DNA of 64,000 bases from contig NZ_FAOZ01000010.1 of assembly GCF_001536285.1 (NCBI RefSeq), positions 1 to 64,000 of the forward strand, given 5' to 3'. Source of the stretch: Parafrankia irregularis (GTDB lineage: Bacteria > Actinomycetota > Actinomycetes > Frankiales > Frankiaceae). The notes beneath the pieces were generated by a model. The model searched no databases. It was not told the origin of the DNA and saw nothing but the letters and a program-made list of their open reading frames with translations. Below are positions 1 to 64,000 of the stretch, one piece after another. The translations under genes were made by a program, and so were the position numbers. How positions within the stretch are numbered: the first letter of the stretch is position 1; every line of letters starts with the position of its first letter.

Positions 1-140
1 AAACTCAGCTCTTCCGCCAGGCCCCGCGAGATCTCCTCCCGCTCCGCCATCGACAACCGCAACGGTGACCGCGGCTGTGGTGGCCGCGGCCGGACCCCAC
101 CCACCGCCAGCATCCACAACCGAGCCGCCGACGAACTCAC
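1..140 (-). mobile_element. IS30-type transposase, N-terminal fragment cut by window edge
   Basis: A minus-strand reading frame enters the window at base 1. It contains LRLSMAEREEISRGLAEELS, which resembles the N-terminal helix-turn-helix of IS30-family transposases, where a basic, proline-rich leader is followed by an 'LS.AEREEI..GLA' helix. The likely start is the GTG at 140, preceded by a purine-rich GGGGAGAGCGGGA; an ATG at 113 is an alternative. The rest of the gene, including the DDE catalytic core, lies outside the window, so whether the element is intact cannot be judged. The end of the element should lie upstream of the start, somewhere in 141-430. Confidence 0.55.
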
Positions 141-468
141 TCCCGCTCTCCCCGCCGCCACCGTGATGCTGTCTCCCGCCCCATACGCATCCCAGAACTT
201 TCCACGCACATCCCACCCCAACGGTCGCCGACCAGCCGGCATCCCACACCCCCATCCAGACAGGTGTGCAATGACCGACTGAGACCACCTCGTCGGAACG
301 ACCAAAATCCTTCATTCTTGCGACTCGCCAACCGGGCCACCGGGCTCTCGGAGGTCCGGCCGCGTTCGTGGAGTGCGAGCCTCCCCGGCCGCCGATCAGC
401 GATCCTGATTGACGCCAATCCGTGGCAGGCTACGGACACAGCCACGTGCCGTTGCAGTATGGGAACGG
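141..468. other. Non-coding stretch at the insertion-sequence end, with a dispersed repeat
   Basis: No convincing gene was found. The segment separates the transposase start from the end of the EthD-like gene. It contains a 40-bp motif at 291-330 (GGAACGACCAAA, then TTCTTGCGACTC) and a 21-bp motif at 411-431 (GACGCCAATCCGTGGCAGGC). Both recur in the same order and orientation at 57524-57562 and 57575-57595. This may be the terminal region of the IS30-type element or a separate dispersed repeat. Confidence 0.5.
291..330 (+). repeat. Dispersed repeat, copy 1
   Basis: The sequence runs CGTCGGAACGACCAAA, a short variable part, then TTCTTGCGACTCGCCA. It matches 57524-57562 with one gap and a few substitutions. 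A second block, GACGCCAATCCGTGGCAGGC at 411-430, also recurs at 57575, but the distance between the two blocks differs (about 80 bp here, 12 bp in copy 2). This suggests deletion or insertion between two conserved parts. Confidence 0.5.
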
Positions 469-1230
469 TCAGGACGGCGAGCCCGCCACCTGCTCGGGCT
501 CGGTGAACCGCTGCCAGTTCCACTGCACCACCGACTCGAAGGGGCCCGCGAACACCGGCTCGACACCGCCGTTCTTCCAGCGTGCCTCCAGCAGCGGGCG
601 GACGGCGGCCCCGACCGTCGCCGGGTCGGCGTCGAGGTAGGCCACGGTGACCCGGTGCGTCTGGTCCACCTGGTGCGAGGTCTGGTAGCCGGGTGCGGTG
701 CCGTACAGGTAGACCCCGGCCACCCCGGGCACGGACAGCAGGCCGTCCACCCCGGCCCCGCGGAACTCGCTGTCGTACTCCTCGGCACGCGCCGGGTCGA
801 GTCGCTCCACGACGAGGTAGACCCCCAGGTTCGGGCGCCACGGGACGGCGTGGTCGGAGATGAGGGTGCGCTCCGCCGCACGTGGTTCGAGCAGCTTGTA
901 CGCCCCGAGCATCAGGAACGGGCTGGGCTCGATGAACTTTCCGGTCTCGTTCAGCTTCTTGTTGAGAGCCTGGAACTCGACGAGATTCTGCTCGACCGGA
1001 TCGGACAGCAGGTAGGAAACGAGGTTCTCGGCGTCGACCAGATGATCTGCCTGGGCGGCCCGCTGGGCGCGGCAGGCCGCCGTGGAATGCCACCGCTGCG
1101 CGTTGACGATCCCCGGGACCGTGAACTGCTCCGGCATGTGCCTGGTCGCATGCCATTCGAGGTACTCAGCCTCGGGAACACTCTTGGGAAGTCCAGTCAG
1201 TGCGATGAATCCAACCTTGACTCGGTTCAA
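469..1230 (-). CDS. EthD-like dimeric alpha/beta-barrel protein
   Basis: The product is about 253 residues. Near the start it has FIALTGLPKSVPEAEYLEW followed by H..RHMPEQF and 'PGIVNAQRW', the look of an EthD/dimeric alpha-beta-barrel domain. A second weaker copy of the fold follows ('WRPNLGVYLVVERLDPARAE', 'VPGVAGVYLY'), so it is probably a tandem ferredoxin-like protein. The TTG at 1230 was chosen because GGAAGG lies about 7 bases upstream and the conserved domain begins there. It lies downstream of, and in line with, the two-domain CoA-transferase gene 44 bp away, so it is probably the last gene of that operon. The substrate is unknown; this family often takes part in breaking down aromatic or terpenoid compounds. 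Confidence 0.6.
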   Translation of the reverse strand: MNRVKVGFIALTGLPKSVPEAEYLEWHATRHMPEQFTVPGIVNAQRWHSTAACRAQRAAQADHLVDAENLVSYLLSDPVEQNLVEFQALNKKLNETGKFIEPSPFLMLGAYKLLEPRAAERTLISDHAVPWRPNLGVYLVVERLDPARAEEYDSEFRGAGVDGLLSVPGVAGVYLYGTAPGYQTSHQVDQTHRVTVAYLDADPATVGAAVRPLLEARWKNGGVEPVFAGPFESVVQWNWQRFTEPEQVAGSPS

Positions 1231-1274
1231 CGGAACACCTTCCGGGGCGACTCTGTCGGATGTGGTCTGATGGC

Positions 1275-3740
1275 TCAGGTCAGTCTTTTCAGCTCGGGTA
1301 GCCGGTCGGGCAGGCACAGGACGCCGTCCGCTGCCAGGCTTTCCATTTCGGCCGGGGTCAGCCCGAGCCCGGTGAGGATCTCCACCGCCTGGGAGCCCAC
1401 CGGCCCGGGGCTGGCGCCCACGACGGGCGGGGTCTCCGACAGCCACTGGCCGATGCCGGGCCGCGGGACGTCCGCGCCGTTCGGGCCGCGCTCGAAATAG
1501 ACCACGCCGCGGCCGTGCAGATAGCCGACCGCGTCGTCGATGGGCACGTGGTGGTGCGCGCCGATGCCGGCGCCGACCAGCCGGCCGACCCAGTGCGCGG
1601 CCGGCTCGCCGGAGAACCGGGCGGCCAGCCGCGCGGCGAGTGCTCCGCCCGGGTCCCGCCAGGTCTCCACGTCCCCGCCCGGCTCCGCCGCGTCGTCCGG
1701 CTCGAGGACGTCGCCCGGCTCCGCGGTGGCCTCCAGGCCGACGGCACGCAGCAGCCCGTTGACGTCCCGTTGCCCGGCCGCGAGGAAGAACCAGCCGTCC
1801 TTCGCCTGGTAGAAGCGCGCCAGGGCGGTCGCGCCGTGTTCGTTGCGCAGCGCGTCCGGCCCGCCGCCGTCCGCCGACTGGGCCTCCGCCGCCAGATGGA
1901 CCGCCTGGTGGAAGGTGGACCCCTGCACCAGGGACGCCCCGACCTGCTGGCCGGCGCCGTCACGCAGGCGGGCGAACAGGGCGACCGCCACCGCGTAGGC
2001 GCCGAGGATCCCGGTGTCCGCGTCGTTGACCGGGGTCGGCTGGTAGAGCGTCCAGCCGAAACGCGCGCCGTAGCGCCAGCTCATGCCGGTCGCCGCGTTG
2101 CACTGGTTCTCGTAGCCACGGCGGTGCGCCCACGGCCCGTGGTGGCCGTAGGCGGTGATGGAGCAGTGCACCAGGCCGGGGTTGAGCACGCTGGTTCGCG
2201 CGTGGTTGATGCCGTAGCGGGCCTGCGACTTCAGGGTGAAGTTGGTGACCAGCACGTCCGCGTCACGGATCAGGTCGGCCACGAGCCGGCCGCCCGGCCC
2301 GCTCCGCGCGTCCAGCAGGACCGTGCGCTTGCCGCGGTGGAGCTGGCCGACGATGCCGTCCGTCACCGCCGGCACCGGGTTACCGATCTTGATGACGTCC
2401 GCGCCGAAGTCGGCGAGCACCCGGGCCGCCGTCGGGCCGGCGACCGCCTGGCTGAGGTCGAGGACGGAGTGCCCCTCCAGCGGAAGATCCACTGGCCGCG
2501 GCCGCGGCGCACCGGTTCGCGGCGGCGACACCCCGGCCCCGGGCACGGCTGGCCCGTGGGCGACACGCTTCCCAGCCCAGTGCCATTCACGCAGCTCGCC
2601 GAGCACGGCATCGCGGTCCTGGTCGGGCAGGTGCCGGGGCCTCGGCGCGGCGGGGGCCCGGCCCAGGTCGAAACCGCGGCCCGGCAGCACCAGCGGCCCG
2701 GCGAGCGGATCGTCCAGGGTGACGACGGCTCCGGACAGGCGTGCGTGCTCGCTGGCGACCCACTGCGCGGGGGTTCGGACCATGGCCATCGGCGTCTCGG
2801 CCAAGGTCGCGACCTCGTCCCACCAGGCCGCCGGGCGGCTGCGGACCAGGTCGGCGAACATCGTCATCGCCCGCTCCCGGTGCTCCCGCGCGAAGCCGCG
2901 GGTGGCGACGTCGATCAGGCCCTGGCGCTCCCACTCCGGCGCGGCCCCGGCGGCGACGAGCAGCGGAATGACGAACTTCGCGTACGGCGACAGGTCGACC
3001 ATGCCGCCGTCGGCGCACTCGTAGGTGAGGTCACGCAGCAGGTGGCCGTCGCCCATCAGCGGGTTCTCGTACACCCGCATGCCCAGCATCGTGCTGTAGG
3101 CCTCGGCGAACGCCTCCGCCAGCGGGACCGCGACCAGCTGCCCCCGGCCCGATTGTTCCCGGGCGATCAGCGCCATGACCACCGACACTGCGCCCATCAG
3201 CGCCCCGAAGTTGGATGCGGTGGTGATCGGGCTGAACAGCGGCGCGGCCGGGTCCTCGACCCGCACCCGCCGGCGGCCCGACGGATCCCAGTGCTCGCTC
3301 AGCGGCCGGTAGCCGGCCACCGCCGTCTGGATCACTCCCTCCCAGGCCGCGAGTGTGGCCTTCTCGTCATCGCCGGCGAAGCCGGGCAGCGAGCAGTAGA
3401 CGAGCCGCTCGTTGGAGGCACGGGTGGCACCCGGGCCGAGGCCCAGGCGGTCCATCACCCCGGGCCGGAAGTTCTCGACGAGCACGTCGGCGCGGGCGAC
3501 CAGGTCCAGCGCGACCGCCCGGTCGGACGTCCGCTTCAGGTCCAGCGTGATCCGCCGTTTGCTGCGGTTGACGTAGGCGTCGAGCGGACCGGGCTCGGCC
3601 GCGGTGCGCGGCGAGTCGACGTGCACGACGTCGGCGCCGGCCTCGGCCAGCAGCAGCGCGGCGACCGGGCCGGCGATCTGGTGGCCGAAGTCGACGACCC
3701 GGATGCCCTCGAGGCCGGCGGGGCCGGTCAGGCCGGGCAC
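1275..3740 (-). CDS. Two-domain CaiB/BaiF (family III) CoA-transferase
   Basis: The 821-residue product has two complete family III CoA-transferase modules in one chain. The first begins 'LEGIRVVDFGHQIAGPVAA' near residue 10, the second 'LEGHSVLDLSQAVAGPTAA' near residue 415; each has the 'GADVV.(V/I)' strand and 'ADVLV.NF'. Single-domain members are about 400 residues and act as intertwined dimers, so this is probably a covalent dimer. At the usual catalytic Asp both modules appear to have Glu (AAWEG in the first, RRGYENQ in the second). The GTG at 3740 starts one base after the stop of the upstream ligase gene, with GAGG upstream, so the two are probably translationally coupled. Likely role: moving CoA between carboxylic acids in a catabolic pathway, or an acyl-CoA racemase or lyase. 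Confidence 0.8.
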   Translation of the reverse strand: MPGLTGPAGLEGIRVVDFGHQIAGPVAALLLAEAGADVVHVDSPRTAAEPGPLDAYVNRSKRRITLDLKRTSDRAVALDLVARADVLVENFRPGVMDRLGLGPGATRASNERLVYCSLPGFAGDDEKATLAAWEGVIQTAVAGYRPLSEHWDPSGRRRVRVEDPAAPLFSPITTASNFGALMGAVSVVMALIAREQSGRGQLVAVPLAEAFAEAYSTMLGMRVYENPLMGDGHLLRDLTYECADGGMVDLSPYAKFVIPLLVAAGAAPEWERQGLIDVATRGFAREHRERAMTMFADLVRSRPAAWWDEVATLAETPMAMVRTPAQWVASEHARLSGAVVTLDDPLAGPLVLPGRGFDLGRAPAAPRPRHLPDQDRDAVLGELREWHWAGKRVAHGPAVPGAGVSPPRTGAPRPRPVDLPLEGHSVLDLSQAVAGPTAARVLADFGADVIKIGNPVPAVTDGIVGQLHRGKRTVLLDARSGPGGRLVADLIRDADVLVTNFTLKSQARYGINHARTSVLNPGLVHCSITAYGHHGPWAHRRGYENQCNAATGMSWRYGARFGWTLYQPTPVNDADTGILGAYAVAVALFARLRDGAGQQVGASLVQGSTFHQAVHLAAEAQSADGGGPDALRNEHGATALARFYQAKDGWFFLAAGQRDVNGLLRAVGLEATAEPGDVLEPDDAAEPGGDVETWRDPGGALAARLAARFSGEPAAHWVGRLVGAGIGAHHHVPIDDAVGYLHGRGVVYFERGPNGADVPRPGIGQWLSETPPVVGASPGPVGSQAVEILTGLGLTPAEMESLAADGVLCLPDRLPELKRLT

Positions 3741-3741
3741 G

Positions 3742-5304
3742 TCAGTTGACCTCGCGGGTGCGGCCGGCCCAGTAGGGGGCACGCAGCCTGAACTTCTGCA
3801 GCTTCCCGGTCGCGGTGCGTTCGAGCGCCGGCCGAAGCTCCACGCTGGTCGGGCACTTGTAGTGCGCCATCCGGGAGCGACAGAACTCGATCAGCTCGGC
3901 GGGGGTGGCGCAGGCGTCGGGTCGCAGCACGACCAGGGCCTTGACCGTCTCCCCCCACTTCTCGTCCGGGACGCCGATCACCGCGGCCTCGGCGACGTCC
4001 GGGTGCTGGTAGAGGCAGTCCTCGACCTCGATCGAGGAGACGTTCTCACCGCCGGTGATGATGACGTCCTTCTTGCGGTCGGTGATCGCGAGCAGTGGGC
4101 CGTCGAACGTGCCCCCGTCGCCGGTGTGGAACCAGCCGTCCCGGATCGCCGCCGCGGTCTGCTCAGGCTGCTCCCAGTAACCGTCGAAGACATGGTTCGA
4201 CCGGGCGAGGATCTCGCCGGAGGCATCGGTACGCAGCCGGACCCCCAGCGCAGGGGCGCCGGCCTGCGCCAGCAGCCGGGCACGCTCGGTGGTCGGCAGC
4301 TTCTCCCAGCCGCGCCGGGCCCGGTTGACGGTGAGCAGCGGCGCCGCCTCGGTCAGCCCGTAGATCTGGATGAACTCCCATCCGAGCTGTTCCTCCACCC
4401 GGGCGACCACCGCGCTGGGTGGCGGCGCCCCGGCGACCACGATCCGCACCCGGTCGCGGCCCGGGACCGGGCGGCCGGCGGCGACCCGCGCGGACGCGGC
4501 GTCGAGGATCGAGGCGACCACCGCCGGGGCGCCGCACATCAGCGTCACCCCGTCCCGCTCGACCCGGGTGAGGATGTCCTCCCCGTCGATCCTGCGGATC
4601 ACGACGTGCGTGCCGCCCATGCCGGTCACCGCGTAGGGCATCCCCCAGCCGTTGACGTGGAACATCGGCAGGGTGTGCAGCAGGACGTCGTGCTCGGTGA
4701 CGGTGGTGTGCCAGCCGAACGAGGCCGCGTTCAGCCAGCAGGTGCGGTGGGTGAGGCGGACGCCCTTCGGCCGGGCCGTGGTGCCGGACGTGTAGTTGAT
4801 CGTGCAGACGGCGTCCTCGTCGAGCTCCCACTGCGCCCATGCGGCGGACGCGGCGGCATCGGTGGGGTCCGCCGGGGCGAACAGCTCCGCGTCGGACACC
4901 CCGTCCAGCACGAGCCGGTGGGCGACCTTCACATCGGCCAGCGCGTCGGCGTGGTCCGGGTCGACCAGAAGCAGCTCGGCGCCCGAGTGGCCGACGACGT
5001 AGGACACCTCCTCGGCACCCAGCCGGTAGTTCACCGGGACCAGTACCCGCCCGCTGCCCGAGACCCCGAAGAAGGCGGTCAGGAAGCGGCCCGAGTTGGG
5101 CGACACGATCGCCACCCGGCCGCCCACCGGCACCCCGAGCCGGGCCAGACCGGCCGCCACGCCACGGGCACGTGCCGCCAGCTCGGCATAGCTCAGCCGG
5201 CCCAGTGAACCCGCCTGGCCTGGCTCGTCGACCAGCGCCAGCGCACCCGGATACACCGTCTCAGCCCGGTCCAGAAAGTCTCTGACCGTGAGCGCGACCT
5301 TCAT
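3742..5304 (-). CDS. AMP-forming acyl-CoA synthetase
   Basis: This 520-residue ANL-superfamily enzyme should activate a carboxylic acid as acyl-AMP and then acyl-CoA in the cytoplasm. The visible core motifs are the P-loop-like 'INYTSGTTARPKG', 'YGLTEAAPLL', the hinge region 'TGDGG', 'ITDRKKDVIITGGEN', and the C-terminal catalytic lysine in 'ERTATGKLQKFRLR'. The length is normal for medium- or long-chain acyl-CoA ligases. It is the first gene of a leftward operon with the two-domain CoA-transferase and the EthD-like gene. It is divergent from the DUF35/thiolase genes, so both sides may serve one pathway. The substrate cannot be told from sequence alone. Confidence 0.85.
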   Translation of the reverse strand: MKVALTVRDFLDRAETVYPGALALVDEPGQAGSLGRLSYAELAARARGVAAGLARLGVPVGGRVAIVSPNSGRFLTAFFGVSGSGRVLVPVNYRLGAEEVSYVVGHSGAELLLVDPDHADALADVKVAHRLVLDGVSDAELFAPADPTDAAASAAWAQWELDEDAVCTINYTSGTTARPKGVRLTHRTCWLNAASFGWHTTVTEHDVLLHTLPMFHVNGWGMPYAVTGMGGTHVVIRRIDGEDILTRVERDGVTLMCGAPAVVASILDAASARVAAGRPVPGRDRVRIVVAGAPPPSAVVARVEEQLGWEFIQIYGLTEAAPLLTVNRARRGWEKLPTTERARLLAQAGAPALGVRLRTDASGEILARSNHVFDGYWEQPEQTAAAIRDGWFHTGDGGTFDGPLLAITDRKKDVIITGGENVSSIEVEDCLYQHPDVAEAAVIGVPDEKWGETVKALVVLRPDACATPAELIEFCRSRMAHYKCPTSVELRPALERTATGKLQKFRLRAPYWAGRTREVN

Positions 5305-5330
5305 GGGCGTCCTCCCTCCACGCGACCGGG

Positions 5331-5359
5331 TTGACAGTACAGGTACTTCAACCTAGTGT
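5331..5359 (+). promoter_or_regulatory. Sigma-70-like promoter with palindrome in the spacer
   Basis: TTGACA at 5331-5336 is followed after exactly 17 bases by TAGTGT at 5354-5359. It points towards the DUF35/thiolase genes and lies in the gap between the divergent ligase and DUF35 genes. A short inverted repeat, AGTAC-AG-GTACT at 5336-5347, sits inside the spacer, a natural place for a repressor. The leader to the proposed DUF35 start would be about 155 bases. Confidence 0.45.
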
Positions 5360-5519
5360 AAATATGGCCATCCTGAATACAAGCTGTCACACTCTTGTGG
5401 ATCTCTCCGTGAGAGGGCTTGGAGCATTCGGAAAAGGCTGGTTAATTCGCCCATCACGGCGTAGGAGTGATTCACGCGTCGTCGGCGGTTCAGTATTGGG
5501 TCGAGGGCAGGGGTTCTTC

Positions 5520-5912
5520 GTGGCAGAGCGGATTCCGCTGGTGGACTATCTGGTTCTGGGCGGCGAGCCGCAGCTGGTCGCCCAGGAGTGCGAGCAGTGT
5601 TCGGCACGCTTCTTCGACCGCCGCAACGCGTGCGCGTCGTGCGGCGCCGCGGCGTTCCGGGCCGTCACGGTCCCGCGAGAGGGAACCGTCCACACGTTCT
5701 CGATCGTGTCGATGGCTCCGCCCGGTGTCCCGGTGCCGTTCGTGGCGGCCGTCGTCGACTGCGGCGGAACCAGGGTGCGGGGCTGCCTCGTGAACGTCGA
5801 GCCGCGCCCGGAGAACGTGACGCTCGGCATGAAGGTGCGGCTGACCACCGTGCCCGTGGGCGCCGACAGCGCGGGGGTCGAGGCCGTCGGGTACGGCTTC
5901 GAACCGGTCTAG
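5520..5912 (+). CDS. DUF35 OB-fold protein with N-terminal zinc ribbon
   Basis: This 130-residue protein has the rubredoxin-like zinc ribbon 'CEQCSARFFDRRNACASC' (CxxC...CxxC, about residues 21-38). An OB-fold follows ('GTVHTFSIVSMAPPGVPVPF', 'RVRGCLVNVEP'). This family forms complexes with SCP2-type thiolases or with enoyl-CoA hydratases and helps bind acyl-CoA. The GTG at 5520 is chosen because the conserved domain starts there and GGGG lies upstream. The thiolase gene follows after 81 bp, the usual arrangement for partners. A second DUF35/thiolase pair lies at 43784-45555. Confidence 0.8.
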   Translation: MAERIPLVDYLVLGGEPQLVAQECEQCSARFFDRRNACASCGAAAFRAVTVPREGTVHTFSIVSMAPPGVPVPFVAAVVDCGGTRVRGCLVNVEPRPENVTLGMKVRLTTVPVGADSAGVEAVGYGFEPV

Positions 5913-5993
5913 ACAGCCCACGGGTCCCCTGAGCCACGGCACCGCCACCGCCACCGGCGCCGGGCTCGTCAAGAAGATCGAAAGGACCGCGCC

Positions 5994-7199
5994 ATGGCCC
6001 AGGATGTCTGGATCCTCGGGATCTCGATGACCAGGTTCGGCAAGCACCCGGACAAGGACGGCATCGACCTCGCCGCCGAGGCCGCGGCAGCCGCGCTCGC
6101 CGACGCGGGCATCACCATGCGCGACGTCGGCGTGCTCGCCACCGGCAGCCTGACCGGTGGCAGCTCCAGCTTCGGCCAGCTGCTGCAGAAGCAGATCGGG
6201 CAGACGGGCATCCCGGTCTACAACGTCGCCAACGCCTGCGCCACCGGCGCGACCGCACTGCGGGTCGCCATCATGGCGATCAGGGCCGGCGAGACCGACG
6301 TCGGGATGGCCGTGGGTGTCGAGAAGCTAGCCGGCGCCGGCCTGCTCGGCGCGCCCGGGCAGGCATCGGCGGGCGACGGCACCTGGTCGCGCCGAGGCCG
6401 GTTCGGCGCCGTCGCGCCGCTGGAGGGCCGGGTCGGCACCGACAGCATGCCGGGAGTGTTCGCCCAGATCGGCCTGGAGTACGGGCACCGCTACGGGGGC
6501 GCGAGCTTCGAGCTGTTCGCGCGGATCGCCGAGAAGAACCACGCGCACTCGACCCTGAACCCGCTGGCCGCGTACAGCCGCCGCTTCACCCTCGACGAGA
6601 TCATGAACGACGTCATGATCGCCTACCCGAACACCCGCCCGATGTGCTCGGCGAACTGTGACGGCGCCTCCGCGGCGGTCGTCGTCAGCGGCAGCCGGCT
6701 GCGCCGGATGTCCCCCGAGCAGCGCAGGCGCGCCGTGAAGGTCAGCGCGTCGGTGCTCACCAGCGACCCGTGGCAGGACGGCTGCCAGGTGCTCCCGGAC
6801 GTCAACACCCTCACCCGCTCCGCCGCCGCCCAGGCCTACGAGCAGGCCGGCATCGGACCGCAGGAGCTGGACCTCGTCGAGCTGCACGACTGCTTCGCCA
6901 CCGCCGAGCTGGTGCACTACGACAACCTGATGCTCTGCGCACCGGGCGAGGCGGTCGGCTTCTTCGAGTCGGGTGCCACCTGGCGCGACGGGCGGATCCC
7001 GGTGAACGTCAGCGGCGGCCTGCAGTCGAAGGGCCATCCCATCGCGGCCACCGGTATCGCCAACGTCTGGGAGATCTGCCATCACCTGCGCGGCGAGGCC
7101 GGCGACCGGCAGATCGCCGGTGCCCGCGTCGGGCTCGCCCATGTCATCGGGCTGGGCAGCGCCTGTGGCGTACACGTGCTGGAGAAAGCCGCCGCCTGA
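5994..7199 (+). CDS. SCP2-type thiolase (acetyl-CoA acetyltransferase-like)
   Basis: This 401-residue thiolase-fold protein appears catalytically complete. It has the nucleophile cysteine in 'NVANACATGATAL' (about residue 81), 'LHDCFATAEL', and the histidine motif 'GGLQSKGHPIAATG'. It probably cleaves a 3-ketoacyl-CoA with the preceding DUF35 protein as partner. The start has 'AAGGA' (5980-5984) in front. Its stop overlaps the start of the efflux gene as TGATG, so the two are co-translated. The canonical cysteine distinguishes it from the thiolase-like protein at 43784, which lacks it. Confidence 0.85.
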   Translation: MAQDVWILGISMTRFGKHPDKDGIDLAAEAAAAALADAGITMRDVGVLATGSLTGGSSSFGQLLQKQIGQTGIPVYNVANACATGATALRVAIMAIRAGETDVGMAVGVEKLAGAGLLGAPGQASAGDGTWSRRGRFGAVAPLEGRVGTDSMPGVFAQIGLEYGHRYGGASFELFARIAEKNHAHSTLNPLAAYSRRFTLDEIMNDVMIAYPNTRPMCSANCDGASAAVVVSGSRLRRMSPEQRRRAVKVSASVLTSDPWQDGCQVLPDVNTLTRSAAAQAYEQAGIGPQELDLVELHDCFATAELVHYDNLMLCAPGEAVGFFESGATWRDGRIPVNVSGGLQSKGHPIAATGIANVWEICHHLRGEAGDRQIAGARVGLAHVIGLGSACGVHVLEKAAA

Positions 7200-8758
7200 T
7201 GCCGCCCGCCCAGGACGGGCCGGTGCCGCCCCCGGCACCCGTGCCCACGCCGCCACCACCGTCGGTGGCACCGGCGCCATCGCCAGCGCCACCGGGGGTC
7301 TCGACGGCGCCGCCGGCACTCGATGCGCCGGCACTCGATGCGCCGGCGCCATCCACGACCGGGAGCCTGCTCGTCATGGCGGCGGCCGCGGCGGCGTTCT
7401 CCATCGCGCAGACCGCCGTGGTGCCGGGGGTCGGCGTGCTGACCGACGCCCTGGGCACCACCGCGGCGAACGTCACGTGGGTGTTCAGCGCCTACCTGGT
7501 CGCGGCGGCGATCCTCACCCCCGTCATCGGCCGCCTGGGCGACATGTACGGCCGGCGGCGCCTCCTGGTCATCGCCCTAACCGTGTTCGCGGCGGGCAGT
7601 GTGCTGTCGGCGCTCGCGAGCGACATCTGGCTGCTGGTGGCGGCGAGGACGGTGCAGGGCGCCGGCGGCGGCATCTTCCCGCTCTGCTTCGGCATCATCG
7701 GCGAGGCCTTCCCCGAACGCCGCCGCCCGGGCGCTGTCGGGTTGATCGCCGCGATCGCCGGCATCGGCGCCGGCGCGGGCCTGCTCGCGGGTGGGCTGCT
7801 CCTCGATCACGCCAGCTGGCGTTGGATCTTCTGGCTCGGTGCGCTCATGTCCGCCGGCGCGGCGGCCGGCTCCCTGCGGCTGCCTCCGGACTCCGCGTCG
7901 TCCCGCTCCCCGGGCCGGGTGGATGTGCCCGGTGCGCTCCTGCTGTCCGCCGGGCTGACCGCCCCGCTCATCGCGCTGACGCAGACCTCCGTCTGGGGCT
8001 GGGGCAGTCCCCGGACTCTCGGGCTGATGGCGGCCGGGCTGGCCGTCCTCGCGCTGTTCGCGCTGTTCGAGCTGCGCACGGCCGATCCGCTCGTGGACAT
8101 CCGGCTGCTGGTCCGGCCGATCGTCGCGGCCACGAACCTCGCCACCCTGTTGGTGGGCTGCTGCATGTTCGGCGCGTTCGTCCTGGTCCCGCAGATCGCG
8201 CAGGCACCGCGCTCGGCCGGCTACGGCTTCGGCCTGGACGCCACCGGAACAGGCCTGCTGCTGTTGCCCGCCTCCCTGGCGATGCTGATCACCGGTTCGT
8301 ACGCGGGGCGGATCAGCGGGTGGCTCGGGCGGCGCGCTCCCCTGATGGCCGGGTTCCTCACCGCCGCCGGTGGCCTGGCCCTGCTCGCGGTGGACCACGG
8401 CGAGCGGGTGGTCGTCGCGGTGCTCACGACCGTGGTCTTCACCGGCGTCGGCCTCGGCATGTCGGTGGTTCCCACCATCATCATCGAGGACGTTCCGGCG
8501 CGGACCACAGGCCAGGCCACCGGGGTGAACGCGCTGGTGCGCTCGGTCGGCGCGGCGCTGGGCTCGCAGGTCGTCGCCGCCCTGCTCGCGTCGAGCACGA
8601 ACGCGGGCCGCCCACTGCCCACCGACAGCGCGTTCACCCGGGCGTTCTGGATCGCCGCCGGTGCCGCCGTCTGCGCGTCCTGCGCCGCCGTGCTGATCCC
8701 CCGCGATGGCGGTCCTCAGGAAGAGCCGCGGCGTTCCAGGCTCAGACGCCCGCCGTGA
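7199..8758 (+). CDS. DHA2-type major facilitator efflux protein
   Basis: This 519-residue MFS transporter belongs to the drug:H+ antiporter-2 type (EmrB/QacA-like). After a roughly 55-residue Pro/Ala-rich cytoplasmic N-terminus come about 14 hydrophobic segments. The family A-loop motif 'GRLGDMYGRRR' follows TM2, and 'GxxxGPxxGG'-like motif C is replaced by 'GIGAGAGLLAGGLLL'. It starts inside the thiolase stop codon. The N-terminal low-complexity tail includes repeats of 'ALDAPALDAPA'. It probably exports a product or toxic intermediate of the adjacent acyl-CoA pathway, or an unrelated drug. Confidence 0.8.
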   Translation: MPPAQDGPVPPPAPVPTPPPPSVAPAPSPAPPGVSTAPPALDAPALDAPAPSTTGSLLVMAAAAAAFSIAQTAVVPGVGVLTDALGTTAANVTWVFSAYLVAAAILTPVIGRLGDMYGRRRLLVIALTVFAAGSVLSALASDIWLLVAARTVQGAGGGIFPLCFGIIGEAFPERRRPGAVGLIAAIAGIGAGAGLLAGGLLLDHASWRWIFWLGALMSAGAAAGSLRLPPDSASSRSPGRVDVPGALLLSAGLTAPLIALTQTSVWGWGSPRTLGLMAAGLAVLALFALFELRTADPLVDIRLLVRPIVAATNLATLLVGCCMFGAFVLVPQIAQAPRSAGYGFGLDATGTGLLLLPASLAMLITGSYAGRISGWLGRRAPLMAGFLTAAGGLALLAVDHGERVVVAVLTTVVFTGVGLGMSVVPTIIIEDVPARTTGQATGVNALVRSVGAALGSQVVAALLASSTNAGRPLPTDSAFTRAFWIAAGAAVCASCAAVLIPRDGGPQEEPRRSRLRRPP

Positions 8759-8820
8759 TGCTGATGGGTGACCCGGCGGGAACGTCGCGCAGTGTTGTCG
8801 GGTGCTCGACGTACCGACCG

Positions 8821-8896
8821 GCCGGTTCCGCGGAACCGCCCCGGTTCAGCGGAACCGCCCCGGTTCAGCGGAACGGCCCCGCAGCGGAACCGCCCC
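8821..8896. repeat. Palindromic tandem repeat between convergent genes
   Basis: A perfect palindrome CGGTTCCGCGGAACCG (8823-8838) is followed by imperfect units of about 21 bp (CGGTTCAGCGGAACCGCCCC) up to about 8896. It lies between the convergent MFS and Nudix genes and may stop transcription from both sides. The same 16-bp core occurs at the centre of the palindrome at 12544-12581. Confidence 0.55.
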
Positions 8897-8957
8897 GTGC
8901 CGCCGCCCGATCCGACCGGCGGCGGCGCCGCGGGCACCGCGGGCAGGCCGGCCGGCG

Positions 8958-9539
8958 TCAGGGAGACCTACGAGCCGGGTCGGGAAGTTTTCGGGTGAGC
9001 AGGGTGGCCCGAACCCGGCCGCCGAGCTGGCCGGGCAGCTCGAGAAGCGGGATCCACCGGAAGTCGGATACCTCCTCCTCGTTCGGGGATGTGGCGACCG
9101 CCTGGTCCACCGCCACCAGGAATCGAAAATCGTAATGAGTGTGCTCGGGCTCCACTTTGATCGGATTCGCCGGTATCACGTGCGCGTGCAGGTCGACCGG
9201 CCGTTCGAGAACGGGGCTGACGCTCCCGCCGGAAATCCCCGCCTCCTCGGCAAGTTCCCGCATCGCCGTAGCCAGCAGTGAGTCGTCCTCCGGCTCGATG
9301 TGGCCACCGGGCAACAGCCAGCGCTCGAGCCGGCGATGCCGGATCTGCAGAACCCGCCGGTCGGGGGTGACCACGACCGCCCCACAGGTCACATGGCCGG
9401 GCGTGGTCGCCCTCGAGGCCAGCGGCGCCTCACTGCCACGCGCCGTCTCCAACAGCGCGGCGAACGCCTCCGTGTCCGTCGGGTACACGTCGAGATAGGC
9501 GCTGATCGTGTTGGCGATGTCGTCGTTGCTGACGGGCAT
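8958..9539 (-). CDS. Nudix hydrolase
   Basis: The product is about 193 residues with a Nudix box 'GGHIEPED...MRELAEEAGI' (about residues 80-104). The metal-binding 'REL.EE.G' is intact, while the first conserved Glu of the box is an Asp. An N-terminal helical segment of about 55 residues ('NDDIANTISAYLDVYPTDTEAFAALL') precedes the fold. The ATG at 9539 is preceded by AGGAG 8 bases upstream; earlier in-frame starts lack this. Nudix enzymes hydrolyse nucleoside diphosphate derivatives; the substrate is not deducible. It is monocistronic and convergent with the MFS gene. Confidence 0.8.
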   Translation of the reverse strand: MPVSNDDIANTISAYLDVYPTDTEAFAALLETARGSEAPLASRATTPGHVTCGAVVVTPDRRVLQIRHRRLERWLLPGGHIEPEDDSLLATAMRELAEEAGISGGSVSPVLERPVDLHAHVIPANPIKVEPEHTHYDFRFLVAVDQAVATSPNEEEVSDFRWIPLLELPGQLGGRVRATLLTRKLPDPARRSP

Positions 9540-9640
9540 CTCGTCCACTCCTGGTCGGCACATCACAGCAGGAACCAGGAGATGATTTCATGCCCGGCCG
9601 GCGACCCGTGAAAGCCCGGGAATCCGGCCGCGCACGTCGG

Positions 9641-10552
9641 TCAGATTCGCCAGGAAACGCTGCCGGGGGTGGCGTCGTCGAACCGGATGACATCGAAGTC
9701 CGTGGTGACGTCGAAGGCAAGCTGGACAGTTGTCGGATCATCGGAAAAAGGTTCCGAAGGTCCCGTTATCGCCGATTCCGTCCACAGCGGGGTCGCGATC
9801 GTGTTCTCCGGCCCCAGCGCGGAGAAGACATAGGGGTCGGGCCACACGTAGTTGCCACGCACCGCGACCGTCACGTCCACAAGCAGATACGTGCCGTTGT
9901 CGGGTGTCCGCTGGAACTCCTCGGTGGGCGCGGTGGACTGCCTGTGCACGTTGCCCACGGTCAGCTCGACGACGGTCGGCTGGTCGCAGCCCAGCACCTG
10001 ATACCTGAGCACGACTGTCTCCCCCGCGGCGAGGACAGGGTCGTCCTCATCGGGTGAACGCCGTGCCGAGTCGGGTACCGCGCCGCCCGTTTCTCCATAG
10101 CAGGCATCCGATCCGGACACCTCCACACCCTGCATGTCCGAGCTTCCGAAAAGATCGTCCCCTGTGAGGTCGACCCCGCAGTAGAGCGTGAGTGCGCTCA
10201 GCGCGACGGCGGCAGCGCTCAGCACGGTGACGACGATGAGCAACCAGCCGTGCCAGCGGGCCGGGCCCGGCGCCGGTGGCTGTGGCGGATACCAGCCGTA
10301 CGGCGGCCACGGGCCCGGCGGCGGTGCCGGTGAGGGCGACGCCGGTGACGCCGGCATCGCCGCGACCGGCCCCGGAGCTGGTGGTGCCGCAGGTGGCGGC
10401 GGTGGCGCCATGGGCGGTGTCGGCGGAACCGGTGACGGCGGAACCAGCGCCCACGGATTCACCGGGCCGCCGGAGCCGCCGGAACCCTCCGGACCTGCCT
10501 GTTCCCGGCGCTTCCCTGCATCCTCGCCTGAATCCCCGCGCTCGTCCGCCAC
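9641..10552 (-). CDS. Proline-rich single-pass membrane protein, DUF4352-like ectodomain
   Basis: The product is about 303 residues from the GTG at 10552, which has GAGGGGCGGGGC upstream. A GTG at 10630 would add 26 residues, but that part is A+T-richer and lacks a ribosome site. The layout is a charged N-terminus, about 70 residues of Pro/Ala-rich sequence, one transmembrane helix ('GWLLIVVTVLSAAAVALSALTL'), then an external beta-rich domain. This domain includes 'GETVVLRYQVLGCD' and 'GTYLLVDVTVAV', like the immunoglobulin-like DUF4352 domains of actinobacterial surface proteins. Two ectodomain cysteine pairs may form disulfides. Function unknown. Confidence 0.65.
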   Translation of the reverse strand: MADERGDSGEDAGKRREQAGPEGSGGSGGPVNPWALVPPSPVPPTPPMAPPPPPAAPPAPGPVAAMPASPASPSPAPPPGPWPPYGWYPPQPPAPGPARWHGWLLIVVTVLSAAAVALSALTLYCGVDLTGDDLFGSSDMQGVEVSGSDACYGETGGAVPDSARRSPDEDDPVLAAGETVVLRYQVLGCDQPTVVELTVGNVHRQSTAPTEEFQRTPDNGTYLLVDVTVAVRGNYVWPDPYVFSALGPENTIATPLWTESAITGPSEPFSDDPTTVQLAFDVTTDFDVIRFDDATPGSVSWRI

Positions 10553-10712
10553 GCCCCGCCCCTCGGCCTGGAACCCGGATTCCCCGGGCCCCGAAACTAG
10601 ATCGCCGAGATTATCAGGATAGATCGGCACAGATCCGTCAAGGTGGCTGGTCCGCTAATCGGGCAAACTGAGTGTTCCGTTCGCCACGGGAATCCGAACG
10701 TACGTTGGGTGA

Positions 10713-11567
10713 ATGGCTGAGCGTCAGACCACGCGACGGTTCCCCGCCCCGCACCGGGCGACCGTGCTGCGCACGGAGCGTCTAACCCCGCACATGGTGC
10801 GGGTCGTCCTCGGCGGCCCCGGGCTAGCGCGCTTCTCCGCCGGTGACTTCACCGATCACTACGTCAAGCTGCTCTTCCCGGTGCCCGGGGTGACCTACCC
10901 GGAGCCGTTCGACATCCAGGCCGTGCGGGCCGAGATGCCGCGCGAGCACTGGCCCCGGACCAGGACCTACACCGTGCGCGCCTGGGACCCGGGCCGCCGC
11001 GAGCTGACCATCGACTTCGTCTGGCACGGTGACCGGGGCATCGCCGGGCCCTGGGCCGCCACCGTCGCCCCCGGCGCGGAGATCCTGTTCAACGGCCCGG
11101 GCGGCGCCTACTCCCCCGGCGCGGACGCGGACTGGCATCTGCTGGCGGGCGACGAGAGCGCCCTGCCGGCGATCGCCGCCTCGCTGGCCCGGGTGCCGGC
11201 CGGCGTGCCGGTGCATGCGTTCGTCGAGGTCGCCGGCTCGCAGGACGAGCTGAGCCTGGACGTACCGGACGGTGTCGAGGTCCGGTGGCTGCACCGCGGG
11301 GAACGGCCGGTCGGTGCGCTGCTGGTCGAGGCGGTCACCGCGCTGGAGCTGCCGGCGGGGACGGGGCAGGTGTTCGTCCACGGTGAGGCGGGCACGGTGA
11401 AGGCGCTGCGGCGGCTGCTGCGCGTCGAGCGCGGACTGCCGCCGGAGTGGCTGTCGATCTCCGGCTACTGGCGGGCCGGGCACGACGAGGATGGCTGGCA
11501 GTCCGGCAAGCGGGAGTGGAACGCCCAGGCCGAGGCCGAGGAACAGATCGCGCTCGCCACGCGCTGA
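10713..11567 (+). CDS. Siderophore-interacting flavoprotein (ferric-siderophore reductase type)
   Basis: This 284-residue protein has the FAD-binding 'RTYTVRAWDPGRRELTIDF' followed by 'HGDRGIAGPWA', then a NAD(P)H-binding C-terminal half ('WHLLAGDESALPAIAASL', 'VFVHGEAGTVKALRR'). It matches the SIP family (ViuB/FscN-like), which reduces ferric siderophores in the cytoplasm to free iron. The conserved C-terminal 'ISGYWRAGHDEDGWQSGKREW' is characteristic. A 10-bp palindrome AACGTACGTT lies at 10697-10706 just before the start. No IdeR-type box is evident, and no siderophore transport genes are nearby. Confidence 0.85.
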   Translation: MAERQTTRRFPAPHRATVLRTERLTPHMVRVVLGGPGLARFSAGDFTDHYVKLLFPVPGVTYPEPFDIQAVRAEMPREHWPRTRTYTVRAWDPGRRELTIDFVWHGDRGIAGPWAATVAPGAEILFNGPGGAYSPGADADWHLLAGDESALPAIAASLARVPAGVPVHAFVEVAGSQDELSLDVPDGVEVRWLHRGERPVGALLVEAVTALELPAGTGQVFVHGEAGTVKALRRLLRVERGLPPEWLSISGYWRAGHDEDGWQSGKREWNAQAEAEEQIALATR

Positions 11568-11609
11568 CGGGTCAGCACAAGGCCAGCGGCTCGGAACAGG
11601 GCCAGCGGC

Positions 11610-12461
11610 TCAGAACAGGGTCAGCGGCTGCGCCGGGATCGGTTCGGGCAGGGCGTCCAGCTCCGGCAGCCGGGCCCGGACGTCGTCGTGGAAACGCCGC
11701 GCGAGTCCGGGCGCGTCGGCGTTGTCCGGAGTGTGGATGAACATCGTCGGCGACCGGCCCTCGCGCAGCCAGCCGACGACGACGTCGACCCAGGGCCGCC
11801 AGCCCGCGACCGTCTGTTCGGTGTCGTCACGGCCCAGATAGCGGACGATCGGCCGGTCGGTCAGCGCGACGGACCGCGACGGTACCCGTGGCTTCTTGCT
11901 CCAGGCGTCCCGCTCGGCGTCGCTGGTCGGCGGGCTGGCGAAGAACGCCGTGGTGTCGAAGGGGATCCACTCGGCGCCCGCGGTACGCAGCGCCGCTTCG
12001 AGCAGGCTGGCCGCCCGGGGGCTGGCGAAGAACTCCGGGTGGCGGACCTCCACGGCGTACCGGTGGCCGTCGGGGAGCCGGCTCAGGAAACGGGCGAGCA
12101 GCGGCACGTCGACGGGACCGAAGGCGCCCGGCAGTTGGATCCACACCGCGTGCGCGCGGGTGCCCAGGGGCTCGATCGCGTCCAGGAAGCCACCCAGGGC
12201 CTCGTCGACGTCGGTCAGGCAGCGGTCATGGGTGATGATCTTCGGTAGTTTGGCCAGGAACCGGAAGTCCTCGCCGGTCTGGCGCGCCCAGGTTGCCACG
12301 GTCTCCCTGGTCGGGGTGGCGTAGAAGGTCGTGTTCCCCTCGACCGCGTCGCACCAGCTGGCGTAGGCGCGCAGGCGCTCGTTCGGCGGCAGCGGATGGG
12401 CCAGGAAGCGCCCCTGCCAGGACCGGTGGCTCCACATCGCGCATCCCACGGCAAGACGCAT
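11610..12461 (-). CDS. DUF72 family TIM-barrel protein
   Basis: This 283-residue protein has typical DUF72 (YecE-like) features. These are the N-terminal 'VGCAMWSHRSWQGRF', 'VEGNTTFYATPTRETV', 'FRFLAKLPKIITHDR', 'AVWIQLPGAF' and the acidic/His-rich 'YAVEVRHPEFF'. The ATG at 12461 is preceded by AAGGAGGG at about 10 bases. The family has a TIM-barrel fold and unknown biochemical role. Half of an IS605-like end hairpin (12484-12502) lies directly upstream of the ribosome site. Confidence 0.75.
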   Translation of the reverse strand: MRLAVGCAMWSHRSWQGRFLAHPLPPNERLRAYASWCDAVEGNTTFYATPTRETVATWARQTGEDFRFLAKLPKIITHDRCLTDVDEALGGFLDAIEPLGTRAHAVWIQLPGAFGPVDVPLLARFLSRLPDGHRYAVEVRHPEFFASPRAASLLEAALRTAGAEWIPFDTTAFFASPPTSDAERDAWSKKPRVPSRSVALTDRPIVRYLGRDDTEQTVAGWRPWVDVVVGWLREGRSPTMFIHTPDNADAPGLARRFHDDVRARLPELDALPEPIPAQPLTLF

Positions 12462-12483
12462 CCGAGTGAATCCCTCCTTGACG

Positions 12484-12502
12484 TCCTCCCCGGCCTGAAG
12501 GC
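12484..12502. repeat. Half copy of an IS200/IS605-like end hairpin
   Basis: TCCTCCCCGGCCTGAAGGC is identical to 17348-17366 but lacks the closing arm, so only one side of the hairpin is present here. It lies just upstream of the DUF72 ribosome site and may be a remnant of a transposable element end. Confidence 0.4.
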
Positions 12503-12543
12503 GCACTGTATCCACCCGATTCTGGCGCGGTGACGCGGCGCCG

Positions 12544-12581
12544 CGCGGCCCGCGCGGTTCCGCGGAACCGCGCGGGCCGCG
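12544..12581. terminator. 38-bp perfect palindrome after the efflux gene
   Basis: The two 19-base halves are exact reverse complements, the left arm being CGCGGCCCGCGCGGTTCCG. It starts 9 bases beyond the stop of the leftward MFS gene, where a terminator is expected. No T-run follows, as is common in actinobacterial terminators. The 16-bp centre is shared with 8823-8838. Confidence 0.6.
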
Positions 12582-12589
12582 GCGATCGG

Positions 12590-14086
12590 TCAGGCCGCCG
12601 GCACGGGCTTCGCGCCGCGACGGCTGTTGATGCCGAAGGTGGTGATCGCGGCCACCGCCGCGGCCCCGGCGCACAGGGCGAACAGCTGCTGGTAGCCGTC
12701 CAGTGACGGGAGCTCCGCGGAGCCGACGGCGACCGTCCGCGCCGCGAGGATGCTGCCGCCGATGGCGCTGGCGAGCGAGCTGCCGATCGACCGGAACAGG
12801 GCGTTCAGGCCGTTCGCCGCCGCGATCTCGGTCGGCGGCGTGAAGGCGTTGATGAGCGACGGCATGGCCGCGTAGCCGATGCCCGTCCCGATCCCGACCA
12901 CGGCGTTGCAGGCGATGATCTGCCACAGCTCGTCGGTGAACACGATGCGGGTGCACCAGCCGACGGCCACGATGACGGCTCCCAGCGCGAGGGTCTGCGC
13001 CCCGCCGCGCAGTGCCACCAGCCGGGCCGCGACCGGCGCGAGGAACAGCATGCCCAGGCCGCTCGGCAGCATCACGAGGCCGCCGACGACCATGGACGAG
13101 CCGAAGCCGTACCCGGCCTGCTCCGGTGCCTGCACGAACGACGCCGTCCCGATCATCGAGGCGAAGAGCGCGAAACCGAACAGCATCGAGGCGACATTCG
13201 TCATCAGCAGCGGGCGGCGCAGAAACGCGACCATGTCGACCAGGGGATCGTTGATCCGTCGCTCGACCACGCCCAGCGCCACCAGCAGCACCACGCCGAG
13301 CAGCAGCAGGCCGATGACCCAGGGCGAGCCCCAGCCCCAGTTGGCGGTCTCGGCGAGCGGGAGCATCAGCGCGACCAGGCCGGCGCTCAGCAGCGCGGCG
13401 CCGACCAGGTCGACCCGGCCACCGGTGCGGCTGGGCGCCTCGGGGACGAAGGCCAGCACGGTGAGGAACGACAGGGCGCCACCGACCACCAGGATCCAGA
13501 ACAGCACGTGGAAGTCCGCGTGCTCGGCGACCAGACCGGCCAGCGGCAGGCTCAGCGCGGCGCCGACGCCGAGCATCGAGCTGATCAGCGCGATGGCCGA
13601 GCCGACCCGTTCCTTCGGCAGCAGCGAGACCAGCAGGCTGATCCCGAGCGGGATCGCCGCCGTGGACAGGCCCTGGATGGCACGCCCGACGATCATCAGC
13701 GCGACGTTGCTGGTGACCGCGTCGATGAGTGAGCCGACGGCGAGCGTGCCCATCGCGATCAGCAGCATCCGGCGCTTGCCGAACATGTCACCGAGGCGCC
13801 CCATCACGGGGACGGCGACGGCGGCGACGAGCAGCGTCGAGGTGAGCAGCCACTCCACGTTGGTGTGGGTGGTGTTCAGCTCGGTCGGCAGGATCGCCAG
13901 CACCGGCACCAGGATCCCCTGGGACATGGACACCATGAGGGCCGCGAAGCCGACGACGGCGAGCTCGAGGGTCGCCCGGCCGGAGGTGGTGTGGGCACGG
14001 ATCTCCACCTCGGCCCGCGCGGCGGTTGTGGCCTGGACGGTTGTGGCCCCGACGGTGGTCGCCGCCGGCGCGGACGCCTCTGTCAT
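12590..14086 (-). CDS. DHA2-type major facilitator efflux protein
   Basis: This 498-residue MFS protein has about 14 hydrophobic segments, the motif 'GRLGDMFGKRRMLL' after TM2, and an Ala/Thr-rich N-terminus. It is the QacA/EmrB type of proton-driven drug exporter. The gene is divergent from a TetR regulator, with a 30-bp inverted repeat between them, the classic arrangement of a TetR-repressed pump. It ends at the 38-bp palindrome. A second pump of the same type lies at 7199. The substrate is unknown and probably the TetR ligand. Confidence 0.85.
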   Translation of the reverse strand: MTEASAPAATTVGATTVQATTAARAEVEIRAHTTSGRATLELAVVGFAALMVSMSQGILVPVLAILPTELNTTHTNVEWLLTSTLLVAAVAVPVMGRLGDMFGKRRMLLIAMGTLAVGSLIDAVTSNVALMIVGRAIQGLSTAAIPLGISLLVSLLPKERVGSAIALISSMLGVGAALSLPLAGLVAEHADFHVLFWILVVGGALSFLTVLAFVPEAPSRTGGRVDLVGAALLSAGLVALMLPLAETANWGWGSPWVIGLLLLGVVLLVALGVVERRINDPLVDMVAFLRRPLLMTNVASMLFGFALFASMIGTASFVQAPEQAGYGFGSSMVVGGLVMLPSGLGMLFLAPVAARLVALRGGAQTLALGAVIVAVGWCTRIVFTDELWQIIACNAVVGIGTGIGYAAMPSLINAFTPPTEIAAANGLNALFRSIGSSLASAIGGSILAARTVAVGSAELPSLDGYQQLFALCAGAAAVAAITTFGINSRRGAKPVPAA

Positions 14087-14121
14087 GCCTGGTCCTCACA
14101 TCGATCAATAGCGGAAGAATT

Positions 14122-14151
14122 TCCTCCGTTTACGCTAGCACGAACGGAGGA
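14122..14151. promoter_or_regulatory. Probable TetR operator between efflux gene and regulator
   Basis: A perfect inverted repeat TCCTCCGTT-N12-AACGGAGGA lies 35 bp upstream of the MFS start and 71 bp upstream of the TetR start. The length and spacing suit a TetR dimer, and the position would allow both control of the pump and autoregulation. Confidence 0.65.
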
Positions 14152-14222
14152 TGCACCTCCGGTTGGCCCCGGTGGCCGAGCTGGGAGCACGCTTGACAGC
14201 AGGCAGGAGGAGGATCAGGCCG

Positions 14223-14930
14223 ATGCCATCGACAGAGCGGCCATCAACAGAGGGGCCATCAACAGAGCGGCCATCGACACCGCCGCACCGGCTGCGCGCC
14301 GACGCGCGCCGCAACCGCAGCGCCATCCTCGCCGCGGCCACCGCGGCGTTCACCGCGGACGGGCCCAACGTGCCCATGGAGGAGATCGCCCGCCTCGCCG
14401 GTGTCGGCGTCGGCACGCTCTACCGGCACTTCCCCGACCGGGAGACGCTGACGTTGGAGGTGGCGCGCGACAGCGTGAGCGAGATGCTGGACCACGCCCG
14501 CCGGGCCCAGGCCGAGGAGCCCACCGCCTGGGGCGCGCTCGTGCGCAGCCTCGGCGGCTTCCGCGCGCTGAGCCTCACGGTGCGCATGCCCGGGCTCTTC
14601 TCGGGGGCGACGGCCGCCGCGATCGAGGCCGACGAGACGATCAGGCGGATCCGCGCGGAGCTCATCGAGATCACGGACACGCTGGTCCGAGACGCACAGC
14701 GGGAGGGGGCGCTGCGCCCCGACGTCGGCGGCGGCGACGTCACCCACCTGTTCACCCTGCTGCTCCAGAGCACGAACGGATCACCCTGGCAGCCCGACGA
14801 GATCGCCTTCGAGCGAGCCCGCGGGATCATCCTCGACGGCCTGCGGGCCCGGCCCGACGCAGCCACCGGCGGCCCACCGCTGCCCGGCCGGCCACTGTCC
14901 ACCGCCGACCTGGACCCCCGTACGGAATGA
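14223..14930 (+). CDS. TetR-family repressor of the adjacent efflux gene
   Basis: This 235-residue protein has a TetR DNA-binding domain at about residues 20-75 ('NRSAILAAATAAFTADG', 'MEEIARLAGVGVGTLYRHF') and an all-helical ligand domain. The ATG at 14223 has AGGAGGAGG upstream. The first 20 residues are an in-frame 15-bp tandem repeat giving 'PSTERPSTEGPSTERPST', a disordered extension before the HTH. It is divergent from the DHA2 efflux gene with a clear operator, so it probably represses the pump and itself until a substrate binds. Confidence 0.85.
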   Translation: MPSTERPSTEGPSTERPSTPPHRLRADARRNRSAILAAATAAFTADGPNVPMEEIARLAGVGVGTLYRHFPDRETLTLEVARDSVSEMLDHARRAQAEEPTAWGALVRSLGGFRALSLTVRMPGLFSGATAAAIEADETIRRIRAELIEITDTLVRDAQREGALRPDVGGGDVTHLFTLLLQSTNGSPWQPDEIAFERARGIILDGLRARPDAATGGPPLPGRPLSTADLDPRTE

Positions 14931-14982
14931 CGGGGGCGTGGGAGCGTGTGGGCCACGACTCCCGCACGTTCGTTCGTGGCTG

Positions 14983-17244
14983 CTAGTCGACCTGTAGTGC
15001 GATGCGCAGGAGATCCTGCTCCGGGGGCAGTTGGGCGCCGGCGTCGATGCGCACCTGGTGCAGGGTGCCCGTCCACGGGAACGGCGGGCGGTAGCCGTCG
15101 CTCACCGGCAGCCCGCGGTCCTGCCCGAGATGGATCGACGCGCCGCCGTGCTGCCAGACGAACGGCAGGCTGTCGTCGACGTGGGCGGCGCCGACGACCT
15201 CCCCGTCGATCAGCGCCTCGATGTGCAGGCCGCCCGCCGGATCAGGCCGCAGCTCCAGCCCCGCCGTGTGCCGGCCGGGCGGCAGCGGCCGGCCCGCCGA
15301 CACCGCGATCTCGCTGCTGGGCAGGGCCGCCACGGCGTGCAGGACGCCACCGACCACGTAGGCGGCGAAACCGCCGTTCCAGTCGCCGAGCGCGAACAGC
15401 ACCCCGTTCGCCTCGTCGGCGGACGCCGGCACCTCGACGTCCGCGGTGATCCGGCCACCGCCGAACAGCAGCGGCAGCGCGTCGTCGGAGACCGGGCCGC
15501 CGGCCGGATCCAGCACCAGGCTCTGGCCGACCGGGTACTCCCGCGGCAGCAGGTCACCGAAGCGGCCGGCGATGCTGTCGACGATCGGCATCACCTTGTT
15601 GGCGCCCGCCTCGACGAACCACTGCCGTTCCAGGCCCCGCACGACGTCCGGATGCTTCTCGGCCAGGTCGTGCGCCTCGGAGAAGTCCTCGTCCAGCCGA
15701 AACAGCGACCACCGGTCGGTCTCGAAGTCGCGGCTGCCCTCCATCAGCTGCTCCTCCTCGATGACGCCCTGCGAGACGTGGTCGGTGGTCGCCTTCCAGC
15801 CGTCCGCGACGATCGAGCGCGATCCGAGCATCTCGAAGTACTGCGACGTTCGCGGGCTCGGCGCCGCCGGGTCGTCGAAGGTGGGCAGCAGGCTGGCGCC
15901 GTCCACCCGCTGCTGCGCCGCGCCGTCGACGGACTCGGGCAGCGGCACGCCACAGGCCTCGAGCACGGTCGGCATGATGTCGATGACGTGCGCGAACTGC
16001 CCGCGCACACCGGTGGCGGCACCACCGTCGCCAGCCCCGCCACCGGTGCCCGGCGTGATCCCGGCCGGCCAGTGGACGATCATCGGCACCCGGGTGCCAC
16101 CGAGCCAGGTGTAACGCTTCCACAGCCGGAACGGTGTGTTGCCGGCCCAGGCCCAGCCCCAGGCGTAGTGCGGGTAGTGGCGCTGCCCGCCCCAGTCGTC
16201 GAGGCGGCCCAGGTTGTCGGCCAGATCGTCGACCACCCGGTGGGTGAAGCTGTGCTCGTTGGCGGTTCCCGACACCCCGCCCTCGGCGCTCGCGCCGTTG
16301 TCGGACATCACGAACAGCAGCGTGTTGTCCAGGACGCCGAGCTTCTCCAGCGTGTCGACGACCCGGCCGATCTGCGCGTCGGTGTGGCTCAGGAAACCGG
16401 CGTAGACCTCGTGCATCCGGGCGAAGACACGGCGCTCGTCGGCCGGCAGGTCAGCCCAGGCCCGCACCCAGGACGGGCGTTCGGTCAGCGTCGTCCCCGC
16501 GGGGACGACGCCGCTGGCGAGCTGCCGGGCGAAGACCTCCTCGCGCCAGCGGTCCCAGCCGTGGTCGAAGGCGCCGGCGTAGGCATCCGCCCAGGAACGC
16601 TCGACGTGATGCGGGGCATGCATCGCGCCGGGGGCGAAGTAGAGGAAGAACGGCTTTCCGGGCGCCGACTGCTGCTGGTTGACCACCATCCGGATCGCCT
16701 CGTCGGCGAGGTCCTCGGTGAGGTGGTAGCCGTCGGAGGGCCCGGCCGGCGGCTCGACGTAGGAGTTGTCGCGGACCAGCTCGGGCGCCCAGTGGTTGGC
16801 GTCGCCGCGCAGGAAGCCGTAGTAGCGCTCGAAACCCAGCCCGAGCGGCCACCTGTCGTACGGCCCGGCCGAACTGCGCTCACCACCGGGGACGAGGTGC
16901 CACTTCCCCACCGCCATCGTGTTGTAGCCGGCACCGCGCAGCAGCCGGGGAAGTGCGGCGGCCGAGCGCGGGATGCGGGCGGTGTAGCCGGGAGCTCTGG
17001 TCGCGAGGTCCGCGAGGAAGCCCATGCCCACCGCGTGGTGGTTGCGCCCGGTGAGCAGCGAGGCGCGGGTGGGCGAGCACAGCGCCGTGACGTGGAACCG
17101 GTTGTACCGCAGTCCCCCGGTGGCCAGCCGGTCGACGTTCGGCGTGGAGAACCCCGAACCGTAGCTCCCGAACTGCGCGAACCCCAGGTCGTCGAGCAGG
17201 ATCACGACCACGTTCGGCGCACGATTCGCCACAGGAGTCCCCAT
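14983..17244 (-). CDS. Arylsulfatase-family sulfatase
   Basis: This protein of about 753 residues belongs to the formylglycine-dependent sulfatases. The N-terminal metal site 'VVVILLDDLGF' and the sulfatase signature 'CSPTRASLLTGR' are both visible (the Cys is about residue 58). That Cys must be oxidised to formylglycine; no activating enzyme is encoded here. It resembles the large actinobacterial/Pseudomonas AtsA-type group with 'NHHAVGMG' and a C-terminal beta-sandwich. No signal peptide is obvious, so it may be cytoplasmic. The ATG at 17244 is chosen, but a GTG 12 bases downstream has a better ribosome site (GGGGACT). It is monocistronic. Confidence 0.85.
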   Translation of the reverse strand: MGTPVANRAPNVVVILLDDLGFAQFGSYGSGFSTPNVDRLATGGLRYNRFHVTALCSPTRASLLTGRNHHAVGMGFLADLATRAPGYTARIPRSAAALPRLLRGAGYNTMAVGKWHLVPGGERSSAGPYDRWPLGLGFERYYGFLRGDANHWAPELVRDNSYVEPPAGPSDGYHLTEDLADEAIRMVVNQQQSAPGKPFFLYFAPGAMHAPHHVERSWADAYAGAFDHGWDRWREEVFARQLASGVVPAGTTLTERPSWVRAWADLPADERRVFARMHEVYAGFLSHTDAQIGRVVDTLEKLGVLDNTLLFVMSDNGASAEGGVSGTANEHSFTHRVVDDLADNLGRLDDWGGQRHYPHYAWGWAWAGNTPFRLWKRYTWLGGTRVPMIVHWPAGITPGTGGGAGDGGAATGVRGQFAHVIDIMPTVLEACGVPLPESVDGAAQQRVDGASLLPTFDDPAAPSPRTSQYFEMLGSRSIVADGWKATTDHVSQGVIEEEQLMEGSRDFETDRWSLFRLDEDFSEAHDLAEKHPDVVRGLERQWFVEAGANKVMPIVDSIAGRFGDLLPREYPVGQSLVLDPAGGPVSDDALPLLFGGGRITADVEVPASADEANGVLFALGDWNGGFAAYVVGGVLHAVAALPSSEIAVSAGRPLPPGRHTAGLELRPDPAGGLHIEALIDGEVVGAAHVDDSLPFVWQHGGASIHLGQDRGLPVSDGYRPPFPWTGTLHQVRIDAGAQLPPEQDLLRIALQVD

Positions 17245-17347
17245 TCCACGCAATGCCGACCAAGAATGTCGCAAAGACCGCGGCCGTCAGCACACCCCAC
17301 GGCGGCCGACGCAGTCAAGCGTGGCCGTCCTGCGCGGTGAACCGGAT

Positions 17348-17371
17348 TCCTCCCCGGCCTGAAGGCCGGGG
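17348..17371. repeat. IS200/IS605-like end hairpin remnant
   Basis: CCCCGGCCT-GA-AGGCCGGGG (17352-17371) is a 9-bp-arm hairpin preceded by TTCCT and followed by CATCCTC. Hairpins of this type are typical of the ends of IS200/IS605 or TnpB elements in actinobacteria. No transposase or TnpB gene is nearby, so it is a remnant or a non-autonomous copy. It lies between the sulfatase start and the DUF3050 stop. Confidence 0.5.
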
Positions 17372-17458
17372 CATCCTCCCGGAATCTCGTGATCGTGATC
17401 GTGATCGCCGCGCGCGACCGGACCCGTCCCGAGGCGGCGTTGCCCCGGCGCCACCGGG

Positions 17459-18265
17459 TCAGATCGTGACCGAACGCTCCCTCTCGTCGACGTCAAGGGC
17501 GGCGGCGATGCCGTCCCACAACTGCAGGCGCGCCCGCAGGGCGCGTCTCGTCACGGCTACGCACTCCGACCAGCGGGCGTCGTCCTCACCGCAGAGATCC
17601 GCCAGCATCTGCATTGCCATCGGCGTGTGCTGCTCGCCGTCGACCTCGATGTGCCGGGCGAGATAGTCGTGAAAGGTGCGCAGGCGGATCTCGTTGTTCG
17701 AGATCACCTGGGCGAACATGTCCGGAATCAGGTCCTCGCGCCCGAAGGCGAACGCCGCGGCCTGGCAGTGGACCGGCGTCTCGGTGATGATGCTCCAGGT
17801 CTCCTTCATGAAGCTCGAGGCGGGTGCCGGCACCTCGGCGAGCACCGCGGCCTCGGCGATCGGAACCCCCACCCTGACCGCCTCCAGCAGGCGATCGATC
17901 CCGTCGGTCCGCGCACCGGCCTCGATCATTCCGATCCGGTAGAGCTCGAAGTGACTTGTGTAACCGGCGTCGAGCTCGTCGCTCTCCTCCACGAGGACGA
18001 TGTCGTTGATCAGCCGGCGGCTCGAGACGGGCCCGCTCGGAACCCAGGGAAGGTCGATGCAGGTAAGGGAGCGCTGCAGCGAGGTCAGCAACGACATGAA
18101 GTCCCAGACCGCATATACGTGGTGCTCCATGAAGATCTGAACGTCACGAAGAGTGCGAATACGCTGGTAAAGCGAGTGTGCCGTGACCTCGAGACGGCTC
18201 TGGTTGATCATCTCCCGTATGCTGTCGATGCTGGAGTGCTGTTTACCCCACGAGTAGCGTGACAT
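17459..18265 (-). CDS. DUF3050 protein, haem-oxygenase-like fold, possible diiron oxidase
   Basis: This 268-residue helical protein has the DUF3050 hallmarks: '[17 protein letters not shown]' (about residues 44-60), 'PWVPSG', '[13 protein letters not shown]', 'SHFELY', and near the C-terminus '[16 protein letters not shown]'. The family has the haem-oxygenase/TenA fold. The E47-H48-H49, E93/E94, H205, D209 and H213 positions could supply metal ligands like those of haem-oxygenase-like diiron oxidases. It is the last gene of the five-gene leftward operon that starts with PABA synthase. An oxidase acting on a PABA-derived amine or ring is the natural guess, but no enzymatic role can be proved from sequence. 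The start has GAGGGAC 6 bases upstream. Confidence 0.75.
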
Positions 18266-18347
18266 CTGTCCCTCACTAGGTCGAACTGGCTGTGGCGGCG
18301 GCGGTGTCGTCGACGCGGCCGGGACGCGCCGGCCTGCGCGACCGTTG

Positions 18348-19361
18348 TCAGAGACGGCGGGCGACAAGCAGGTGGACGTCCAGCTCAAGCGGCCGGACGT
18401 CATCGAGCGCGAATCCCTCGTCGGCCAGCAGCTGGGCATAGCTTTCCCGGGAGCGCTCCCGTCCATGACCCATGACCGCGAGCATGTGCAGGTCGAACCC
18501 GGCGGCAAGCGACGGCGCGGCGCCGGCGGGGGGCAGCAGGCGCTCCACCACCAGCAGGGTGGCCCCCGGCCGCGCCGCCTCGTGTATGCGCCCGAGGATC
18601 CGCCGGCAGTCCGCGTCGTCGAAGCCATGGAGGATCCGGGAGAGAACGTAGGCGTCTCCCCCCTTCGGCGCCTGCGCGAAGAAGTCACCGGAGACGGTCT
18701 GAGCGCGATTCCCGAAGGGCTGGAGGTTCCGCTCGGTGGCCGCGCTGGCCACCACGTGCTGCGCGTCGTAGAGAACTCCCCGCAACGACTCGTCCGACCG
18801 CAGGATCTCGGCGAGCAGACCGCCGGTACCGCCCGCGACGTCCACCACCGTGGTCTGCGCGGGAAAAGCGTGGGCCGCCGGTACACGTGCGAAGAAGGAG
18901 GCGCCACCGGCCATCGTGGCGTCGTAGCGAGACGCCGTCTCCGAATGCGCGGGAAGGTAGTCGAAAAGGCTCCTGCCAAAGACTTTCTCGAAGCCTGAGA
19001 TGCCGGTGGTGAGCGCGTTCAGCAGCTCACCCCAGGCAGCGTAGAACTCGCTGCCGTAGAGAACTGTCAACGCGTTCAGCGAATCCGCGGTGTCCGATCG
19101 CAGCAGCTCTCCGACCGGCGTCAGGGAGTAGCCGCCCGCGGGATCGTACGTCAACACGTCGAGGTCGACGAGGAAACGTAGGAGACGAGTGACCGGATCG
19201 ACCTGGAGGGCAAGTTCGGCTGCCAGGTCAGCCGCGTTCCGGGGCCCGCCGGCCAGTCGGTCCGCGATACCGAGTGCCGCGGCCGCGTGTATCGCCTGGG
19301 TTCGCCAGTACCCGGTTGCCAGCTCGATCAGGGTACGGGCACTGGTGGAGTCTGTCGTCAC
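18348..19361 (-). CDS. SAM-dependent O-methyltransferase (family 2 type)
   Basis: This 337-residue protein has an N-terminal winged-helix dimerisation domain ('[22 protein letters not shown]') and a C-terminal Rossmann methyltransferase domain. The SAM motif is '[16 protein letters not shown]'. The segment '[17 protein letters not shown]' contains the His usually acting as base in plant-type and antibiotic O-methyltransferases. The GTG at 19361 has AGGAG upstream. It lies 31 bp after the second ligase in the PABA operon and probably methylates a phenolic hydroxyl on the ring, for example one introduced by the flavin hydroxylases. An N- or C-methyl acceptor cannot be excluded. Confidence 0.85.
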
Positions 19362-19392
19362 CGGAGCTCCTGGGTTAGCAGGTGGTTTTCCG

Positions 19393-21036
19393 TCATTTCC
19401 GTTCGGCGACCAGCCGACTGAGGACCGAGCGCTGGATCTTCGCGGTCGACGTTCGTGGAAGCTGGTGGAAGGGCAGCTCCACGGGCTCCGCCATGTCCGG
19501 GAGCCCGTCGATCGCCCGCGCCCAGCGGGCCCGGTCCAGCGGTCCGTCATCACGCGTGCACACGACCGGGACGGGCTCGCCCTCGGGACCGGCGACGATC
19601 ACGATCTCCCGCAGCTCGGTGAGGCGGCCCATGAGGATGTCCTCGGCCTGCAGGTTGCTGGGCATCGACGCGATCTGGTCGACCTCGCGGTCGATCAGGT
19701 AGAGCAGACCTCGCCGGCTTCGGTAGCCCATGTCACCGAGCCGCCACCAGCCGTCGCGGAGCTGGCTCGCGAAACGCTCGTCCTCGCCGAGGTAGGTCAG
19801 CGCGCGGCCGCGGCTGCGCACCTCGAGGTGGCCCGCCTCACCCGGCCGGACCCGCCGCCCGTCCGCGCCGACGACCCTCAGCCTGATGAAGCCGGGCAGT
19901 GTGAGCCCGACGCAGCGCCCGTCCGCCTGGGCGGCTCCGCGACGGGTGAACCATCGGCCGGCCACAGGTCCCGTCTCGGACTGCCCGTAGAACGCGAGCA
20001 TCAGCGGCCGCCGGTGTTTCGAGGCGGACAGGAGCCTGGCGACGGTCCGCGGATGAATCGCGTCGAACGTAGCGGCATAGTATTTGATGCTCGACAGGGG
20101 CTGGCCGGGCGCGTCGACCAGATCCTCCCAGTCGATGAAGGCGTTGGGATGGGTTTCGATGAATCCAGGACGGGTCCGGACGAGCAGTGGCCCGACGGTC
20201 TCGGGAGCCGAGTCCGAGGCGATCACCAGCGGATTTCCGTAACGCAGGAAGACGCCGAGAGCATGGTAGAAGCGAGAATGCACGAAGGTCAGACAGAAAG
20301 CCACCTTGAGGCGTTTCCTGACCGGCGAGGCGATCGCCAGCTGCGGAATCAGCCGATGCCAGAGCGCCCCGGCACAGTGCACCACCAGCTTGGGAACACC
20401 GGTGGTTCCCGAACTGTGCGTGATGAGCGCCGGCTCCTTCGGATGCAGCAGCACCGGATCCCGCGGCGGCGAGCCCGCATACCCGCCCAGGCGGACCACC
20501 GGCGACGGCGCGCCGCTATGATCGTGAAGCGGGTGGTCGACGGCCCCGTTGCGGACGGCCCCGTCGTCGAGGACGACCTCGCCGTCGACGGCGTGCCCGT
20601 CGTCGACCAGGACGCTGCCCCGGACCACAAGCTCCTGCGCCGCGAGCGGGCCGGCGAGCGTCTCCGTGTCGGTCAGCAACCACGGCCGGTCCAGCCGACG
20701 GATCAGCTCGGTCGCGATGTCTCCGGGCAGAGCCGGTGCGAGCAGGGCGGGAACCGCGCCGATCCGGGCCGCCGCGCAGGCGAGGAGCGCGATGTCGAAG
20801 TTGTTCTGCTTGTAGATCGCCACCCGCTCGGCGGGCCGGATGCCGATCGCCCAGAGGCGCGCCGCCAGGTCCGCGACCAGGGTGGCGAGATCGCCGACAG
20901 TCGCCTGCGGAGCGTCTGGCGCGCAGCCCAGGGGCTGGTCGAGGCTCACGGAAACAGCGGGATGTGCGTCAGCGGCCTGATCGAACATGCGGCCTATGTA
21001 GAAGGCACGCACTCCTGTGTTGAGATCGGCGGACAC
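19393..21036 (-). CDS. Adenylate-forming ligase, second of the PABA operon
   Basis: This 547-residue ANL enzyme has 'LITHSSGTTGVPKLVVH', 'FYGQSETGPVAG', 'WWRLGDMGYRSRRGLLYLI' followed by 'DREVDQIA', and the catalytic lysine motif 'LPRTSTAKIQR'. The GTG at 21036 has AGGAG upstream; a nearer ATG is out of frame. It follows the benzoate-CoA-ligase-like gene after 25 bp. With no carrier protein in the cluster, it may form a CoA thioester of a second acid, or join acyl-AMP directly to an amine as in stand-alone amide synthetases. Its divergence from the first ligase argues for a different substrate or reaction. Confidence 0.8.
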   Translation of the reverse strand: MSADLNTGVRAFYIGRMFDQAADAHPAVSVSLDQPLGCAPDAPQATVGDLATLVADLAARLWAIGIRPAERVAIYKQNNFDIALLACAAARIGAVPALLAPALPGDIATELIRRLDRPWLLTDTETLAGPLAAQELVVRGSVLVDDGHAVDGEVVLDDGAVRNGAVDHPLHDHSGAPSPVVRLGGYAGSPPRDPVLLHPKEPALITHSSGTTGVPKLVVHCAGALWHRLIPQLAIASPVRKRLKVAFCLTFVHSRFYHALGVFLRYGNPLVIASDSAPETVGPLLVRTRPGFIETHPNAFIDWEDLVDAPGQPLSSIKYYAATFDAIHPRTVARLLSASKHRRPLMLAFYGQSETGPVAGRWFTRRGAAQADGRCVGLTLPGFIRLRVVGADGRRVRPGEAGHLEVRSRGRALTYLGEDERFASQLRDGWWRLGDMGYRSRRGLLYLIDREVDQIASMPSNLQAEDILMGRLTELREIVIVAGPEGEPVPVVCTRDDGPLDRARWARAIDGLPDMAEPVELPFHQLPRTSTAKIQRSVLSRLVAERK

Positions 21037-21061
21037 GTCGCGTTCATCTCCTGAAGATCGC

Positions 21062-22666
21062 TCAGCGGAGGCCGGCCGGATCTGGACCGAGCCACGTCGT
21101 CGAGGCGGGCGTCGCGGTGGGATGCGGGACTTCTGGACGGCCGGCCGGGCTGGAGCCCGGGCTGGCGGGCGGGTTCTCGGCGGCGAAGAGGCCACTGCGC
21201 AGCTGGAAACGGCGAAGCTTTCCCGAGGCGGTGCGTGGGAGGGCGGGCACAAGATGGACGGTCCGGGGAACCTTGAACGGCGCGAGGCGTTCCCGCGCGA
21301 AACCCACCAGATCCTGTTCGAGCCGGCTGCCGGACTCCTCCGGCCGGCGCGGCACCACATAGGCCCGCAGCCGGGTCGCGCCGGTCTCGTCGGGAACCGC
21401 GGCCACGGCGACCTCGGAAACAAGCGGATGTGCGCCGAGAACCCCCTCGATCTCCAGCGGTGACACCGTGATCCCGCCGACCATCTCGAGATCGTCAAGC
21501 CGCCCGAGATGTACGAAGGTGCCGTCCGGGTTACGCATCCCGCGGTCGTTGGTCGCAAGCCAGCCTCCGCGAAGGGCCGCCGCGGTCTGCTCCGGCCGGT
21601 TGAGGTAGCCGATCATGAGGGTCGGCCCGGTGACCCACAGCTCACCGACGGTCCCGTGGGGGCACGGCCGGCCCTCGGGATCACGCACCTGAACCGTGAA
21701 GCCGGGCACCGCACGCCCGACCGTGCCCGCAACGTTGGCGTCGACGCCGTTCGCCACGAAGGCGCACCCCACCTCCGTCTGCCCGAGCTGCTCCAGGACC
21801 GGGGCGCCCAGCAGGTCGGACGTGCGCCCACCGAGTTCCAGGCTCAGCCGTTCGCCGGCGGACACCGCCGCCCGGACCGAGCCGAATGAGGCGGGTTCCG
21901 CCGAACGCCCCAGGCCCGCGAACGCCGACGGGACCGCGTACAGCAGGGTCACCCCGTGTCGACTGACAAGCTCCTCGACGGCCTCCGGGCCGGGACGTTC
22001 TCGCAGGAGCACAACCGACCCACCCGAATACAGCGGGAAAACCAGGGAGTTGCAGAGGCCATAGCCGAAATAGAGCTTCGACACGGACAGCGTCACATCG
22101 GTCGGCCCGGAACGCAGCAGCGCCTCGCCGATGCTCTGATGGTAGAAGCGGGGGTTCCCCTGCCGGAACATCGCCCCTTTCGGGGATCCCGTCGTCCCGG
22201 ACGTGTAGGTGAGATAGAGAGGCTCGTCGGTACGCACGACCGGCCCGGCCTCGGCCTGATGTGCCTCGGCCAGCAGCTGATCACCACTGCGCACCACGGT
22301 GGCCGTGAACCGGGAGCAGATCTCCTCGTCCGCGACGACGATTCCCGCGGCGCAGTCGTCGGCCATGAATCCGTGGTCGTGCGCGGTCAACAATGGGTTC
22401 ACCGGGACGGCGGTCGCTCCGCACCGCACGGTTCCGAGGAAGGTCGCCACCCAGGCGGGCCCGTCGGACAGCGCGATCAGCACCCTGCGGCCGGGCCCGG
22501 CGCCATGCCGGACCAGCACCTGACCGACTCGCGCGGCCAGGTCGTGTAACTCCCCGTAGGTGATCACCTGGTCCTCGAACAGGAGGGCCGGTCGGTCCGT
22601 CCAGCCCCGGGACCGCGCCAGGTCCGCCAACTCCGCGGCCAGGTTCCTGGGCGGCCGCCCGTTCAT
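21062..22666 (-). CDS. Benzoate-CoA-ligase-like adenylate-forming enzyme
   Basis: This 534-residue ANL enzyme shows 'LYLTYTSGTTGSPKGAM', 'EQLGQTEVGCAFVANG', 'WLATNDRGM', 'HLGRLDDLEMVGGITVSP' and 'LPRTASGKLRRFQLR'. The 'SKLYFGYGLCNSLVFPLYSG' segment is typical of benzoate/4-hydroxybenzoate-CoA ligases. Since the preceding gene makes aminodeoxychorismate and a PabC-like gene is close by, p-aminobenzoate or a hydroxylated form is the likely substrate. Its ATG overlaps the stop of the synthase gene as ATGA, so the two are translated in concert. The C-terminus carries about 45 extra Pro/Ala-rich residues. Confidence 0.8.
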   Translation of the reverse strand: MNGRPPRNLAAELADLARSRGWTDRPALLFEDQVITYGELHDLAARVGQVLVRHGAGPGRRVLIALSDGPAWVATFLGTVRCGATAVPVNPLLTAHDHGFMADDCAAGIVVADEEICSRFTATVVRSGDQLLAEAHQAEAGPVVRTDEPLYLTYTSGTTGSPKGAMFRQGNPRFYHQSIGEALLRSGPTDVTLSVSKLYFGYGLCNSLVFPLYSGGSVVLLRERPGPEAVEELVSRHGVTLLYAVPSAFAGLGRSAEPASFGSVRAAVSAGERLSLELGGRTSDLLGAPVLEQLGQTEVGCAFVANGVDANVAGTVGRAVPGFTVQVRDPEGRPCPHGTVGELWVTGPTLMIGYLNRPEQTAAALRGGWLATNDRGMRNPDGTFVHLGRLDDLEMVGGITVSPLEIEGVLGAHPLVSEVAVAAVPDETGATRLRAYVVPRRPEESGSRLEQDLVGFARERLAPFKVPRTVHLVPALPRTASGKLRRFQLRSGLFAAENPPASPGSSPAGRPEVPHPTATPASTTWLGPDPAGLR

Positions 22667-24843
22667 CGCGGGGCTCCGGAGAACGCGCGCTGCCCGGAGA
22701 CGGCCCGGCCGGCCGCCGGACTGGCCACCGCGCGGACGGTCGTCGCCGCCTTGAGCAGCATCTCGTCCAGTTCCTCGCCGGGATCGGAGTCCAGGACGAT
22801 CGCGCCCCCGCTGCCGACATGCCAGACGTCGTCCACCAGAACCGCGGTGCGGATGACGATGCTCAGGTCCGCTGTCCCGTCGCAGCCAAGAAAGCCCAGC
22901 GCCCCTGAGTAGATACCACGGGCGTCGGTTTCGAGCGTGTCGATGATCTCCATTGTCCGCAGCTTCGGGGCACCCGTCATGGAGCCCCCCGGAAAACAGG
23001 CCCGCACACAGTCGATCACACTTCGGCCGGTTCGCAGCCGTCCGCGCACGGTCGATACCAGCTGATGCACGGTCGCATAGGTCTCGGTCGCCATGAGGCG
23101 CGGCACGTGCACGCTGCCGATCTCGCAGACCCGACCGAGGTCGTTGCGCAGGAGGTCGACAATCATGAGGTTCTCGGCCCGGGTCTTGGGGCTCGTCCGC
23201 AGTTCGTGACACAGCTGGAGGTCATGCGCGGCGTCCTTTCCCCGCGGCGCCGTCCCCTTGATCGGCTTGCTTTCGACCCAGCGATTTCTGTCGATACGCA
23301 GAAACCTCTCCGGTGAGGAGCTGGCGACCTCGACCCCGGCAAGCCGGAGATAGGCCCCGTAGGGCGCCGGGTTCCATCGCCGAAGCGCGAGATACGCCGC
23401 CAGCCCGTCGTCCACGGCCGGCAGGCGCACCATGTTGGTAAGGCAGATCTCGTAGCTCTCCCCAGCCACGAGCTTCGCCTGACAATGATCGATGTCGGCA
23501 AGGTATCGGGCTCGGTCACGGCTCAGGTAACCATTGACCAGCGCCCGGTCGAGAGGCGGCGGATTCGACGTCCCGGCCGGCCTGGGAAGAACCTCCCCGG
23601 AATCACTGAGCAGTGCCAGGCGCGCGGCGGTCGACTCGATCCAGTCCGACGTGCCGTCCGCCTCCAGGGCCAGCAGGTAGGTGGTTTTCTCCTCGTGGTC
23701 GATGGCGATCATCCGGTCGACGAACATCCAGGCCGCGTCGGGCGCGCCCGAACGATGCGCGTTCGTCGCCCCGAGATCCGCCTTGAGTTCATAACCGAAG
23801 TAGCCGACATACCCGCACCGCAGGTCGAAGGGCAGGTCGGGGCCTTCGATCCGCCGCTCGGCCAACGCCTCCTCGAGATAGTCGAAGATTGTTCCGGGTA
23901 CCAGGCTGACCTCGCCCCGAGAACGTACCGAAACGTGCGGATCACCTACCTGGTAGGACACCACTTCACCCAGCGGGCCACCGGCGTCGCCCAGGAAGGA
24001 GAATCTGGCGAGCCCTTCGGGGCGATAGGAGCTGTCGAGCCAGAACGCGTCGGGCGACTCCCCGTACAGTTCACGGAATGCCGCCGGCGCGTCGGCCGCA
24101 CCGGGCAGCGTGCGGACGTTCAGCCGATGAAGCCGGCCGGTCCGGGACGCGGACACGGGACCGGGCTGCGCCCTCCCGTCGTCCTCACGGCGCCGCGGAA
24201 GCACCCTGGTCCTGCCGGTCGGCCGGACCGCTCCCCGCCCGCCAGCACTTCGACCCGGCCGTGCGAGCTGCTCTGTCAGGGCACGAAAGTTCGCCAACAG
24301 CTGTCTTCCGTGCTCTGTCGCGACCGACTCCGGGTGGAACTGGACGCCCCACAGAGGCCGGGAACGGTGCTCGACAGCCATGATCACATCGTCCTCGGCC
24401 CAGGCGACGGCGCGCAGGCCCACGGGCAACGGGTCCGCGAGGGCCAGGGAGTGATAGCGCACCGCGAGAAAGGTGCTCGGAATGTTCTGGAAGAGCCCCG
24501 TTCCGTCATGGCGGACCGAGCTGAGAAATCCGTGCCTTGGTTTCGGCGCCGGCTGGACCCGAGCTCCCTCATACGCCCCGATGCCCTGGTGGCCCAGGCA
24601 GACACCCAGCACGGGCACCTCGGCCTGCGCGATGACCTGTGCCGAGATCCCGAAATCCCGGTCGACATCCGGACGTCCCGGACCGGGCGAAATGATCACA
24701 TTGTCGTAGACGTCCAGCCGACCGAGCTCTTCGAGCGAGGTGTCATTGGTGATGACCGCCGGCTCCACGCCGTTCACCTCGGCTACGAGCTGGAACAGGT
24801 TATATGTGTACGAATCGAAGTTGTCGATCAGCAGGGTTCGCAC
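22663..24843 (-). CDS. pabAB: Fused 4-amino-4-deoxychorismate synthase (PabA-PabB)
   Basis: This 726-residue fusion has a class I glutamine amidotransferase (Cys82 in 'LGVCLGHQG', His170 and Glu172 in 'VQFHPES'), a linker (about 190-240), then a chorismate-binding domain. The latter contains 'KPIKGTAPRG' (Lys529). That lysine marks PabB-type enzymes, whereas anthranilate synthases have Ala there. Also visible are 'ENLMIVDLLRNDLGRVC', 'FPGGSMTGAPK' and 'GIYSGALGF'. It should convert chorismate and glutamine to aminodeoxychorismate. The GATase-first order is that of actinomycete antibiotic-associated PabAB proteins. The GTG start has AGGGGAA upstream. It heads the leftward operon. Confidence 0.9.
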   Translation of the reverse strand: MRTLLIDNFDSYTYNLFQLVAEVNGVEPAVITNDTSLEELGRLDVYDNVIISPGPGRPDVDRDFGISAQVIAQAEVPVLGVCLGHQGIGAYEGARVQPAPKPRHGFLSSVRHDGTGLFQNIPSTFLAVRYHSLALADPLPVGLRAVAWAEDDVIMAVEHRSRPLWGVQFHPESVATEHGRQLLANFRALTEQLARPGRSAGGRGAVRPTGRTRVLPRRREDDGRAQPGPVSASRTGRLHRLNVRTLPGAADAPAAFRELYGESPDAFWLDSSYRPEGLARFSFLGDAGGPLGEVVSYQVGDPHVSVRSRGEVSLVPGTIFDYLEEALAERRIEGPDLPFDLRCGYVGYFGYELKADLGATNAHRSGAPDAAWMFVDRMIAIDHEEKTTYLLALEADGTSDWIESTAARLALLSDSGEVLPRPAGTSNPPPLDRALVNGYLSRDRARYLADIDHCQAKLVAGESYEICLTNMVRLPAVDDGLAAYLALRRWNPAPYGAYLRLAGVEVASSSPERFLRIDRNRWVESKPIKGTAPRGKDAAHDLQLCHELRTSPKTRAENLMIVDLLRNDLGRVCEIGSVHVPRLMATETYATVHQLVSTVRGRLRTGRSVIDCVRACFPGGSMTGAPKLRTMEIIDTLETDARGIYSGALGFLGCDGTADLSIVIRTAVLVDDVWHVGSGGAIVLDSDPGEELDEMLLKAATTVRAVASPAAGRAVSGQRAFSGAPR

Positions 24844-25092
24844 CGGATTCCCCTAGCTCTGGACGTGAAGATGCCTGCGTCGAATCACGCGGACCATGCG
24901 GCCGGCAGCCCGGACTGGCCCACGATTTCCCGGCGGAAGCCGGCGGGCATGGGCCAGGATCACGAAAAGAAGGACATGCCACACGCAGGACTTCCACCCC
25001 GGAGGATCCGTGGATCCAAGGAGAAGCCAGATGCCGTGGCCGACGAAAACGCAGGCGAGTGGATATCTCGCGGAAGGCGTTCGCCCAAATGC

Positions 25093-25120
25093 AACCCGGG
25101 CGAAGCTTATAGCCCGGGTT
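25093..25120. promoter_or_regulatory. Inverted repeat in the divergent region
   Basis: AACCCGGGC-gaagcttata-GCCCGGGTT has 9-bp perfect arms and a 10-base centre. It could be an operator or a small terminator separating the two arms. It is about 250 bp from the synthase start and 330 bp from the hydroxylase start. Confidence 0.35.
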
Positions 25121-25360
25121 CCCTGGATGCAACAGCGTTCGCGAATGTCACCCGAAATGCCAGGTCAGCGGCCACGACCGTACCGATGTCGTGCATGTGC
25201 GCCGCCAGGACCCGCAGCCGGCCCAACCCACCGGGGGACGTGAGACAGATCACCCCACCCACCATCAACGGCGGCGAACCAACGCTGATGCCCTGCTGGG
25301 GGCACCTGTTCTTCCATTTCTGCCGGACCGGCCGGTGCGACGCCCGCTTTCACCCGGCGG

Positions 25361-25391
25361 TTGACATGCTCCGGACTCGCTCTCGTAATGT
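25361..25391 (+). promoter_or_regulatory. Promoter for the flavin hydroxylase/PabC pair
   Basis: TTGACA at 25361-25366, with TAATGT at 25386-25391 (19-base spacer) or CGTAAT at 25384-25389 (17-base spacer), lies about 60 bp upstream of the hydroxylase ATG. The -35 element is a perfect consensus, rare in G+C-rich DNA. Confidence 0.45.
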
Positions 25392-25448
25392 CATGGCGCC
25401 GCTCTGAGGACTTCGGGCGGGCTGCGACATTCCGCGGAGAGGAAGATC

Positions 25449-26687
25449 ATGACGACCCCTGCCCGGAAGAAGGAGCAGTACCCGGTGCTCGTCGTCGGTG
25501 CTGGGCCGGTTGGCCTGGCGACCGCCCTGGCTTTACGTTCGTTTGGTGCTCCGGTGATCCTGCTCGAAGCTCGGGAGGCGGACGCCACCCGGCCGGGCAG
25601 CCGCGCGCTGTATGTGCACGGTGAATCGCTGCGGTTGCTTGGCCTGGCCGACCCCCGCCTCGCAGCCGACCTCAGCGAGCACGGGATCCTCTGGACCGCG
25701 CGGCGCACGCTGTTCCGGGGCCGGGAGGTATATGCCAAGCAGTACCCGCGGCCTCGAGCCGGTCGTCCTGTCCCCTACACCAGCCTTCGCCAGGTGGACA
25801 CCGAGGGCTTTCTGCGCGCGGCGTGCGCACGGGCTGGCGTCGACATCCGGTGGGGCTCGCCCGTGATCCGGCTCGACGCCGCCGACGACGAGGTCACGGT
25901 CGAGGTCGAGAGTGGCCGGTCCTTCACCACCCGCTATCTCATCGGTGCGGACGGCCCCCGCTCCACGATCAGGCGGCTCGCCGGCATCGGCATGCAGGGC
26001 GAGAGATCCGAGGGCTTCCATGTCACGGTGGACATCGCGGACACCGGGCCCGACGCGTTGCCACCCGAGCGGACCTTCCACTACGAGCATCCCGGGACCG
26101 ATGGCCGGCATCTGATGCACGTGCCGTTCCCGAACGGCTTCCAGCTCGATCTGCAGTGCCGTGGTTCCGACCGGGCCGAGGACTTCGACTCACCGGAGGC
26201 GCTCGCGCGCTGGCTACCGAAGGTGGTCGACGGCAGATATCTCGAGTCGGTGCTGTGGACGGCGACCTACCGGTTCCAGCGGGTCGTGGCCGACTCGTTC
26301 GTCGACCCACATGGCCGGATCCTGCTCGTGGGCGAGGCGGCCCACCTGTTCCCACCGCTCGGCGCACGCGGCATGAACAGCGGTTTCGCGGACGGAGACG
26401 AGGCGGCGCGGGCCGTCGTCCTGGCCCTCGCCGCGAGGTCAGCCGGCCAGGCGGACGAGGCGGTGCGCCGGTTCGCGACGACCAGGCGGGCCGCCGCGCT
26501 GCGCAACAGCCAGGCCGCCGGCACCGCGCTCGTCCACCTGCAGGCGACCCGGCCGATCCTGCGGACCCGGCAGCGGACCGCCGCGGCACTGGCGCCATGG
26601 ATACCGTCCTGTGGCACATGGCTGGAACGGGCGGTGTACGGTCCACGCCGTCCGGCCACCGACACCGCGCTGGCAGGCAGGTACTGA
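25449..26687 (+). CDS. FAD-dependent aromatic hydroxylase
   Basis: This 412-residue group A flavin monooxygenase has the N-terminal dinucleotide fold 'VVGAGPVGLATALALRSFG', the DG motif 'YLIGADGPRSTIRRL' and the second FAD motif 'LVGEAAHLFPPLGARGMN'. This is PheA/MhpA-like in character. It probably uses NAD(P)H and O2 to hydroxylate an aromatic ring. The ATG has GGAGAGGAAG upstream. The PabC-like gene starts immediately after its stop (TGA then GTG), so the two are coupled. Candidate substrates are PABA or a later aromatic intermediate. The C-terminus is shorter than in phenol hydroxylases, which carry a thioredoxin-like domain. Confidence 0.85.
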   Translation: MTTPARKKEQYPVLVVGAGPVGLATALALRSFGAPVILLEAREADATRPGSRALYVHGESLRLLGLADPRLAADLSEHGILWTARRTLFRGREVYAKQYPRPRAGRPVPYTSLRQVDTEGFLRAACARAGVDIRWGSPVIRLDAADDEVTVEVESGRSFTTRYLIGADGPRSTIRRLAGIGMQGERSEGFHVTVDIADTGPDALPPERTFHYEHPGTDGRHLMHVPFPNGFQLDLQCRGSDRAEDFDSPEALARWLPKVVDGRYLESVLWTATYRFQRVVADSFVDPHGRILLVGEAAHLFPPLGARGMNSGFADGDEAARAVVLALAARSAGQADEAVRRFATTRRAAALRNSQAAGTALVHLQATRPILRTRQRTAAALAPWIPSCGTWLERAVYGPRRPATDTALAGRY

Positions 26688-27563
26688 GTGTCCAGCGACC
26701 CGGGCCATGCCCCACCGTGGACGCACGGCGCGTCCGAGGCCGGCCCTCGCGCCGGCCGGCCGGCCACGACGACACCGGAGGGCCTGTACCTGTGGTCGGC
26801 CTCCGGCCTGCGCCGAAGCACCGAGGAGGCTGGCGCCAAGCTGCTCGCCGCGGACTCCTGGCTGGTCTCGGAGGGGCGAGCCCGAACCCTGGACCGCCAC
26901 AGGGAAAGGTTCCTCGCGGCCTGCCGGGCCAGTCGCCGGGGCACCGCCGAGGCGGACGAGGACATCGCCTTCTTCTGGACCGCCGCCATCACGCAGATCC
27001 CCCGCGGGGGCAGTTGGTTCCCGCGGATCGAACTGGTGGACCTGGCAGGACACCGGCGGCTGCAGGTCCGTATCCGCCCGGCACCGCCGCTCGGCACCGG
27101 GGTGCGGGTATGGGGTGCGCCCGTCCCTGACCCGCGCACCCGGCCGCGGGTCAAGGGCCCGGACCTCGACCGGCTGGCAGACCTCCGGCGAACGGCCGGC
27201 GTCCACGGGGCGGACGAGGTTGCGCTGACCACCAGGAGCGGCCTGATCGTCGAGGCGACCACCAGCAGTATCTGCTGGTGGGAGGACGACGCTCTCTGCG
27301 TTCCCGACCTCCGCTTTCGCGTGTTGCCGGGGATAACCATCGGCCTGGTCCTCGAAAGAGCCCGCCGGATCGGCCTCGAGATCCGGCCGAGCCGCCGGCG
27401 CGTCGAGGAGCTCGCCGGCCGGGAGGTGTGGCTGCTCAATGCGCTGCACGGAATCCGGCCAGTGACCTCCTGGGTCGGCACCACGCTCGAGGCCGGACCC
27501 GCCGTCAGAAGCGAGCAATGGCAGCGATGGCTTACCAGCCTGGTACAGGCCCTGCCAACGTAG
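26688..27563 (+). CDS. PabC-like class IV aminotransferase fold (aminodeoxychorismate lyase)
   Basis: This 291-residue protein belongs to the fold-type IV PLP enzymes. It has the Schiff-base lysine in 'RVKGPDLDRLADLRR' (K156), 'GADEVALTTRSGLIVEATTS' with the conserved Glu189, and 'VLPGITIGLVLERARR'. In a locus with an aminodeoxychorismate synthase, the natural function is 4-amino-4-deoxychorismate lyase, which yields PABA and pyruvate. The N-terminal half is diverged and about 30 residues longer than in housekeeping PabC. It starts directly after the hydroxylase stop. About 340 non-coding bases follow. Confidence 0.75.
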   Translation: MSSDPGHAPPWTHGASEAGPRAGRPATTTPEGLYLWSASGLRRSTEEAGAKLLAADSWLVSEGRARTLDRHRERFLAACRASRRGTAEADEDIAFFWTAAITQIPRGGSWFPRIELVDLAGHRRLQVRIRPAPPLGTGVRVWGAPVPDPRTRPRVKGPDLDRLADLRRTAGVHGADEVALTTRSGLIVEATTSSICWWEDDALCVPDLRFRVLPGITIGLVLERARRIGLEIRPSRRRVEELAGREVWLLNALHGIRPVTSWVGTTLEAGPAVRSEQWQRWLTSLVQALPT

Positions 27564-27903
27564 CCGGGTGCAGGACGCATGCGGTGACCCGACACGGAAA
27601 GGAGATGCAAGGCCGGCGGATGGTCCAAAGAGCAGTGCCGCGGATGGTCCATCAAGATAGACCATCCGAAAAAGCGGGTGTAGTGTGACCATCACCAGGA
27701 GGTGATAATCTCGATCCTGCCAGCTCTACGCCCGGCAACCCAGCACCACCCAGGCGTGGAAGTCAAGGAAAATCGCAGGCAACAGCCATCTTCTTTCTCT
27801 CGCCGGCCCCATTCACGGCATATTTTTTCTCCTCCGGATTCGGCTGGCGCTGTGCGGCCGATCGGCACCGTCCTGCCAACGGCCCACGTTTCAGGAGACT
27901 CCG
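27564..27903. other. 340-bp gap before the PobA-like gene with operator-like repeats
   Basis: It contains the GGATGGTC/GACCATCC repeat cluster (27618-27694). A strong but apparently unused ribosome-site-like AGGAGGTG lies at 27697-27704, and a second site, CAGGAGA, lies just before the PobA-like gene. A 72-codon frame from the GTG at 27702 to 27920 overlaps the hydroxylase start and has no family resemblance; it could at most be a leader peptide. Confidence 0.5.
27618..27694. promoter_or_regulatory. Cluster of ATGGTC half-sites, probable regulator binding region
   Basis: GGATGGTCCA occurs at 27618 and again at 27642, 24 bp apart. The second copy forms a perfect inverted repeat, GGATGGTC-N10-GACCATCC (27642-27667), and another GACCATCA lies at 27687. 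Direct repeat plus inverted repeat is the kind of arrangement bound by MocR-type dimers. A TGGACC/TGGACA direct repeat also lies in the mocR-efflux gap (30562 and 30580). Confidence 0.5.
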
Positions 27904-29094
27904 ATTCCCGATCACCCTGAGAAGCGAACCGTCAAGGTCTGCATTATTGGCGCCGGTCCTGCCGGGCTACTTCTTGCTCGCCTTCTTGAACAGTGCGGCA
28001 TTGCCTCCGTGGTTCTGGAGCGGCGCAGCCGGGAACACGTTGAGAAGCGTGTGCGGGCCGGCCTTCTCGAATGGTCCACCGTCGAGGCCTTCCGAGCGGC
28101 CGGTGTGGCGCACCGCCTGGACCGCCACGGCATGGTGCATGACGGAATGGAGCTTCGCCATGATGGCGCGGCCTTCCGCCTCGCCTTCTCCGAGCTCACC
28201 GGCGTCCCGATGGTCGTCTACGGCCAGCAGGAGATCGTCAAGGATCTGATCGGAGCCCGGCTGGAGTCCCAGGGCGAGATCCACTTCGGTGTCACCGATG
28301 TGCGGATCTGCCAGGTGGGCGTCGACGGCTCCCTGGTCCAGTGCACCCTGGACGGAATCCCGGTCGAGATCTCCTGTGAGTTCCTTGCCGGCTGCGACGG
28401 CCATCACGGGGTGTCCCGGGCGGCGATCCCCGCACAGCGGCGCAGCTCACACCAGTGGGCCTACCCTTTCGCCTGGCTCGGTGTCCTCGCCAAGGCCCCG
28501 CCGCTCTCCCCGGAACTGATCTATGCCGTGACCGACCGGGGCTTCGCCCTGCAGAGCATGCGCTCGCCGGACGTGAGCCGCCTCTACCTCCAGGTACCGC
28601 CGAACGAGCCGATCCACCTGCGCAGCGACGAGGAGATCTGGCACGAGCTGGATCTACGCCTTACCGGCGGAACGGGCAAGCTGCCGACCGGGACCATCAC
28701 GGAACGGGTGCTGGTCGGGCTGCGCGCCCATGTGGAGGAGCACATGCAGTACCGGACTCTGTTCCTCCTGGGCGACGCCGCGCACATCGTGCCGCCGAGC
28801 GCCGCGAAGGGGCTGAACATGGCCGTCGCGGATGCCCGCCTGCTCGCCGAGGGACTGGACCACTGGTATCGCTCAGGGCGCCGCGACCTGCTCGACGGCT
28901 ACCAGAGCCACTCACTGCGGCGTGCGTGGCATGGGCAGGAGTTCTCCGAGTTCATGACTTCGCTGCTGCACGTCTCGCCCGGAGAGAGCGCGGCCCAGCG
29001 CCGGATGAGGCGGGCTCGGCTCGATCTCCTGCGCCGGTCGAGCACGGCCGCGACTGCTTTCGCCGAACAGTACGTCGGGCTTTCCCGGCCGTAG
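27904..29094 (+). CDS. p-Hydroxybenzoate-3-hydroxylase (PobA)-like flavin monooxygenase, apparent ATT start
   Basis: The product is about 396 residues. The FAD fold 'VCIIGAGPAGLLLARLLEQ' is preceded by only nine codons back to an ATT (27904) with CAGGAGA 7 bases upstream. No in-frame ATG, GTG or TTG exists between the upstream stop (27706) and 28009, and a start at 28009 would delete the dinucleotide fold. The substrate-binding residues of PobA are kept: Tyr in 'ELIYAV', Ser and Arg in 'LQSMRS', Arg in 'VSRLY', Tyr in 'EQYVGL'. 'LFLLGDAAHIVPPSAAKGLN' is the second FAD motif. A para-substituted free benzoate is therefore the expected substrate; in this locus that would be PABA, giving 4-amino-3-hydroxybenzoate. 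Confidence 0.8.
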   Translation: MPDHPEKRTVKVCIIGAGPAGLLLARLLEQCGIASVVLERRSREHVEKRVRAGLLEWSTVEAFRAAGVAHRLDRHGMVHDGMELRHDGAAFRLAFSELTGVPMVVYGQQEIVKDLIGARLESQGEIHFGVTDVRICQVGVDGSLVQCTLDGIPVEISCEFLAGCDGHHGVSRAAIPAQRRSSHQWAYPFAWLGVLAKAPPLSPELIYAVTDRGFALQSMRSPDVSRLYLQVPPNEPIHLRSDEEIWHELDLRLTGGTGKLPTGTITERVLVGLRAHVEEHMQYRTLFLLGDAAHIVPPSAAKGLNMAVADARLLAEGLDHWYRSGRRDLLDGYQSHSLRRAWHGQEFSEFMTSLLHVSPGESAAQRRMRRARLDLLRRSSTAATAFAEQYVGLSRP

Positions 29095-29118
29095 GGCTTG
29101 GCCGGCCGTAGGGAAAGC
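29079..29118. terminator. Hairpin between convergent PobA-like and MocR genes
   Basis: GCTTTCCC (29079-29086) and GGGAAAGC (29111-29118) pair around a GGCC-rich centre. The left arm overlaps the last codons of the PobA-like gene, and the MocR gene ends at 29150 on the other strand, so it may serve both. Confidence 0.45.
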
Positions 29119-29149
29119 GCCGCCGCTGTACCGCTCGGGCCACCGGGGG

Positions 29150-30556
29150 CTATCCGGGAACAAGGTCCACGAACTCCGCGATTCCACGCGTGAAGGAATG
29201 ACTGGGTGGCCGGCCGTAGGCGAGTACAACGGCGTCGTCCGCCTGCTCGCCGGCGATCCGGTAGCTGTCCAGATTGCCGATACCGAGGCCGCGCCGGGCC
29301 GCGGACCGCTGCAGCCATCCGGCCTGCACGCCGGCCGGAAGCTCGATAACCGCATGCAGGCCGGCGGCAATTCCGCGAACCGTCGCCCCGGGCACCCGCT
29401 CCGCCACCATACCGACCATGTGGTCGCGCCGTTGCCGGTAGGCGACTCGCCGTTTACGCAGGTGCGTCGCGAACGCACCGGATCGCAGCATCGATGCGAG
29501 CACTTTCTGGTCGAAGCTTCCGGAGGCGGCATCACTGAGATACTTCGCCTCGCACACCGGGGAGATGAGATGGGGTGGGAGCACCAGCCAGCCGAGCCGG
29601 ATTCCGGGTGCCAGCGTCTTGCTCACGCTGCCGATATACGCGACCCGGTCGGGGTCCTCGCCCTGCATCGCGCCCAGCGGCCCGCCGTCGTAGAGGAACT
29701 CCCCGTCGTAGTCGTCTTCTATGATCAGGCCGTTGGTCCGCCGCGCCCAGGCGAACGCCTCCGCCCGGCGGTCCGGATGCAGTCTCACTCCCAGCGGGAA
29801 CTGATGGGACGGAGTGAGCACGACCGCCTGCGCCGAGGATGTCCACAGCCGCCGGGTGTCCGCACCCAGTGCGTCCACCGGCAGCGACACCACGTTCAGG
29901 CTCGCGCCGGCCACGCGATGATGATCGGCCAGTCCGGGGTCCTCCAGGGCCACCGTCCGGGTGCCCGCATCACGCAGAACCCTGCATATCAGGTCAAGCC
30001 CCTGCCGAAATCCGGCACAGATGACGATGTTCTCGGTGTCGACGGCGAGATTTCTCGACCGCCGGAGGTGATCAGCAACCGCACTGCGCAGCTCCGGGAC
30101 GCCCTGTGGGTCCTGATATCCGAGGAAGGACGCCGGTGAGGTGCGGAGAATCTCGCGCAGCGCATTCTGCCACTCGCTCCGCGGGAAGGAGGTCAGATCG
30201 GGCTCTCCCGGACGGAAGTCCCAGCGAAGGGCACTCGCTTCCTTTTCCGACCGCGGACCGATGTTTTTCGGCTCCGCTCCGCCGGTGGCGAGGTCCGCGA
30301 CCCGTGATCCACCGCCCCGGCTGCTCACCAGGAATCCCTCGCTCACCAGCTGCGTATACGCCGTGCTGATCGTTCCACGGGAGACACCGAGCTCCGCGGC
30401 GAGGATGCGACTCGACGGCAGGCGCGCGCCGGGGCGGAGACGACCGGCCCGGATGGCGTCACGAAGGCCGGCCTCCAACGCGGCTCTGCGACCAAGCTTC
30501 GGGTCGAGATCGACCAGGAAGCTGTACGGACCGGGTTTGACCCAGGAAATGGTCAC
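29150..30556 (-). CDS. MocR/GntR-type regulator with aminotransferase domain
   Basis: The product is about 468 residues. An N-terminal GntR winged helix (about residues 20-85: 'LEAGLRDAIRAGRLRPGARLPSSR', 'LGVSRGTISTAYTQLVSEGFL') is joined to a fold-type I aminotransferase-like domain with 'IIEDDYDGEF' and the PLP lysine motif 'IGSVSKTLAPGIRLGW'. MocR proteins sense PLP or amino compounds and usually control adjacent genes. Here the neighbours are a divergent efflux gene and the convergent PobA-like gene of the PABA locus. The GTG at 30556 has TAAGG upstream; in-frame ATGs at 30574 and 30586 lack one. It is probably the pathway regulator. Confidence 0.85.
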   Translation of the reverse strand: MTISWVKPGPYSFLVDLDPKLGRRAALEAGLRDAIRAGRLRPGARLPSSRILAAELGVSRGTISTAYTQLVSEGFLVSSRGGGSRVADLATGGAEPKNIGPRSEKEASALRWDFRPGEPDLTSFPRSEWQNALREILRTSPASFLGYQDPQGVPELRSAVADHLRRSRNLAVDTENIVICAGFRQGLDLICRVLRDAGTRTVALEDPGLADHHRVAGASLNVVSLPVDALGADTRRLWTSSAQAVVLTPSHQFPLGVRLHPDRRAEAFAWARRTNGLIIEDDYDGEFLYDGGPLGAMQGEDPDRVAYIGSVSKTLAPGIRLGWLVLPPHLISPVCEAKYLSDAASGSFDQKVLASMLRSGAFATHLRKRRVAYRQRRDHMVGMVAERVPGATVRGIAAGLHAVIELPAGVQAGWLQRSAARRGLGIGNLDSYRIAGEQADDAVVLAYGRPPSHSFTRGIAEFVDLVPG

Positions 30557-30601
30557 GAGTTTGGACCTTAGCATGAGGCTGGACACCGATATGGTTTCGT
30601 C

Positions 30602-31993
30602 GTGGAGAATAAGGATGGAGACGAGTGCCAGGCGTCACATCGGGCACCTCCGCTGGCCGGTATCGAGCCGACAGGCGGTATAGAGCCGCTGGCAGTGCCC
30701 ATGGCCATGGGCAACATGGCCATGGGCAACGGGGATACCACTTCGGCTCGCCGCCCCTCGGCCCGATGGTCCCTCTCCGACCATCGCATCCTTGTTCTCG
30801 CGATCACCGCCGGAGCGGTCGCGGCAAATCTTTACTATGGTCAAACTCTTCTGGTCGACATGGCGCAGGGACTCGACGTCGGCGAGTCCACCATCGGTGC
30901 GATCGTGGCATCCACCCAGCTGAGCTATGCGGTCGGTCTGGTGCTGCTGGTTCCGTTGGGGGATGTCGCCGACCGGCGGCGGCTGGTTTCGATCCTGCTC
31001 GCCGCGACAATGGTCGTCCTCGCCGGCGTTGCCACCGCCCCCAACGCGGCCGTGCTGCTCGTCGCCAGCATCATGCTCGGGCTGGTGAACGTCACACCGC
31101 AGATCGCGCTCCCGCTGGCGGTCCACCTGAGCAGGCCAGCCGACCGCGGGCGCGTCGCAGGCCAGATCATGACCGGACTGCTCACCGGAATCCTGCTCTC
31201 CAGAACGGTCGCCGGAATCATCGGCGGGCAGTTCGGCTGGCGCACGATGTACGGGTGCGCGGCGGTCTGGACCGCGGTTCTTCTGGTCGCCTGTCGCCGC
31301 GCTCTGCCCATATCACCAAAGACCACTGACTGGGCCTACCGGGACCTGGTCGCGAACACGTTCCTCCTCGCGGTTCGGACGCGTGGCCTTCGGCGTCCGA
31401 TGCTCTACGGATTCCTGGCCTTCGCGGTCCTCACCGGCTTCTGGACCACACTTCCCGCCCGGCTGTCCGGCGCTCCGTTCGAACGCGGGCCCACGACGGT
31501 GGGGCTTATCGCGCTGATCGGGGTCGGCGGTGCCCTGGTAGCGCCACGAGCCGGCCGTATCGCGGATATGGGCCGCGGGCGCCTGGTGACCCTCTGCGGG
31601 CTCCTGATGATCGCGTCATCCTTCTGTGTTCTCGCCGCCGGCCGCTCGAGCCTGGTGGTACTGGCTCTCGGGGTCGTTCTGCTCGACGTCGGTTACAGCG
31701 CGGCCAACAGCGCCAACCAGCAGCGAATATTCGCCAGTGCCGGAGAGACCGCCGCCCGTCTCAACACCATCTACGTCGTGACGCTCTTCGCCGGCGGCAC
31801 GCTCGGTACCAATGCGGCTCTCGCGATCTGGCAGCAATGGGGCTGGACCGGGGTGTGCCTGTTCGGCGGGCTGCTGGCCTCCGCCGGCGCCGCGGCGGCA
31901 ACGACCGATTTCGATTTTCGTGGCCGACGTGTCCGGGGCGACGGGCCGACTCCGTCCGAGATGCCGACGCGACGTGAACAGTCCGTCAACTGA
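30602..31993 (+). CDS. DHA1-type major facilitator transporter
   Basis: This protein of about 463 residues has 12 predicted hydrophobic segments, starting with 'ILVLAITAGAVAANLYYGQTL' and then 'LVPLGDVADRRRLVSIL'. That is the MFS motif A of the YnfM/AraJ-like drug and metabolite exporters. The N-terminus is uncertain: GTG 30602 gives about 55 low-complexity residues, and ATG 30701 lies in a perfect 15-bp tandem repeat (ATGGCCATGGGCAAC twice). It is divergent from MocR with a 45-bp gap, and the epimerase-like gene follows. It probably exports the PABA-derived product. Confidence 0.8.
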   Translation: MENKDGDECQASHRAPPLAGIEPTGGIEPLAVPMAMGNMAMGNGDTTSARRPSARWSLSDHRILVLAITAGAVAANLYYGQTLLVDMAQGLDVGESTIGAIVASTQLSYAVGLVLLVPLGDVADRRRLVSILLAATMVVLAGVATAPNAAVLLVASIMLGLVNVTPQIALPLAVHLSRPADRGRVAGQIMTGLLTGILLSRTVAGIIGGQFGWRTMYGCAAVWTAVLLVACRRALPISPKTTDWAYRDLVANTFLLAVRTRGLRRPMLYGFLAFAVLTGFWTTLPARLSGAPFERGPTTVGLIALIGVGGALVAPRAGRIADMGRGRLVTLCGLLMIASSFCVLAAGRSSLVVLALGVVLLDVGYSAANSANQQRIFASAGETAARLNTIYVVTLFAGGTLGTNAALAIWQQWGWTGVCLFGGLLASAGAAAATTDFDFRGRRVRGDGPTPSEMPTRREQSVN

Positions 31994-32009
31994 CAAGAAC
32001 TGACAAGAA

Positions 32010-32897
32010 ATGGGTGATAGCACGATGCGTGTTTTTGTGGTCGGTGCCACCGGTGCCGCGGGCAGGCCGCTGGTGGACGCTCTCCTGGCGGCGGGCCACG
32101 AGATCACAGCGATGTCTCCGGGCCCACGACTGGACCAGCTTCCTCCCGCCGTGGGACGGCTGCGCGCGGGACTGCTGGACACGGATCTGGAAGACGTTCT
32201 GCCGTCTCGGCTCGCAGGTCATGACGCGGTCGTCAACCTCGCCACGGCGGTGCCAGCGGATGATGACGACCCACGGGGGTGGGATCTCGACTCGAGCATC
32301 CGCGAGACGGGTTCCCCGCGGTTGGCCAGGCTGGTCGCCCAGGTCGGCGTCCCGGTGCTGGTCCAGCTCAGCATCAGCATGATCTACCCGGTGCGCGGCG
32401 CCGAATGGATCGATGAGTCGGTCCCCATCGACTCCGACCCCGAACGGGCCGCTCTCGTGGGTCCGACCGCGGCGATGGAGGAAGCCGTCATCGAACTTCC
32501 CCGGACATGCTCCTGGACGATTCTGCGGGCCGCGCGTTTCGTCGGGCCGGCAACCATTCAGGATCGGCAGCGAGAGCTGCTGCGGGCGGGAAAACTCCCG
32601 ATTCCCGGGGATGGCAGCACTTTCGTCTCCCATGTACACGTCGCGGATGTCGCGGACGCCGTGCTCGCGGTGCTCGACCGACGGCCGTCGGGCGAAATCC
32701 TCAACCTCGCCGCCGAGCCGATGACCTACGAGTCGTATCTGACCCGGCTCGCCCGGATCGACGGCGCCCCGCAACCAGCCGTCGACGCTGACCTCGAACC
32801 GGATCTGGACAACCAGCGGATCGACAGCGGCCGGGCACAGCGCCTTCTCGGCTGGACCGCACGGCGGGGGAACTGGCCGGAGGCGATCGCGGGCTGA
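32010..32897 (+). CDS. NAD(P)-dependent epimerase/NmrA-like extended SDR
   Basis: This 295-residue protein has the Rossmann glycine motif 'VFVVGATGAAGRPLVDALL' and the extended-SDR pattern ('HVHVADVADAVLAVL', 'LNLAAEPMTYESYL'). A 'SISMIYPVRG' segment stands where the catalytic YxxxK is expected but lacks the usual lysine spacing. It may therefore be a weakly catalytic or regulatory NAD(P)-binding protein. The start is ATG 32010, or ATG 32025 ('MRVFVVG') with GGTGAT upstream. It lies 16 bp after the exporter and is probably the last gene of this arm. Confidence 0.7.
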   Translation: MGDSTMRVFVVGATGAAGRPLVDALLAAGHEITAMSPGPRLDQLPPAVGRLRAGLLDTDLEDVLPSRLAGHDAVVNLATAVPADDDDPRGWDLDSSIRETGSPRLARLVAQVGVPVLVQLSISMIYPVRGAEWIDESVPIDSDPERAALVGPTAAMEEAVIELPRTCSWTILRAARFVGPATIQDRQRELLRAGKLPIPGDGSTFVSHVHVADVADAVLAVLDRRPSGEILNLAAEPMTYESYLTRLARIDGAPQPAVDADLEPDLDNQRIDSGRAQRLLGWTARRGNWPEAIAG

Positions 32898-32922
32898 CCC
32901 GCGCGGCTGGGGCGTGCCGGGC

Positions 32923-32998
32923 TCAGCCGGGCCTGACGCCGAGGCTGGCGACGTCGTAGGCGGCGTTGCGGCCGGTCAGCACATCGCACGCAGCGAGC
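32923..32998 (-). pseudogene. Remnant of a paralogue of the kinase/solute-binding gene (C-terminal end)
   Basis: On the minus strand this stretch reads 'NAAYDVASLGVRPG' and a stop, almost identical to the last residues of the protein at 34916 ('NASYDVANLGVRPG'). At DNA level 32923-32968 matches 34916-34961 at 42 of 46 positions without gaps; similarity then fades. It is a decayed copy of the 3' end, so a duplication once included this site. Confidence 0.6.
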
Positions 32999-33006
32999 CG
33001 ATGCGG

Positions 33007-34812
33007 TCAGGCATGGCCGTCCTCCGCCAGTTCTGGCCGGAAGACGGTCACCTGACCCCCGCCCGTGGCCTTCGCGTGGTACATGGCGAGATCGGCCCGG
33101 TGGAGGAGGGCCTCCGCCGAAACCGTCCCCGCATCCTCCTCCACCGTGACCAGACCGACGCTGGCGTCGACGCGGCACGGGCAGCTCCGCAGTTGGATCG
33201 GAGCGCGCACCGCGCGGGTCAGACGGCGCCCGACCGCCTCCGGATCCCGCGAGTCCGATTCGAGCAGGATCGCGAACTCATCCCCGCCGAGCCGGGCAAC
33301 CGAGTCGTCCGGCCTGACCTGCCCGGCCAGCCGCGCGGCGACGACGCACAGCAGTTCGTCGCCGGCCGCGTGCCCGAACCTGTCGTTGACACCTTTGAAT
33401 CCATCCAGATCGCAGAAGAGGAGCGAGACCCGGTGCGGCCGGAGGCGGCGGTCGGCCAGCGCGCGATTGAGGCGGGCGACGAAGAGCGCGCGGTTCGCGA
33501 GCCCGGTCAGCGGGTCATGGAACGCGAGGTGGTGCAGCTCGTGCTGCTTCCCCTCGAGCTGGGTCAGCAGGTGTGCGTTGTCAGCCATCGTGGTCATCTG
33601 GCGGAGCACGGCGAGCAGGAGCAGGCCCAGCAGCCCCCACAGGGTCAGATCACGATCGAGGCTTCCGCTCACGGGCTGGAGATGGAAGACGGCGAACGCG
33701 CCGCCGACCAGCAGCGGGATGTACGGCAGCACCCCGTGCCACCAGCGGTGACGTGCCGGCGAACGCGCGGCCGCCGTCCCGTCGGCCGAACCTGCCCCCA
33801 CGGCCGCGCGGCCGTCCACCCGGACGGCGGCGGCGGTCTCGACGGCGGCGGTCTCCCAGCGGTCTGGCGGCAGGCGCCCGGTGGCCGGCACAGGCCCGCC
33901 GGGGCGGAGCAGGGCAGCGAGCGCGAGAAGCAGACCACTGCCCCCGAAGCCGAGATCCAGCACCCGCGGGACGTCGGCAAGCCCACGGACACCGGCATAC
34001 ATGTGCGACATGACGGACAGACAGAAGAGCATGATCCCGGATCCGACCAGCACCAGGCCGAGCGGCGACCGCGGCCTGCGGAACGCCGCGGTCAGGATGA
34101 CCAGGACGATGAGCAGGGTCGCGACAGCCGCGACGGCCAGGGTCCCGGGCAGGCCCGGCGACACGGGCGAGTCCAGCGCCCGGTTCAGGATCAGCACCCA
34201 GCAGAGCAACGCCACCGCACCGACGACGATCAGGCCATCCAGAACAGTGATCACGTGCAGCCGCCGGTTCGCCCCGTCGACCCGAGCGCGGGTCGCGTGG
34301 TCGTAGGGCTCGGACGGAAAGCACAGCAGGGCCGCCAGGCCGCACACCGTCGGCGTCAGGGCGAGCAGTGCCAGCGGGGTCATACTGGGCAACGCGGGAC
34401 CGCCGTTGATGACGTCCCGCGCGATCGCCCCTCCCGCCAGCGCGTTCGCCATGATCATCGCGGCGATGAGTAATCGCCAGGCTCGTTCCGCCCCGTGGTT
34501 GCGCAGACCAGCCCACACGCAGGTTCCCACCGCCACCGCCGAGAAGATCGGGCTCGTGAGGCGCGCGAACGCGAGCTCGGTGCGGCCCTCCAGGACCAGC
34601 AGCGGGAGCGCGGAACCAAGCAGGAGCAGCAGGATCACGCCGGCGGCCCGGCGGAACGGACGGTCGGTCTGATCCCACAGGCGGATCACCCATCCCGTGC
34701 GGTGCGGTCGCGCCGACGGAGCCCGCCCGGCGCCCCGGGCAGCCGTGGGAACGACGGACTCGTCCAGGCCGCCGGGAGACTCCTCGGTCCGCTCCGGGAC
34801 GTGGCCCCGCAT
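33007..34812 (-). CDS. Membrane-bound diguanylate cyclase (GGDEF)
   Basis: The product is about 601 residues with roughly ten hydrophobic segments in the first 400 residues as a membrane sensor. A C-terminal GGDEF domain has 'HDPLTGLANRALFVARL', 'SLLFCDLDGFKGVNDRFGH' and the active site 'RLGGDEFAILLES'. The inhibitory I-site RxxD ('RPDD', five residues before GGDEF) is present, so product feedback is likely. No EAL domain is seen. It should make cyclic di-GMP from GTP at the inner membrane. The ATG at 34812 has GGTGGGG upstream. It sits between two copies of a 46-bp sequence from the end of the kinase-fusion gene. Confidence 0.85.
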   Translation of the reverse strand: MRGHVPERTEESPGGLDESVVPTAARGAGRAPSARPHRTGWVIRLWDQTDRPFRRAAGVILLLLLGSALPLLVLEGRTELAFARLTSPIFSAVAVGTCVWAGLRNHGAERAWRLLIAAMIMANALAGGAIARDVINGGPALPSMTPLALLALTPTVCGLAALLCFPSEPYDHATRARVDGANRRLHVITVLDGLIVVGAVALLCWVLILNRALDSPVSPGLPGTLAVAAVATLLIVLVILTAAFRRPRSPLGLVLVGSGIMLFCLSVMSHMYAGVRGLADVPRVLDLGFGGSGLLLALAALLRPGGPVPATGRLPPDRWETAAVETAAAVRVDGRAAVGAGSADGTAAARSPARHRWWHGVLPYIPLLVGGAFAVFHLQPVSGSLDRDLTLWGLLGLLLLAVLRQMTTMADNAHLLTQLEGKQHELHHLAFHDPLTGLANRALFVARLNRALADRRLRPHRVSLLFCDLDGFKGVNDRFGHAAGDELLCVVAARLAGQVRPDDSVARLGGDEFAILLESDSRDPEAVGRRLTRAVRAPIQLRSCPCRVDASVGLVTVEEDAGTVSAEALLHRADLAMYHAKATGGGQVTVFRPELAEDGHA

Positions 34813-34915
34813 GGCCCCACCACCGCCCATGCCGCTGAGATTGCGTCGAACCGAGCGTGTCAACACACGCGGGACATCGCAACTACAGGCCGGCGACCAC
34901 AGCCCGCTGCCGTCG

Positions 34916-37861
34916 TCAGCCGGGCCTGACGCCGAGGTTCGCGACGTCGTACGAGGCGTTGAACCCAAGATTCAGATAGACGTTCGTCAGCCGCTCGCTG
35001 AAGAGGACCTGGGCGCGGCGGTGGACCAGCGGCACGAGGGCCGCGGTCTGCTGCACCAGCTGGTCCACCCTGGCCCAGCTGTCCGCCGCCGCCTCGGGAT
35101 GCTCGGGATCGCTCCTCGCCGCCGCGACGTCGAGGGCGTCGTTGACCGCCCGGTCGTCGAGCTCCGAGATGTTGAAGTTGCCCTGCTGACGGATCTGCCG
35201 GCCGTCGACGATCTGGTGGAAGAAGGCATAGCCGCTCGGCCAGTCCGGGCCCCAGTTGGTCAGCGCGAGCCCGATCCCGGAGGCGCGCACCCGGTCCGGC
35301 GCGCCCAGCGTGTCGTAGAAGTCCCCGGTCGCATAGGTCTTCAGCGTCACCTTGATGCCGATCTTTCCCAGGTCGTCCTGGATCGACTCGGCCGCCTTGA
35401 CGTCAGCGGCGCGGTCAGGCACGGAGAGGGTGGTGGCGAAGCCGTCCGGGTGGCCGCAGGCCGTGAGCTCGTCGCGCGCCCTGTCCAGATCACCGCGCAG
35501 GCCGTCGCTCGGGAAGGCGCTGGAGCCGGTGTAGCCGGCGAGGGCCGGCGGCAGCAGGCCCGCGGCCCCGGTGCCCCCGAACGCGTCATAGCCGCGGAGG
35601 CTGGACTGCCGCGCCCGGTCGACCGCCCAGGCCACCGCACGCCGGCAGTGTTCGTTGTCGAACGGCCGCTGCGTGGTCACGACGGCCAGGTAGTTCAGGT
35701 AGGGCAGCACGGTGACCTCGCTGCGCGCCTTCAGGTCCGGGTGCGCGGCGATCGCAGCGGCGGTCGATGCTCCGACCGAGCCCCCGGAGATGTCGGCGTC
35801 GTAGGCACCACTGATCAGATCGGCGTCGATCTCGTCGGTGGGGACGTCGAACGCGACCGTGATCTGGTCAGGCAGAGCCGCCCGGTTCGGGTCGGTGGCC
35901 GCCACCCACCTCGGATTGCGCACGAAGCTGATCGACTTGGCCGCCGTGTACGACTCGACCTGGTAGGGCCCACTGGAGACCAGCCGCGTCGCGTCGTAGC
36001 CGGAGCCGGCCTCGCTGGTGACAACGTCGGCCCTGGCGGGAATCGGCGCCGTCTGCGGCAGCGTGAGCAGGTAGGGGAAGTCGTCGAACGGCTCACGCAG
36101 GTGGAAGACCAGGGTGGTCTCGTCGGGCGTGTCGATCGAGGTGAACTCCGCCAGAGGCTCGTCGCGCGGCCCCGCGAACTCGGCGGGCAGCTGGCGGAGC
36201 ACCTCGCTGAAGTACCCCGGCGCACCCCGGATGACCAGCGCCTGGTCATAGCCACGGGCGATCGCGTACTTCACGTCCGCCGCCCGGATAACGGAGCCGT
36301 CCTGGAACATCAGGCCGGCACGGATCCGGACCTTCCAGGTGACACCGTCGACCCGCTCGGGCATGGCCGCCGCCAGGTCCGGCACCAGCTCGGTGCCGGC
36401 CGTCCCGGCCTCGGCCCGGTAGGTGAGCAGCGTTCGGGAGACCAGCCGCTGCATCGACCAGCAGGGGGCCAGGTAGGTCAGGCCCGGATCCCAGGAGTCA
36501 CAGTCGCCGCCGCTCGCGACCAGCTTCAGGGTTCCGCCGCTTTTCCCCGACGGCTGCCACGGCGAAGGCGCCGCCGTGGCCGTCGCCGCCTCGTCCCCGG
36601 CGAGCCGCCGCCCGGAGGAGTCGTCCGGCCAGCTGAACAGCAGTCCGAGCCCTGTACCCACGACGACGATGACCGCGGTCGCCAGCGCGACCGCCCGGCG
36701 GCGATCGAGGCGGCCGAGACCGCGCGATCCCCGGTACGGCGGGCCGATCGCGATCCCGGAACCACGTGAACCGGGCACGGCACCCGCCGGCGGGACCGGT
36801 GGCGTCCAGGCGGGTACGCCCGGTGGTGGCGGCGGGGTCGGCGCGGTCGACGCAGTCAGCGGCGGCTGGGCAGGCGGCGGCTGGGCAGGCGGCGGCGAAG
36901 CCGGCCACTGCGCGGCTGTCGGCGGGAACGCCGTCGGTGGGAGTGCTGGGGGCGGGGCCGCTCGTGCGGCATCGACGACCTCGTCGTCGAGGCGGACGGG
37001 GATACCGCAGTCCGCCAGCCAGCCCGGCCCGAAGGTCTGCGCCGCCGCCGCGGCCAGATCGAGCGCGAACGCGCGGGCGGACGGGTGCCGCTGCGCCGGG
37101 TCCTTCGCCAGCGCGCGCAGCACGACACCCGCCACCGGTGCCGGGGCCTCGACCAGCGGCGCGGGACGTCCCGCCAGATGCCAGTGCACCAGCGCGCCGG
37201 GGGTGGTCACCGGGCCCGACGGCCGGTGCCGCTCGAACAGCTCGTACAGCGTCACGCCGAGCGCGTACAGATCGGTGGCCGGGCCGAGCCCGCCCTCGCC
37301 GAACTGCTCCGGCGCCATGTAGGGCAGGGTCCCGACCAGCCCGGACGTCACCGAGGTCGATTCGGTGACGATCTTGGCGATGCCGAAGTCGGCGACCTTC
37401 ACCAGCGAGCTGCCGGTGAACAGGATGTTCGCCGGTTTGATGTCGCGGTGCAGCACGCCGACCTGGTGCGCGGCACCGAGCGCCTCGGCCACGCACAGGC
37501 CGACCGCGCACGCCTGCCGCGGGCTGGTGGCGCGCAGCCGCTGGGAGAGGCTGCCGCCGGTGAGCTGCTCCATCACGATGATCCGCAGGTCGTCGTGTTC
37601 GAGGTAGTCGTAGATCGCGACGACGTGCGGGTGGTCGAGCCGCGCGAGCACCCGGGCCTCGGCCGCGAACCTCCGGCGCACCTCGACGTCGGCGTCGCTG
37701 TCGGTGCCGCCGTCGACGTCCAGGATCTTGATGGCGACGCTGCGCCCCAGCTGGCGGTGCCGGCCGGACAGCACGACACCGAACCCGCCCTGCCCGAGCG
37801 GCCCCCCGATCTCGTAGCCGGGCAGGGCCCGCTCGACGCTTTCGCGACGAGGTGGGCGCAT
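34916..37861 (-). CDS. Ser/Thr protein kinase fused to an extracellular family-5 solute-binding domain
   Basis: This is a 981-residue protein. Residues 15-280 form a Hanks-type kinase: glycine loop 'GPLGQGGFGVV', Lys45 in 'VAIKIL', 'HRDIKPANIL' (Asp140), 'DFG' 158-160 and 'MAPEQF'. A Pro-rich linker (300-365) and one transmembrane helix (about 389-410) follow. Residues 443-981 resemble periplasmic oligopeptide/nickel-binding proteins (SBP_bac_5: 'DPGLTYLAPC', 'WKVRIRAGLMFQDGS', 'ADVKYAIARGYD', 'FDNEHCRRAVAWAVDR'). This places a ligand-binding domain outside and the kinase inside. No ABC transporter partner is adjacent. The start has AAGG close upstream. Likely role: sensing a peptide-like or metal-chelate ligand and phosphorylating unknown targets. 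Confidence 0.85.
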   Translation of the reverse strand: MRPPRRESVERALPGYEIGGPLGQGGFGVVLSGRHRQLGRSVAIKILDVDGGTDSDADVEVRRRFAAEARVLARLDHPHVVAIYDYLEHDDLRIIVMEQLTGGSLSQRLRATSPRQACAVGLCVAEALGAAHQVGVLHRDIKPANILFTGSSLVKVADFGIAKIVTESTSVTSGLVGTLPYMAPEQFGEGGLGPATDLYALGVTLYELFERHRPSGPVTTPGALVHWHLAGRPAPLVEAPAPVAGVVLRALAKDPAQRHPSARAFALDLAAAAAQTFGPGWLADCGIPVRLDDEVVDAARAAPPPALPPTAFPPTAAQWPASPPPAQPPPAQPPLTASTAPTPPPPPGVPAWTPPVPPAGAVPGSRGSGIAIGPPYRGSRGLGRLDRRRAVALATAVIVVVGTGLGLLFSWPDDSSGRRLAGDEAATATAAPSPWQPSGKSGGTLKLVASGGDCDSWDPGLTYLAPCWSMQRLVSRTLLTYRAEAGTAGTELVPDLAAAMPERVDGVTWKVRIRAGLMFQDGSVIRAADVKYAIARGYDQALVIRGAPGYFSEVLRQLPAEFAGPRDEPLAEFTSIDTPDETTLVFHLREPFDDFPYLLTLPQTAPIPARADVVTSEAGSGYDATRLVSSGPYQVESYTAAKSISFVRNPRWVAATDPNRAALPDQITVAFDVPTDEIDADLISGAYDADISGGSVGASTAAAIAAHPDLKARSEVTVLPYLNYLAVVTTQRPFDNEHCRRAVAWAVDRARQSSLRGYDAFGGTGAAGLLPPALAGYTGSSAFPSDGLRGDLDRARDELTACGHPDGFATTLSVPDRAADVKAAESIQDDLGKIGIKVTLKTYATGDFYDTLGAPDRVRASGIGLALTNWGPDWPSGYAFFHQIVDGRQIRQQGNFNISELDDRAVNDALDVAAARSDPEHPEAAADSWARVDQLVQQTAALVPLVHRRAQVLFSERLTNVYLNLGFNASYDVANLGVRPG

Positions 37862-37867
37862 ATTGCC

Positions 37868-38545
37868 TTATTCTGCGCCCTTTCCTGCCAGCGGTGTGGC
37901 CGGCGGGGTCACGGCCCCGAAACCGCCGAGGCAGAACGCCCAGACCCGGGCGGCGACCTCGGCGGCGGATTCCTTGCGCGTCGCGAACGCGTAGTGATGG
38001 AAGACCGCCCTGACCAGCAGGTTGACCAGCTCACCGGTCTGCGCGGTGTCGATCGGGCCGATGAGGCCGACGGCCTGGGCGGCCTCCAGCTCACCAGCCA
38101 CGAGATCGGCGAACGGGCGGGTCGCGTGGTCGACCTCGTCCGGGTAGAGCTGGTACAGCCGCCAGTGCTCGGCGGTGATGAACCGCGCACCGCGCTGCGC
38201 GCCGTCCTCGCTGCCGAGCGAGTGCAGGGCGGCCTCCATGTACCTCCGCAGGCGGGCGAGCGGGTCCGGCTCGCCGGCCGCGGACTCCTGGTAGTGCACC
38301 ACCTGCCCGCTGATGACGTCCTCGATGACGGCGAGCATGAGCTGGTCCTTGCCGGGGAAATGCCGGTAGAACGTCTGCATCGCGATACCGGCCTCCTTCA
38401 CGAGGTCCTGCGTCGTGAAGGAGGAACCCCGGCTGGCGATCAGCCGCTTCGCGGCATCGACGATCACCGTCATCTGCTGCACGCTGCGCGACCGGGACCG
38501 CTGGACCAGCGGCGACCGGTCCGCGGCACGATCGGCCCAGGACAC
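37868..38545 (-). CDS. TetR-family regulator
   Basis: This 225-residue protein has a TetR HTH ('VDAAKRLIASRGSSFTTQDL', 'KEAGIAMQTFYRHFPGKDQL') and a helical ligand-binding domain. The GTG at 38545 is preceded by GGAG. It lies 20 bp after the deazaflavin-type reductase at the end of the leftward P450/aldehyde-dehydrogenase operon, and 6 bp before the kinase-fusion gene. It could control the catabolic operon, with an acyl-CoA or acid as inducer. Confidence 0.85.
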   Translation of the reverse strand: MSWADRAADRSPLVQRSRSRSVQQMTVIVDAAKRLIASRGSSFTTQDLVKEAGIAMQTFYRHFPGKDQLMLAVIEDVISGQVVHYQESAAGEPDPLARLRRYMEAALHSLGSEDGAQRGARFITAEHWRLYQLYPDEVDHATRPFADLVAGELEAAQAVGLIGPIDTAQTGELVNLLVRAVFHHYAFATRKESAAEVAARVWAFCLGGFGAVTPPATPLAGKGAE

Positions 38546-38565
38546 CCCTCCGACGGTACCGGGGG

Positions 38566-39000
38566 TTACGCGGGCGTCAGCACCACCACGGGTATCGGTC
38601 TCGCTGTCCTGGCCTGGTAGGCGTCGTAGTTCGGCCAGACCCCGGTCATGATCTTCCACAGTCGAGGCTTCTCCTCGTCGGAGGCCGTCCGCGCGACCAC
38701 CGACAGATGTTCGGCACGGACCTGGATATTCGCCGCCGCCTGATCGGTGAGGTTCAGATACCACTGCGGGGCGGCGGGCGCGCCGCCTTTCGAGGCCACC
38801 ACAAGGTAGTCCGCCCCGTCCCGCCCGAAGATCAGCGCGGATGTGCGCGGCTGGCCGGATCGGCGGCCGACGGTGGTGAGCAACAGGGTGGGCACGCCGT
38901 TCCACTCGTACCCCACCTCCCCGCCGGTCTCGCGATAGCGCGCCACATGCTCCGCGCCGACGAGAGCCAGATCCGGCGGCCGGTAGCCGGCTTCACTCAT
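38566..39000 (-). CDS. Deazaflavin-dependent nitroreductase (DDN-type split beta-barrel)
   Basis: The 144-residue protein has 'TLLLTTVGRRSGQPRTSALIF', 'YLVVASKGGAPAAPQWYLNL' and 'VVVLTPA', typical of the actinobacterial DDN/F420-binding family (Rv3547-like). It probably binds F420H2 or another flavin and reduces a quinone or oxidised intermediate. Its ATG overlaps the stop of the P450 gene (TCATGA on the sense strand), so the two are coupled. Confidence 0.8.
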   Translation of the reverse strand: MSEAGYRPPDLALVGAEHVARYRETGGEVGYEWNGVPTLLLTTVGRRSGQPRTSALIFGRDGADYLVVASKGGAPAAPQWYLNLTDQAAANIQVRAEHLSVVARTASDEEKPRLWKIMTGVWPNYDAYQARTARPIPVVVLTPA

Positions 39001-40274
39001 CAGGAACCTCCGAAGACGACGGGGATCTCGGTCGCGCCGCGCTCGTACATGCCGATCAGGCGCGGCGGGGCGGCCAGCGGGTCGAGGCGCAGGTTCGGCA
39101 GCCGGTCGAGCAGCGCGCCGATACCGACGCTGATCTCGGCCCGGGCGACGTGCATGCCCAGGCAGATATGCGGCCCGCCGCCGAAGCCGAGGGAGCGCTT
39201 CATGGGGCGGAAGATGTCGAACTCGTCGGGGTGCTCCCAGCGGGCCGGGTCGCGGTTCGCCGCGCCCAGGCACAGGTGCACCAGGGCACCGCGCGGGATC
39301 CGCTGCCCGGCGAGCTCGACGTCCCGGGTGGCGAAACGGGAGAACATCGGGTCGGTGGGCGACCAGCGCAACGACTCCTCCACGGCCGGACGCAGCAGGG
39401 AGCGGTCCGCGCGGACGGCGCCGAGAAGTTCCGGCCGGTTCAGCAGGGCGGTCAGGGTGATGCCCATCTGCTTCCAGGTGGTACCGGAGCCGGCGAGCAG
39501 CAGCAGGACGGCGAACGTGTAGATCTCGGTGTCGGACAGGCGGTGCCGCGCCCCGTCCTCGTCGGTGATCTCCGCCGCGACCAGGGTGCTGATGAGATCG
39601 TCCTGGGGCTGCTCGCGCCGCGCCGCGACGATCGGGGCGAGCGCGCGAATCACCTGCGGCGGGTCGGTGAGCACCTCGCGGATGTGCAGCGCCTCCTCGA
39701 CGGGCACCCCGAAGCTGCTGGTGATCGTCAGTACCGGGATCGCCGCGCAGAAGTCGACGTTCAGCTCCGCTGAGCCGTTGTCGGCGAACCGGTCGATGAG
39801 CGCGTGCACCGTCTCCTCGATCCAGTTCGTGATCCACCAGCCGGCACGGGCCGGGACGAACGACGGTTGGACGAGGGCACGGTACCGGCGGTGCTGGGCG
39901 CCGCCCATCGACAGCATGCTGCTGGCGGTGCCGATCCCCCCTCCGGTCGGGTCGACGGCTTCCGGCGACGAGGCGAAGGTCTCGCTGTCGCGGAAGACCC
40001 GGTCGCACTCGTCGAACGAGAAGACCGAGAAATGCGGTCGGTCCGGGTAGGGCAGGCCCTGGAACATCGCCGGGCGGGAGTACCCGGTCAGCTCGTGGAC
40101 GGTGCCCTCGTGCACCGGCCCCCGCTCCCGCAGCTCCCGCCAGACCGGGTTGGGGTCCTCCTCGTAGTCGCCGCCGCTGCGCACGTTGTAGCTGCTGCGC
40201 AGGTCGAACAGCGTGCGGATGCGGTCGGGGTCGAGCACCTGGCCCATGTCACTCACCGCGGGCACCTCAGTCAC
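39000..40274 (-). CDS. Cytochrome P450 with atypical I-helix
   Basis: The product is about 424 residues. The haem-binding loop is 'FGGGPHICLGMHVARAE' and ExxR is 'EESLRW'. The I-helix oxygen-activation motif reads 'LAGSGTTWKQMG', where the usual acidic residue before Thr-Thr is Gly. That is unusual and may alter proton delivery. The GTG at 40274 overlaps the SDR stop (GTGA); several later in-frame GTG/ATG codons are possible. It is a soluble bacterial class and probably hydroxylates the hydrophobic substrate of this operon. Confidence 0.85.
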   Translation of the reverse strand: MTEVPAVSDMGQVLDPDRIRTLFDLRSSYNVRSGGDYEEDPNPVWRELRERGPVHEGTVHELTGYSRPAMFQGLPYPDRPHFSVFSFDECDRVFRDSETFASSPEAVDPTGGGIGTASSMLSMGGAQHRRYRALVQPSFVPARAGWWITNWIEETVHALIDRFADNGSAELNVDFCAAIPVLTITSSFGVPVEEALHIREVLTDPPQVIRALAPIVAARREQPQDDLISTLVAAEITDEDGARHRLSDTEIYTFAVLLLLAGSGTTWKQMGITLTALLNRPELLGAVRADRSLLRPAVEESLRWSPTDPMFSRFATRDVELAGQRIPRGALVHLCLGAANRDPARWEHPDEFDIFRPMKRSLGFGGGPHICLGMHVARAEISVGIGALLDRLPNLRLDPLAAPPRLIGMYERGATEIPVVFGGS

Positions 40275-41065
40275 CTCGCCACGTATCCGCCGTCGATCGG
40301 GACGAGCACCCCGGTGATGTTGGCGGCCCGGTCGGACACCAGGAAGGCCGCGGCCTCGGCGCAGTCCTCGGCGGTGATCGGACGTCCCAGGGGATGCGTG
40401 GCCCCGACCTGGCGAGCAGCGGCGGCCGTGGTCTGGGCGTCGCCGCCGAGACCACCGGCGGCCATGAAGCCGGTGTAGGGCATGCCGGCCGGGCAGATGG
40501 CGTTCGCCCGGATCCCGAACGGCGCGCCCTCGATGGCGACGGCCCGCGTGAGCTGGTGCACCCCGCCCTTGGTCGCGCCGTACACCGAGCCGCCCCAGCC
40601 GACGAGGCCGGCGACCGAGCCGGTGTTGAGGATGACCCCGCCGCCGCCCTGGCTCTTGAACCGGATCACGGCGTGCCTGCACCCGAGGAAGACCCCGCGC
40701 AGGTTGACCGCCACCAGGCGCTCGAAGTCCTCGACCGTGTGGTCCTCCAGCCTGGCCCCGAGCCGCGGGGTCGGGATCCCGGCGTTGTTGAACACGACGT
40801 CGAGCGCACCGAACCTCTCCGCAGCGAGGTCAAGGGCGCGGACGACGTCCTCCTCCACGGAGACGTCGCAGCGCACCGGCTCGGCGCGGCCGTCGGCACC
40901 GGCCTTCTCGATCTCGCGAACGGTCTCCTCGGCGCCGTCGAGGCTGATGTCGGCGCACACCACGCGGGCACCCTCGGCAGCGAAGCGCAGGGCGGATGCC
41001 CGCCCCACCCCCGAGCCCGCGCCGGTGACCACGGCGACCTTCCCGTCGAGCAGCAGGCCCGTCAC
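40271..41065 (-). CDS. Short-chain dehydrogenase/reductase
   Basis: The 264-residue classical SDR has 'VVTGAGSGVGRASALRFA', 'NNAGIP', catalytic 'YGATKGG' and a C-terminal 'GVLVPIDGGYVAR'. An Asp in 'VVCADIS' at the end of beta-2 suggests NAD(H) over NADP(H). It likely oxidises a hydroxyl or reduces a ketone formed by the adjacent P450 or aldolase candidate. It lies 32 bp after the amidohydrolase gene and overlaps the P450 start. Confidence 0.85.
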   Translation of the reverse strand: MTGLLLDGKVAVVTGAGSGVGRASALRFAAEGARVVCADISLDGAEETVREIEKAGADGRAEPVRCDVSVEEDVVRALDLAAERFGALDVVFNNAGIPTPRLGARLEDHTVEDFERLVAVNLRGVFLGCRHAVIRFKSQGGGGVILNTGSVAGLVGWGGSVYGATKGGVHQLTRAVAIEGAPFGIRANAICPAGMPYTGFMAAGGLGGDAQTTAAAARQVGATHPLGRPITAEDCAEAAAFLVSDRAANITGVLVPIDGGYVAR

Positions 41066-41097
41066 GACGTCCCTCCGTCCTTGCGCTCAGGTCCCAC

Positions 41098-42306
41098 TCA
41101 GACCCCGCTCAGGACGGGCGGGGCCGCCGGGGTGAAGCGGTAGAGCCGCTCGGCGTTGCCCCGCAGGATCTTGTACTGGGTCTCGGCCGGCAGATGGCTG
41201 ATGATGTTCCTGACCGTCTGGATGCAGTTGGGCCAGGTGGAGTCGGAGTGCGGATAGTCCGTCTCGCACATGATGTTGTCCTCGCCGATCTCGGCGATGC
41301 TGGCGATACCGTGGTGGTCCTCGATGAAGCAGCCGAAGACGTGGTCCCGGAACGTCGCCCGGACGTCGAACGTGTCCAGGTCGATGGCGCCGGCGGCGCC
41401 GTGGTCGTTCCAGCGCGCGCCCTTCTTCACCCAGTGCCGCTGCTTGTCGAGCACCTGCTCGGCGCGCTCCAGGTAGTACGGCATCCAGCCGATCTCCCCC
41501 TCGGACAGCGCGATCTTCAGTTTCGGGTGACGCTGGAACATCCCGGAGAACAGCCAGGACAGCATCGCGCCGGACGTGCGCATGGCACCCCAGGTCAGGT
41601 TCGCCATGAACGGCGCGTCCGGGGCGATCTTCGGCACCTGCGACGACGAGCCGACATGCATCGACACGACCATCTCCAGGTCGTTGGCCGCGGCCATCAC
41701 CGGCTCCCAGTACCCGGACGGGTCATGGATCGTCGGCAGGCCGAGCGGGGCCGGGTTCTCGGAGAACGCGAACGTCGTCGCGCCCTTCGCGGCGCAGCGC
41801 TCCAGCTCCTTCACGGCCAGGGCCGGGTCCCACAGCGGGATGAGGACGAGCGGGATGTACCGGCCGGGGGCCGCGCCGCACCATTCCTCGAGCATCCAGT
41901 CGTTGTAGGCCTTCAGGCAGACCAGCCCGAACTCCCGGTCGGACGCCTCCATGAACAGCTGGCCGCAGAAGCGGGTGATGGTCGGGAAGCACAGCGAGGC
42001 CAGGATGCCGGCCCGGTCCATGTCCTTGATCCGCTCGGCGGCGTCGTAGCAGCCCGGGCGCATCTCGCTGTACCGCAGCGGCTCCGGGGAGAACTCCTCC
42101 TTTTCCTTCCCGGCCACCGCGGACAGGCCCGAGCTGGGGAACTTCTTGCCGTCGTACACCCAGAAGTCCATGCCGGTCTCGTCGAACTCCATGTGCGGAG
42201 CACGGTCGCGGTCCTTCGCCGGTACGCGGTCAAGCCACAGACCGGGCGGTTCGAGCACGTGGTCGTCGACCGAGATCAGCCAGTCGAGCGAGAGGGTGTC
42301 TGTCAA
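41098..42306 (-). CDS. Amidohydrolase-2 family metal-dependent hydrolase
   Basis: The 402-residue TIM-barrel protein has the N-terminal metal motif 'SVDDHVLEPPGLW', 'SMHVGSSSQ' and 'MCETDYPHSDSTWP', as in the amidohydrolase-2 (ACMSD-like) family of decarboxylases and hydratases. A TTG start at 42306 overlaps the aldehyde dehydrogenase stop (TTGA), with GGAG 5 bases upstream. The reaction could be decarboxylation or C-C/C-N hydrolysis of a ring-cleavage or side-chain product. Members with 'LFMEASDREFGLVC' are common in actinobacterial steroid- and terpene-type gene clusters. Confidence 0.8.
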   Translation of the reverse strand: MTDTLSLDWLISVDDHVLEPPGLWLDRVPAKDRDRAPHMEFDETGMDFWVYDGKKFPSSGLSAVAGKEKEEFSPEPLRYSEMRPGCYDAAERIKDMDRAGILASLCFPTITRFCGQLFMEASDREFGLVCLKAYNDWMLEEWCGAAPGRYIPLVLIPLWDPALAVKELERCAAKGATTFAFSENPAPLGLPTIHDPSGYWEPVMAAANDLEMVVSMHVGSSSQVPKIAPDAPFMANLTWGAMRTSGAMLSWLFSGMFQRHPKLKIALSEGEIGWMPYYLERAEQVLDKQRHWVKKGARWNDHGAAGAIDLDTFDVRATFRDHVFGCFIEDHHGIASIAEIGEDNIMCETDYPHSDSTWPNCIQTVRNIISHLPAETQYKILRGNAERLYRFTPAAPPVLSGV

Positions 42307-43787
42307 GACTGCTCCTTGATCGCGAGGTGCTTGACCTCCTGGAAGGCGCGGATTCCGTCCGGCCCGCGCTCGCGGCCGAGGCCGCTGTGCTTGTAGCCAC
42401 CGCTCGGGGCGTAGGCGCTGAACATTCCGCCGACGTTGACGTTGACCGCACCGGTGCGCAGCCGGCGGGCCACGGCGGTCGCCGCGGTCAGGTCGGCGCC
42501 GTAGACCTGGCCGGACAGGCCGTAGTCGCTGTCGTTGGCGATGCGCACGGCGTCGTCCAGGTCGCGGTAGCCGAGGATGCTGAGCACCGGCCCGAAGATC
42601 TCCTCGCGGGCCGCGGGGTTGGTGTTGTCGGGCAGGTCGAGCACGGTGGGCTCGAAGTAGTAGCCGCGGTCCAGCCCGGCCGGGCGGCCGCCGCCGAAGG
42701 CGACCTTGCCTCCGTGCAGCTGGGCGTCGGCGACGAACCGCTCGCAGCGTTCCCTCGCCGCGGCGTTGATGAGCGGCCCCATCCGGGCCGCCGGGTCGCT
42801 GGGCGGGCCGACGGTGATGGCCGCGTAGGCCCGCGACACCGCCTCGACGACCTCGTCCTTGCGGTCCGCGGGGACGAGCATGCGGGTCGCGGCGACGCAG
42901 GCCTGCCCGGCCGTCGCCGCGACCACCGCCGCGGCGCCCGCCGCGGCCCGGCCGACCGCGTCCGGCAGGTAGATCTGCGCGGACTTGCCGCCGAGCTCCA
43001 GGGCGACCCGCTTCACCGTCGGCGCCGCCTGGGCGAGGATGCGCCGGCCGACCGCGGTGGAGCCGGTGAAGGAGACCATGTCGACGGCGGGGTGGCTGGT
43101 GAGCAGCTCCGCACCGCCGGCGCCGCCTTCCACCACCACGCTCAGCGCGCCCGCCGGCAGCCCGGCCGCCTGGGCCGCCGCGCCGAACAGCAGCGACGAG
43201 ACCGGGGTGAGGGGGCTGGGCCGCAGGATCACCGAGTTGCCCGCCATCAGCGCCGGGATCAGCTTCTGGAAGGCCATGATGATCGCGCCGTTGTACGGCG
43301 TGATGGCGCTGACGACACCGACCGGCTCGTGCCGGCGGATGCTCAGGACCCCGCCCGCGCGCACCAGTTCGTCGACGGGTACCGGGTTGGTGTCCTCGTG
43401 TGGCATCGACAGGTAGAGGTCGATGGTGCCGCGGGCCAGCGCGACCCCGGCGCCGAACTGCGCGCGCTCGGCGAAGGAGACGGGCTGGCCGGCCTCGGCG
43501 ACCATGGTGGCGATCAGCGCGTCGCGGCGGGCCACCACATGGTCGACCAGGGCGTGCAGCACCTGGGCCCGCTCGGCCGGCGGGACGTCCGCCCACTCCC
43601 CCGCGTCGAAGCAGCGCCGAGCCTCGACGACGGCGCGCTCGATCTCGGCCAGCGGCGCGACGGCGACGTCGGTGACGTGCGACTCGTCCGCCGGATTCTC
43701 GACGGCGAGCGTCTCGTCACCGTCCACCCAGCTGCCGGCGATGTAGGAGCATCGCTCGGCGATGAGGTCGGGCACTGGCTGTCTCAC
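42303..43787 (-). CDS. NAD(P)-dependent aldehyde dehydrogenase
   Basis: The product is about 494 residues. It has the NAD-binding 'SFTGSTAVGRRI', the general base Glu in 'VALELGGKSAQ' and the nucleophile Cys in 'TAGQACVAATRM', so it appears active. A GTG start (43787) overlaps the thiolase stop as GTGA with GAGAAG upstream. It oxidises an aldehyde to an acid and would suit the aldehyde released by a retro-aldol reaction of the preceding thiolase-like protein. Confidence 0.9.
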   Translation of the reverse strand: MRQPVPDLIAERCSYIAGSWVDGDETLAVENPADESHVTDVAVAPLAEIERAVVEARRCFDAGEWADVPPAERAQVLHALVDHVVARRDALIATMVAEAGQPVSFAERAQFGAGVALARGTIDLYLSMPHEDTNPVPVDELVRAGGVLSIRRHEPVGVVSAITPYNGAIIMAFQKLIPALMAGNSVILRPSPLTPVSSLLFGAAAQAAGLPAGALSVVVEGGAGGAELLTSHPAVDMVSFTGSTAVGRRILAQAAPTVKRVALELGGKSAQIYLPDAVGRAAAGAAAVVAATAGQACVAATRMLVPADRKDEVVEAVSRAYAAITVGPPSDPAARMGPLINAAARERCERFVADAQLHGGKVAFGGGRPAGLDRGYYFEPTVLDLPDNTNPAAREEIFGPVLSILGYRDLDDAVRIANDSDYGLSGQVYGADLTAATAVARRLRTGAVNVNVGGMFSAYAPSGGYKHSGLGRERGPDGIRAFQEVKHLAIKEQS

Positions 43788-45025
43788 CTTCTCGGCTCGG
43801 CCGTGTAGACGACGGCGCCGCCGTAGTGGGGGGAGGAGTGGCATGCGAGGCCGACGGCCGCGCCGACACGCTGGCGGTCGCCGGCCCGTCCGGAGAGCTG
43901 CAGGTAGCACTCGAGCATCTGCGGGATGCCGTGCATCCGGCCGTTGCCGAGCGCGCCGCCGCCGGAGAGCACCGGCAGGGCGTCGGGGCGGTCGCTGTCG
44001 ATCCGCCCGTCCTGGACGAAGCGGTGCGCCTCGCCGCGCGGGCAGAAGCCGAGGGCCTCCAGCCAGAAGTAGACGAACGGGGAGAACCCGTCGTACAGCT
44101 GCGGCAGGTCGACCTCGCCCGGACCGACACCGCTGCTCTCCCACAGCCGCCGGGCGGTCTCGGCACCGACGTCCATGATGTCGTCGAGCGGCCAGTGCAG
44201 CGGCAGTCGCCGGGTCGCCGGCAGCCCGCTGGCGTAGCCGGCGACGTACACCGGCCGGTGCGGCAGGTCGGCGGCCCGTTCGGCCGAGGTGAGGACGAAC
44301 GCCGCCACCCCGTCGACGGGGATGTCGCAGTCATACCGGCAGACCGGGTCGCTGATCATCGGCGCGGCCAGGTACTCGGCCGCGGTCAGCGGGCGCTTGT
44401 ACCAGTAGGACCAGGGGATGCGGGCGCCGTTCTTCCGCGCCTCGACCAGGACGGCCGCCATCGCCTCGCGCCGCGCCCCGTACCGCTGGAGGTACTCGGT
44501 GTAGGGCAGGCCGATCATCGCCAGCGGGCCGAAGAAGCCCTGCGGGGCGGTCCACTGCGCCGGGCCGGCGGCGCGTTCCATGGTGTTGGCGTGGTACTTC
44601 CCGGGCGGGTTGTGCAGCGCCCGGTAGACCAGCACGTTGTCGGCGGCGCCGCTCGCGACGGCGTTGACCGCCATCCCGACCATGCCCGGGATCTGCCCGA
44701 TCCCGTGGAAGCCGGCGACGTACCGCGGCGCGTCGCCGCCCCCGCGCCCGCCCCCGGTCCCGCCGCCGCGGAGCCGCTCGGCCAGCCAGGTCGCCGGCAC
44801 CGAGCTGACACCGTCCTGGACGTCGTGCGACCCCGCGGTGGGGAACAGCGCGGAGGTGATCACGCCGTCGATGTCCGCGCAGGTGAGCCCGGCGTCGGCT
44901 ACCGCGGCGCGGGCGGTCTCCAGCGTGATCGCCCCGAGGGGACGTCCGGCGTGGCGCTGGGTGGCGCTCTGCGCGTACCCGACGACGGCGACCTTGCCGC
45001 GGGCGGTGAACCCCCGGCCGGTCAC
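43784..45025 (-). CDS. Thiolase-fold protein lacking the nucleophile Cys, candidate acyl-CoA retro-aldolase
   Basis: The 413-residue thiolase-superfamily member begins 'GKVAVVGYAQSATQRH'. Where thiolases have Asn-Ala-Cys-Ala-Ser-Gly, this protein reads 'GMVGMAVNAVASGAADN', with no Cys. HDCF is replaced by 'LYDGFSPF', and the GHPxGATG motif by 'GGGALGNGRMHG'. These losses match lipid-transfer-protein-like (Ltp2) retro-aldolases, which need a DUF35 partner. The DUF35 gene directly precedes and overlaps it (GTGA), supporting that role. It is thus expected to cleave a beta-hydroxyacyl-CoA into a ketone or aldehyde plus a shorter acyl-CoA. Confidence 0.75.
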   Translation of the reverse strand: MTGRGFTARGKVAVVGYAQSATQRHAGRPLGAITLETARAAVADAGLTCADIDGVITSALFPTAGSHDVQDGVSSVPATWLAERLRGGGTGGGRGGGDAPRYVAGFHGIGQIPGMVGMAVNAVASGAADNVLVYRALHNPPGKYHANTMERAAGPAQWTAPQGFFGPLAMIGLPYTEYLQRYGARREAMAAVLVEARKNGARIPWSYWYKRPLTAAEYLAAPMISDPVCRYDCDIPVDGVAAFVLTSAERAADLPHRPVYVAGYASGLPATRRLPLHWPLDDIMDVGAETARRLWESSGVGPGEVDLPQLYDGFSPFVYFWLEALGFCPRGEAHRFVQDGRIDSDRPDALPVLSGGGALGNGRMHGIPQMLECYLQLSGRAGDRQRVGAAVGLACHSSPHYGGAVVYTAEPRR

Positions 45026-45555
45026 GGCTCCTCCCCCGGCCGCGCGGCGGCGGTGAGGGTGAAGGCGGGGATGGCGACCCCCGGTGCCACGTCCTCGAAG
45101 CCGACCCGGACCGGGGCGCCGAGACGCAGCGGCGCCACGGTGCTGTCGAGAGCGACCCTGTCGAGAGCGGCACTGCCGAGGGCGGCACTGCCGAGAGCGG
45201 TACTGCCGGGAGCGACGCCGTCGAGAGCGGCGGGGCCGTCCAGCAGGCGGCCGATCATGCGCAGCTCGGGCTGCTCGGCGAGCTCGACGTCCACCAGCAC
45301 GAACGGCACCTCGGCCGCGAACCCCGGCAGGCCCGACTGGCGGATCACCGTCCACGAACGGACCGTGCCGCGGCCGCTGACCGGCTCGAAGGCGTAGTCC
45401 GGGTCGGTGCTGCCGCAGTGCGGGCAGGCCTGGTCGGGCGGCAGCGCGAACGACCCGCAGCGGGCGCAGCGGGCGATCGCCAGCACATGGCCGGCCGCCG
45501 CGGCCCAGTAGGGCGCGGAGATCTCGTCGGGAACCGGTAAGGGGCGGGCGGTCAC
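45022..45555 (-). CDS. DUF35 OB-fold protein with zinc ribbon and a 15-bp repeat insert
   Basis: The 177-residue protein has a zinc ribbon 'CARCGSFALPPDQACPHC' (about residues 30-47) and an OB-fold ('GTVRSWTVIRQSGLPGF', 'PFVLVDVELAEQPELRMIG'). It is about 45 residues longer than the one at 5520. An insert of six 15-bp repeats (45143-45232) reads as 'ALDGV APGST ALGSA ALGSA ALDRV ALDST'. The GTG start overlaps the CaiB stop, and its own stop overlaps the thiolase-like start, so stoichiometric production with its probable partner is likely. Confidence 0.8.
   Translation of the reverse strand: MTARPLPVPDEISAPYWAAAAGHVLAIARCARCGSFALPPDQACPHCGSTDPDYAFEPVSGRGTVRSWTVIRQSGLPGFAAEVPFVLVDVELAEQPELRMIGRLLDGPAALDGVAPGSTALGSAALGSAALDRVALDSTVAPLRLGAPVRVGFEDVAPGVAIPAFTLTAAARPGEEP
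45143..45232 (-). repeat. Six 15-bp tandem units inside the DUF35 gene
   Basis: The units are imperfect copies of CTGTCGAGAGCGGCA read on the plus strand. Because 15 is a multiple of three, gain or loss of a unit would keep the frame. The encoded Ala-rich pentapeptides lie in a loop of the OB-fold. Confidence 0.7.
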
Positions 45556-46781
45556 GGGATCACTCCCGCCTCGGCGAGCTCACCGATCTGCTCCCAGGTG
45601 TAGCCGAGCTCCAGCAGCACCGACTCGGTGTGCTCACCATGCTCGGGGGCCCGGCGCAGCTCGGGCGGGCGCTCGTCGATCTGCACCGGGCCGCTCGGCA
45701 GCCGGTAGGACGCGCCGGCGTCCGCGCCCGCCTCCCCGAGACGGACCTCGCCGAGATAGTCGTTGGCGAGCACCTGTGGGTCGGTGAGCAGCTCCTCGAC
45801 GGCCTGCACCGGCGCCCAGGGCGCGTCGATCCCGGCGAGCAGGTCCTTCCACTCGGCGAAGGTCCGGTCGGCGAAGATCGCCGCGATCGTGGCGACGCAG
45901 GCCTCCCGGTTCGCCGCGCGGGCGGCCAGGTCGGCGAAGCGGGGGTCGGTGACGAGGTCGTCCCGGCCGACGAGGCGGCAGAAGTCGGCCCAGTAGCGGT
46001 CCGGTTCCAGGAACACGAGCTGGATGTGCCGGCCGTCCTTGGTGCGGTAGGGACCGACGAGCGGATTGCGGTACGCGGCGGCGCCGGACGCGGCTCGCGG
46101 CGTCTGGCCGGCGAGGGCGGAGAGCACGTCGGAGGACAGCGTCCACATGGCGGTGGCGAGCAGCGAGACGTCCACGACGGAGCCGCGGCCGGTGCGCTCA
46201 CGCCGTAACAGCGCCGCGGCGATCCCGAACGCGAGCGCCGTCGCCCCGTTGCGGTCCCCCATGGCGCCCCGCTGGCTGATCGGGACGTCCTGCCCGGGCG
46301 GGGTGAGGACGTGGGCGAGCCCGCCCTGCGCCCAGAAGGCGGACGAGTCGTAGCCGGGCCGGTCGGCACCGGGGCCGCGGGCGCCGAAGCCGTGCCCGCG
46401 GGCGTAGACGAGCTTCGGGTACCGGGCGGTCAGCGTCTCGGCGTCGAGCCCGAGGCGGCGTAGCGCGCCCGGCCGGAAGTTGGTGAGGAAGACGTCGGCG
46501 GTGGCCAGCAGCTGGTCGAGCACACGGCGGCCCGGCTCGGTGCGCAGGTCGAGGGCGAGGGAGCGTTTGCCCCGGTTGGCCAGGGCGATGGAGAGGTTCA
46601 CCCCGCCGGCGCCGTCGGTGCCGATGCCCTGGGTCGCCAGGCCCCGGTAGGGGTCTCCCTCCGGGCGTTCGACCCGGACGACGTCGGCGCCCCAGTCGGC
46701 CAGCAGCGCGCCGGCGACCGGCACGAACACCCACTGGGCCAGTTCGATCACGCGGATACCGCCGAACGCGGGATCGTCCAC
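45552..46781 (-). CDS. CaiB/BaiF (family III) CoA-transferase
   Basis: This 409-residue single-domain enzyme has 'GIRVIELAQWVFVPVAGALLAD', 'ADVFLTNFRPGALRRLGL' and the Asp in 'DRPGYDSSAFWAQGG', where the catalytic aspartate is expected. It activates an acid by CoA transfer or racemises an acyl-CoA. The GTG at 46781 has GGGAGG 7 bases upstream. It is the first gene of the leftward operon and is divergent from the ABC uptake operon. Confidence 0.85.
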   Translation of the reverse strand: MDDPAFGGIRVIELAQWVFVPVAGALLADWGADVVRVERPEGDPYRGLATQGIGTDGAGGVNLSIALANRGKRSLALDLRTEPGRRVLDQLLATADVFLTNFRPGALRRLGLDAETLTARYPKLVYARGHGFGARGPGADRPGYDSSAFWAQGGLAHVLTPPGQDVPISQRGAMGDRNGATALAFGIAAALLRRERTGRGSVVDVSLLATAMWTLSSDVLSALAGQTPRAASGAAAYRNPLVGPYRTKDGRHIQLVFLEPDRYWADFCRLVGRDDLVTDPRFADLAARAANREACVATIAAIFADRTFAEWKDLLAGIDAPWAPVQAVEELLTDPQVLANDYLGEVRLGEAGADAGASYRLPSGPVQIDERPPELRRAPEHGEHTESVLLELGYTWEQIGELAEAGVIP

Positions 46782-47047
46782 GCCGGCACCTCCCTCGGCC
46801 ACTCGACAGGCAAGCAAGCTTGTGGTGCGTGAATGTAGAACGTCACTCTCACATTTGTGAAGACGTTGACTTCTCGAAATGTGCGTGTAAGCATCCACCG
46901 CCAAGCCGGCAGATCAGCTCGGCCCGGCCGGCTGACCGAGCGTCCAGGCAGGTCAGCCCACCCGATTTCGAACCGCCACGAGCCGCTGTGGACCGCCCGC
47001 GGCGCGGCGGGACCACCCACCCACGACAGACCCGGGGCAGGTTGCAC
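46782..47047. promoter_or_regulatory. Divergent promoter region of the uptake and catabolic operons
   Basis: Between the CaiB and binding-protein genes lies a relatively A+T-rich segment (46805-46895). TCACA-TT-TGTGA (46849-46860) is an inverted repeat, partly enclosed by ACGTC and GACGT. TTGACT (46866-46871), 16 bases, then TAAGCA (46888-46893) is a candidate rightward promoter. Control of both operons by a shared regulator, perhaps the TetR protein at 37868, is plausible. Confidence 0.4.
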
Positions 47048-48493
47048 ATGCGCAGAAGTGGCAGGACAACCAGGCAGCGCGAACTACCGGCGTTATCCAC
47101 CTCACCGGTCCCACCCGCCTTACCGGAGCCGACGGCCGCACCGTCGCTCCCTGCTCACCCGGGCCTCTCGGGCCTCTCGGACCTCTCGGACCTCTCGGAC
47201 CGCCCGGACCGCGCGGTTCGCGGCCGTTCGGCCGCCCGAGCCCGGCTGGCGCTGACGGCGTCCGCGGTCGCCGTGCTGCTGGCGGTGACCGCCTGCGGCG
47301 ACGACGCGGACGACGGCCAGGGCGCCGCGCCGGGCGCCGCAACGACGAGTGGGGCGAGCACCGCCGACGCGCTCGGGCCGGCGGCGCCGGCCAGCGGTGA
47401 GCCGGTGCGGATCGGGCTGGTCACGGGGCGCGGCGCGTCCGGTGACCTCAACATCGAGAAGGACGTCGCCGAAGCGACCGTCAGGTACCTCAACGAGCAC
47501 CGTTCCGGCATCGCCGGCCGGCCCGTCGAGCTGGTCCTCTGCGAGACGCTGGCCGACCCGGGCAAGGGCGCCGACTGCGGCAACCGGATGGTCGAGGAGA
47601 ACGTCGCCGCGGTCGTCGTCGGCTCCACACCCGTGCTGGAGAGCGTCTGGCAGCCGATCAACCAGGCCGGGCTGCCCGCGGTCTTCTTCGGCGCGAGCGG
47701 CAAGCGCATCCTCGGCGACACCTTGGCCACGTTCGCGCTCACCGATCCGACGTTCCCCGTGTCCGGCGTGCCGATCGCGCTGGCCAAGGAGCACAGGACC
47801 ACCAAGGTCACGGCCGTCGTGATCGACGTGCCGTCCTCCCGGGCGAGCTACCAGGAGGCCGTGGCCGTCTACAAGGCCGCCGGCATCGACCTGACGATCG
47901 TCCCCGTTCCGCTGGGCACCGCCGACATGACGCCGCAGATGCGCAAGCTCGCCGGCGACGACCCGGGCGTCGTGCACATCCACGGCAACGACTCGTTCTG
48001 CATCTCGGCGCTGAACGGCCTGCGCGCCGTCGGCTACGACGGCCCGATCTCGATGATCGGCCAGTGCGTCACCGACGCCACCCGCAAGGCGGTGCCCGAA
48101 AGCTACCTGGAGGGCGTGTCCGTCGCCGCCAACAGCCCGATCGGCACCGACAACCCGTCGACCCGGCTCTACAAGGCGGTCGTGACCACCTACGGCAAGG
48201 ACATCGACCCCGGCAAGCCGTCCGGCGTGAACATCTTCACGACCCTGGCCGGGTTCCAGGCGAGCCTCGCGGACCTGACCGGCGACGTCACGCCGACGTC
48301 CATCATCACGGCGCTGAAGGCGATGCCGGCGACGGAGCTGCCCGGCGGCGGCGGCCTGAAGATCCGGTGCAACGGCCACGCCGTCGCCGGCTCACCGGCG
48401 GTGTGCGGCCGCGGCGGCCTGCTGACCACCCTCGACGACGCGGGCGAGCCGACGGAGTACAAGCTCGTCGGCGCGACGCCGATCGAGGACTGA
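47048..48493 (+). CDS. Branched-chain-type ABC substrate-binding lipoprotein
   Basis: This 481-residue protein is a type I periplasmic-binding-fold protein (LivJ-like): 'RIGLVTGRGASGDLNIEKDV', 'LVLCETLADPGKGADCGNRM', 'SYQEAVAVYKAAGIDL', 'GPISMIGQCVTDATRKAV'. The lipobox 'LAVTAC' places the lipidated Cys at about residue 83, after an unusually long N-terminus of about 65 residues. That extension contains a 9-bp tandem repeat (47162-47215) coding 'GLSGLSDLSDLSD'. The real start may therefore lie further in, but no good start codon is visible there. It delivers a carboxylate or amino-acid-like substrate to the fused ABC protein encoded next. Confidence 0.8.
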   Translation: MRRSGRTTRQRELPALSTSPVPPALPEPTAAPSLPAHPGLSGLSDLSDLSDRPDRAVRGRSAARARLALTASAVAVLLAVTACGDDADDGQGAAPGAATTSGASTADALGPAAPASGEPVRIGLVTGRGASGDLNIEKDVAEATVRYLNEHRSGIAGRPVELVLCETLADPGKGADCGNRMVEENVAAVVVGSTPVLESVWQPINQAGLPAVFFGASGKRILGDTLATFALTDPTFPVSGVPIALAKEHRTTKVTAVVIDVPSSRASYQEAVAVYKAAGIDLTIVPVPLGTADMTPQMRKLAGDDPGVVHIHGNDSFCISALNGLRAVGYDGPISMIGQCVTDATRKAVPESYLEGVSVAANSPIGTDNPSTRLYKAVVTTYGKDIDPGKPSGVNIFTTLAGFQASLADLTGDVTPTSIITALKAMPATELPGGGGLKIRCNGHAVAGSPAVCGRGGLLTTLDDAGEPTEYKLVGATPIED

Positions 48494-48518
48494 CCCGAAC
48501 CGGCATCGGGAGTTCCCC

Positions 48519-51377
48519 ATGGACCATGTCGCTTCGCTTCTGCTCGGGCTCGGCAACGGCGGCGTCTTCGCGGCGCTCGCGCTCGCGCTGGTGCTCACCT
48601 ACCGCAGCTCGGGGGTCATCAACTTCGCCACCGGGTCGGTGGCCCTCTACGTCGCCTACACCTATGGCTCGCTGCGTGAGGGCGAGCTGCTGATACCGGT
48701 GCCGGGGCTGCCGAAGACCGTGGACGTCGGCGGGAGCCTCGGGCTGGTTCCCGCCGCCGCGATCGCACTGGTCGTCGGGGCGCTGCTCGGCGCCCTGCTG
48801 TACCTGCTGGTGTTCCGGCCGCTGCGGGAGGCCCCGCCGCTGGCCCGGGCGGTCGCCTCGCTGGGGGTGCTCGTCGTCGTCGAGTCCGTGATGGCGATCA
48901 GGATCGGCGGTGAGCCGGTCAGCGTCGAGGCGATCTTCCCCGAGGACCGCTGGACGCTCGGCTCGCTGACCGTGCTCTCCGACCGGCTCTACCTCGCCCT
49001 CGCCGTCGTCGCCATCGCGCTCGCACTGACCGCGGTCTTCCGGGCTACCAGGCTCGGCCTGCTCACCCGGGCGGTGGCCCAGTCGCAGACCGGCGCGTAC
49101 GTCAGCGGGGCCTCCCCGGACCGGGTCGCGCTGGCCAACTGGATGATCAGTGGCACCGTGGCCGGCGCCGCGGGGATCCTCATCGCCCCGCTCAGCCCAC
49201 TCACCCCGTCCAACTACACGCTGTTCGTGGTACCGGCGCTGGCCGCCGCGGTCGTCGGGGGCTTCCAGCACCTGTTCCCGACGGTCGCGGCCGGCCTCGC
49301 GATCGGGATGGTGCAGTCGGAGGCGCTCTCGCTGTCCGCCGACCACTCCTGGCTGCCCGAATCGGGGCTGGCGGAGCTGGTACCCCTTCTTGTGATCATG
49401 GTGGCGCTGCTGGCCAGCCGGCGGGGCCTGCCAGTCCGCGGGTCGCTGGTGCGCCAACCGCTCGGGCACGCGCCACGCCCGCGGTCGCTGGCCCTGCCCA
49501 CCCTCACCGGCACCGGCCTGGGTGTGCTCGCGCTGCTGCTCACCGACGGCACCTGGCGCAGCGCGGTGATCGGCACGTTTATCGGCGCGGTCATCGGGCT
49601 GTCCGTCGTCGTGGTCACCGGCTTCGCCGGGCAGGTGTCGCTGGCGCAGCTGGCCCTCGCCGGCTGCGCCGCGTTCACACTGTCCGGCCTCACCAGCGGC
49701 TGGGGCGTCCCCTTCCCCATCGCGCCGCTGCTGGCCGCCCTGGTCGCGACAGCCGTCGGGGTGCTCGTCGGCCTGCCCGCACTGCGGCTGCGCGGGCTGA
49801 CCCTCGGCATCGTCACCCTCGCCCTCGCCTACGCGATCGAGGCGGTCTGGTTCCGCAACTCCGACTTCGTCAGCTCGGACGGCGCCACCGTGGAGCAGCC
49901 GACACTGTTCGGGCTCGACCTGGGCATCGGCAGTGGCCACGCCTTCCCCCGGCTGCCGTTCGGGCTGATGTGCCTGGCGGTGCTGGTCGCCGTGGCGTGG
50001 GGCGTGGCGCGGCTACGGATGAGCGCGCTGGGCTCGGCGATGCTGGCGGTGCGCGCGAACGAGCGCTCGGCCGCCGGGATCGGGATCGACGTCGTCCGGG
50101 TCAAGGTGGTGAGCTTCGCGCTGGCGTCGTTCATCGCCGGCCTGGGCGGAAGCCTGCTCGCCTATCGCCGCGGTGTCGTGACCTTCGACTCGTTCAGCGC
50201 GATCGCCGGCCTGACCCTGCTGTCGACGGCCTACCTGGCCGGTGTCACCTCCGTCTACGGCGGGATTCTCGCCGGGGTGATGGGCGGCAGCGGAGTCGCG
50301 TTCGTCGCCATGGACCGCTGGGTCGACCTCGGCGACTGGTTCCCGGTGCTGTCCGGCCTGGGCGTGATCGGGGTGCTGATCGGCCATCCGGAAGGACTGG
50401 CCAGCGGCGGGCACCAGCTCGCCGGGCGGCTGCGCACGCTCGTCGGACGGGTCGGCCCACCCGGGCTCGGGGCCGCGAGGCACGCCGAACCCGGCTCCGC
50501 CGAACCCGGCTCCGCGGAGCCGATCGGAACGGCCGGGATGACGGCGGCACCAGTACCGTCGCCGCCGGCGGCCACCCGGACCGCGACACTGCGGGTCGAC
50601 CATCTCACCGTGCGATACGGCGGTGTGCTGGCCGTCGACGACGTCTCGCTGCGCGTCGAGCCAGGGCAGATCGTCGGTCTCATCGGGCCGAACGGCGCCG
50701 GCAAGACCAGCGTGATCGACGCGATCACCGGATTCGCGCGGGCGACCGGGACGGCACACCTCGACGACGTCCGGATCGACACGCTGCCGACGCACCGGCG
50801 GGTCCGCCATGGCCTGGCGCGCACGTTCCAGGCGCTGGAGCTGTACGACGACCTCACCGTCGAGGAGAACGTCGGCGCCGCGCTGTCGGGTGTCCCCGGG
50901 CACGAGCGCAGGCATGCGCTGGAACGCGCTCTGCACCTGGTCGGCATCGCGGACCGGGCCGACCGGCCGGCGAGCGCGCTCAGCCACGGCGAGCGGCAGC
51001 TCGTGTCGATCGCCCGCGCCTGCGCCGCCGACACCCGGGTGCTGCTGCTCGACGAGCCCGCTGCCGGCCTCGACACGACGGAGACGGCCTGGCTCGGCGA
51101 GCGCATTCGGGCGATCAGTGCCTCCGGAGTCGGTGTGCTGCTCGTCGACCACGACGTCAGCCTGGTGCTGGGAATCTGTGACCACGTCTACGTCCTCGAC
51201 TTCGGCAGGCTGATCGCGGACGGGGATCCCGAGCGGATCCGGGCCGACCGGGCGGTCATGGACGCCTACCTCGGCGCCGCGCAGCCGACCGCCGGACCCG
51301 CCGCGCAGCCGACCGCCGAGCCCGGCGCCGAACCCGCGGCCGAACCGGCTGCCGAGCCCGCCCCGGTGGTGACCTGA
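48519..51377 (+). CDS. Three-part ABC transporter protein: two Liv-type permeases and an ATPase in one chain
   Basis: The 952-residue product starts with a LivH-like permease (about 1-300: 'LTYRSSGVINFATGSVALY'). A LivM-like permease follows (about 330-640: 'VVVTGFAGQVSLAQLALAG', 'AVRANERSAAGIGIDV'). After a Pro/Ala linker comes a LivG-like ATPase (about 690-930). The ATPase has Walker A 'GPNGAGKTS' near residue 723, signature 'LSHGERQL' and Walker B 'VLLLDEPAAGLD'. These are normally three separate proteins. The C-terminal tail is a low-complexity Ala/Glu/Pro repeat. It starts 25 bp after the binding-protein gene and its stop overlaps the LivF start (TGATG). Confidence 0.9.
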   Translation: MDHVASLLLGLGNGGVFAALALALVLTYRSSGVINFATGSVALYVAYTYGSLREGELLIPVPGLPKTVDVGGSLGLVPAAAIALVVGALLGALLYLLVFRPLREAPPLARAVASLGVLVVVESVMAIRIGGEPVSVEAIFPEDRWTLGSLTVLSDRLYLALAVVAIALALTAVFRATRLGLLTRAVAQSQTGAYVSGASPDRVALANWMISGTVAGAAGILIAPLSPLTPSNYTLFVVPALAAAVVGGFQHLFPTVAAGLAIGMVQSEALSLSADHSWLPESGLAELVPLLVIMVALLASRRGLPVRGSLVRQPLGHAPRPRSLALPTLTGTGLGVLALLLTDGTWRSAVIGTFIGAVIGLSVVVVTGFAGQVSLAQLALAGCAAFTLSGLTSGWGVPFPIAPLLAALVATAVGVLVGLPALRLRGLTLGIVTLALAYAIEAVWFRNSDFVSSDGATVEQPTLFGLDLGIGSGHAFPRLPFGLMCLAVLVAVAWGVARLRMSALGSAMLAVRANERSAAGIGIDVVRVKVVSFALASFIAGLGGSLLAYRRGVVTFDSFSAIAGLTLLSTAYLAGVTSVYGGILAGVMGGSGVAFVAMDRWVDLGDWFPVLSGLGVIGVLIGHPEGLASGGHQLAGRLRTLVGRVGPPGLGAARHAEPGSAEPGSAEPIGTAGMTAAPVPSPPAATRTATLRVDHLTVRYGGVLAVDDVSLRVEPGQIVGLIGPNGAGKTSVIDAITGFARATGTAHLDDVRIDTLPTHRRVRHGLARTFQALELYDDLTVEENVGAALSGVPGHERRHALERALHLVGIADRADRPASALSHGERQLVSIARACAADTRVLLLDEPAAGLDTTETAWLGERIRAISASGVGVLLVDHDVSLVLGICDHVYVLDFGRLIADGDPERIRADRAVMDAYLGAAQPTAGPAAQPTAEPGAEPAAEPAAEPAPVVT

Positions 51378-52156
51378 TGACGTCACCCCGGCTCACCTGC
51401 GCCGGCCTCACCGGCGGGCATGGCACCGCCACCGCGTTCCGCGACGTCGACCTGGCCGTGGAGGCCGGCTCCGTGCTGGCGCTGCTCGGGCCGAACGGAG
51501 CCGGCAAGACCACGCTGCTGCTCACCCTCGCCGGCCTGCTGCCGAGCCAGGCCGGCGCCGTCACCCTCGACGGCACCCGGCTCCCCGGGGGCCGGCCGAC
51601 GGCGGCGAACCGCGCGGGGCTCGTCCTCGTCCCGGACAACCGGTGCCTGTTCACGACGCTGACCGTCGAGGAGAACATCCGGGTCGCGGCGCGCCGCGGC
51701 GGGCCGAAGCCGGCGGCGATGCTCGAGATCTTCCCCGACCTCGAGAAACGCTGGTCCCTGCCCGCGGGGGCGTTGTCCGGCGGCGAACAGCAGATGCTGG
51801 CACTCGCCCGCGCGCTGGTGCAGCAGCCCCGGGTGCTCCTCGTGGACGAGCTGAGCATGGGCCTCGCCCCGCTCGTCGTCGAGGCCCTGTTCGCGACCGT
51901 GCGCCGGATAGCCGGCGAGCACGGCTGCGCGGTGGTGCTCGTCGAGCAGCACATCGGCCTGGCCCTCGGTGCGGCCGACTCCGCCGCGGTGCTGCGCGGG
52001 GGCGCGGTCGTCCTGCACGGATCGGCCGACGACCTCTCCGCCGAGCCCGAACGCTTCGAACGCGCCTACTTCGGCACAGCCGGATCCACGCCCGGATCCG
52101 CACCCGGAACCGCGCCCGGATCCGCACCCACATCCACGCCCAGGGAGAACGGCTAG
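51377..52156 (+). CDS. LivF-type ABC ATPase
   Basis: The 259-residue ATPase has Walker A 'GPNGAGKTTL' (about residues 38-47), signature 'LSGGEQQMLALAR' and the LivF-type Walker B 'VLLVDELSMGLAP'. It pairs with the ATPase part of the preceding fused protein as the second nucleotide-binding subunit. The C-terminus has a Gly/Ser/Pro repeat tail. The start overlaps the preceding stop, and the stop TAG overlaps the GTG of the ligase gene. Confidence 0.9.
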   Translation: MTSPRLTCAGLTGGHGTATAFRDVDLAVEAGSVLALLGPNGAGKTTLLLTLAGLLPSQAGAVTLDGTRLPGGRPTAANRAGLVLVPDNRCLFTTLTVEENIRVAARRGGPKPAAMLEIFPDLEKRWSLPAGALSGGEQQMLALARALVQQPRVLLVDELSMGLAPLVVEALFATVRRIAGEHGCAVVLVEQHIGLALGAADSAAVLRGGAVVLHGSADDLSAEPERFERAYFGTAGSTPGSAPGTAPGSAPTSTPRENG

Positions 52157-53613
52157 TGGACACCGAAACCAGCAACGCGCGCCGCATCCGGGACCTCGCC
52201 GCGGCCCACCCGGACGAGGTGGCCCTACGTCACATCGCCCTCGACGGGACGAAGTCGGCGGCGACGTGGGCCGAGCTCGACCGCCGGTCGAGCCAGCTCG
52301 CCGGCGCGCTGGCGGATCGCGGGCTCACGGTCGGCGACCGGCTCGGCATCGGGCTGCGCAACTCGCCGCAGTTCGTGCTGAGCGTGCTGGCCGCCTGGAA
52401 GCTCGGCGCGGTCCCGGTCCCGGTGCGCTGGGACGTCCCGGAGTGGGAGCTGACCCGGCTGCGGGCCGTGATCGACCCACAGGTCTTCCTCGGCGACGCC
52501 GACCTCGGCTGGATCGACGCCACCGAGGGCACGCCCGTCCCCGACCTGCCCGACGCCGTCTCGCCACAGATCAACGGCATCTGCAGCAGCGGCTCGACGG
52601 GCACCCCGAAGGTCATTCTCACCAACCGTCCGTCGCGCTACGACGAACGGCTGACCACGCCGTTCATCACCGCGTGGAACCCGGTGCCGCGCCCGCAGAC
52701 GATCCTCGTCCTCGCGCCGATGTACCACGCGAACGGCCTGACGACGCTCTACAACCTTCTTGCCGGCGACCGGCTGGTCGTCATGGAGAAGTTCGACGCG
52801 GCCCGGGTCGTGGAGGTGATCGAGGCCTGCCGGGTCACCACGTTCACCGCCACGCCGACGATGCTGCAGCGCATCGCCGACCTGCCCGACATCGAGCAGC
52901 GGGACCTGACCAGCCTGGTGTGGGTCCTGCAGGGAGCGGCCCCGATGCCGCCGTCGCTGGTACACCGCTGGGCGAAGCTGATCGGCCCGGAGCGGCTCGT
53001 GATGGCCTACGGGATGACCGAGGGCCTCGGCCTCACCGCGCTGCGCGCCGACGAGTGGATGGCACACGAGGGCAGCGTCGGACGCCCGTTCCGCGACACC
53101 GAGGTGCAGGTGCTCGACGACGACGGCCAGTCGCTGCCCGCCGGTGAGCCCGGGCTGATCTACCTGCGCTCCCGGATGTCGGCCGGCTACCGCTACCTGG
53201 GGGACGCACCCGCGCTGCGGGCCACCGCCGAGGGCTTCAGCACCGCCGGCGATGTCGGATACCTCGACGCCGACGGATACCTGTACGTGCTCGACCGGCG
53301 CGTCGACATGATCGTCTCCGGTGGCGCCAACGTCTTCCCCGCCGAGGTGGAGGCCGCCCTCATCGAGCACCCGGAGGTCGCGGACGTCGTCGTCATCGGC
53401 CTGCGGGATCCCGAATGGGGCCGGCGGGTCCACGCGATCGTCGAACCGGCGGATCCCGCACATCCGCCGGTGGCGAGTGAGATTGTCGGATACGCAAAGA
53501 GCAGGCTGGCGCCCTACAAGGTCCCGAAGACCGTCGAGTTCGTCGACGCGATTCCTCGCAGCGCGGCGACGAAGGTCAACCGCGGCGCGCTCGTCGCCGC
53601 CCGGGAGGCCTGA
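52156..53613 (+). CDS. AMP-forming acyl-CoA ligase
   Basis: The 485-residue ANL enzyme has 'GICSSGSTGTPKVILTN', 'MAYGMTEGLGLTAL', 'STAGDVGYLDADGYLYVL' and 'DRRVDMIVSGGANVFPAEVE', with the catalytic lysine in 'IPRSAATKVNRGAL'. It lies directly behind the ABC transporter genes with one base of overlap, so it likely activates the imported acid. GTG start with GGGAGAA upstream. The first-domain gate loop is of the medium-chain/aryl type, but the substrate cannot be named. Confidence 0.85.
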   Translation: MDTETSNARRIRDLAAAHPDEVALRHIALDGTKSAATWAELDRRSSQLAGALADRGLTVGDRLGIGLRNSPQFVLSVLAAWKLGAVPVPVRWDVPEWELTRLRAVIDPQVFLGDADLGWIDATEGTPVPDLPDAVSPQINGICSSGSTGTPKVILTNRPSRYDERLTTPFITAWNPVPRPQTILVLAPMYHANGLTTLYNLLAGDRLVVMEKFDAARVVEVIEACRVTTFTATPTMLQRIADLPDIEQRDLTSLVWVLQGAAPMPPSLVHRWAKLIGPERLVMAYGMTEGLGLTALRADEWMAHEGSVGRPFRDTEVQVLDDDGQSLPAGEPGLIYLRSRMSAGYRYLGDAPALRATAEGFSTAGDVGYLDADGYLYVLDRRVDMIVSGGANVFPAEVEAALIEHPEVADVVVIGLRDPEWGRRVHAIVEPADPAHPPVASEIVGYAKSRLAPYKVPKTVEFVDAIPRSAATKVNRGALVAAREA

Positions 53614-53713
53614 CCGGGAACGGACGCACGGACACGGAACAGAGACCAGGCAACGGAACAGGGACCAGGCAACAGCAGCCGCAGTCAACGCAAGCCCGAG
53701 CCAGGAGGATCGA

Positions 53714-54121
53714 ATGCCAGTAAGCAAGCCGAGCGAGTTACCGAAGGGCGGCGGCGGCCGCTGGCCGGCCAGCGGCGTCGGTTTCAGGTCGGTGCAGTGG
53801 GGTGACATGGAGGTCGGCTACACCTCCACCGGACCGGTCGACTGCACACCCGGCTATCAGGGCCTGCCGGGCGGGGTGTGCCCGTGCCCGCACTACGGCT
53901 ATGTCTTCTCCGGCCGGCTGCGGGCCATCTACCCGGGCACGAACTGGCCGGACGAGATCGCCACCGCCGGTGACGTCTACTTCTTCCCCGCCGGGCACTC
54001 ACTGGTCTACGAGGAGCCGAGCGAGGTTCTCGAACTCAACCCGGCGGCCGCGCTGCAGCAGGTCATGGCGCACTTCGAGTCCCTGGCCGGCACCGGCCGC
54101 CTCGAGGTCGAGGGCGACTGA
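53714..54121 (+). CDS. Small cupin-domain protein
   Basis: This 135-residue single beta-barrel has 'CPCPHYGYVFSGRLRAIYP' and 'ATAGDVYFFPAGHSLVYEEP', cupin motifs 1 and 2 with a reduced set of metal-binding residues. It has AGGAGGATCGA before the ATG. The gene lies in the uptake operon between the ligase and the APH-like gene. It may be a small isomerase or oxygenase-like enzyme, or an accessory protein; no specific function is supported. Confidence 0.65.
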   Translation: MPVSKPSELPKGGGGRWPASGVGFRSVQWGDMEVGYTSTGPVDCTPGYQGLPGGVCPCPHYGYVFSGRLRAIYPGTNWPDEIATAGDVYFFPAGHSLVYEEPSEVLELNPAAALQQVMAHFESLAGTGRLEVEGD

Positions 54122-54130
54122 GGAGGCGGC

Positions 54131-55192
54131 ATGTCCGACGTCCGCGTGCCCGAGCAGCTGGACGAGGTGCTCTCCCCGGAATGGCTGACGGCGGCGCTCG
54201 GCCGCCGTTTCCCCGGCATCGAGGTCACCGCCGTCACCCGCGGCCCGACAGTCAGCCGGATCTCGACGAACGTCCGGTTCGCCATCACCTGCGCGGGTGG
54301 TGTCCCCGAGGGGCTGTCGCCCGACCTGTGCGTCAAGGGCTACTTCTCCGAGCGCACCCTGCCGGCGCGCCACGCCGGCATCCCGGAGACGCTGTTCTAC
54401 CGCGACCTCGCCGAGCGGACGGGCGTGCGCACGCTGCGCGGCGTCTACGCCGAGGTCGACGGCGCGACCGGCGCCAACATCCTGATCACCCAGGACGTGA
54501 TCTCCGACGGGGGTGCCTTCCTCGACGGCCGGCACCCCTACACCCCGGACCAGGCGGCCGAAAGCCTGGAACAGCTTGCCCGGCTGCACACCGCGACCTG
54601 GGGTGATCCGCGGCTGGCCGGCGCCGGCTGGCTGAGCTCGCGGATGGGGCCGCGCAGCGACGAGGGGTGGCGGGGCAAGATCGAGGCGAACTACACCAGC
54701 GACACCGGTGCGGGCGTTCCCGAGCAGGTGCGCGACGTCGGACGGATCATGGCCGCCTACGGCGCTCTGGCCGCGGTGGTCGCCGACACCACGCCGTGGA
54801 CGATCGTGCACGGCGACCCGCATGTCGGCAACATCTTCCTGGACGGCGCCGGCCGCCCGTCGCTGCTGGACTGGCAGCTCGTGCAGCGGGCGCCCTGGTA
54901 TCTCGACACCGGTTACCACATCGCCTCCGCCCTCACCGTCGCCGATCGCCGCCGCCACGAGGACGACCTGCTGCGGCACTATCTCGACGTGTTGGGCGCC
55001 GGCCTGCGGACGACGGGGGTCGAGCCACCATCCTGGGACGAGGCTCGGCTGGGGGTACGCCGCAGTGTGCTCCACGGCTGTTATCTGTGGAGCATCACCT
55101 CCATGGTCGACCCGGCGGTGACCCGCGTGCTGTTGGAGAGGCTCGGCACCGCGGTCGCCGACCTCGATTCCCTGACCTCGGTGGGAAGCTGA
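54131..55192 (+). CDS. Aminoglycoside-phosphotransferase-fold kinase
   Basis: The 353-residue protein has the Brenner motif 'IVHGDPHVGNIFLDGAGRPS' followed by 'LLDWQLV' (Asp-Trp instead of Asp-Phe), typical of APH/choline-kinase-like enzymes. Near the N-terminus is 'CVKGYFSERTLPARHAGIPE' with the ATP-binding Lys. In actinobacterial lipid and steroid operons such proteins phosphorylate small hydroxylated substrates rather than antibiotics. It starts 9 bp after the cupin gene, is the last gene of the operon, and is followed by a strong terminator. Confidence 0.8.
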   Translation: MSDVRVPEQLDEVLSPEWLTAALGRRFPGIEVTAVTRGPTVSRISTNVRFAITCAGGVPEGLSPDLCVKGYFSERTLPARHAGIPETLFYRDLAERTGVRTLRGVYAEVDGATGANILITQDVISDGGAFLDGRHPYTPDQAAESLEQLARLHTATWGDPRLAGAGWLSSRMGPRSDEGWRGKIEANYTSDTGAGVPEQVRDVGRIMAAYGALAAVVADTTPWTIVHGDPHVGNIFLDGAGRPSLLDWQLVQRAPWYLDTGYHIASALTVADRRRHEDDLLRHYLDVLGAGLRTTGVEPPSWDEARLGVRRSVLHGCYLWSITSMVDPAVTRVLLERLGTAVADLDSLTSVGS

Positions 55193-55227
55193 CAGGTCGC
55201 CGGCCGGAACATTTCCCGACCGGCACG

Positions 55228-55263
55228 GACCGGCGGCACGGATTTCGGTTCGTGCCGCCGGTC
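55228..55263 (+). terminator. Intrinsic terminator of the uptake operon
   Basis: GACCGGCGGCACG and CGTGCCGCCGGTC are perfect 13-bp arms around a 10-base loop, followed by TGTTTTC. It lies 35 bp after the APH-like stop and is a textbook rho-independent structure. Confidence 0.8.
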
Positions 55264-55348
55264 TGTTTTCCCTTCCTCGTCTTTCCCTTCCTCGTCCGGA
55301 CCTTCCCCCTGGGCTCGGCACAAACGCCCCAGGGTGTTCCTGGGCCTG

Positions 55349-56953
55349 TCAGTACACGCAGTCGGTGGGGGCCTCCGGGGCCGGTGCCGCGGAGCCGGCC
55401 GGCTGCGTGGCGGCTGCCGAGTTTCCCGAGGCGGACGGGCCATCCGGGCTCGCCGAACCGGTCGCGCCGGTGCCGCCCGCGAGAGCCTGGCCCCCCGGGG
55501 CCTGGGCGGGCGCCGGCAGGTCGGCGAGGCCCTTGTAGGTCGATCCCACGATGACCTGGACGCCGCCGTCGAGATCGTCGTCGGCCATCAGCCTCGCCGT
55601 GGGGATCTGGCTCAACAGCTTGCGCGCGGTGGCCTCGGTGCCGGCGCCGTACCGGATCCAGGTGGCCTTGTAGTTGTTGTAGGCGGCGTTGCCGCCGCTG
55701 TCGGCGCTGATGCCGCGGGTGCCGAGATCTCGGACGACCTTCGCGACGACCCCGGCGGTGCCGCTGCCGTTGAGCACCGAGATCGGTACATCGCCACCGC
55801 CGGCCGCGTCGTCGCCTTCACCGGCGCCGGCGAAGGGTCCGAAGACCGCGTCGAGATCCGACTGGTTGTAGAGCTGTGCGGCTCCGAGCCGCTTGGTGAA
55901 CTCCCCGTTGGCCTCGTCTATGGCGCCTTCTGCCTTGGTCGGGGCGTGCGTGGGCAGGGTCTGCAGGCCGAGGGAGCCGTTCGAGACCCCCTGCAGGCGG
56001 CTGGCGAGCTGGGTCACGTCTTTCGTACTGGTCCCCTCGCCGTAGGTCAGGGCGTTGCCCACAGCGGACAGCAGGCCGCTGACCCTGGTCGGGCTGGTGA
56101 GCACGCCGTCCTCCCTGACTTTTGCGAGAATCCGGCTCAGGAAGTACTGCTGGCGTTTGGTCCGGCCGATGTCATAGCCGGGAAGCCCATAGCGCTGGCG
56201 GACGAAGGCCAGCGCCTGGTCGCCGCTGATCTGGATGTGCCCGGGACCACCCCTGAACCCACTCATTGGATCGTTCGTGTTTGAGCTGGTGACCCATTTC
56301 CCTTCGTACTTGAACCGTTCCGAGACATTCCTTTCGGTGATGCAGACGTCCACACCGCCGATCACCTCGGTAATGGCTTTGAAGCCGGCCAGGTTGACCG
56401 AGATGTAGTGGTCGATCCGCACCCTGGTCAGCGCTTCGACCAGCTTTATCAGCAGGGTGACGCCGCCGTTGGCGATGGCGGAGTTGAACTTCTCCTCGCT
56501 CGGCGGATGGATCTTGCCGGCGGAGTCGGTGTACGCGGGCATGACCACGAGGGTGTCCCGCGGGAAGGAGATCAGCGTGACTTTGCCGTCCTCGCCGAGG
56601 TGGGCGAGGATCGTGGTGTCCGAACGCATGCCCCCGAGGCCCGGTCGGTCGTCGGTGCCCACCAGCAGGAAGTTCTTCGCGCCCTCGCGGGCGGCCGGGC
56701 GGTTCGCACCGAGGTCGCCGATCGCGGCCCGGTGGGTGCGGGCGTCGAAATAGGTCAACGCACCCCAGCCGCCCACCGCGCCCATCACGATCACGGCCGA
56801 GGTCAACGCCGCTACCGCCACCGTCAGGCGGCGGGCGACTGTCTGTCGCGGTCGGCCGCCACGCAGGTCGAATGGCATTTTCCTGCCGTCGTCCGCCACC
56901 CGCGTACCGCCTCTCACCCGAACCTTCGGCGGCAGGACCGCCGACAGGCTCAT
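55349..56953 (-). CDS. LytR-CpsA-Psr family protein with LytR_C domain
   Basis: This protein of about 534 residues has a basic cytoplasmic N-terminus and one transmembrane helix ('VAVAALTSAVIVMGAVGGWGA'). The LCP catalytic domain follows ('NFLLVGTDDRPGLGGMRSDT', 'LISFPRDTLV', 'RQRYGLPGYDIGRTKRQQ' with the conserved Arg residues), then a LytR_C domain ('ISVLNGSGTAGVVAKVVRDL') and a Gly/Ala/Pro-rich tail. LCP enzymes attach polyprenyl-linked glycopolymers such as arabinogalactan to peptidoglycan outside the membrane. The ATG at 56953 lies 64 bases downstream of the expected transcription start from a TATAAT box. Monocistronic. Confidence 0.9.
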   Translation of the reverse strand: MSLSAVLPPKVRVRGGTRVADDGRKMPFDLRGGRPRQTVARRLTVAVAALTSAVIVMGAVGGWGALTYFDARTHRAAIGDLGANRPAAREGAKNFLLVGTDDRPGLGGMRSDTTILAHLGEDGKVTLISFPRDTLVVMPAYTDSAGKIHPPSEEKFNSAIANGGVTLLIKLVEALTRVRIDHYISVNLAGFKAITEVIGGVDVCITERNVSERFKYEGKWVTSSNTNDPMSGFRGGPGHIQISGDQALAFVRQRYGLPGYDIGRTKRQQYFLSRILAKVREDGVLTSPTRVSGLLSAVGNALTYGEGTSTKDVTQLASRLQGVSNGSLGLQTLPTHAPTKAEGAIDEANGEFTKRLGAAQLYNQSDLDAVFGPFAGAGEGDDAAGGGDVPISVLNGSGTAGVVAKVVRDLGTRGISADSGGNAAYNNYKATWIRYGAGTEATARKLLSQIPTARLMADDDLDGGVQVIVGSTYKGLADLPAPAQAPGGQALAGGTGATGSASPDGPSASGNSAAATQPAGSAAPAPEAPTDCVY

Positions 56954-57023
56954 GGAAACCGGCCCCCGCGATACACAGGCGGCAAAAGCCGCAGGCCACA
57001 CGATCACGGCGGATAAGGGCAGA

Positions 57024-57029
57024 ATTATA
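57024..57029 (-). promoter_or_regulatory. -10 box TATAAT of the LCP gene
   Basis: A perfect TATAAT on the minus strand, 71 bases upstream of the LCP ATG. The -35 region is not recognisable at 16-18 bases spacing, as is common in actinobacteria. Confidence 0.4.
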
Positions 57030-57523
57030 GACTCCGCGACAAAGACCCGCCGATGCGGTCGACCACTGGCCAGAACCCACGGTCAGCCGAGTAGGCGCAA
57101 TACGAACGAATTCAGGCGCCAGGATCCTCCGCTCGCCTCGGCGACCATGGAGGAGCAGCGCCGGCAACCGAGGCCGGCCAGCCTCCGAGGGAGGCCCGGC
57201 CGGTGGGCGGCTCATCACGCCGCACCGACCCCGGGTCCGACCCCGGACCCCACTTCGGACCGGCCCAGTCCGGTTGGTACCGCACCGACCTCATCCAGCA
57301 GTTCGGGATCTCCCTGGTCGTCAGAGCATCCAGCAGAATCCTGAGACACGGCGGATCCGGACCACTGGCATGGGCCTGGCGGAGCAGCGCCGATGGAATG
57401 CGAACCCCACCCGCACGGCCAACCATCGAGGACCCCCGCCACCGCGCGGCACCGCCAATTCCTCTCAAGAGAGGCAAAAGGGGCAGGCTAACCTGGCAAC
57501 CCGCAAGAATTGAGGATTTCGGT

Positions 57524-57562
57524 CGTTGGAACGACCAAACCCTTACTTCTTGCGACTCACCA
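57524..57562 (+). repeat. Dispersed repeat, copy 2
   Basis: CGTTGGAACGACCAAA followed by TTCTTGCGACTCACCA matches 291-330. The second block, GACGCCAATCCGCGGCAGGC (57575-57594), matches 411-430 with one change. Here the first block begins inside the hairpin GGTCGTT-GG-AACGACC. Confidence 0.5.
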
Positions 57563-57727
57563 GGTCGGCGTCAGGACGCCAATCCGCGGCAGGCTCGCCA
57601 TCAGAGAAAACCAGATGTTCCTCGTCGGCGAGTCGCGGCTCGCCAACTCGAGGTCGAGGTGACCGTACTGCGGGACGAGCGCTGCGTGCGGACGAGCGAA
57701 AGCGGCATATTCAAGGAGTCGGATGCG

Positions 57728-58576
57728 ATGGCAACGGTACGTGCCGCGATCACCCAGGTGGCCTGGACCGGCGACAAGGAGTCGATGATCGCCCGGCACG
57801 AGGAGCTGGCCCGCGAGGCGGCGGCCGCGGGCACCCAGGTGATCGGTTTCCAGGAGCTGTTCCACGGCCCGTACTTCGGCGCCGTGCAGGACCAGAAGTA
57901 CTACGCCTATGTCGAGTCGATCCCGGGCCCCACGGTCGAGCGGTTCCAGGCCCTGGCCGCCGAGCTGGGCCTCGTCATGATCCTGCCGGTCTACGAGGTC
58001 GCCAACGAGGGCGAGTACTACAACACCGCGGCGGTCGTCGACGCCGACGGCAGCCTGCTCGGCAGATACCGCAAGCACCATATTCCACACCTGCCGGCCT
58101 TCTGGGAGAAGTTCTACTTCCGCCCCGGAAACCTCGGCTATCCGGTGTTCAACACCGCGGTCGGCCGGGTCGGCGTCTACATCTGTTATGACCGGCATTT
58201 CCCGGAGGGATGGCGGGAGCTGGGACTGAACAACGCCCAGCTGGTGTTCAACCCGTCGGCGACCAAGCCGGGGCTGTCGAACCGGCTGTGGGAGATCGAG
58301 CAGCCGGCGGCGGCCGCCGCGAACCAGTACTTCATCGCGGCGAACAACCGCATCGGCCAGGAGATCGACGAGTTCGGCGCCGAGGCCCCGCATTTCTACG
58401 GCTCGTCCTATTTCGTCGACCCGCGCGGCCGGTTCGTCGGCGACGTCGCCTCCGCGGACAAAGAGGAGATCGTCATCCGCGATCTCGATCTCGACGAGAT
58501 CAGCCGCGTCCGAAACGACTGGCAGTTCTACCGGGACCGCCGGCCCGACTCCTACCAGCGGACGGTGATGGCGTGA
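57728..58576 (+). CDS. Beta-ureidopropionase-type carbon-nitrogen hydrolase
   Basis: The 282-residue nitrilase-superfamily enzyme has the catalytic triad visible as Glu in 'IGFQELFHGPYF', Lys in 'YRKHHIPH' and Cys in 'VYICYDRHFPE'. The 'FQELF..PYF' and 'HHIPHLPAFWEKFYF' motifs resemble N-carbamoyl-beta-alanine amidohydrolases. It would release beta-alanine (or an N-carbamoyl amino acid product), CO2 and ammonia. The ATG at 57728 has AAGGAG upstream. It is the first gene of a three-gene operon; the next gene starts within its stop (GTGA). Confidence 0.85.
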   Translation: MATVRAAITQVAWTGDKESMIARHEELAREAAAAGTQVIGFQELFHGPYFGAVQDQKYYAYVESIPGPTVERFQALAAELGLVMILPVYEVANEGEYYNTAAVVDADGSLLGRYRKHHIPHLPAFWEKFYFRPGNLGYPVFNTAVGRVGVYICYDRHFPEGWRELGLNNAQLVFNPSATKPGLSNRLWEIEQPAAAAANQYFIAANNRIGQEIDEFGAEAPHFYGSSYFVDPRGRFVGDVASADKEEIVIRDLDLDEISRVRNDWQFYRDRRPDSYQRTVMA

Positions 58577-60021
58577 GCTCCCTGCTCATCAGCGGCGGTA
58601 CGGTCGTCAGCGCCACCGGCACCGCCCGCCAGGACGTCCTCGTCGAAGGCGAGCGGGTCGCCGCCCTGCTGGAACCGGGATCCGCCCTCGCCGAGGCGAT
58701 ACGCACCGGCTCCGCGGTGCCGGACCGGGTCATCGACGCGACCGGCAGGTACGTGATCCCGGGTGGGGTCGACGCCCACACCCACATGGAGATGCCGTTC
58801 GGCGGAACGTTCGCCTGCGACACGTTCGAGACCGGTACCCGCGCCGCGGCCTGGGGCGGCACGACCACCATCATCGACTTCGTCGTGCAGGCCCACGGGC
58901 AGCGGGTGCAGGACCAGCTCGCGCTGTGGCATGAGAAGGCCGGCGGCAACTGCGCCGTCGACTACGCCTTCCACCAGATCATCGGCGACGTCGACGACGA
59001 GTCACTCAAGGCCATGAGCGAGCTGATCGGCGAGGGCGTCACCAGCTTCAAGCTGTTCATGGCCTATCCGGGGGTGTTCCTCTCCGACGACGGCCAGATC
59101 GTGCGGGCCATGCAGACCGCGGCCGACAACGGCGGGCTGATCATGATGCACGCCGAGAACGGCTCGGCGATCGACGTCCTGGTGCGCCAGGCCCTGGCGG
59201 AAGGCCGCACGACGCCGCTCCACCACGGGCTGACCCGGCCCTGGCAGACCGAGCAGGAGGCCACCCACCGGGCGATCATGCTCGCGGACCTCACCGGCGC
59301 GCCGCTCTACGTGGTGCACGTGTCGGCCCGGCAGGCCCTGGCGCGCATCGCCGAGGCCCGCGACGCCGGGCAGAACGTGTTCGGTGAGACCTGCCCGCAG
59401 TACCTGTACCTGTCGCTGGAGGACCAGCTCGGCGCCCGCGGCGAGCAGTGGGGCGACTTCGAGGGCGCCAAGTGGGTCTGCTCCACCCCGCTGCGCTCGC
59501 GGGCCGAGGGCCACCAGGACGAGCTGTGGCGCTACCTGCGCACCGGCGACGTCACCGCCGTGTCGACCGACCACTGCCCGTTCTGCATGAAGGACCAGAA
59601 GGAGCGCGGGATCGGTGACTTCTCCCGGATCCCGAACGGCATCGGCTCCGTCGAGCACCGGATGGACCTGCTCTTCCAGGGCGTCAGGGACGGCCGGCTG
59701 AGCGTGGCGCGGTGGGTCGACGTGTGCTGCACCGCACCGGCGCGCATGTTCGGCCTGTACGGCCGCAAGGGTGTGATCACGCCGGGCGCGGACGCCGACA
59801 TCGTGATCTACGACCCGGACGGCCACACCTCCATCGGCATCGGCCCGGGCCGTAGCCATCACATGAACATGGACCACTCGGCGTGGGAGGGCTTCGAGAT
59901 CGACGGGCACGTCGACATCGTCCTGTCCCGCGGCACCGTCATCAGGGACGAGACCGGCTACGTCGGCAGCCGCTCGCACGGCCGGTTCGTCCCCCGCGGC
60001 CTGTCCCAGAACCTCATCTGA
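58573..60021 (+). CDS. Dihydropyrimidinase/hydantoinase
   Basis: The 482-residue cyclic amidohydrolase has the metal motif 'GGVDAHTHMEMPFGG', the probable carbamylated Lys in 'TSFKLFMAYPG', His in 'LIMMHAENG' and 'YVVHVSA', and Asp in 'AVSTDHCPF'. This is the set for a binuclear Zn dihydropyrimidinase, opening dihydrouracil or hydantoin rings to N-carbamoyl acids. That product is the substrate of the enzyme encoded immediately upstream. GTG start overlapping the upstream stop. Confidence 0.9.
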   Translation: MSSLLISGGTVVSATGTARQDVLVEGERVAALLEPGSALAEAIRTGSAVPDRVIDATGRYVIPGGVDAHTHMEMPFGGTFACDTFETGTRAAAWGGTTTIIDFVVQAHGQRVQDQLALWHEKAGGNCAVDYAFHQIIGDVDDESLKAMSELIGEGVTSFKLFMAYPGVFLSDDGQIVRAMQTAADNGGLIMMHAENGSAIDVLVRQALAEGRTTPLHHGLTRPWQTEQEATHRAIMLADLTGAPLYVVHVSARQALARIAEARDAGQNVFGETCPQYLYLSLEDQLGARGEQWGDFEGAKWVCSTPLRSRAEGHQDELWRYLRTGDVTAVSTDHCPFCMKDQKERGIGDFSRIPNGIGSVEHRMDLLFQGVRDGRLSVARWVDVCCTAPARMFGLYGRKGVITPGADADIVIYDPDGHTSIGIGPGRSHHMNMDHSAWEGFEIDGHVDIVLSRGTVIRDETGYVGSRSHGRFVPRGLSQNLI

Positions 60022-60053
60022 GCCGTGTCTGAGCTGTGTTCGGAGGCAAGACC

Positions 60054-61085
60054 ATGGATTTCGGCGTCGTTCTGCAGACCGACCCGCCGGCGTGGCGGGT
60101 CGTCGACCTGGCCCGCCAGGCCGAGCTGTACGGATTCAGCCACGTGTGGACGTTCGACTCGCACCTGCTGTGGCAGGAGCCGTTCGTCATCTACAGCCAG
60201 ATCCTGGCCGCCACTCACCGGGTGACGGTCGGGCCGATGGTGACGAACCCGGCCACCCGCGACTGGACCGTCACCGCGTCCCTGTTCGCGACCCTGAACA
60301 GCATGTTCGGCAACCGCACCGTCTGCGGCATCGGCCGGGGCGACTCGTCGGTGCGGGTCACGGGCGGCCGGCCGGTCACCCTCGCGCATCTGCGCGAGTC
60401 GATCGAGGTGATCCGTCCGCTGGCCAACGGCGGGGTCGCCGAGTACCAGGGCACCAAGCTGCGCTTCCCGTGGGGCGGGGAATCCCGGCTGCCGATCTGG
60501 GTCGCCGCCTACGGGCCGAGGGCGCTCGCCCTCGCCGGTGAGGTCGGCGACGGGTTCATCCTCCAGCTTGCCGATCCCGACGTCACCGCCTGGTCGATTG
60601 CCGCTGTGCGCCGGGCCGCCGCCGACGCCGGCCGCGACCCCGCGACCGTCGCCATCTGCGTCGCGGCGCCGGCCTACGTCACGGACGGCACCGACGCGGG
60701 TCTGGCGCACGGGCGCGACCAGTGCCGTTGGTTCGGCGGCATGGTCGGCAACCATGTAGCCGACATCGTGGCCCGTTACGGTGCCGACGGCGCCGCCGTG
60801 CCCGCCGCGCTTTCCGACTACATCACCGGTCGCGCCGGCTACGACTACAACGCACACGGCAAGGCCGACAACTCGTGCACCGACTTCGTCCCCGACGAGG
60901 TCATCGACCGCTTCTGCCTGATCGGCCCGCCGGAAACCCACGTGCGGCGCCTCACCGAGCTGGCCGCCCTCGGCGTCGACCAGTTCGCGCTCTACCTGCA
61001 GCACGACCACAAGGACGCCGTCCTGACCACCTACGGCGAGAAGGTGATCCCTGCGGTCTCCACACGCCGCACCGCCAGGCTCTGA
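60054..61085 (+). CDS. LLM-class flavin/F420-dependent oxidoreductase
   Basis: The 343-residue luciferase-like TIM-barrel protein has 'MDFGVVLQTDPPAWRVVDLA', 'GFSHVWTFDSHLLW' and 'CGIGRGDSSVR', and 'YGPRALALAGEVGDGFI', as in actinobacterial F420-dependent enzymes. GGAGG lies about 8 bases before the ATG. It follows dihydropyrimidinase by 32 bp. A role supplying or consuming the dihydropyrimidine, in place of the usual flavin/iron-sulfur dihydropyrimidine dehydrogenase, is a reasonable inference. Confidence 0.8.
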   Translation: MDFGVVLQTDPPAWRVVDLARQAELYGFSHVWTFDSHLLWQEPFVIYSQILAATHRVTVGPMVTNPATRDWTVTASLFATLNSMFGNRTVCGIGRGDSSVRVTGGRPVTLAHLRESIEVIRPLANGGVAEYQGTKLRFPWGGESRLPIWVAAYGPRALALAGEVGDGFILQLADPDVTAWSIAAVRRAAADAGRDPATVAICVAAPAYVTDGTDAGLAHGRDQCRWFGGMVGNHVADIVARYGADGAAVPAALSDYITGRAGYDYNAHGKADNSCTDFVPDEVIDRFCLIGPPETHVRRLTELAALGVDQFALYLQHDHKDAVLTTYGEKVIPAVSTRRTARL

Positions 61086-61419
61086 GCTGCGCCCACTCGC
61101 CGGTCCGTCGGTGCGGCCCGCGCGCTTCGGCCCACGATTACGGATGTCGCACCGACATCAAAGGTGAGTATGTATTTACTTATCCGCTGTCTGCGAACTC
61201 AGCTTTCGGCGCCCTCCACCAAAGCCGTCCCGCGACGCCACCGACTGGCGCCATTCGCAGAAACCGGCGTGCCGCGCCAGAAGTCCGACGGGCAAGCTGC
61301 TTCCCATTCTGGCCGCCTTCTGCGCCGGCAGATTCCGTCGTCGCGGTGACGGGCCCAACTGCACCCGGAACATGATTGCCGCCGCCTGCTCGCGTCGATG
61401 GCGGCCCCAGCGGCCGGCC

Positions 61420-61453
61420 GCCGGACAGCCCGGGTCAACCCGGGCTGTCCGGC
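61420..61453. terminator. Long perfect hairpin downstream of the pyrimidine operon
   Basis: GCCGGACAGCCCGGGT and ACCCGGGCTGTCCGGC are perfect 16-bp arms around a 2-base centre (CA). It lies 335 bp after the LLM gene, so it may end that transcript or a short unseen one. No T-run follows. Confidence 0.5.
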
Positions 61454-61604
61454 ACCTCACCTCTGCCAGGAGTGGCCCTGGGCCGACCGACGGCACCGGC
61501 AGACCTCCGCCCGGCGGACGGGAGGCCCCGATGAGACCACCAATCGGTGTCGCCAGCGTTGGACCTGACCTCCGCGCACCCTCGAGCTCCCCCGGAACAC
61601 CTAC

Positions 61605-61639
61605 TTGCTTTAAAGCAATTTCCTATGGAAGAAAATTGC
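61605..61639. repeat. Nested palindromes in an A+T-rich island
   Basis: TTGCTTTAAAGCAA (61605-61618) is a perfect palindrome. Its right end begins a second inverted repeat, GCAATTT-N11-AAATTGC (61615-61639). The A+T content is far above that of the surroundings. Confidence 0.5.
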
Positions 61640-61935
61640 ATTCTCACCTATTTGGATCCGATCCAACTAGCCGTCCGGTTGGCTTGGCCACCAGTCCGAC
61701 ACATGGTGCCGCACGACCTCCATCAGGGGATGTCGATGAGGTCGCCGACGCCGTCTCCCACCCGCCAAAGGCGACCTCCGGAGCACCTTTAGCGCCTTGT
61801 TCGCAAGGTTTCGCCTAGCACGGCACGTCCATCGACCAGCCAGCCATGGTGGACCTTACGGAATTTGGCACTAGTTCAAGTTCATCCGGGACCTTGCGTC
61901 CCGGTTTGGCCAGTCCTAGGCTGCGCTGTGACCTG

Positions 61936-61949
61936 AGTGAGTGCTCACT
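61936..61949. promoter_or_regulatory. TetR-type operator candidate before the SDR gene
   Basis: AGTGAG-TG-CTCACT is a perfect 6-bp-arm palindrome about 108 bp upstream of the SDR start, similar in style to operators of actinobacterial TetR regulators of lipid genes. No TetR gene is adjacent. Confidence 0.4.
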
Positions 61950-62056
61950 GTTGAGAAACGCTCTCACGCCCATCGCCGGCGGCGACGAGATGCGCAGTCG
62001 GCCCGCGCCGACCGGGGTCGGAGTTCGGCGACGCCACATTCATCAGGGGAGGTGCT

Positions 62057-62875
62057 GTGCTTCTTGCCGGGAAGCTGGTTGTGGTCACTGGCGGCGGGAG
62101 TGGCATAGGTGCGGCGCTGGCCGTACGGGCTGCCGCGGAGGGCGCCAGCACCGTCGTGGTTTCCGATGTCAACCTGGCCGCGGCGAAACGAGTGGCCGAG
62201 ATTGCGGCAGCACAGGGCTGTCGAACGGAGGCCGTCCGCGTGGATGTCGCGGACCGGGCGGACATCGACAGCCTCATCCGCTGCACCGAAAAGGATTTCG
62301 GCCCTGTCGACGTGTTCTGCTCCAACGCCGGGATAGCCGTCGGTGCCGGCCTGGAAGCCCGGCCGCGCCAGTGGGCCGGGACCTGGTCCGTGAACGTCAT
62401 GGCTCACGTCCATGTCGCGCAGGCACTGCTCCCAGCCATGGTGGACCGCGGCTCGGGCGCATTGTTGATCACCGCTTCGGCCGCCGGGCTGCTTGGTCTC
62501 CCGGGCGACGCCCCCTACTCCGTAACGAAGGCTGCCGCGGTTGCTCTGGCGGAATGGCTCGCACTCAGTTACGGCGGCCGGGGCGTTCAGATCAGCGCGC
62601 TGTGCCCGCTGGGCGTCAACACGGACATGCTGAGGAACGGATTCGACTCCGGCCACCCGTCTGCGCGGGCGGTGGTGGCGAGCGCCCCGGTCCTGGAGCC
62701 CGAGCAGGTCGCCCGTTGCGCCTTTCAGGGCCTGGCGGCCAACCGCTTTCTGATCACGCCTCATCACGAGGTTGACGCGGCCTTTACGGAGAAGGCCGCA
62801 GACATCGACGAATGGCTGTCCGGAAGACGGGCATCCCTCTTCTCGGCTGCCAGCCGTACCAGTGGTGGTATCTAG
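62057..62875 (+). CDS. Short-chain dehydrogenase/reductase
   Basis: The 272-residue classical SDR has 'VVVTGGGSGIGAALAVRAA', 'CSNAGIAVGAG' (Asn-Ala-Gly), 'LITASAAGL' and catalytic 'YSVTKAAAVAL'. Asp in 'VVVSDVN' favours NAD(H). The GTG at 62057 follows AGGGGAGG. It is the first gene after a long control region. The PKS/nitronate-monooxygenase-like gene follows after 139 bp and may be co-transcribed. The substrate is unknown. Confidence 0.85.
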   Translation: MLLAGKLVVVTGGGSGIGAALAVRAAAEGASTVVVSDVNLAAAKRVAEIAAAQGCRTEAVRVDVADRADIDSLIRCTEKDFGPVDVFCSNAGIAVGAGLEARPRQWAGTWSVNVMAHVHVAQALLPAMVDRGSGALLITASAAGLLGLPGDAPYSVTKAAAVALAEWLALSYGGRGVQISALCPLGVNTDMLRNGFDSGHPSARAVVASAPVLEPEQVARCAFQGLAANRFLITPHHEVDAAFTEKAADIDEWLSGRRASLFSAASRTSGGI

Positions 62876-62920
62876 TTCCGACTGGCACCCTTCCCGATCA
62901 CGATTCAGTCGCAGGAACCC

Positions 62921-62954
62921 GATCTGATCTGCCTCGAGATCTGATCTGCCTCGA
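62921..62954. repeat. Perfect 17-bp tandem duplication
   Basis: GATCTGATCTGCCTCGA occurs twice with no spacer, 60 bp upstream of the last gene. It is a recent duplication by slippage, or a paired regulator site. Confidence 0.7.
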
Positions 62955-63014
62955 ACAACGCAGGCAGGAGCACCGGACTCGACCGGCTGACCCACGGACA
63001 CGAGGAAGTGACCT

Positions 63015-64000
63015 GTGAAATACGGCATGAAACACAGTCGAGACAGCGGATGCGACCAGATCGACAGGTCCCGGACAAATGTTCCGCGACGGGATCAGAT
63101 TATCGGAGTCAGTCCTTTCGGCCTACCAGATCCCAGACTGGTCGCCGCGGTCAGTGGCGCGGGAGCGCTGGGGGTGCTCGACCTCGGCCGCGACCCGACC
63201 AGGGCGGCCGCTGCGCTGCGTCTGACCTCACGGATTGCCGGTACCTCGTTCGGCATTCGCGTCTCCGAACCTGCACAGCTTTCCCGATATTACCTGGCCC
63301 AACACGAGGAAAAGATTGACACCGTGTTCTGGCCCGGCGATGCGCTGGCCGGCCCCGGTGGCAGGCGTCAGCTTGCCAGATTGAAGAAAGAGCTTCCCGA
63401 CACCCGGCTCCTGATCGAGATCACCAGCCTCAGTGAAGCGGCGACAGCGGTGGATGCGGGTGCCGACGGACTACTGGCACGGGGCAGCGAGGCCGGCGGT
63501 CGAATCGGCGAGCTCTCCTCCTTTGTCCTGCTGCAGCAGATTTTGGAAGCGGACCAGTTATGCCATGGAAGTTCCCCGCCGCCGGTGTGGTGCTGGGGCG
63601 GCGTGGGCTTACGGACGGCGGTGGCCGCGGTGGTCGGAGGCGCCGTCGGGGTGGTTCTGGATACCCAACTCGCCCTGCTCCGACAAGCCTCGACGCCGGC
63701 GCCCACCGCAGCCGCGCTGCGCAGGATGGACGGCACCGAGACCGTGACTGCCGGTGGTCATCGTGTCCACCAGTCGGCGGCTGCCAGGCGAACCAGGGGA
63801 AACGCTGAAAGCTGGCCCACCGAGGTGGTTGTCTCCAGCCTGGGCGGCGATGACCCCGACCTGCGGCTTCTGCCAGTGGGCGAGGACGTGTTCCTCGCCC
63901 GGGAGTTCGCCGCCCGGTTCGGGACGGTGGCAAAGGTGGTCCAGGCGATCCGTCAGGAGCTCGACACCACCGCGGACGCGGTGGGTCGCGGCGCCTCGGA
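63015..64000 (+). CDS. Nitronate-monooxygenase/PfaD-like domain protein, probably the N-terminus of a large synthase; incomplete
   Basis: The frame is open from the GTG at 63015 (GAGGAAG upstream) to the window edge, 328 codons. After about 30 residues it reads 'IIGVSPFGLPDPRLVAAVSG' and 'GALGVLDLGRDPTRAAAALR', then 'LIEITSLSEAATAVDAGADG', 'ARGSEAGGRIGELSSFVLLQ' and 'VWCWGGVGLRTAVAAVVGGA'. This is the TIM-barrel, FMN-binding fold of nitronate monooxygenases and of PfaD-type enoyl reductases. Such a domain stands at the N-terminus of some giant actinobacterial polyketide/polyunsaturated-fatty-acid-type synthases. The rest is outside the window, so a synthase is likely but not shown. Confidence 0.6.
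   Translation, partial: MKYGMKHSRDSGCDQIDRSRTNVPRRDQIIGVSPFGLPDPRLVAAVSGAGALGVLDLGRDPTRAAAALRLTSRIAGTSFGIRVSEPAQLSRYYLAQHEEKIDTVFWPGDALAGPGGRRQLARLKKELPDTRLLIEITSLSEAATAVDAGADGLLARGSEAGGRIGELSSFVLLQQILEADQLCHGSSPPPVWCWGGVGLRTAVAAVVGGAVGVVLDTQLALLRQASTPAPTAAALRRMDGTETVTAGGHRVHQSAAARRTRGNAESWPTEVVVSSLGGDDPDLRLLPVGEDVFLAREFAARFGTVAKVVQAIRQELDTTADAVGRGAS

Follow-up and report, generated by a model that had tools for sequence, protein, structure and literature searches.

Introduction

Single polypeptides that combine a Ser/Thr kinase with a solute-binding protein (SBP) were in print by 2018, when MSMEG_1200 and "a further 260 SBP kinases" in InterPro were noted (PMC6069109, excerpts). MSMEG_1200, or StpK7, was studied as a kinase, according to the available portion of a 2026 review (PMC13355554). 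An extracellular SBP also controls a Ser/Thr kinase in the GlnH-GlnX-PknG system (PMC6069109 and PMC9769921, excerpts), where GlnX connects the SBP, GlnH, with PknG (PMC6069109, excerpts). For siderophore clusters only, the table of PMC13293324, in the form available to us, holds five SBP_bac_3 proteins with Pkinase and none for SBP_bac_5. That paper was the only one returned by a text search of the literature for SBP_bac_5 with Pkinase, a search that covered few subscription journals.

Here we describe a gene from Parafrankia irregularis, found in a stretch of 64,000 nucleotides (the window), whose product carries a kinase and an SBP domain in one chain with a helix between them, and which fits the term "SBP kinase" as used in the excerpts of PMC6069109. 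An earlier note on this DNA knew of no characterized fusion of this kind. This is too strong, because the 2018 paper had already drawn attention to kinase-SBP single polypeptides, MSMEG_1200 being its example (PMC6069109, excerpts). Kinase-SBP fusions are a known class, and what is new is the family-5 SBP on a kinase; since the StpK7/MSMEG_1200 family carries a family-3 SBP, we regard the window protein as a variant within that class.

The window protein resembles StpK7 in having an N-terminal Hanks kinase and a C-terminal solute-binding domain in one polypeptide. However, the SBP is of family 3 in StpK7 and of family 5 here, and StpK7 forms part of a BREX-like island (PMC13355554, available portion), whereas the scanned neighbors of the window gene were not of that kind. 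Against NF052427, the NCBIfam entry for the StpK7 family (cut-off 900), which L345, a protein with Pkinase and SBP_bac_3, exceeded, the window protein scored 145.2 bits, through its kinase part only. GlnH-GlnX-PknG consists of three proteins, with an SBP_bac_3 domain and a soluble kinase, whereas here a single chain carries SBP_bac_5. PknB/Stk1 shares the order of kinase, helix and C-terminal sensor, and PknB was the best-scoring match of the window kinase among kinases in the PDB, but the window protein has no PASTA domain and scored 209.8 bits against the PASTA kinase entry NF033483, below its cut-off of 450.

Results

The gene runs on the minus strand from an ATG at 37861 to a stop at 34916, and the single 981-residue reading frame lies exactly where the earlier note had placed it (Table 1). 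Pfam assigned Pkinase to residues 16-215 (E 8.8e-46) and SBP_bac_5 to residues 491-888 (E 1.5e-51), the latter at 176.1 bits against a gathering threshold of 32.4 and over positions 1-364 of a 368-position profile. There was no Pfam match at E <= 0.01 to PASTA, the domain that the earlier note named as typical of classical bacterial receptor kinases. The kinase motifs are GQGGFGVV at residue 23, K45, HRDIKPAN at 138, DFG at 158 and APE at 183, so that the G-loop, catalytic Lys, HRD, DFG and APE expected of the Hanks type are all found. By fold and motifs this is a Hanks-type Ser/Thr kinase, with predicted activity. Pfam, the motif check and the helix scan agreed on the proposed build of a complete Hanks kinase, one helix and a full-length family-5 SBP.

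Table 1. Features of the fusion gene and its immediate neighbors (positions in the window)
Feature	Coordinates	Strand	Basis
Receptor Ser/Thr kinase with family-5 SBP ectodomain, whole gene, 981 residues	34916..37861	-	ORF, Pfam, EUN1f orthologue
Hanks kinase domain, residues ~16-275, with catalytic motifs	37037..37816	-	Pfam, motif check, PknB matches in PDB
Pro/Ala-rich linker, predicted cytoplasmic, residues ~297-386, 33% Pro	36704..36973	-	Composition
Lone transmembrane helix, residues 391-409, charges biased to the kinase side	36635..36691	-	Hydrophobicity, K/R counts
Family-5 solute-binding domain, predicted extracytoplasmic, residues 439-981, OppA2 clade	34919..36547	-	Pfam, PDB 2wok E 1.4e-101, tree with 2wok
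Asp873 codon	35243..35245	-	Alignment with 16 free SBPs
TetR-family regulator ORF, directly upstream, ending 6 bases ahead of the kinase ATG	37868..38905	-	ORF list, Pfam
Membrane GGDEF (diguanylate cyclase) ORF, downstream	33007..34968	-	ORF list, Pfam

Only one hydrophobic helix was found in the protein (residues 391-409). Seven K/R residues lie in the 25 positions before it and two in the 25 after it, and an excess on the kinase side was also present in all of the other fusion genes described below (7/7). This bias predicts that the kinase is cytoplasmic and the SBP domain outside. No lipobox was found at the start of the SBP domain or near the helix, and the anchor is the helix instead. 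Third-position G+C was 0.80-0.96 across nine 100-codon blocks covering residues 1-900. An AlphaFold model of the ectodomain, made with four sequences as input, had a mean pLDDT of only 42.6. A promoter and terminator scan of 34700-38600 found nothing.

A protein from Parafrankia sp. EUN1f was 88% identical to the window protein over residues 1-981. The surrounding genes (epimerase, GGDEF, TetR, F420-type reductase, P450 and SDR) have the same arrangement in EUN1f, with 92-97% protein identity. The TetR gene probably starts later than its open reading frame, and the GGDEF gene probably starts near 34815, the EUN1f match beginning at its residue 52; co-transcription of the TetR, kinase fusion and GGDEF genes is possible. 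Among the Parafrankia compared, a close orthologue of the GGDEF gene (33007-34968) was found only in EUN1f (95%); relatives in four others were 35-49% identical over nearly the full length, and more so over the GGDEF domain alone. The upstream block at 37868-41065 (TetR, F420H2-type reductase, P450, SDR), also syntenic in EUN1f, looks catabolic.

The ectodomain was compared with known structures. Residues 436-978 aligned with OppA2, a protein from the clavulanic acid cluster (PDB 2wok), at E 1.2e-100 when the whole protein was the query, and with the ectodomain alone 2wok was matched at E 1.4e-101, the next PDB match being at 6.8e-33. The window ectodomain and 2wok fell within one 26-row clade (SH-aLRT 100), where 2wok was nearer other rows. 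The tree gave no support for a particularly close link between the window ectodomain and OppA2: 2wok did not stand next to the Parafrankia rows, and its grouping with the two of them was neither recovered nor rejected (p-AU 0.153). While the whole ectodomain thus aligns with OppA2 (2wok/2wol/2wop), the likeness is confined to the SBP half, since the window protein is fused to a kinase and helix and has no lipobox. Free relatives of the OppA2 clade in other Frankiaceae genera were 37-44% identical, and all five of those inspected have an LAAC lipobox.

Thirty positions were invariant across the 24 rows of the alignment, whether free SBPs or fusions. Asp873, which we take to be the counterpart of the OppA residue Asp419 that holds the peptide N-terminus, did not vary among the 16 aligned free SBPs, of which 2wok is one, and it is kept in the window protein and in EUN1f. 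Of the six fusions outside Parafrankia, two retained it (group A of the genus g243, 2/2) and four had Gly (group B of g243, 3/3, and the fusion of genome G166), which implies that receptors of this build need not bind in the ancestral mode. In the group B genes (L182:11684-14923, L183:5036-8278 and L184:5896-9084), the Gly at this pocket-region Asp suggests a changed ligand.

The distribution of such fusions was surveyed with the SBP half as query in 35 genomes of the Frankiaceae (the order sample being the same 35) and 396 genomes of the phylum, and with the SBP of G166 in 393 genomes of the class. In the phylum and class samples the best three candidates per genome were taken, with cuts at E 1e-30 and 1e-50, so that fusions can have escaped. 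Rows with an open frame of more than 850 residues were checked for an in-frame kinase, and a fusion was confirmed when both halves matched in one frame. Seven genes in 5 of the 35 Frankiaceae genomes passed: one each in the window's genome and EUN1f, and five in three genomes of g243 (two in G422, two in G427, one in G425). The conjecture of the earlier note that such fusions may exist in other Frankia-like genomes was thereby borne out. The g243 genes were identified by their matches to both halves. G166, a member of another family (f3), has one fusion gene, with Pkinase and SBP_bac_5 by Pfam. Among the best three candidates per genome in the phylum sample, fusions were found only in the window's genome (G000) and G166.

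Another 24 distinct stop-to-stop frames (31 rows) of more than 850 residues contained the SBP and, with two kinase queries at E <= 1e-4, no kinase. Their length appears to reflect the extension of open frames in G+C-rich DNA, and frame length alone was therefore not counted as fusion. A row from G343, given as 993 residues in the search listing, had an open frame of 614 residues and no kinase, also in the larger surrounding stretch. Two g243 loci hold three-kinase arrays: at L182:4743-14923 two SBP_bac_5 fusions flank a kinase without further Pfam domain, and at L184:5896-13054 one fusion adjoins two kinases.

In a careful tree of SBPs (44 rows), the starred branches cannot be reconciled with fewer than three changes of the fused state. 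A single origin was rejected for the SBP halves, both for the seven from Frankiaceae (p-AU 0.006) and for all eight (p-AU 1.15e-06); for the seven kinase halves, rejection of a common clade was narrowly missed (p-AU 0.058). In a kinase tree of 56 rows, the window kinase belonged to a starred set of 13 rows (95/87), the others of which, EUN1f aside, were NHL-propeller kinases in 10 of 11 cases; the NHL, WD40 and "other" labels come from a crude pattern, some "other" rows being NHL or WD40 by Pfam, and carry low weight. The g243 fusion kinases grouped with other kinases from the tandem loci in which they lie (99/98). The five g243 genes lay on one side of a weak branch (50/94) in the careful SBP tree and not in two quick trees, one of which included four of the five. 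We favor at least three separate fusions: one in Parafrankia, one or two in g243 and one in the lineage of G166; for the separateness of the Parafrankia and g243 captures the trees provide moderate evidence.

Evolutionary rates were estimated per segment between the window gene and EUN1f by the Nei-Gojobori method. Omega was lowest in the kinase (0.18), followed by the linker (0.37) and the ectodomain (0.47). In two other fusion pairs, the corresponding values were 0.19 and 0.20 for the kinase and 0.30 and 0.33 for the ectodomain; free SBPs, compared in three pairs, gave 0.17-0.38. Four neighboring genes (TetR, SDR, GGDEF and epimerase) had omega values of 0.08-0.34 and dN values of 0.012-0.029, below the dN of 0.064 for the ectodomain. 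Within the ectodomain, two 60-codon blocks around residues 841-960 reached 1.0-1.4, on few changes, and no inner branch in the careful SBP tree was longer than the window stem (1.07). The ectodomain is constrained overall yet fast-changing, and this rate, together with the blocks at 1.0-1.4 and the long stem, makes a change or loss of ligand conceivable. For the helix and stalk (36548-36703) omega was 1.19, amino acid changes outpacing silent ones, over only 52 codons.

Discussion

On the evidence of domain matches, trees and charge bias, we consider it likely that the window protein is a single-pass receptor Ser/Thr kinase whose ectodomain was taken from an oligopeptide ABC binding protein of the OppA2-containing clade. 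A kinase-linker-helix module would have replaced the lipoprotein signal of the ancestral SBP. Homology and Asp873 point to a small peptide or an amino compound as the putative extracellular ligand of the SBP half, and the earlier note's proposal that a transported ligand is sensed directly is plausible. In PknB, dimerization or clustering leads kinase domains to phosphorylate one another in trans. By analogy, ligand-dependent dimerization or clustering of the receptor could allow its kinase domains to do the same, after which the kinase would phosphorylate cytoplasmic targets. Because the linker of about 90 residues is Pro-rich and probably disordered, such proximity-driven trans-phosphorylation seems likelier than a rigid push through the membrane.

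The SBP half might instead serve an ABC transporter encoded elsewhere, with the kinase half reporting or regulating uptake. Family-5 SBPs act with permeases, and in some ABC systems the SBP gene lies apart from the permease gene. The sole free relative whose neighbors were checked, in G423, is part of an opp operon, with a BPD_transp_1 permease gene on either side and two oligo_HPY ABC ATPase genes next to it. When the five proteins of that operon were used as tblastn queries (E <= 1e-3), they matched in the 64-kb window only the SBP half itself and ABC-ATPases at 50.6-52.1 kb. The ATPases could be counted in favor of a transporter, but the window yielded no such permease, which, over that distance, distinguishes the locus from an oligopeptide ABC transporter and agrees with the note's claim of sensing without a transporter. 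Nor were any of the six EUN1f-syntenic neighbors transporter genes by Pfam. At E <= 1e-45, no OppA2-like SBP was found in four fusion-less Parafrankia genomes, or in the window's genome other than the fusion, although EUN1f has one further kinase-less relative (L187, 35% identity, E 2.5e-61). A role in uptake therefore appears very unlikely to us.

A docking function, in which the ectodomain contacts proteins or the cell wall and has lost small-ligand binding, would suit its relaxed evolution, its long stem branch and the loss of Asp873 from group B and the G166 fusion. However, Asp873 is kept in the window protein, 30 positions are invariant in free and fused rows alike, and an omega of 0.47 denotes continued constraint, so that we regard docking as unlikely. 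An artefact, whether an assembly join or a frameshift between two adjacent genes, can be dismissed with near certainty: the full-length EUN1f orthologue comes from an independent assembly and is 88% identical across the join, which settles a check that the earlier note had itself named, and the same architecture recurs in three genomes of another genus and in G166. Nor does chance account for the fusion.

If the window protein is, as we favor, a receptor with a full transport-type SBP as sensor, its soluble ectodomain could be screened for ligands, and a match would give the stimulus directly. The free relatives offer natural controls for following what happens to a binding site after its protein ceases to serve transport. 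That such fusions seem to have arisen repeatedly and independently suggests that, in these genomes, transport proteins are readily converted into receptors during evolution. A broader and rather improbable reading is that the Frankiaceae possess a plug-in platform, in which transporter SBPs are captured again and again by one expanded kinase-linker-helix module. It would mean that SBP_bac_5 was captured at least twice in Frankiaceae and once more in another actinomycete family, and a TAXI-type SBP on another paralogue of the window's genome. As part of this reading, since the OppA2 clade includes an antibiotic-pathway SBP, the Parafrankia receptor may sense a peptide-like metabolite made by neighbors or a plant host rather than food peptides.

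Searched with the window protein, the window's genome gave 70 matches; 67 involved the kinase half alone, and some were fragments of a single gene. In the stretches sampled there were 66 kinase frames, of which 19 received full Pfam scans and 41 more were scanned in their tails, with six left out. The 19 paralogues (including the L203 and L213 frames, cut at the stretch end) carried WD40 (7), NHL (6), TIR (3), TPR (2) or no further domain (1). Among the best 25 of 60 families in the 41 tails, the commonest were PASTA (5), GGDEF, AAA_16 and GAF (4 each) and WD40 (3); a lone additional SBP may lie among the remaining families. One paralogue outside the window (L203:2-2791, in G000:C34:85000-90500) has TIR, Ser/Thr kinase, membrane helix and NMT1_3 in one frame that is open at the left; NMT1_3, which we take to be a TAXI-type SBP, would be a second transport-type SBP on the same kinase module. 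Two further paralogues (L211:577-3024 and L206:79-3078) have a kinase, TIR, a helix and a short Cys-containing tail.
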